From positions 1-24,745 of IMG/VR virus record IMGVR_UViG_3300026478_000689: a stretch of 24,745 nucleotides of DNA; one strand, 5' to 3'. Made by a program: the position numbers and the translations under genes. This document shows, piece after piece, positions 1-24,745 of this stretch. How positions within the stretch are numbered: the first letter of the stretch is position 1; every line of letters begins with the position of its first letter. This stretch comes from a virus. Under the pieces are notes generated by a model. That model was given only the letters and a program-made list of their open reading frames with translations. It was not told the origin of the DNA and did not search any database.

Positions 1-41
1 CTGCATCTTGTGTAAGTTTTACGCAAAAAGACTTTGTAAAA

Positions 42-317
42 ATGACCTTAATTACTATGATTTATACAACATTATGCCTTATTAGATCTGCTAATAAAGA
101 CGTTTTAGTTGAAAAATTCTTAGAATCTGAGGGCTGTAAACGCTTAGAAGAAAACTTGTATACCAATTGGACTTTACAGGATAAGTTTTATTATACCGTA
201 AACTACGATGGAGATTCAGAAATAGTTTCTGCTTGCCAGTTTTATTCCTATCCGTTACTAAAGTCTAAATCTTTTAACGAACTTCTTAAAACTTACTCAC
301 TGGAAGTTCAACACTAG
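42..317 (+). CDS. Unrecognised protein, probably the 3' end of a longer gene
   Basis: The first ATG in this frame gives 91 residues, but the frame stays open leftwards to the window edge with plausible coding sequence, so the gene probably starts outside the window. No convincing ribosome-binding site precedes the ATG at 42 or the next one at 57. The C-terminal part is mixed charged and aromatic (for example NWTLQDKFYYTVNYDGD), as in a small soluble alpha/beta protein, and I recognise no family. Its stop codon lies 32 nt inside the 3' end of the convergent minus-strand gene that ends at 286. That the frame is coding is likely; the start and function are unknown. Confidence 0.5.
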   Translation: MTLITMIYTTLCLIRSANKDVLVEKFLESEGCKRLEENLYTNWTLQDKFYYTVNYDGDSEIVSACQFYSYPLLKSKSFNELLKTYSLEVQH

Positions 318-573
318 CAGGCATGTCCCAGATCTTCTTTTGTTCTACGCCCTTACGTTGAGCAAAACGTTTTGCGTCACATTTTGAGCAAACATGAAAA
401 AAATTGTTGCTTAATCTTTTTCGATCTATTTTTTTAATATCTCTTTCAAATCGATCATCGCAGTTATCGCAACGAAATAATGCCACGGTTTTATTTCTAA
501 AATACGTATGCTCTTGCCCAAGTTTACTAATACGTATGTATTCTGTTTTTCGTATTTCTGTTTTTAAGAACAT
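286..573 (-). CDS. Small zinc-finger protein
   Basis: This 95-residue basic protein carries two CxxC knuckles, C35-D-N-C38 and C62-S-K-C65, separated by a basic linker (about residues 40-58, rich in Arg and Lys). That is the layout of a four-cysteine zinc ribbon, similar in style to the metal-binding N-terminal parts of phage HNH-type proteins, but no HNH catalytic motif follows. A nucleic-acid-binding role is an inference. It runs against the flanking genes: its 3' end overlaps the gene ending at 317, and its start lies about 70 nt from the oppositely directed 2380-codon gene. No clear Shine-Dalgarno sequence precedes the ATG, but an in-frame stop shortly upstream rules out a longer start. 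Confidence 0.7.
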   Translation of the reverse strand: MFLKTEIRKTEYIRISKLGQEHTYFRNKTVALFRCDNCDDRFERDIKKIDRKRLSNNFFHVCSKCDAKRFAQRKGVEQKKIWDMPASVELPVSKF

Positions 574-605
574 ACGTTATTTACATTCGGCTTTTAAAAT
601 ATTGG

Positions 606-613
606 GCTAAATA
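606..613 (+). promoter_or_regulatory. T4-type late-promoter-like site upstream of the 2380-codon gene
   Basis: GCTAAATA differs by one base from the NATAAATA/TATAAATA motif known for T4-like late promoters. It ends 29 nt before the ATG at 643, exactly the spacing seen for the GATAAATA site before the ATG at 17135. It sits in the only sizeable gap left of the structural cluster. A ribosome-binding site, AGGA, follows just before the start codon. Confidence 0.5.
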
Positions 614-642
614 TAGAAATAATCCATTTTGTAGGATAAACT

Positions 643-3600
643 ATGGCTAGAAAAATAATAGATATTGGTGCAGTTGGGAATGACGGCACAGGTGATAGTA
701 TACGCGATTCGTTCCGTAAAGTTAATGATAACTTTAGAGAATTGTATAGCTCGTTAGGTTTAGGCGAGAAATTAACATTCAAAGGTCTCGATGATACCCC
801 AACATCGTATGCAGGCTATGAAAATTCTCTATTAGCTGTTAACAATACAGAAACTGGAATTCAGTTTAAACAACTGACAGCGGGTACAGGTATTCAATTA
901 GATTTTACATCTAATACAAACGAAATAACAATTAATACCTTATTTGCTGAAATTTCAGGCGACCCAAGTCCGCAGTTAGGAGGAAACCTTTCTACTAGAT
1001 CTGGCGCTACTCAGTACAGAATTTTAGATTTAGGTACTACTTCTAGTCCTCTTTTACCAATTTATCAACACGAAGCAGTTAATAAAGCGTATGCCGATAC
1101 TAAAATTTCTCGTGCAGGTGTTGAAGCCATTGACCCAAGAACTGGTTTTGTAAATCCAGATTTTGGTACAATGAGTGGTCCGCTGATTCTTTCACGTGAC
1201 CCAGAGCCTACAGATGACGAAGTTTATGATGGATTAATTGCTGCTACTAAACGTTATGTTGATAACTCAGCTTTCGGTTCAGCAGTTAATTTATACGTTG
1301 CTACATCAGGTCAAGACGAAAGAACTGGTGTAAGTGAGCAACTACAAGGTCGTGCTCTTGCGTATGCTTATAGAACTATTGAAGCAGCATTAAAACGTGC
1401 CGAAGAATTAGTTAACGAATCTCGTTTAGATATTGGTCCTTACAAAAAGGTATTGACATATAACGAGGGCGAATTTAAATGTACATTGAGTAGTATTTCA
1501 ACTGCTCCAAGTTCTGGTTCTGGATTCACAGGCAAAGTTTACATGAGTGCAGATTCTGTAACTTTACATACCAGAGGTACTAACTATAGAGTCGGTGACA
1601 TTATTACTCTAGCTGGCGGTTCTGGTTCTGCAACAACACTAGAAGTTCTTTCAACTATTTCTAACCCAGGCGGAATATCAACTTTCAGAGTTGTATCGTC
1701 TGGTGTTTATGATGTATTACCAGGGAATACTGCTGTTCCAACTATTAGTGATAGTGAATTTGGTGTTGGAGCAAAATTCAATGTAACTTATAAAGTTAAT
1801 AATATTGAAATTATTTCCGGCGGTTCAAGCTATGGACTTGTTTCTGTACGTATTACAAGAGGCATTGGAGACACTACAGGATCTGGGGCATTTGGTACTG
1901 CCGAAGTTGCAGGCGGTATTGTTCAAAGTATTACTATTACTGACCAAGGTTCTGGGTTTACCGTACTACCAAATGTAGTAGTTGACCTTCCAAGATTTAA
2001 AATTTACACAGGCGGTCTACGCACAGACTTTACCGGAGATGTTTTAAGTGGAGATCCGGTTGCTGCTAGAGGTAGAGACATTAGAGAAGGTCTATATCTT
2101 AAAGGTGAAACATCTGGTGCATTGGCTCAAATTCTTTCTCATAACGGTTCCCTCGACGGGGGCGATGAAATATTTGATGTTGATATCAAATACGGTACGT
2201 TTGAAATAGGTGAGGAAATTGCCTACGGAGATGTAACTAAAACTATTCAAATTTCTGTTTTAATTGAATCAGGAATTTATGAAGAAAACTATCCTTTAAA
2301 AGTTCCTCAGAACGTTGCTATCATCGGTGACGAATTTAGACGAGTAATTGTTAAACCAAAGTCAGGCGAAAGCTCAAGTCCTTGGGCTTTCCAATACTTT
2401 AGAAGAGATACAGAAATAGACGGGCTTACAACAGCCGAACAATTGTATGGTTATCATTATCTTGCTGACCCTACATTGCCTGTATATCCAATGGTTAATA
2501 ACCCGGGGCATTTTAGATCAGCCGCAGACCTTTTACAATTAAACAAAGTTTTCTTACAAAACGAAATTACAGCATGGATTAATTATCGAGTTACAAATAA
2601 CATTACTCCATTTGATGATACATTTGAGTATAACGAAAGACTATGTGCTAGAGACGTTGGTTTAATTGTTGATGCTATTGCATTTGATTTGCGCTATGGT
2701 GGGTACAACAGATCTGTATCGGCTGCATTAAAATACAAAAGCAGCGCCAGCGCACTGATTGCCATTACTACTCAATTAACTCAAACATCTGCTGCAATGG
2801 TTCATTTAAATGACCTAGCGCAAACTATTATTTCAAATACAGAAATTACAGAAGTTTACAACACAATTAAATCTCAAACAATTGATTTAGCATTTGTTTC
2901 TGAATTAGGATCAGGCGCAGTTATTAACGAGCTGTTCACTGCCATTATTGATATTATCAATAATTCTGGAAGTGTAAATTATCCAAAAAACAATAACGAT
3001 CTTGATGTATTTTTATGTAATGATGCAAACATTGTTCGTGCGGTAACCTGTCAAGGTCACGGCGGATTTATGATGGTACTTGACCCAGAAGGTCAAATTC
3101 TTGCTAAGTCACCATATGCTCAAGAATGTGCAAGTTTTACACGAAGCAAAGACATGCATGTGTTTGCCGGTGGTATGTTCATTGACGGATTTACTGGAAA
3201 CTTAAAATTTAAAATAACAGAAGTTGTTACACCAACATTCTTGCGTGTTACAGATTTGATGCGTTTACCAAATCTTCCAGCTTCCTTTATTGTTAATGAT
3301 ACCGTTTATCGTGTTAACTATGTTAGAGATTTTGTTTACGGTCCAACAGGTTCATCTGCTTCATTAATCCTTGACGAAGTAACACCTTGGCCTTTTGATG
3401 TATTTGATTACAACGAAGATATATGTAGTCGAGATGTTGGCTTAATTTTAGACGGTGTAGGTTACGATATTGTTCTAGGTACAAACTATCATGCAAGAAA
3501 GGCAGGATTTACCTATAGAGAACAAAATGCTGAAGTAGTTGTTCAAGATCAACTTACACTAACTCTTGATGCAATTCATTATGCACATGATTTAGCCTAT

Positions 3601-6600
3601 GCCGCAATTAGCGGAGATTCCGTTGGTCAGGCTGTTTTAAGATCAGACGAAACTGCATTAACAACCATTATTGAAAATGGTAAAACATTTGCTCCAACAT
3701 TAACATTAACCAATCCAGCATCGTTAACAACAAATCAAGCAAATGCAAAGGCATTGTTATATGCAAACATTGGGTTTATTAGAGACGAAACAATTGGTTG
3801 GATTGCTGCACAAGTAGCAGGAAATATTTCACCGTTTACAACATCATTTACATATAATAGTGATCGTTGTTCTCGAGATGTTCAATATATTATCGAAGCT
3901 GTTCTTTATGACTTTACCTACGGTGGCAATAGTCAATCTAGAGATGCAGCATTAAAATATTATGACGGGGTTGGGGATTTAGAAGTTCTTCAATTAGGTG
4001 CAGGTGAAGAAGATGAAACTATAGCTGCAATAGGTTACGTAAAATACCTAGCTCAGCAGGTAGTCAGAAATCTTGCACCAGCATCAACATATTCAGCAAC
4101 ACCTAGACAAACCGGATCAGCCGGAACACTAACAGAAGCAACCACAATTGGCGGTTTAATTGACATTGTAATCAATGTTGTAACCAGCGGAACTAGTGCT
4201 GCTCCATCTGTAACATATCCAACATTAACTGGGTATAATGCTACTGCCCTTGCTTCAAGAACAGCATTGTTAGCAGCTAAAACAAGTATTCAATCCGATA
4301 CTATTGATTATATTAATTCATTAGCAAACGTATATGAAATTCTAATGCCTGGTAACAGATCTATGTTGGCCAATGACTTTACACAAGTTGCTGACATGGG
4401 CTATGGTATTATGGTTACCAACGGTGGCTTATTAGAAGCTGTGTCGGTTTTCACTTACTATTGTTATATTTCTTATTACGCATTAAATGGTGGGCAGATT
4501 CGTTCTGTATCAGGTTCAAGCGCACACGGTATCTATGCGTTGGTTGCTGAAGGATCTGATCCGTTAGAAATTCCAACACCGGTAAGTCTATATTATGATT
4601 TATCACAAGGTGCTTCGGTATATTTCCCAAGTGCGTTGTATGCAAATACTATTAACGGCCTTTCAATTTATATTAACAATTTCACCTATGTTCCATTAGG
4701 CAATGGTGAACTTGAGGTTATTCACACCGATGGAAACCTTTATAGATACTCTGTTAACTCAGTTGATACACAAGATTTACCAACCGGAGTAGCTAAACTT
4801 AATATTGCAAGTACTGGTAACTCAACAACAGCAGGTTTAGCCTATGCTGTTCCAAACGGTACTAAAGTTACTATTAGACAAAACTCTCAGGTTGTTTTAA
4901 CAGGTGATGTTGTTGAAGTTGCAACCAGACCGTCAACTGCTCTTAAATTAAATGAAACTGAAAGTGTTTATCGTGTTTTACAATTTGAAGAATATACAGA
5001 TGAAAATGGTGCTCAAGTTTGTACTATTACCACAGGTAATCCTGGAGTAATCAATTGTACAGCACACGGTCAAATTGCCGGATACATCATTTCGTTTAGT
5101 TCTACTGGAACATTGCCAACAGGCATAACCGCAGGAACTCGTTATTTTGTTATTAGCGAAGATATTTCAGAAAACACATTTAAAATTTCTGAATCACGAG
5201 GCGGAATTCCAATCGAAATTAGTTCTGCGGGAACAGGTACAATATCATTTGCACCATACGGCCTAGCAAGAACTACACTACGTGAAAACTATAACTACAT
5301 CGAATTAACACCTTGGTCTCCAAATGAATTTGTTGGTGCAACAAAAACATTTACCGTAACCGTTGCAGCACCTGCGGTGTTTACAAGTAGCAGCCACGGA
5401 TTGGCTTCGGGCGATGTAATTGCATTTACAACAACTGGTTCATTACCGGACGGATTGTCTATAACTAAGAATTACTTTGTTTTATCAACAGGATTAACTA
5501 CTTCATCATTTAGAGTTAGTTTAACTCCGGGAGGCGACCCTGCTGAAACTACAGGAACACAATCCGGAGTTCATAGTTGGGGCAAAGTAAAAGGAAGAGT
5601 AGGAGATAGTAACTTTGCTATTGTTCCAATTGGTCCAGAAGATAGAAACAGAATTGTTGGAACAAAATTTGTATGGATTGGTGTTGAATATACTATTATT
5701 CAATATGATGCAGAAGGTGTTACTAATGAACCTTATGCTAGAGTTTATTTAGATACTCCTCTGGTAAACGACATTTTAACATTCTCTAGTCCACCATCAC
5801 TAAAAGCTGGTGTTCCAATTAGAACATCTAATGCATCGGGATCATTAACTATTCGTATTTCGTTAACTCGTGTAACTGGGCACGATTTGTTAGAAATTGG
5901 TACAGGTTCGTATGCAGATACAAACTATCCAAACGAAATTTATGGTGCTGCGGTTAATCCGTTAAATCCTGCTACTGAAACAGCAGAAAGGGGTTCAGGA
6001 CGTACATTCTATGTAACCACTGACCAATTTGGTAACTTTAACGTAGGTCCGTATTTCCGTGTTGACCAAGGTACAGGTCGTGTAACATTCTCCGCAGCTA
6101 TTGCGTTGAGTAACTTAGATGGTATTGGTTTCAAACGTGGTGTTCCAATTGCTGAATTTTCAACAGATAGCTCATTCTCTGATAATGCTACTGATACGGT
6201 ACCAACAGAAAACGCTACAAGAATTTATTTAGAAAGAAGATTAGGTTTAACACACACCGGCGAAGTTGTTCCAGATACTCAATTGATACCTCAATTAACT
6301 GGTGGTTTCATGCCGTTAAATGGTAACTTGACCATGAACGGAGATATGGATCTTGGAAACAATAGAATTAAAAATGTTGACAATCCAGTTGAACTAACTG
6401 ATGCTGTTAATTTACAAAGTTTAACTTTAAACAATTTACAAGATTTTACTCCTGGAAATATTGCAGCCAACGATTTTGTTGTATTTACTGGTAGTGAAAA
6501 TGAAATTACTAATGCGTCTGTTGTAGGTGATATTTTATTTGATATCGATTCAACAGCTAATACCATTGATGCTCAGATTCAACCTGGTGTAATTGTTAAT

Positions 6601-7785
6601 GCAGACATTAATGCTAGTGCAGCTATTGACCAGTCTAAATTAAACATGACAGCGGCCAGCACTCGTGCTAATGCTACTGGAATTGCTCAATCAGATTTAG
6701 GTCTAGCAAGTTTTGATAATTCACAATTTACATCCACTAATGGTTGGATTACCGTTTCTAACAACGGACTTTTAGTTGGTAAGATTCAACAAATTGGTGC
6801 AAGAACGGTGCTTGGTAATTCTAGTGTTACCACTGATAACGTAGCTGCTGTTAACTTTAGTACGGTAGTCGATGTTGGTGGTGCTATTAAGAAATCACAA
6901 TATAACACTACTGGATACTTGAGAAGAAATAATTCGTTATCTAGCACACTAGATTCTGATTATTCTGTTATTACCGACGCCACTGATTTAACCGTTAATA
7001 CACTTGTTAAGAGAGATTCAAACGGTGACTTTGCTGCAAGAACTCTTACATTACAAGATATCAAATTAAAACTTTCTACAGAAACTTCTTCAAGTTTAAC
7101 ACTTGCAAGAAATTCTACAGCAACAGGTGGTACTACTCGTGTTTATGCATTTAATGGATCGGGTGGTGTGTTGATTGGTTCAGGTTCGCTGACCGCAGAT
7201 AATACAACCTATTACGACAATAATGCTCATTCGTTTAGAACACAAGACGGATTTAGTGCAGCACCAATTAGTTGTTCAAGAATTACTGCAACACAAATCA
7301 CAACAGGTAGCGATACAACATCTGGAACAATTACAGGACAATGGATACTTGCTAGTAGCCCAGGCGGCACATCGAAAGGTAATTCAAGATTACAAGCGAC
7401 TTATGCAGCCGACCTTGCAGAATTCTACGAAGGTGACAAGGATTATGAAGTAGGAACCGTACTTGTATTTGGTGGCGAAAAAGAAGTTACAACAACAAAT
7501 ACATTAGGTGATACAAGAGTAGCAGGTGTTGTTTCAGATAATGCAGCATATTCTATGTATGGCGCATGTCCAGGATTTAAAAACCAAATTGCTCTACAAG
7601 GTCGTGTACCTTGTAAGGTAGTAGGCAAAATTAAGAAAGGCGACATCTTAGTGACCAGTAAAATTCCAGGGGTTGCTATTGCAGCCGTTGGAGATATTAA
7701 GACAGGTTCTTCGGTGGGCAAAGCGTTACAAGATTACGATTCAGATCACATTGGCACTATTGAAGTTGCCGTAGGAAGAACATAA
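643..7785 (+). CDS. Giant tail-fibre/appendage structural protein (2380 aa)
   Basis: A virion protein, predicted to be part of a tail fibre or side appendage. Residues 1-40 hold the short N-terminal module shared with neighbouring structural genes (IDIGAVGNDGTGDSIRDSF). Fibre-type motifs of the kind G-N-L-x-M-x-G...N-x-I-x-N-V...DAVN occur near residues 110-160 and 1887-1928. A 38-residue repeat with the core F-x-Y-N-x(3)-C-x-R-D-V occurs three times (661-698, 921-958, 1069-1106). Two domains built on H-G-x(n)-G-x-L-P-x-G-(I/L)-x(n)-Y-F-V lie near 1475 and 1585. The C-terminal ~130 residues start with AADLAEFYEGD and resemble the peptidase-G2/chaperone-like ends of other phage fibres. The start is supported by AGGA seven nt upstream. 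The exact virion position cannot be told from sequence. Confidence 0.85.
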   Translation: MARKIIDIGAVGNDGTGDSIRDSFRKVNDNFRELYSSLGLGEKLTFKGLDDTPTSYAGYENSLLAVNNTETGIQFKQLTAGTGIQLDFTSNTNEITINTLFAEISGDPSPQLGGNLSTRSGATQYRILDLGTTSSPLLPIYQHEAVNKAYADTKISRAGVEAIDPRTGFVNPDFGTMSGPLILSRDPEPTDDEVYDGLIAATKRYVDNSAFGSAVNLYVATSGQDERTGVSEQLQGRALAYAYRTIEAALKRAEELVNESRLDIGPYKKVLTYNEGEFKCTLSSISTAPSSGSGFTGKVYMSADSVTLHTRGTNYRVGDIITLAGGSGSATTLEVLSTISNPGGISTFRVVSSGVYDVLPGNTAVPTISDSEFGVGAKFNVTYKVNNIEIISGGSSYGLVSVRITRGIGDTTGSGAFGTAEVAGGIVQSITITDQGSGFTVLPNVVVDLPRFKIYTGGLRTDFTGDVLSGDPVAARGRDIREGLYLKGETSGALAQILSHNGSLDGGDEIFDVDIKYGTFEIGEEIAYGDVTKTIQISVLIESGIYEENYPLKVPQNVAIIGDEFRRVIVKPKSGESSSPWAFQYFRRDTEIDGLTTAEQLYGYHYLADPTLPVYPMVNNPGHFRSAADLLQLNKVFLQNEITAWINYRVTNNITPFDDTFEYNERLCARDVGLIVDAIAFDLRYGGYNRSVSAALKYKSSASALIAITTQLTQTSAAMVHLNDLAQTIISNTEITEVYNTIKSQTIDLAFVSELGSGAVINELFTAIIDIINNSGSVNYPKNNNDLDVFLCNDANIVRAVTCQGHGGFMMVLDPEGQILAKSPYAQECASFTRSKDMHVFAGGMFIDGFTGNLKFKITEVVTPTFLRVTDLMRLPNLPASFIVNDTVYRVNYVRDFVYGPTGSSASLILDEVTPWPFDVFDYNEDICSRDVGLILDGVGYDIVLGTNYHARKAGFTYREQNAEVVVQDQLTLTLDAIHYAHDLAYAAISGDSVGQAVLRSDETALTTIIENGKTFAPTLTLTNPASLTTNQANAKALLYANIGFIRDETIGWIAAQVAGNISPFTTSFTYNSDRCSRDVQYIIEAVLYDFTYGGNSQSRDAALKYYDGVGDLEVLQLGAGEEDETIAAIGYVKYLAQQVVRNLAPASTYSATPRQTGSAGTLTEATTIGGLIDIVINVVTSGTSAAPSVTYPTLTGYNATALASRTALLAAKTSIQSDTIDYINSLANVYEILMPGNRSMLANDFTQVADMGYGIMVTNGGLLEAVSVFTYYCYISYYALNGGQIRSVSGSSAHGIYALVAEGSDPLEIPTPVSLYYDLSQGASVYFPSALYANTINGLSIYINNFTYVPLGNGELEVIHTDGNLYRYSVNSVDTQDLPTGVAKLNIASTGNSTTAGLAYAVPNGTKVTIRQNSQVVLTGDVVEVATRPSTALKLNETESVYRVLQFEEYTDENGAQVCTITTGNPGVINCTAHGQIAGYIISFSSTGTLPTGITAGTRYFVISEDISENTFKISESRGGIPIEISSAGTGTISFAPYGLARTTLRENYNYIELTPWSPNEFVGATKTFTVTVAAPAVFTSSSHGLASGDVIAFTTTGSLPDGLSITKNYFVLSTGLTTSSFRVSLTPGGDPAETTGTQSGVHSWGKVKGRVGDSNFAIVPIGPEDRNRIVGTKFVWIGVEYTIIQYDAEGVTNEPYARVYLDTPLVNDILTFSSPPSLKAGVPIRTSNASGSLTIRISLTRVTGHDLLEIGTGSYADTNYPNEIYGAAVNPLNPATETAERGSGRTFYVTTDQFGNFNVGPYFRVDQGTGRVTFSAAIALSNLDGIGFKRGVPIAEFSTDSSFSDNATDTVPTENATRIYLERRLGLTHTGEVVPDTQLIPQLTGGFMPLNGNLTMNGDMDLGNNRIKNVDNPVELTDAVNLQSLTLNNLQDFTPGNIAANDFVVFTGSENEITNASVVGDILFDIDSTANTIDAQIQPGVIVNADINASAAIDQSKLNMTAASTRANATGIAQSDLGLASFDNSQFTSTNGWITVSNNGLLVGKIQQIGARTVLGNSSVTTDNVAAVNFSTVVDVGGAIKKSQYNTTGYLRRNNSLSSTLDSDYSVITDATDLTVNTLVKRDSNGDFAARTLTLQDIKLKLSTETSSSLTLARNSTATGGTTRVYAFNGSGGVLIGSGSLTADNTTYYDNNAHSFRTQDGFSAAPISCSRITATQITTGSDTTSGTITGQWILASSPGGTSKGNSRLQATYAADLAEFYEGDKDYEVGTVLVFGGEKEVTTTNTLGDTRVAGVVSDNAAYSMYGACPGFKNQIALQGRVPCKVVGKIKKGDILVTSKIPGVAIAAVGDIKTGSSVGKALQDYDSDHIGTIEVAVGRT
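2623..3960 (+). repeat. Three 38-residue protein repeats within the 2380-aa protein
   Basis: The copies are at 2623-2736, 3403-3516 and 3847-3960, each exactly 114 nt. The shared core is F-x-Y-N-x(3)-C-x-R-D-V-x-x-I-x(3)-x-x-(Y/F)-D, and copies 1 and 3 both continue Y-G-G...AALKY. Copies 1 and 3 also share an upstream segment (W-I-x(2)-x-V-x-x-N-I-(T/S)-P-F). Codons differ between copies, so the repeat is conserved at protein level and is not a recent DNA duplication. Confidence 0.8.
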
Positions 7786-7786
7786 T

Positions 7787-9457
7787 ATGGCTAGAAAAGT
7801 TATTGATCCAAAACAACCACCAATTCTTTGGGATGCCGTTAACTCTGCTTTTGCAGATATTAACGATAATTTTACAGAATTATATTTGAGTATTGGCGGT
7901 GGTGGTGCTGTAGACCTAACAGCACTATCAACAAATATTGTTCCGTCAACAAATTCAATATATGATTTAGGTTCTTCATCACGACGATGGAGAGATTTAT
8001 ACCTCAGCGGCAACTCAATTCATTTAGGGTCGGCAGTTTTGTCATCAACTGGAAGTATTGTTAATCTGCCAGCAGGTTCAACAATTGGCGGACAACTAAT
8101 TAAAGATCCGATAGAAGCATCGTTTAAAACTATTTCTGTTTCTGGGCAAAGTGATATTGTAGCAGATAATACCACAGATACATTAACCTTTGTAAATGGA
8201 ACCGGTATTACAATGACAACGGTTGCTGGCACTGATTCGTTAACAATTACTAATACCGGAGTTACACAATTAATTGGTACTGCTGGACAGATTGGAGTAA
8301 GTGGAACAGGTAAAGGTAATGTAACATTAACTAATCTAGGTGTAACCAGTGCAACAGCAGGAACTGGTATTGGCGTAAGTGCAGCCACGGGCGGCATAAC
8401 AATTGTCAATACCGGCGTTGTTAAACTTTTAGCAGGAACTGGTATTATTTTAGATCCGTCCATTGGTACTGGTACGGTAACAATTACTAATAGTTCTCCA
8501 AACATTACACAAAACATTTGGCGTTTTATTGCCGTTGCTGGACAAAGTTCTTTAGATCCACAAAATGCATCTGATGTATTAACCTTTGCAAATGGCACTG
8601 GAATTAACATAACAACCAATGCCGGATCAGATACCGTAACGGTTACTAATACAGGCGTTACAAGTATTGCAGGCAGTACAGGAATTAGTGTTAGTGCAGC
8701 TACAGGTAGTGTTACATTAACTAACACCGGCGTTACAAGTTTAACAGCTGGAGCAGGAATTAGTGTTAGTTCATCGACCGGCAGCATTACAATTTCAAAT
8801 ACTAAAGTTGGTTTTGTAAACATTGGTGTACAAGGACAAGATTCATGTATTGCAGATGCAGTATCTGATACACTTACATTTATTGCAGGAACAGGTATTG
8901 AATTATCTTCAGATCCTAGTACCGACACTATTACAATTTCCGCAGAAGGAAACATTGCACAAAGTATATTTGGTGAAGATTCTACACTATTAGTTGATGC
9001 TGTTAATTCAGAAATTGTTGGTAATATTAATTCATATCACAGCGGCAATTCAATATTAATGCATCCAACTAACGGAGTTATTATAGGAGGTACCGGCGGA
9101 GCTAGTGTTATTGGAGCGGCAACTGCGCCTGTATATATCGGTGCTGGTCCTAGCGGTAGCACAACTGGTCCTATTACAATTGGCCATTCTGGAAATGCTA
9201 CTACCGTTCAAGGAAGTCTAACTGCAACAAATTTCTTTACAAGTTTAATTGATTCAACAGACTCTTCAACAATTACATTTGTTCCAACCGTGGTATTTAA
9301 TACCGATGGAACATTTGAAAATGATCTAATTGTTAGAAATAAATTAACCGTATTTGGATCTATAGCAAATCATATTAGCATACCAGAATTAAAAACTCTA
9401 GTTGCTGCAAGTACTGATTTTGCAGATTTCAAAGCAAGAATAGCAGCATTAGCGTAA
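7787..9457 (+). CDS. Repetitive fibre protein with alternating beta modules (556 aa)
   Basis: A predicted structural fibre. It begins with a degenerate copy of the shared N-terminal module (MARKVIDPKQ..., then NSAFADINDNFTELY), and its first 13 nt around the start are identical to those of the preceding gene. A fibre-type YDLGSSSRRWRDLYLSG motif follows near residue 60. The middle is built from two module types: A, V-x-G-Q-x(n)-SDTLTF-x(2)-GTGI, three times, and B, V-T-S-x-x-A-G-x-G-I-x-V-S-x-x-T-G-x-(I/V)-T-(I/L)-x-N-T-G, about five times. These are threonine- and glycine-rich strands typical of beta-structured fibre shafts. The C-terminus (SIPELKTLVAASTDFADFK) looks like a separate small cap. 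It starts one base after the previous stop and has a GGAAG ribosome-binding site. Confidence 0.85.
   Translation: MARKVIDPKQPPILWDAVNSAFADINDNFTELYLSIGGGGAVDLTALSTNIVPSTNSIYDLGSSSRRWRDLYLSGNSIHLGSAVLSSTGSIVNLPAGSTIGGQLIKDPIEASFKTISVSGQSDIVADNTTDTLTFVNGTGITMTTVAGTDSLTITNTGVTQLIGTAGQIGVSGTGKGNVTLTNLGVTSATAGTGIGVSAATGGITIVNTGVVKLLAGTGIILDPSIGTGTVTITNSSPNITQNIWRFIAVAGQSSLDPQNASDVLTFANGTGINITTNAGSDTVTVTNTGVTSIAGSTGISVSAATGSVTLTNTGVTSLTAGAGISVSSSTGSITISNTKVGFVNIGVQGQDSCIADAVSDTLTFIAGTGIELSSDPSTDTITISAEGNIAQSIFGEDSTLLVDAVNSEIVGNINSYHSGNSILMHPTNGVIIGGTGGASVIGAATAPVYIGAGPSGSTTGPITIGHSGNATTVQGSLTATNFFTSLIDSTDSSTITFVPTVVFNTDGTFENDLIVRNKLTVFGSIANHISIPELKTLVAASTDFADFKARIAALA
8129..8950 (+). repeat. Tandem protein-level A/B beta repeats
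   Basis: The order read from the translation is A-B-B-B-A-B-B-A. A modules are near 8129-8260, 8525-8657 and 8811-8950; B modules are near 8260-8340, 8341-8415, 8416-8497, 8658-8732 and 8733-8807. Typical B modules are 25 residues (75 nt). Boundaries are approximate. Synonymous codons have diverged among the copies. Confidence 0.75.
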
Positions 9458-9468
9458 CGGAGCAATAA

Positions 9469-10368
9469 ATGGCAAAACAAACAATAAATGTAGGATTAAC
9501 CGCTAATGATAAGAAAGGCGATAGCCTTCGAACTGCATTCCAAAAAGTTAATGCTAACTTTACAGAACTTTATACAACTACTGGTTTAGATGCTGCGGCA
9601 AATCAATTAGTAAATGGCACACACGTTGTTGATCTAGGATCAACAGGAATACTAACATTTCCAGATGGACTTACATTAGTAGATTCTGTATTAGAAAAAC
9701 GATTAGAAGAAACAACTACTGATGGTATAGACACTTTTACAAATATTGTTGGATCTAAATTAACATTAACAAATAGTACTATTAGTATGGAAGCATATGT
9801 TGATCCAGCTGGTGCTAATAACACATCTGTAGGTCGTGTAACTGCTACGACAAGTGCTGTTTTAATAGAAGCATTAAGTGACATCGTAGGCGGAACTGCT
9901 GGCGGTTCTTTGTTATTAACTGACAGCGGATTACAACTTAACACAACAGACGGTGTTTCAAATCAAACTTTTTCAATTGGAGAAGGTAGCATAACTTTCC
10001 CAAGCGGGCCAAGGTTGAGAGGTCAAAATGAAACAATTTGCCCGGTAAGTGTCGATACGGTAATTTATACTTCATATAATAATGTATCTGCTATTAAACT
10101 ATTTGTTATGGTTGAGGGAGTTGTAGACGGTGGCGGGTCTGAGGTAGAAATGCAGGCATGTGATATTATTGCTGTCAAAGGACAAAATGACAATTTAGTT
10201 CATATAACAGCATACGGTATAACATATTCAGGAACCTCAGCATTTGCAGAATTTGACGGAAGATGGAATAGTATATCTCAAAAAATGGAAATTACTTGTC
10301 GTCCAATTAGTACAACAAACAATGTTTACGTTAATGCACACGCTGTAGAATTTAGCAGCAACTTTTAA
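9469..10368 (+). CDS. Structural protein with shared N-terminal module (299 aa)
   Basis: A predicted virion appendage protein. Residues 1-40 are a full copy of the shared module (INVGLTANDKKGDSLRTAF, then QKVNANFTELY), almost the same as in the gene starting at 17135. The middle is Thr/Ser-rich and probably beta-structured. The last ~110 residues, from PRLRGQNETICPV onwards, form a distinct domain ending in NVYVNAHAVEFSSNF with no family I can name. It follows the previous stop by 11 nt and has a clear GGAG ribosome-binding site. Its small size beside two giant fibres suggests a short fibre, a fibre-base component or an alternative appendage. Function is inferred from context and the shared module only. 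Confidence 0.75.
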   Translation: MAKQTINVGLTANDKKGDSLRTAFQKVNANFTELYTTTGLDAAANQLVNGTHVVDLGSTGILTFPDGLTLVDSVLEKRLEETTTDGIDTFTNIVGSKLTLTNSTISMEAYVDPAGANNTSVGRVTATTSAVLIEALSDIVGGTAGGSLLLTDSGLQLNTTDGVSNQTFSIGEGSITFPSGPRLRGQNETICPVSVDTVIYTSYNNVSAIKLFVMVEGVVDGGGSEVEMQACDIIAVKGQNDNLVHITAYGITYSGTSAFAEFDGRWNSISQKMEITCRPISTTNNVYVNAHAVEFSSNF

Positions 10369-10382
10369 GGAAAAAAAATACT

Positions 10383-13300
10383 ATGGCTATTAAACCATTT
10401 GAAATTCAGAGTTCAACACTGACCATTGGCGGTGTCGATTTACAAGCAGGTAACACAGGTGTTGTTATTCCTGGCGTTACACAGGCTGTTAACTACATTG
10501 TAGAAGAGGTTAATGACACAGGTGATCAAACAGAAAATGGATGGACTACTGGAAGTATCACCGTTATTGATCATAGTTATTGGCAACAACTAACACAGCC
10601 AGGAACTAGGCCTGATGGTTGGGCTCCTGCAACATATCAAGCAATTATTGATGATGAAGAGCTTGGGTATGGGCCTATTGACAAGATTGAAGTTACGTTT
10701 GAAGGCGCCAATCTAGATAGTACAGATGTAGCCAGAGCAACTTCGACTGATATGTGGGCCATTGCCAACGGCGCATATGATTTTAATAACTTTGATACTA
10801 ACTATTGGATACAGATTCCTTTCCGCCCTAGAATGCGAGCAGGCGATGTTGAAACTATTGGCGGCGGTGCAGGTGGTGCTATTGTAGAACGTAGTGTTAA
10901 CTTTCCAACAGGTGTAGAAGGTGACCAACGTGGTACCATTGCTCTAACACCAGACGGTGAAACTTACGTTTGTACAGATGATTGGGTTGATAATACTTCA
11001 CAATATCAAGATCCTTACTCTGTTGAAAACTCTGAAAATTATGGTACCTATCAAAGCGGCGACACATTAAATCAGATAGCAGTATTAGCCAGTGCTCAAC
11101 CAGACCTGTTGTACATCTATCAGAACGGTAACTGGAATCCCAGCGATTGGACCATTGATGCTGGGGAGGCATTTGGCGGTGTTCAGACCTGTTCAAACCT
11201 AAGTTATAATGGAACTACTTTGTTTTTCCAATGGCCTTATCGCGCAGGCATTGATCCAACAACATCCAGCATTGGTGATCCAGCAACCATTGTATATTCT
11301 GGTACGATAAATCAAGCACCTATCTGGAGAAAACTAGTAGATTTAACCAGTCCGTACCCGGGCGAAGGAAATATCACCTGGACCAACGAAGGCGACTTGA
11401 CTATCGAAACCATTCGTCCAGAAGGATATACAGACGATTGCGATGTTAACATCTATGCTGCTGATGACATTTGGATGGAGGCTAAAGGCGACCAGATAGA
11501 AATTAAGGCTGAAACTCAAATTGAATTAGTGTCAAATACCAGTTATGTTCGCATAGAAGCCAACAACGATAACAGCAGCCATTGGTGGACATTTGATACT
11601 GACGGTAGCCTAAAACTACCCCATCTCAACAATACCGGCTATCAAAGCGGTTATAGCCTAAACGGTCCTACTCTACGATTAGGCGGAGAAAATGATCCCT
11701 ATGATCAAATAATCATAACAGGTCCAGTGCCCGATAACAACAATTCCAGTGCTCAACGAATTGTCATCCAAGGACAAAAAGGTTGGGGTGGAGAAAATCA
11801 AAGTAAAGGCGAAGGTGGTGACGTTTATATTTGGGCAGGTACCGGAGGCGACGGTGGTGCTATAGATAGTCAAGGCAATGGCGGTGATGTAAAAGTCCGT
11901 GGTGGTCAAGGCGGTGCTGGTGGCTATGTAAAAGTAGAAGGCGGAGATGCTACTGGTCCTGGAGGCACTGGCGGCTACATCGAAATCACTGCGGGCGATG
12001 GAACTAATGTCACATCAGGCGACGGCGGCGATGTTAGAATTAAAGCAGGTGCTGGGTCAGGTACCGGTAACAACGGTGAGGTACATGTTTATACCGTAGG
12101 CACAAATAACCACTGGATATTTAAGAATGACGGAGCACTACAACTGCCAGTAGGTGGCGACATTCGTGACAGCACAGGTACTAGCGTACTAGGTGGTGCT
12201 GGCAGCGGTGCTCAACTAGTAGGTGACGGATATGTCGCTAGTACTGGCTATCAATTCACTTACTATGTAGACTACAGCGGTAGTTCAAGTGGCGGCGCTA
12301 GTAGTTTAACTGGAGTGTTATTACCCGCAGGTAATTCTATATCAGTAGGCGATGTCATTACGTTCCGCACGGGGGAAGTTAGAACTATTGACACTATTAC
12401 GGTTGGTCCAGATGGCGGATTGCCTCCAGATGCTATACTATATGAGTGGGTTGAGGAAACTACGGTAGAAAGTAGTGTCACAGATCCAGCATTTCCGATC
12501 ACGGTAACATCTAGTGACTATGTGGCTGTAACTAAGCCAACTGCTCGTATTAAACCTGACTCAACTTATGAAGGTCTAGGTCAGTGGGTAGACATCTACA
12601 CAGGTGGCGCTCCTAGTTCAATGGACGACCTAGGTCATATCCACATGAAGGGACACCACGGCAACGTTGAACTATTCCTTGGCACTGACGACAACTTTGT
12701 CAGCACTAAAGAAGCAGGTACAACACCTGGACATGTTACAATGCGTTCAGAGTCAGAAATTAAAGTCATTGAAACTGATATACGCACACAGCGCAATGGC
12801 AGTACATTTGTCAGCGACATGGGTGACAACGTAAACTATGCTTGGCACAGAGGTTGGGAAGCTGATCTCACTTTCAATACCGTGGCAGCAGATTCTGATG
12901 GCAACTATTACATAGGTGGCGAACATGCTAACTATGCTGACGGTATGATCAGCAAGTTCAGCAAAGACGGCGCATTACTTTGGAGTAAACTGGTAGGCGG
13001 TGCAACTCAAGATACTGCTTGGGACGTTCCTGTGGTAGGAGTTAATCCTACCACTAACAAGGCAACAATCTTGTACACTACCAACGATGGAAGATCTTAT
13101 GAATACTTCAAACTGGCTGAGTTAGACGCTGACGGCAACTTTGAAGGCGCTGCCACAGACTTCTATGACGTAGACGGTAACATAACACCACGCGATATGA
13201 AATGGCATCCAACCCTAGGTTGGGTCATTGTAGGTCGAACATATGGAGATATGCTGGCCAGTGGCTCATTAAGTCCTCAAACAGGCTCAGGTGTTGGCAA

Positions 13301-15389
13301 ACTGATATTAAATGCTGCTAATACAGATATTAGAGGCAGTCTAATGACCGCAGGTGACACCAGTTGGTATCTAAGCGGCACTAATATCACAGGCAAGCAA
13401 CTACTTGATCAGGGCATTGGCTTATTCACTGGACTAACACCTACTAACTTACTGGTAGATAATCCAGCGGCAGGTGGTGCTGAAATCAAAGTACGCATCA
13501 ACTACAGCGGCTCTGCTTATTTTGGATTTAGTATCAGTGATGTAACCACAGCAGGTACAAACTATAACACAGGTGATGTTATAAAAATCCCAGGAAGCCA
13601 ACTAGGTGGTGTAGATGGATTTACCGTTGACCTAGTTAGTCCCGTAGTTCAAAACAATAATCCTACTACAAATACCGTGACAATTTTTGCTCCTAAACTA
13701 AATCACGCTGTATTAAATTATCAAGTAGGCAATGGCAGTCCTGTTATAGGATGGGGCATACCTTCTGGTTCACTGATCAACAACTTTCAGGATTATGATG
13801 CTAACTATTGGTCTTTTGATATCCCTGGAGATTTTACTCCAACAGGAACGATCAGTGTATTGAGCCAAGAAAACGATGCTATATTCACTATAACATCCAG
13901 CGGCGCGAACGGTGGAATAACTGGTTCGTTAACAACTAGCGGAACTCCAGAACTTACTAACATCACTATCAATACTTCAGTCTTAGGCTATACCACTGAA
14001 AACTTCAGTACAGGAACTTATGTGGTATACAAACAGGTAAGTGGAAGACCTTTTGTCTGGACCAATGCCTGGAAGAAATTCTTAGACATGGAAGAAGCCT
14101 ATGACTACGGTTATGCCGCATCAGTGGCAGTTAATGCCAACGACATTGACGCTATCTATGTTTCAGGCTACACCAACGGATCAAGAAACGGTGGCGGTGG
14201 CGGTGGCTTCATATGGAAGTTGACTAGCGCAGGTGCTACATCATGGGTTAGAGGTTTAGACAATCAGTGGGAAATCAACACTATGGCAGTTGCAGCCAAC
14301 GGACAGATCTATGCATCATCATCAGGAATGGGATCTGACATTACTTGTTTTGCCAACAATGGTCTAGTTATTAACAGAATACAACCTAACGGTCCATATG
14401 GCGGCCGTTTGAACATTGACATAGCCCGTGGCGATGATGGCCAAGAATACTTATATGCCATCTGGAGTCAGTACAATGTCATGGGTATGTCAAACAACGG
14501 CGTGGCTGTACAGAAGTTTAATCTTTCACTAGAACATCTGTGGAGTAGACACATGTACATGGAAAATAGTAACCTGACTACTTATGTTGACTATAATAAC
14601 AACTATCGTCACTTTGCGCTAACAGCCACACAGGCGGTGGTAGTGGGCTATGCTGAGATCATGGGCAACTATAACCATGACGGTCAACTATGGTCTATGA
14701 GCATCACTGATGACTTTGAACCTACTGATCAAATCGGCTCTGTAAATGGTGTTGTCACAGGACTTATAGATCTACCATGGGAAGCATATGGCAATACTAG
14801 TTCAGATGATTTAAGTTCAGTACTAACAGCGCAGAATAACACTATACAAATTGCTGAGGTACAGGCTACACTGATGTGGAACCCGTACACTTGGTCAAAC
14901 AGAATCCTTAATGCTAACTTTGATACCAAAGGTCTAGTGGGCGTTGAAAAAGTTGATTTTGTACAGGGCGGTGATTTAGGTCATAACCCTGCGGATATTC
15001 CACATAGCACACAAAACCTACAGGCTGATGATTTTATAAATTGGAACATAACTCTAAAGTTATCAGATCGTGGCAAGTTTATCAAGAACGTGTCAGCACC
15101 ATCACAGGGCTACATACAAAATCTAACGGTATATGTGCCTAAAACAACAAGCGTAGCGTTCCCTGTGGGCAGTATTATAACATTGATCAACCTTGATATT
15201 TCTGATACATATTATATTAATGTAGAACCTGTGGGCTACAACATGGACGATGATGCTCCTAGAATATGGGCCGCTGGCATGACCACTGCAAGTATCTGGG
15301 GATTCAAAGGAGTACAGACTGCTACACTGATGAAGATTGGTACTAACGATTGGTTGTTAACAGCCAACAACATAGTGAATAACGATTAA
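10383..15389 (+). CDS. Large adhesin-like fibre protein with Gly-rich beta repeats and propeller-like repeats (1668 aa)
   Basis: A predicted receptor-contacting fibre or appendage protein. It lacks the N-terminal module of its neighbours. Residues about 478-570 contain short beta strands (VYIWAG, VKVRGG, VKVEGG, IEITAG, VRIKAG, VHVYT) separated by glycine-rich turns, suggesting a beta-solenoid. Later come propeller-like blades of the pattern 'strand...G-x-L-x-W-S/x' at about 839-870 (KDGALLWSKL), 1256-1292 (SAGATSWVRG) and 1356-1393 (NLSLEHLWSR), reminiscent of SBBP-type beta-propeller repeats. Trp and Tyr are abundant. Codon choice is less AT-biased (more CTA leucine, more C-ending codons) than in the flanking structural genes, which hints at a different history. 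AAGGAA precedes the start. Structural role is likely; the specific receptor is unknown. Confidence 0.8.
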   Translation: MAIKPFEIQSSTLTIGGVDLQAGNTGVVIPGVTQAVNYIVEEVNDTGDQTENGWTTGSITVIDHSYWQQLTQPGTRPDGWAPATYQAIIDDEELGYGPIDKIEVTFEGANLDSTDVARATSTDMWAIANGAYDFNNFDTNYWIQIPFRPRMRAGDVETIGGGAGGAIVERSVNFPTGVEGDQRGTIALTPDGETYVCTDDWVDNTSQYQDPYSVENSENYGTYQSGDTLNQIAVLASAQPDLLYIYQNGNWNPSDWTIDAGEAFGGVQTCSNLSYNGTTLFFQWPYRAGIDPTTSSIGDPATIVYSGTINQAPIWRKLVDLTSPYPGEGNITWTNEGDLTIETIRPEGYTDDCDVNIYAADDIWMEAKGDQIEIKAETQIELVSNTSYVRIEANNDNSSHWWTFDTDGSLKLPHLNNTGYQSGYSLNGPTLRLGGENDPYDQIIITGPVPDNNNSSAQRIVIQGQKGWGGENQSKGEGGDVYIWAGTGGDGGAIDSQGNGGDVKVRGGQGGAGGYVKVEGGDATGPGGTGGYIEITAGDGTNVTSGDGGDVRIKAGAGSGTGNNGEVHVYTVGTNNHWIFKNDGALQLPVGGDIRDSTGTSVLGGAGSGAQLVGDGYVASTGYQFTYYVDYSGSSSGGASSLTGVLLPAGNSISVGDVITFRTGEVRTIDTITVGPDGGLPPDAILYEWVEETTVESSVTDPAFPITVTSSDYVAVTKPTARIKPDSTYEGLGQWVDIYTGGAPSSMDDLGHIHMKGHHGNVELFLGTDDNFVSTKEAGTTPGHVTMRSESEIKVIETDIRTQRNGSTFVSDMGDNVNYAWHRGWEADLTFNTVAADSDGNYYIGGEHANYADGMISKFSKDGALLWSKLVGGATQDTAWDVPVVGVNPTTNKATILYTTNDGRSYEYFKLAELDADGNFEGAATDFYDVDGNITPRDMKWHPTLGWVIVGRTYGDMLASGSLSPQTGSGVGKLILNAANTDIRGSLMTAGDTSWYLSGTNITGKQLLDQGIGLFTGLTPTNLLVDNPAAGGAEIKVRINYSGSAYFGFSISDVTTAGTNYNTGDVIKIPGSQLGGVDGFTVDLVSPVVQNNNPTTNTVTIFAPKLNHAVLNYQVGNGSPVIGWGIPSGSLINNFQDYDANYWSFDIPGDFTPTGTISVLSQENDAIFTITSSGANGGITGSLTTSGTPELTNITINTSVLGYTTENFSTGTYVVYKQVSGRPFVWTNAWKKFLDMEEAYDYGYAASVAVNANDIDAIYVSGYTNGSRNGGGGGGFIWKLTSAGATSWVRGLDNQWEINTMAVAANGQIYASSSGMGSDITCFANNGLVINRIQPNGPYGGRLNIDIARGDDGQEYLYAIWSQYNVMGMSNNGVAVQKFNLSLEHLWSRHMYMENSNLTTYVDYNNNYRHFALTATQAVVVGYAEIMGNYNHDGQLWSMSITDDFEPTDQIGSVNGVVTGLIDLPWEAYGNTSSDDLSSVLTAQNNTIQIAEVQATLMWNPYTWSNRILNANFDTKGLVGVEKVDFVQGGDLGHNPADIPHSTQNLQADDFINWNITLKLSDRGKFIKNVSAPSQGYIQNLTVYVPKTTSVAFPVGSIITLINLDISDTYYINVEPVGYNMDDDAPRIWAAGMTTASIWGFKGVQTATLMKIGTNDWLLTANNIVNND
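11814..12092 (+). repeat. Glycine-rich beta-strand repeat block in the 1668-aa protein
   Basis: About six units of a hydrophobic beta strand followed by a glycine-rich turn, for example GGDVYIWAG, GGDVKVRGG, GGYVKVEGG, GGYIEITAG and GGDVRIKAG. Units are about 15-24 residues, with irregular length. The pattern suits a beta-solenoid or a glycine-rich sandwich in a fibre tip. Confidence 0.7.
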
Positions 15390-15391
15390 TC

Positions 15392-16048
15392 ATGCCTATT
15401 AGTCAAATCTTAATAACCGCAGGGAGGGCCAGTGCCGGGCCTGTCCTTCCGCAGGGATCATTTTTAGTAAACGGTGTTTCTAAGACATGGGCCTATACAA
15501 ATGCTACTAGTCCAACTTATGGAAGTTATACATTCCCAGATGCCAGCACAGGCAGTTTACACACACTTGACGGAACTAATTGTGTAATTTCAGAATCGCT
15601 GGGATCGTTTGGTACCATTGCTATTAATTTATGGTTCTATCCCACATCCGCTAATACTATTATCATGAGCGAATTTGAAACAGGTGATGAGAATTCTGGC
15701 TATCATTATACTATGATGGAAATTAGTTCGTCTAATGTACTACATGCTAGAGTATGGCCAGGGGCAGCTCCAGGCATTACCTGCGGCAACACGGTAAACT
15801 TAAATGCGTGGAATCATGTTTACTATTTCTACGATGCGGGAACATTGAGTGTATCGTTGAATAATGGCACAGCCGCAACAGGTAGTATAACTAGAGGTGC
15901 TCCTAGTACTACTTTCTTGGCCATTGGTGTTTCTGATTCAACTAATTTAGTAACATCTGCTAGGTACCAAGGAAAGTTTAACGATCTTAATGTTTCATCA
16001 ACAGCAGGGTCAACTTGGACAAGCACCAAGAGCAAGTACGGACTCTAA
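15392..16048 (+). CDS. Lectin-like (LamG/concanavalin-A fold) tail protein (218 aa)
   Basis: From about residue 60 to the end the sequence follows the LamG/ConA-like jelly-roll pattern: TIAINLWFYPT (strand after a short lead), a loop with MMEISSSNVLHARVW, then LNAWNHVYYFYDAGTLSVSLNN and a last strand YQGKFNDLNV. In this fold family, W-N-H-V followed by a strand and 'L-x-V-S-L-N-N-G' is characteristic. Such domains bind glycans, so a carbohydrate-binding role at a fibre tip is a reasonable inference, supported by the 2-nt gap after the large adhesin-like gene. No strong Shine-Dalgarno is visible, so translation may be coupled to the upstream gene. Its TAA overlaps the stop of the convergent QueC-like gene. 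Confidence 0.75.
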   Translation: MPISQILITAGRASAGPVLPQGSFLVNGVSKTWAYTNATSPTYGSYTFPDASTGSLHTLDGTNCVISESLGSFGTIAINLWFYPTSANTIIMSEFETGDENSGYHYTMMEISSSNVLHARVWPGAAPGITCGNTVNLNAWNHVYYFYDAGTLSVSLNNGTAATGSITRGAPSTTFLAIGVSDSTNLVTSARYQGKFNDLNVSSTAGSTWTSTKSKYGL

Positions 16049-16635
16049 CGTATTCCCTGTTCTTTTAACTTAACGCAGGTAGGACACTGACCGCAGGGTG
16101 TAATACTTGTTTCTGTATATACAGGTGTGCGACACGACCAAAACTTGTTCTTGAGACTATCTGGTAGACTATCATAAATCTCACGTTTGGTCATTGTGAG
16201 TACAGGATAGATTTTCTTTACACTGGTAAACGCACCTAGAATGGTGTCAGCCCTTTTACGGCGTTCTTCTAGGCTATGGTTAGCATCGCCGGCATTCATA
16301 CCTAGAGCAACATTTACTATCTCAGGATTTACTGAACAGATATACCCAGCAAAAAAGTTAATGCTGTCAGTGTCAAACATAAAGTGTCTGCCATAAGCAG
16401 GTACACCTATTTCACTGCTACTATAATCAAAGTCAAAGCCTAGAGCTTTAAGTTCATCTAGAGCAATCTTAACCGTGACTGCTTCTGCCTTGTGTCTACG
16501 TTCCACATTTTTGTTGTGCATGTGATGTATGTGTAAGCGATGATCCTTATACTCAGGATCTGTTAATAGTCGGTAAACCATACCTAGGCTGTCTAAACCG
16601 CCTGAGTACATGGCTAGGATTGTTGGTTGTTCCAT
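16045..16635 (-). CDS. QueC-like PP-loop ATPase (7-cyano-7-deazaguanine synthase family)
   Basis: QueC converts 7-carboxy-7-deazaguanine to preQ0 using ATP and ammonia. Visible here are the PP-loop S11-G-G-L-D-S16 at the N-terminus and four cysteines at the C-terminus, C168, C181, C184 and C187 (SCRT...CGQCPTC), matching the zinc site of QueC. P-x-x-(S/T)-K-x-E-I is echoed by PVLTMTKREIYDSL. At 196 residues it is slightly shorter than usual (about 220-230), and the family's 'P-x-R-N' segment reads VPAYGRHF, so it is divergent and substrate may differ. In phages such enzymes can serve deazaguanine DNA modification or host tRNA queuosine supply. No QueD, QueE, FolE or DpdA homologue is in the window. 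It overlaps the upstream methyltransferase-like gene by 22 nt and runs against the structural genes. Confidence 0.8.
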   Translation of the reverse strand: MEQPTILAMYSGGLDSLGMVYRLLTDPEYKDHRLHIHHMHNKNVERRHKAEAVTVKIALDELKALGFDFDYSSSEIGVPAYGRHFMFDTDSINFFAGYICSVNPEIVNVALGMNAGDANHSLEERRKRADTILGAFTSVKKIYPVLTMTKREIYDSLPDSLKNKFWSCRTPVYTETSITPCGQCPTCVKLKEQGIR

Positions 16636-17081
16636 ATGTAAAATGTATAAACTTCGTTAATAGGATGCTCTTGGGGCTGTGGAGTTAATTCTTTAGCACG
16701 AGGAAAATATACAGCATATTTTGTGGGCCAGTTAGGATTAAGAAAAGCACGGGCAACAAATCTATCGCAGTTTGGTAGAACAACAGCTAATAACTTTTTG
16801 CAGTATTCTTCACCAAATGCTAGAGCACCATCTACAATTATAGTGTCCCAGTGTTCGTCTAAACTAAACCAGTCACGGTTTTTAATTTTAGGATCATCAT
16901 ACTTGGGTTCTAGATCCCATGCTTCTGTTGCCAGGGGTAATAGCAGTTTTGTGCTACCTAACAGCAAAACTCTACCCTTACAATAACTTTCAAATACTGC
17001 ATAGTCGTCTAGATTAGGGGCTGCGGGCCACTTTAAATTAGTCCAAAAATCATTATCTGCGTGTATATTAGTGTCAAGCAT
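16614..17081 (-). CDS. Methyltransferase-like (Rossmann-fold) protein
   Basis: Starting from the ATG at 17081, the 155-residue protein shows the order of class I SAM-dependent methyltransferase motifs: a beta strand and turn VLLLGST (38-44) at motif I, an acidic end of strand 2 (AWDLEP, D56), NRDWFSL (68-74), and WDTIIVDGALAF (78-89) at motif IV. Motif I has only one glycine instead of G-x-G-x-G, so SAM binding is uncertain and the protein may be a degenerate or non-catalytic relative. A TTG start at 17108 would add nine residues but would run through the late-promoter-like site; ATG is preferred. It overlaps the QueC-like gene by 22 nt, so the two are probably co-translated and act together. 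Confidence 0.6.
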   Translation of the reverse strand: MLDTNIHADNDFWTNLKWPAAPNLDDYAVFESYCKGRVLLLGSTKLLLPLATEAWDLEPKYDDPKIKNRDWFSLDEHWDTIIVDGALAFGEEYCKKLLAVVLPNCDRFVARAFLNPNWPTKYAVYFPRAKELTPQPQEHPINEVYTFYIWNNQQS

Positions 17082-17089
17082 ATGAATGA

Positions 17090-17105
17090 TATTTAACGAT
17101 AAATA
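17090..17105. promoter_or_regulatory. Late-promoter-like site in a near-palindrome between divergent genes
   Basis: The plus strand carries GATAAATA (17098-17105), a match to the NATAAATA late motif of T4-like marine phages, ending 29 nt before the ATG at 17135. The 16-nt segment TATTTAACGATAAATA is palindromic at 7 of 8 base pairs, so the minus strand reads GTTAAATA just before the methyltransferase-like gene. The plus-strand role is well supported by spacing. A minus-strand role would give an almost leaderless transcript and is speculative. Confidence 0.6.
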
Positions 17106-17134
17106 CAAAGCTATGATTAAAAAGAGAGCGGGAT

Positions 17135-17698
17135 ATGACTATACAAACAATTAATATTGGCAACGCAGTAAATGACGGATTAGGGGATGACCTACGTTCG
17201 GCATTTCAAAAAGTAAATGCCAATTTTTCAGCACTAGCTCAAGAGATTACCGTAACAGCATCAAATGTTGGAACAACGGGCTACGGAATTTTTAAAGAAA
17301 AAGTTGATTCTAATTTAGAATTTAAAAACCTAGTGCCCGGAACAAAGATTTTAATTGAAGAAAATCCTAATACACTTATTATTAATTCTACACAGCCAGA
17401 TGCATTTACTAGAATAGATACTGATTTAGGTAATATTGTAGCCAGCTCTGCAGGACATACAACTAATATTACAATTCAAGGCGGAGATAATATTAGAACC
17501 GCTGCTTCTGGATCAGTGGTAACGGTTGACACAATTTTAGATTTAAATCAAATTTTACTTAATTTAGATTTTGGTCCTATTGGAGGAACATTTATAAATC
17601 CTACTCAATTGGCATTGGCTGCTGCTAACATTGATTTTGGAACTATTGAAAATCCAGGTTGGTTAAACATAGATCTAGGCGATCTAGGAACACCTTAA
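17135..17698 (+). CDS. Small structural protein with shared N-terminal module (187 aa)
   Basis: Residues 1-38 are a clear copy of the module shared with the structural genes at 643 and 9469 (INIGNAVNDGLGDDLRSAF, then QKVNANFSAL). The remainder is short Thr/Asn/Ile-rich beta-like sequence ending in a hydrophobic, Leu/Asp/Gly-rich tail (GWLNIDLGDLGTP). No enzymatic motif is visible. It is the first gene after a late-promoter-like site and is followed 11 nt later by the 822-aa structural gene, so it is probably expressed late and assembled with the tail. Upstream purine-rich GAGAGCGGGAT can serve as ribosome-binding site. The identity of its virion partner is unknown. Confidence 0.75.
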   Translation: MTIQTINIGNAVNDGLGDDLRSAFQKVNANFSALAQEITVTASNVGTTGYGIFKEKVDSNLEFKNLVPGTKILIEENPNTLIINSTQPDAFTRIDTDLGNIVASSAGHTTNITIQGGDNIRTAASGSVVTVDTILDLNQILLNLDFGPIGGTFINPTQLALAAANIDFGTIENPGWLNIDLGDLGTP

Positions 17699-17709
17699 GG
17701 AGTTAACTA

Positions 17710-20178
17710 ATGGCAGTAACATGGATTACTCCAGCAGGTAGCCTAGGAATTCTTACAGAACGTGTTCCGTTACAAATTCCGCTAGAGGCAACGTCGGCTG
17801 CTGGGGATGTAACTTTTACACTAATTGCAGGTTCATTACCTCGCGGACTAAGAGTAGAAGGAAATAATATTACTGGAAGTCCAACAGAAGTTCGAACATT
17901 TACCGAAAGTAGATTTGTAATTCGAGCAGATGACGGCGTTGACATTGAAGATAGAACATTCAATATTTCAGTAGACGGTTCAGACGAACCTAGATGGATT
18001 ACTAGAGAGGGATTTTTAAATGTAGGTCCTGAAAATGCATACTTTGTTTTAGACAATGCATATGTTGATTTTCAATTAGATGCTTACGATCCAGATACCG
18101 TAGCCGGCGATACTTTAAAATATTATCTAACACCCCTAGGCGGAGAACTTCCCCCAGGGTTGACATTATCCGAAGATGGCAGAATCTTTGGATTTACTGA
18201 TCCTATTTTTGCAGTTGAATACAACGGAAACCCGTCTGGGGCGTACGATACTTCTTCCTTTGACATGATGCCGTTAGATAAAATGGAATCTAAATCCAAT
18301 GGCTTTGATAGTTATTTGTACGATGATGTAGATTTTGATTATTCGGAAAATAGCAGAACTCCTAAACGATTAAGCCGTGCTTATACATTTATTGTTACGG
18401 TATCAGACGGACGTAACGATGTAAAAAGATTATTTAGAATATGGGTTGTAACAGAAGAATTTTTACAAGCCGACAACTCAATTATTCAAGTTGATACTAA
18501 TTTATTTCAAGCGGATTCTAGCAGTACAAGAACACCTCTTTGGATTACTGAATCTTATCTAGGAAGATTTAGAGCTAATAACTATATTACTATTTTCTTA
18601 GATGTATACAGACAAGTTGGTCTCACTGGAACATTAGTTTATTTCTTAGAAACATTAAATCCGGACGGATCCTCTAGTGAGCTTCCACCGGGGATGACTA
18701 TTGATCAACATACTGGCGAAATTGCAGGTAAAGTTCCATATCAGGCGGCTGTTACAAAAACATATCAATTTACAATATCCGCTGTTAACTTTTTAGAATC
18801 AATATCAACTCTTTCGTATAATCTACAAGGACCATGGAGTTCCACAATTACATATCCTGTAAATGATGCTGTAGTATTTGAAGGTTTTATATATGTTTGT
18901 ATTGCTGAGAACAGAAACCGAGCACCGTCTGAAAATCCAGAATTTTGGATTTCAAGTGTTTCTATAAGTGCTAAAACATTCAGCGTTGATGTTATCGGAG
19001 AAATTGAAAGTAGTATAGAATGGATCACTGACAGCGACCTAGGAACCATAAAAGTCAATAAGCCAAGTAATTTAAATGTATACGCAAAGAGTTTGTTATA
19101 TGGCGGAAGAACCGTTTACGAACTCACCGGAGGAACATTACCGCCTGGATTAGAATTAATTAGTACAGGTGACATAAACGGAAAAGTTAGACAATTTGCA
19201 GATTCTAATGGCCTGGGACTTACAAGATTCTACGACCGAGACTCTAGCGCAGAAGATTCAACAGGATCATTTTCTTACAACATTACTTTTGATTCTGGTG
19301 AAAGTTCATTTGATAAAACATTCATCTTTGATATTAGAGCAAGAGACTCTGTACATTTTGCCGAATCAATTCGTCAATTTAAAGTTAAAGTCATAGGTGA
19401 AAGCGATAAAACTTTTGCAAATTTATATGTAAAAGCATTTCAAAATAAAGAAAAGAGATTAGATTGGTTTAACTTTATTACCGACGGTAACATTTTTAAA
19501 ACAAATGAAATTTATCGTTACGGTGATAAAAATTACGGAGTGCAAACTGATTTAAAAGTTTTAATTTTTGCAGGCATTGAAAGTGTTGAAGCTGTAAAAT
19601 ATGTTCAGTCTATGAGCAGAAACCATTATCGAAAGAAAATATTATTTGGCGATGTAAAGTATGCTAAAGGGAAAAATGTAGATACACAAAATACAGAATA
19701 CGAAATTATCTACGTTGAAATTAAAGATCCGTTAGAAAAAAATGGAAAAAGCATTAGTAGATCTGTAAATCTTCCAGATAATATTAATAGTAAAGTTCTT
19801 GTTAGTTTTGATGCTATTAAAATTGATAGCGATATTCCGTTGGTGAGTGATAGTGATCACCAACGCATATTTCCAAACTCTATCAAAAATATGAGGAATC
19901 GCATTAAAGAATTAGGTTCAAGAGATAGTGAATTTTTACCGCTATGGATGAGAACTATACAAGACAATGCAGCATTTGAACCAGGATATGTAAAAGCATT
20001 GCCAATTTGCTATTGCTTGCCAGGAAAGGCAGAAGCAATAGTTTCAAGAATAAAATCTAGCGGATTTGATTTCAAATCTTTAAATTTTGAAGCAGATCGC
20101 TACCTAATTGACGTATTAGAAGGAAATTTTGAAGATAAATATCTTGCATTTCCGCAACGTGGAGAAAAATTACCGTGA
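17710..20178 (+). CDS. Structural protein with He_PIG-like Ig modules and a CBM-like insert (822 aa)
   Basis: A predicted virion protein, probably baseplate- or fibre-associated. Four copies of the He_PIG (putative Ig) signature G-x-L-P-x-G-(L/M)-x(n)-G-x-I-x-G occur at residues 41-57 (GSLPRGLRVEG), 144-161 (GGELPPGLTLSEDG), 322-341 (SSELPPGMTIDQHTG) and 474-492 (GGTLPPGLELISTG). Between the third and fourth, residues 374-415 read GPWSSTITYPVNDAVVFEG...Y...P...FW, the pattern of a small chitin/cellulose-binding module (CBM5/12-like). The last ~250 residues, from about 565, are a different, Lys/Asp/Phe-rich domain ending in PGKAEAIVSRIKSSGFDF and a Pro/Arg tail. AAGGAG before the start is the strongest ribosome-binding site in the region. 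Glycan binding is inferred. Confidence 0.8.
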   Translation: MAVTWITPAGSLGILTERVPLQIPLEATSAAGDVTFTLIAGSLPRGLRVEGNNITGSPTEVRTFTESRFVIRADDGVDIEDRTFNISVDGSDEPRWITREGFLNVGPENAYFVLDNAYVDFQLDAYDPDTVAGDTLKYYLTPLGGELPPGLTLSEDGRIFGFTDPIFAVEYNGNPSGAYDTSSFDMMPLDKMESKSNGFDSYLYDDVDFDYSENSRTPKRLSRAYTFIVTVSDGRNDVKRLFRIWVVTEEFLQADNSIIQVDTNLFQADSSSTRTPLWITESYLGRFRANNYITIFLDVYRQVGLTGTLVYFLETLNPDGSSSELPPGMTIDQHTGEIAGKVPYQAAVTKTYQFTISAVNFLESISTLSYNLQGPWSSTITYPVNDAVVFEGFIYVCIAENRNRAPSENPEFWISSVSISAKTFSVDVIGEIESSIEWITDSDLGTIKVNKPSNLNVYAKSLLYGGRTVYELTGGTLPPGLELISTGDINGKVRQFADSNGLGLTRFYDRDSSAEDSTGSFSYNITFDSGESSFDKTFIFDIRARDSVHFAESIRQFKVKVIGESDKTFANLYVKAFQNKEKRLDWFNFITDGNIFKTNEIYRYGDKNYGVQTDLKVLIFAGIESVEAVKYVQSMSRNHYRKKILFGDVKYAKGKNVDTQNTEYEIIYVEIKDPLEKNGKSISRSVNLPDNINSKVLVSFDAIKIDSDIPLVSDSDHQRIFPNSIKNMRNRIKELGSRDSEFLPLWMRTIQDNAAFEPGYVKALPICYCLPGKAEAIVSRIKSSGFDFKSLNFEADRYLIDVLEGNFEDKYLAFPQRGEKLP
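20134..20141 (+). promoter_or_regulatory. Possible second late-promoter-like site
   Basis: GATAAATA, identical to the site at 17098-17105, lies near the 3' end of the 822-aa gene and ends 33 nt before the GTG start at 20175. In sequence this AT-rich one or two matches are expected by chance, so position is the only extra support. Confidence 0.3.
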
Positions 20179-20765
20179 CCAGCAATATCAATTATATCAG
20201 TATCAATGAAAACTTCCCTGTAGCAGGGCAAGATAACGACACACAGGTGTTTCGTGATAATTTTGATACTATTAAAACCAGCCTAAGTGCTGCCAAGACT
20301 GAAATAACAGATCTTCAAAATAACACAGCAAAATTAAACGATAACAACGATTTTGAAAAAAATGTTATTAGCAGAGCAATTTTTCAAGATAATAGAGATC
20401 AAAAGTTTGACGGGGGATCTGTTTCAACAGATATTACTATCGATTATCAAAATGGTCCATATCAAATTTATCGATTTGGTATTAACTCAAACGTTGATTT
20501 TTTAAATTTTCCAGGGGATCCTGTATTTGTTGACGAATTAACTCCACTAGGCGTCGGCAAGGTTACACTCGAATTATACGGTGACGGAACTTCAAGAACT
20601 ATTACCTTTGTTACAACCGGCGGAACAATTTTTAAGAAAAACGCTGCCGACGAATGGAGCGGAAATTCTATTGCAGTTCAATCTACAACAGATCCTATAT
20701 TTGTCGAAGTCTGGAGACATAGTTCAGAAAAAATATTTCTGAAATACGTTGGACAATTTAGTTAA
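20175..20765 (+). CDS. Structural protein with divergent N-terminal module (196 aa)
   Basis: The start is GTG at 20175, overlapping the preceding TGA by 4 nt (GTGA), with GGAG about ten nt upstream. The N-terminus (INENFPVAGQDNDTQVFRDN, then FDTIKTSLSAAKTEI) resembles the shared module of nearby structural genes in its 'N-D...FR-x-N-F-x-x-(I/L)' core, and continues as a probable helix or coiled coil to about residue 60. The rest is beta-like, with a G-x-V-T-L-E-L-Y-G-D-G-T-S-R-T-I-T-F stretch and a C-terminal strand KIFLKYVGQF. It is probably a small tail or fibre-base component; the exact role is unknown. It closes the structural block. Confidence 0.7.
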   Translation: MTSNINYISINENFPVAGQDNDTQVFRDNFDTIKTSLSAAKTEITDLQNNTAKLNDNNDFEKNVISRAIFQDNRDQKFDGGSVSTDITIDYQNGPYQIYRFGINSNVDFLNFPGDPVFVDELTPLGVGKVTLELYGDGTSRTITFVTTGGTIFKKNAADEWSGNSIAVQSTTDPIFVEVWRHSSEKIFLKYVGQFS

Positions 20766-20995
20766 TGTTTAATCCTCTTGTTGACAACCTTTCCGAACTC
20801 AAGGATCAAGAGATTGAAGAAAAAATCCTTGAGTTATCCAAAAAATATTTCCAAGCGCAACGTTTAGGAAAAATTGAGATGTTGACACAAATCGAAACTT
20901 TCATTATAATGTATAAAGATGAAAGGCAAAGAAGGCTCCACGCTAGGAAGTCTGATTTAGATAACGATTTGGATCAACTAATCAATGTTAGTTAA
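20765..20995 (+). CDS. Small helical protein of unknown function (76 aa)
   Basis: A highly charged, predicted all-helical protein: residues 8-32 (SELKDQEIEEKILELSKKYF) and 35-72 (rich in Glu, Lys and Arg, with DERQRRLHARKSD) could form a coiled coil. Its ATG shares one base with the previous stop (TAATG). Its 3' end overlaps the DnaE-like gene by 11 nt. A perfect sigma-70 promoter lies inside its coding sequence. No family is recognised. A small assembly or scaffolding helper is possible, as is an early regulator, but neither is shown by the sequence. Confidence 0.65.
   Translation: MFNPLVDNLSELKDQEIEEKILELSKKYFQAQRLGKIEMLTQIETFIIMYKDERQRRLHARKSDLDNDLDQLINVS
20882..20910 (+). promoter_or_regulatory. 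Perfect-consensus sigma-70 promoter (TTGACA-N17-TATAAT)
   Basis: TTGACA at 20882-20887 and TATAAT at 20905-20910 are separated by exactly 17 nt, the ideal bacterial housekeeping promoter. Transcription would start near 20917, 68 nt upstream of the DnaE-like gene at 20985. A 12-of-12 match with ideal spacing is very unlikely by chance in 25 kb. Inferred role: early, host-polymerase-driven expression of the genes from 20985 rightwards through gp44. Confidence 0.75.
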
Positions 20996-21455
20996 AAATA
21001 CAGAATCACAATTAATCGAAGGTATTCTACGACACGGTCCTGAAATATTGGAAAATTGTGTTGTAGATCCTAACGATGTTTCTTTGTATTTTGAACGCTT
21101 ATATTCAGAACATCTAAATTATCCAATTCCAAAAGATAATATTGACATTAATCATTGGAATATTCCAGATGAGTATAAGACTATGGATATATTAGATTGG
21201 TTATATATGCAATGTCCTACTCCAGAAATTCGAGAACGAGTTGTTGAGGAACTAAGACTTTTTGCCAAATACGATATGATTTTAATGTTAAAAGCAATGA
21301 AATACGTTGTAGACACATTAAGAAAAAATAACGTTATTTGGGGTGTAGGACGTGGAAGTTCTGTAGCAAGTTATGTACTCTATTTGATAGGGGTACATAA
21401 GATAGATAGTATTAAATACAAATTACCAATAGAAGAATTCTTCAAGGAGATTTAA
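20985..21455 (+). CDS. Stand-alone fragment related to DNA polymerase III alpha (DnaE/PolC, C-family)
   Basis: The C-terminal part matches a conserved block of bacterial C-family polymerases: residues 120-137 (GVGRGSSVASYVLYLIGV) followed by KIDSIKYKLPIEEFF (139-153), equivalent to the DnaE pattern V-G-x-G-R-G-S-x-x-x-S-L-V-x-Y-x-L-x-I-T-x-(V/L)-D-P-x-x-(Y/F)-x-L-x-F-E-R-F. The preceding helix (about 93-115) also fits. The full polymerase has over 1000 residues; here there are 156, and the catalytic aspartates that lie downstream in DnaE are absent, so it cannot polymerise DNA on its own. It may bind nucleotides or DNA or interfere with the host replisome; that is inference. The ORF is intact and overlaps its upstream neighbour by 11 nt, so it is not an obvious pseudogene. 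Confidence 0.65.
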   Translation: MLVKNTESQLIEGILRHGPEILENCVVDPNDVSLYFERLYSEHLNYPIPKDNIDINHWNIPDEYKTMDILDWLYMQCPTPEIRERVVEELRLFAKYDMILMLKAMKYVVDTLRKNNVIWGVGRGSSVASYVLYLIGVHKIDSIKYKLPIEEFFKEI

Positions 21456-21456
21456 G

Positions 21457-21684
21457 ATGGGTAAAACATATACAAGCCTACGTGGCAAAGATATTGATAT
21501 GGAAAAGTTAAATTTACAAAATGAATTGTTGCCTGCTGTAGGAAACATGAAAGTAAATGCAAGGGGCGATGAATTAGGCCCAGGTGGAAAAGTTGTAAAA
21601 ACTAGAGAACAAATTCTCCAAGATTACTATGCTTCAAATCCACGAGCAGTTAAAGAAGACATCCCAACACGCAAAAAAGGTTAA
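21457..21684 (+). CDS. Small protein of unknown function (75 aa)
   Basis: A hydrophilic, low-complexity protein, rich in Lys, Gly and Asn, with GDELGPGGKVVKTREQI in the middle and a basic end (TRKKG). It has no membrane segment, signal peptide or recognisable catalytic motif, and appears partly unstructured. Translation is well supported: AAGGAG precedes the ATG and the gene starts two bases after the DnaE-like stop. It is followed three nt later by the GroES-like gene, so the three are probably one transcript. I do not recognise the family. Confidence 0.65.
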   Translation: MGKTYTSLRGKDIDMEKLNLQNELLPAVGNMKVNARGDELGPGGKVVKTREQILQDYYASNPRAVKEDIPTRKKG

Positions 21685-21687
21685 CCT

Positions 21688-22077
21688 ATGAGTTATGATG
21701 TTAAGCACATTAAAATTCGTGCCATTAATGATGATGTTATCATTTCTGACATGGATTTTGGTGAGCAGGTAACCAAGACAGGCATTGTTATTCAAAGCGA
21801 CGATGCCAAAGTTCACGGAATTAAACCGCGATGGGGCAAGGTATACAAAGTTGGTCCAAAACAAACTGATGTTAAAGAAGGCCAATGGATTTTAGTAGAG
21901 CACGGTCGCTGGACTCGTAAGATCAAAATCGATGACGGTGACGGTGTTAAAGAAATTCAAAAAGTAGATATTAAATGTATACTAGCTGTATCTGATGAAA
22001 AACCAAACGATTTTTATATCGGTACAGAACATTCTAACGGATCAAGCGTTAACATTAGGCCAGAAGATTTTCTATAA
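21688..22077 (+). CDS. GroES/gp31-like co-chaperonin
   Basis: The sequence follows the GroES fold in order: an N-terminal strand IKIRAINDDVIISD (GroES IRPLHDRVxV), a mobile loop with the GroEL-contacting hydrophobic triplet in TKTGIVI (about residues 28-36), the strand WGKVYKVGPKQ (GroES GxVxAVGxG), the segment VKEGQWILVEHGRWTRKIKI (GroES VKxGDxVxFxxxxGxxxKxD), and a closing IKCILAVSD (GroES DILAIV). At 129 residues it is longer than GroES (97) and T4 gp31 (111), with a C-terminal extension of about 25 residues. In T4, gp31 replaces GroES so that host GroEL can fold the capsid protein; the same role is inferred. AAGG precedes the start. Confidence 0.85.
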   Translation: MSYDVKHIKIRAINDDVIISDMDFGEQVTKTGIVIQSDDAKVHGIKPRWGKVYKVGPKQTDVKEGQWILVEHGRWTRKIKIDDGDGVKEIQKVDIKCILAVSDEKPNDFYIGTEHSNGSSVNIRPEDFL

Positions 22078-22319
22078 TGGCTTTTAAACAAAATTGGGAT
22101 ACTCCCGACATCATAAATCAACTTCGGTCGTTGTCCAGAGAGTGTTCTAGTGTGTATAACGATGGATTTACTTCTTTTGAGATTAAGAAAGAACTTTATC
22201 TTATAAAAGAAGTAGTTGACAAAGCATTACAGGATTCTCCCAATTTTGGACATCTTGAACAAGAATGGCTCGATGACCGTGAAAAGAAAAAAGTAATATC
22301 AATTTTAAAAAAGAGTTAA
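22077..22319 (+). CDS. Small helical protein of unknown function (80 aa)
   Basis: A small, probably all-helical, acidic and basic protein (IKKELYLIKEVVDKAL in the middle, KKKVISILKKS at the end). It starts on the last base of the GroES-like stop (TAATG) and ends one base before the pyrophosphohydrolase gene, so it is translationally embedded in the operon. No motif points to an activity. It may be a small partner of a neighbouring protein, but nothing in the sequence decides this. Confidence 0.65.
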   Translation: MAFKQNWDTPDIINQLRSLSRECSSVYNDGFTSFEIKKELYLIKEVVDKALQDSPNFGHLEQEWLDDREKKKVISILKKS

Positions 22320-22320
22320 T

Positions 22321-22689
22321 ATGACAAATCCATTTCGTGACCAAGAAAAATTTATGCGAGCCTGCGACCAATCAGTCGAAGGCTTTAATCAAAATCAGTT
22401 TAAATTATATCTCGATTTAATGGAAGAAGAATGGAAAGAATTGAAGGTAGCGATCGACAATAACGATCAGGTTGAAACACTTGATGCGCTGTTAGACTTT
22501 ATTGTTGTTACCGTAGGCGCTATCCATTCGGCCGGTTTCGATGGCGAGGGCGGTTGGAAAGAAGTTATGCGTACCAATTTTGCTAAAATAGATTCAGAGA
22601 CTGGCAAGGTACGTAAACGTGAAGATGGCAAAGTGCTAAAACCTTTAGGGTGGACTCCTCCAGACCTAAAACCATTTATTAATAAATGA
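22321..22689 (+). CDS. MazG-like / all-alpha NTP pyrophosphohydrolase
   Basis: All-alpha NTP pyrophosphohydrolases (MazG, dUTPase-2, HisE) coordinate magnesium with an E-E-x-x-E helix and a following D/E-x-x-x-D helix. Both are visible: L-M-E-E-E-W-K-E (33-40) and T-L-D55-A-L-L-D59, followed by the hydrophobic helix FIVVTVGAIHSAG. The protein is 122 residues, the size of a single-domain enzyme. Phage members are thought to hydrolyse non-canonical or alarmone-type nucleotides, or to balance nucleotide pools; substrate cannot be read here. The tail (GKVLKPLGWTPPDL) is typical of phage HisE/MazG-type proteins with a 'P-x-G-W-x-P-P-D' end. AAGAG lies upstream; the stop overlaps the next start (ATGA). 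Confidence 0.75.
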   Translation: MTNPFRDQEKFMRACDQSVEGFNQNQFKLYLDLMEEEWKELKVAIDNNDQVETLDALLDFIVVTVGAIHSAGFDGEGGWKEVMRTNFAKIDSETGKVRKREDGKVLKPLGWTPPDLKPFINK

Positions 22690-23483
22690 TAAGAATTTTT
22701 GTCATTCTTTTTCTTTTAATTCCGTCAGCCTTTGCAAATGTTCCTTCATATTACGTATATAATCAAACACAAAAAGAAATTGTTGTTGGAGAATATGCAG
22801 GAATACAAAGGCCGATAGCATCTCTTACTAAATTAATGACTGCGCTGGTAGTTGTTAATTCAAATTTAGATTTACAAGAAAAAGTATTATATCGTGGAGG
22901 AATCTTTAGATCCAAAAATGTCTCTCGACGGGATCTACTCGATTCTCTATTAATCAAAAGCGATAACGCTGCTGCCGAAGCATTAGCACATAGTTGGCCT
23001 GGTGGCCGTACAGCGTTTATCGACGAAATGAATAATACCGCAAGATCACTTGGCATGAATAATACATCATACTCTGATCCGTCAGGGCTTGATAAACATA
23101 ATATTAGTACAGCCTTTGACTTGTCAAAATTGGTAGAAGAATCATCAAAAAATAATTTAATTACATCTAGCTCATCATCAAAATATCTAACCATCGAAAC
23201 CAAAACTAAAAAGAAAATATCTTATGCATCTGTAGGCAATACTAATAAAAATCTTTTATTTGAATTTGATAATATCATTCTTAGCAAAACCGGTTATACT
23301 AATCCTGCAGGACGTTGTTTGGCATTACTAGTTGAAAAATCCAATAATAAATTTGTTATTATTATTCTTGGAGAAAAAACGGTAATCGATAGAGAAAAAA
23401 GAGCTAGACAACTCATTAATAATTATGTTACTATAAAAGAAAAGGATTTAGATGAAAATCGGTTTTACTTGCTCAACTTTTGA
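22686..23483 (+). CDS. Secreted D-alanyl-D-alanine carboxypeptidase (S11, PBP5-like)
   Basis: A penicillin-binding serine peptidase that removes the terminal D-Ala of peptidoglycan stem peptides. All three active-site motifs are intact: S46-L-T-K49 (SxxK), S92-D-N94 (SxN) and K201-T-G203 (KTG). The S11-typical 'DPSGLD' follows the second motif. The first ~17 residues are a Sec signal peptide (MIRIFVILFLLIPSAFA, cleavage likely after AFA), so the enzyme acts in the periplasm. At 265 residues it holds only the catalytic domain, without the C-terminal domain and membrane anchor of cellular PBP5 (about 400). It starts by ATGA overlap with the pyrophosphohydrolase gene and overlaps the next gene by 32 nt. 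Phage lysins are usually other enzyme classes, so a role in envelope remodelling or lysis support is inferred. Confidence 0.9.
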   Translation: MIRIFVILFLLIPSAFANVPSYYVYNQTQKEIVVGEYAGIQRPIASLTKLMTALVVVNSNLDLQEKVLYRGGIFRSKNVSRRDLLDSLLIKSDNAAAEALAHSWPGGRTAFIDEMNNTARSLGMNNTSYSDPSGLDKHNISTAFDLSKLVEESSKNNLITSSSSSKYLTIETKTKKKISYASVGNTNKNLLFEFDNIILSKTGYTNPAGRCLALLVEKSNNKFVIIILGEKTVIDREKRARQLINNYVTIKEKDLDENRFYLLNF

Positions 23484-23895
23484 TCTGTTCCATGCAGGGC
23501 ATATCATGATGCTCAAAGAAGCAAAGACTCAATGCGATCATTTGATTGTGGGTCTACAAACAGATCCTACAATTGATCGTCCTGGAATCAAAAACAAACC
23601 AGTTCAAAGCGTATTTGAACGCTACGAACAACTTAAAGCCTGCAAATATGTTGATGAAATCCTTGTCTACGAAACAGAACAAGATCTTATAAACATCTTG
23701 CTTTCCTATCCTATTAATGTTAGAATATTAGGAGACGAATATGAACACGAAGATTTTACAGGTAGAAACGAATGTTGGGATAAAGGTATTGAATTTTATT
23801 TCAACAAACGTGAACACAATTTTTCAACCAGCGAACTACGTCAGCGAGTTATTGCCGCTGAAATTAATAAGGGATTAAAAAATGACAGAATATGA
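23452..23895 (+). CDS. TagD-like nucleotidyltransferase (glycerol-3-phosphate cytidylyltransferase type)
   Basis: Members of this family join CTP with a phosphorylated alcohol or sugar to give a CDP-activated product. Visible are the N-terminal strand and loop KIGFTCSTFDLFHAGH with the H14-A-G-H17 signature, the helix MMLKEAKTQCDHLIVGL, the segment PVQSVFERYEQLKACKYVDE typical of TagD/HldE-C, and a C-terminal NFSTSELRQRV in place of the R-T-x-G-I-S-T-T motif. Length (147) matches stand-alone TagD (about 130). The usual 'G-T-F-D' is C-S-T-F-D. A ribosome-binding site (AAGGA) lies within the preceding carboxypeptidase gene. The product may be a membrane, capsule or LPS precursor; adenylyl transfer is also possible. 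Confidence 0.8.
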   Translation: MKIGFTCSTFDLFHAGHIMMLKEAKTQCDHLIVGLQTDPTIDRPGIKNKPVQSVFERYEQLKACKYVDEILVYETEQDLINILLSYPINVRILGDEYEHEDFTGRNECWDKGIEFYFNKREHNFSTSELRQRVIAAEINKGLKNDRI

Positions 23896-24133
23896 ACAAA
23901 ATATTGAAATTATGAAAGACCTAAGAGCACGATTAGATAAGGTCATTAACTCAGATAAAAAAGACGAATCAAAATCTAAAATTCCAGATCCTGTAAAACA
24001 CAAATACATCAGTTTTGTAAAAAGCGGATTGAGAATTCTTGCAGGTGCAACTTTAATGCTAGGTGATTTTTATATTGCTGGCGGACTTTTTATTGTTGCA
24101 GAAGTATTAGGCGTTATTGAAGAAATGGTTTGA
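23882..24133 (+). CDS. Small membrane protein (83 aa)
   Basis: The first ~42 residues are charged and helical (EIMKDLRARLDKVI; KKDESKSKI), and the last ~36 are hydrophobic and glycine-containing (LRILAGATLMLG, then YIAGGLFIVAEVLGVI), which could form one long or two short membrane helices with an acidic end. Its start overlaps the cytidylyltransferase by 14 nt and is preceded by AAGGGA. Size, a charged N-terminus and the neighbouring peptidoglycan enzyme would allow a holin or anti-superinfection role, but no specific holin signature is visible. Function is therefore unassigned. Confidence 0.65.
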   Translation: MTEYEQNIEIMKDLRARLDKVINSDKKDESKSKIPDPVKHKYISFVKSGLRILAGATLMLGDFYIAGGLFIVAEVLGVIEEMV

Positions 24134-24267
24134 TGTATAAAGTGTATTATTATATTACCAATAAATTAAGAAGCAAAACATTTCCTTCAATGCACGAAGC
24201 TGTTATGTTTGCAATATTTAAAGTTGGGTATGATCAATGCGGTGAAATTATAAAGGTAAAAGAATGA
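24133..24267 (+). CDS. 44-residue protein of unknown function
   Basis: A short ORF starting on the last base of the preceding TGA (TGATG) and overlapping the gp44 start by 4 nt (ATGA). The product, from MYKVYYYITNKL to CGEIIKVKE, is aromatic near the N-terminus and basic overall, and looks like a small folded alpha/beta protein. It exactly fills the gap between its neighbours in the coupled style of this operon, which is the main evidence that it is real. No Shine-Dalgarno is visible, so translation would depend on the upstream gene. Confidence 0.55.
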   Translation: MYKVYYYITNKLRSKTFPSMHEAVMFAIFKVGYDQCGEIIKVKE

Positions 24268-24745
24268 AAGAATTGTGGGTAGAAAAATATCGTCCAGCAA
24301 ACATAGATGGTTATGTATTTCGTGACGACCATCAACGCAAACAAGTGCAAACATGGATTAAAGATAAAAGTATTCCGCATTTGCTGTTAAGCGGTAGTGC
24401 TGGCATTGGTAAAACTACTCTTGCTAAAATTCTTATTCGAGAATTAGGTATTGAAGATTATGATGTGTTAGAAATTAACGCATCGCGTACAAACTCTGTA
24501 GACGACGTTAGAGATAAAATCACTAACTTTGTGCAAATGATTCCATTTGGTCCATTCAAGGTTGTACTACTTGATGAGGCCGACTATCTTTCACCTAACG
24601 CACAGGCAGCACTTCGCGGTGTAATGGAAGAATATCATGCAACAGCTCGCTTCATTCTTACTTGTAACTATCCCAATCGTATTATTCCTGCTATACATTC
24701 GCGGTGTCAAGGCTTCCACGTCGAACGTACTGATATTACAGAGTT
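24264..24745 (+). CDS. 44: Sliding-clamp loader ATPase, gp44 family (5' part, cut by window end)
   Basis: The AAA+ large subunit of the T4-type clamp loader, which with gp62 opens and loads the gp45 sliding clamp. The first 160 residues are present of about 320. It opens with LWVEKYRP, the usual start of RFC/gp44 proteins. Walker A is G44-S-A-G-I-G-K-T-T52, Walker B is VVLLDEAD (100-107), sensor 1 is ILTCNYPNRI (131-140), and the arginine-finger SRC motif is S146-R-C. AAGG lies upstream of the ATG at 24264. It overlaps the preceding small ORF by 4 nt and is the last gene of the coupled run, consistent with expression from the sigma-70 promoter at 20882. Confidence 0.95.
   Translation, partial: MKELWVEKYRPANIDGYVFRDDHQRKQVQTWIKDKSIPHLLLSGSAGIGKTTLAKILIRELGIEDYDVLEINASRTNSVDDVRDKITNFVQMIPFGPFKVVLLDEADYLSPNAQAALRGVMEEYHATARFILTCNYPNRIIPAIHSRCQGFHVERTDITE

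Follow-up and report, generated by a model that had tools for sequence, protein, structure and literature searches.

The stretch of viral DNA analysed here (24,745 nt, referred to below as the window) contains, downstream of tail-fibre and baseplate-type genes, a small plus-strand gene of the PHROG 15348 family (20765-20995). Its 76 codons enclose the sequence TTGACA-CAAATCGAAACTTTCAT-TATAAT (20882-20910, plus strand), the ORF coordinates confirming the intragenic position that the original prediction had given for a perfect sigma-70 promoter. The first gene downstream (20985-21455, plus strand) encodes a fragment-sized protein of 156 aa that matches phage DnaE (Pol III alpha) families; the site does lie upstream of it, as had been claimed, with 74 nt rather than 75 nt between the -10 hexamer and the ATG at 20985. 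It is followed by genes for a 75-aa protein, a GroES-like, gp31-type co-chaperonin (21688-22077, plus strand; phrog_931 and phrog_3188), an 80-aa protein and a MazG-like pyrophosphohydrolase (22321-22689, plus strand; phrog_671), and then by genes for a peptidase-like protein, a nucleotidyltransferase-like protein, an 83-aa protein and a gp44-type clamp loader (24264-24743, plus strand; phrog_168), the last of which runs off the window. Every gene assigned between 20985 and the gp44-like ORF was found on the plus strand, and a hairpin scan of that strand from 20882 to 24745 returned no terminator-like hairpin, in agreement with the proposal of a same-strand block without a visible terminator.

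The order of a small PHROG 15348-type gene, a DnaE fragment, a GroES-like chaperonin and a clamp loader is also that of the cultured jumbo phage 121Q (Asteriusvirus), and the cultured jumbo phage PAC2 (Wroclawvirus) shares the block order of the window with one extra gene before DnaE. The DnaE-like piece itself (20985-21455) is a stand-alone protein of 156 aa carrying the motif GRGSSVASYVLYLIG; it is conserved between these phages and cultured jumbo phages, where it occurs within the same block of genes. The small protein of the window matched the PHROG 15348 profile (E 1.3e-4), 14 of 14 relatives matched the profile too, and gene 55 of 121Q is a strong member of the family (E 6e-55). An AlphaFold model of the small protein, of fair confidence, predicted a helical hairpin. 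The late co-activator gp33 of T4 was considered as an identity for the small gene and rejected: a PDB sequence search gave no gp33 match, gp33 was missing among the listed fold matches, and the hhalign probability was below 1%. Pfam matches to the small protein were weak, scattered and, where a cut-off is printed, below it, and were judged to be noise. Searches of the window against named phages by near-DNA similarity gave no match, those with the small protein gave nothing or noise only, and a search of bacterial genomes for relatives from which the host might be inferred found none.

The promoter-like sequence and its chance expectation

The site consists of three plus-strand parts: a -35 hexamer TTGACA (20882-20887), spelled by the Leu-Thr codons TTG ACA of the small gene; a 17-nt spacer (20888-20904), the codons of which vary among relatives at constant length; and a -10 hexamer TATAAT (20905-20910) within the Ile-Ile-Met codons ATT ATA ATG, where most relatives have TACAAT (Thr for Ile). 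The claimed match at 12 of 12 positions was upheld, and with spacings of 15-19 nt allowed no other perfect site occurs in the window. Against the sigma-70 consensus the -35 hexamer matches at 6 of 6 positions, as does the -10 hexamer of the window, and T(-12), A(-11) and T(-7), the most important bases for sigma-70, are invariant in the relatives; the spacing is 17 nt at all sites, within the 16-18 nt range of such promoters. An extended -10 element (TGn) is absent from the site of the window, where CAT precedes TATAAT, and is present in many relatives, the common V47 form yielding TGT before TACAAT. By standard sigma-70 geometry, initiation would be expected at about 20917 (plus strand), some 7 nt past the -10 hexamer, giving a predicted 5' untranslated region of about 68 nt.

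Taken alone, the perfect match is suggestive only and constitutes weak evidence for a promoter, because a perfect site also turns up in about 6% of shuffled windows: dinucleotide-shuffled windows contained a mean of 0.06 such sites (five spacings, both strands), with at least one in 6 of 100. The 0.0015 matches per strand given in the original prediction assumed equal bases; corrected for composition, the expectation is about 0.006 per strand per spacing, approximately fourfold higher. An alternative explanation was that a match had arisen by chance and been kept by the need of the protein for the residues L-T-Q...I-I-M. The shuffled windows lend this some room, the amino acids Leu40, Thr41 and Gln42 are invariant in the clade of the window, and a protein-driven look-alike does exist, namely a reverse-strand TTGACA-N18-AATAAT in the gp44 gene that tracks the conserved gp44 coding sequence.

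Codon conservation in the clade of the window

Relatives were retrieved from IMG/VR with the small protein, the DnaE-like protein and clade alignments as queries, and yielded 123 distinct small-gene DNA variants, 70 from the clade of the window and 53 from a sister clade; the two are split by a fully supported branch in a DnaE tree. All 70 variants in the former carried TTGACA-N17 at the same codons, followed by TACAAT (60), TATAAT (8) or TAATAT (2). Relatives with the same gene order but without the hexamers would have spoken against the original prediction; they were looked for, and both hexamers were found to be kept in 70/70. The 12/12 site of the window is a lineage-level upgrade of the usual 11/12 form, in which a change of Thr48 ACA to Ile ATA turned TACAAT into TATAAT.

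Conservation of an amino acid leaves its codon free, yet Leu40 was TTG and Thr41 was ACA in every variant (70/70 each) and Thr48, where present, was always ACA (60/60), while leucine elsewhere in the gene was spread over all six codons. Val47, the final T of which is the first base of the -10 hexamer, was likewise GTT in 52/52. The codons of the spacer drift: Gln42, directly adjacent to the frozen pair and itself invariant as a residue, was CAA in 36 variants and CAG in 34, and Leu43 used six codons. By parsimony on a tree of 68 tips, no codon change was counted at Leu40, Thr41 or Thr48. The remaining six-fold columns, ten in number, each underwent 12-31 changes, and the remaining four-fold columns 10-28. 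Of the 18 columns of these two kinds, exactly the three that encode the hexamers were free of change, an outcome with a probability of 1 in 816 for a random draw. Loci fetched via the DnaE gene alone, and hence unbiased for the small gene, gave the same result. The expectation that the hexamers would be conserved beyond the protein-coding constraint was thereby borne out, the critical codons having undergone no synonymous change. Short of some other function at the level of DNA or RNA that would account for it, this codon pattern refutes the suggestion that protein conservation alone preserved a chance match, which is scarcely credible. Whereas the match alone is suggestive, its conservation is convincing.

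A function of that kind, in which the frozen bases would represent another nucleic-acid signal (a protein-binding site or RNA element) that resembles a promoter, was also considered. Two nearby codons off the hexamers, Lys27 (AAA, 70/70) and Asp74 (GAT, 56/56), are frozen as well, as would fit a signal of another type. However, outside a few such codons, freezing is confined to the bases of the two hexamers, which keep a constant distance of 17 nt across a drifting spacer, and the -10 variants that are tolerated are those that sigma-70 accepts. The same hexamers and spacing also occur in the sister clade in unrelated surroundings, and this explanation was considered very improbable. In the same gene, Gln75 was CAA in 65/67, and Asn78 (AAT) is frozen because the ATG of the next gene overlaps it.

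A differently placed site in the sister clade

At the position corresponding to the site of the window, the residues of the sister clade differ (no L-T) and no promoter was found. In 52 of its 53 variants, however, TTGACA-N17-TAAAAT, -TAAACT or -TAATAT was present at the 3' end of the small gene. The -35 hexamer is there spelled by Leu-CTT, Asp-GAC and the following A, and the -10 hexamer overlaps the stop codon. Leu76 was CTT, Asp77 was GAC and the stop codon was TAA in 53/53 each, as compared with stop codons of TAA (44), TGA (25) and TAG (1) in the clade of the window. With 41 sister-clade tips, the Leu76 and Asp77 codons were the only zero-change columns among 35. The exception, L006, has a 9/12 form in the same place. 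A clade that lacks L-T at the original position thus has a locked promoter of its own, which again argues against a chance match held by protein conservation. The promoter is kept but differently placed between the sister clades, and is equally constrained in both. From its -10 hexamer to the next ATG, the sister-clade site leaves 6 nt in 43 of 44 measurable cases.

On the basis of the observed presence and position of the site, the constraint on its codons, its fixed 17-nt spacing and the separate, constrained site of the sister clade, it very probably represents a true promoter for host sigma-70 polymerase that serves the DnaE-like/GroES-like/MazG/gp44 block. The host RNA polymerase holoenzyme would bind TTGACA-N17-TATAAT within the reading frame, in the 3' half of the small gene, which is the last one ahead of the replication block, and the DnaE-like gene and the same-strand block as far as gp44 would be transcribed independently of tail-gene transcripts; activity, start point and the extent of the transcript over the whole block are predicted from sequence. 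Selection on a promoter placed within coding sequence would act through codon choice and partly through amino-acid choice, such that the Leu-TTG, Thr-ACA and -10 codons are frozen while the remaining gene drifts. If so, the site gives a direct prediction of the way in which these uncultured phages turn on their replication block.

The broader reading, towards which we lean with some reserve, is that a large uncultured group of T4-like or jumbo-type phages encodes host sigma-70 promoters within the codons of its small genes, that selection may fix codons and even amino acids for this purpose, that promoter positions in one and the same gene differ between sister clades, and that the sister-clade promoter, ending 6 nt before an ATG, would give a leaderless mRNA for the replication block. 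Strong sigma-70 promoters in phages and promoters inside genes are both already known; the present case is of value for how strong its evidence is and what form this takes, and because sites of this type can be excluded by published annotation rules. In a survey of 26 T4-like genomes, for example, promoters had to be intergenic or no more than 10 bp from an ORF end (PMC3037559). Intragenic promoters are discarded in standard phage annotation. As regulatory elements of a phage group they can be strongly conserved, and codon-level conservation can reveal them without transcript data.

Promoter class and related sites in other contigs

In eight long relative contigs (L275-L309, L311-L348), 262 sites matching the consensus at 11 or more of 12 positions (spacing 16-18) were counted, as compared with 81 for the reversed and 57 for the scrambled motif. 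These sites are biased to the coding strand, are dense in small-gene clusters and favour positions 25-40 or 5-7 nt before start codons. It follows from this excess that use of the canonical sigma-70 consensus is widespread in these phages, the site of the window being one member of the set. In one region (G003, 189-209 kb; L299 and L300), about 25 near-perfect sigma-70 promoters were seen in 20 kb, all on one strand and preceding small ORFs; this is likely to be an early, host-takeover region.

The site of the window resembles T4 early promoters in its near-perfect -35 and -10 hexamers for the host sigma-70 polymerase and in the many coding-strand copies of the motif ahead of small genes, and differs from that class (UP/-35/TGn/-10) in being embedded in a reading frame and, in the window, in lacking TGn. 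Transcription from the site may be of early or middle timing. An appreciable possibility, if not the one we would expect, is that the promoter is real but middle or constitutive (for example modulated by a phage factor) and not immediate-early. It precedes replication genes, and those of T4 depend largely on middle transcription or on early transcripts that are extended into them (PMC2988021); it also stands isolated from a dense cluster of early type such as that of G003. Set against this, T4 middle promoters have a MotA box in place of the -35 element (PMC2988021), the full -35 and -10 hexamers are present here, and the small-gene cluster uses the same consensus throughout. The T4 middle class was not assigned to the site, given its complete TTGACA, and neither was the T4 late class, which has the -10 sequence TATAAATA and no -35 element. 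The TATAAATA motif was not enriched in four long relative contigs, and the proposal that late transcription enters the block from the left gains no support from it.

The site could alternatively serve replication, with its transcript priming an origin at the boundary between the structural and replication genes. Some T4 origins are primed by middle-promoter transcripts, and a very strong, conserved promoter at the start of the replication block would suit such a role. A second intragenic promoter some 1.3 kb downstream and the many sites of this type across the contigs are in keeping with ordinary gene expression instead, and a role as an origin was judged improbable. Promoters inside coding sequence occur in compact phages such as T7. 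As in T7-type intragenic promoters, bases are shared by promoter and codons and the next gene is served; the present site differs in being a host sigma-70 promoter, in the freezing of codons across 70 lineages and in the other position adopted in the sister clade.

The second intragenic site, TTGACA-N17-TATCAT or -TATAAT, likewise conserved, was found 1.2-1.4 kb downstream of the small gene in most relatives from the clade of the window. It spells L-T-[E/D]-Q-E-[K/Q]-K-R-I inside the 79-80-aa gene preceding MazG, and usually lies 23-36 nt upstream of the next ATG (for example in L039, L041 and L042). It is absent from the window, near 22270, and from its nearest relative, L003; in both, the end of the chaperonin gene carries TTAACA- or TTGATA-N18-TATAAT instead. 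In the window this is an 11/12 site, TTAACA-N18-TATAAT (22049-22078, plus strand), that is possibly a replacement of the second intragenic promoter of the relatives. Together these cases point to repeated turnover of promoter positions while gene order stays constant. In the 121Q small gene, a phrog_15348 relative, no strong site was present at the position of the window's promoter, and in Pseudomonas phage PAC2 (L351) 12/12 sites were located at 367-396, immediately before the PHROG 15348-like gene, and at 1496-1524, inside the DnaE-like gene. Among the cultured jumbo phages with this block, L350 has a candidate site at 1825-1854.

Neither this promoter nor a leaderless class in T4-like phages turned up in searches of the open-access literature. 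Among the 262 contig sites, 32 had a -10 hexamer exactly 5-7 nt from an open ATG (20 of them at 6 nt), as compared with 1.5% of random positions (5-8 nt). Promoters of this kind are predicted to give leaderless mRNAs, since with standard geometry a gap of 5-7 nt would place the first transcribed base at the start codon. One member of this class is the sister-clade promoter (such as that before the L015 DnaE gene, 4235-4249); the promoter of the window falls outside it. Some of the 5-7-nt sites recur ahead of seemingly the same genes across contigs.
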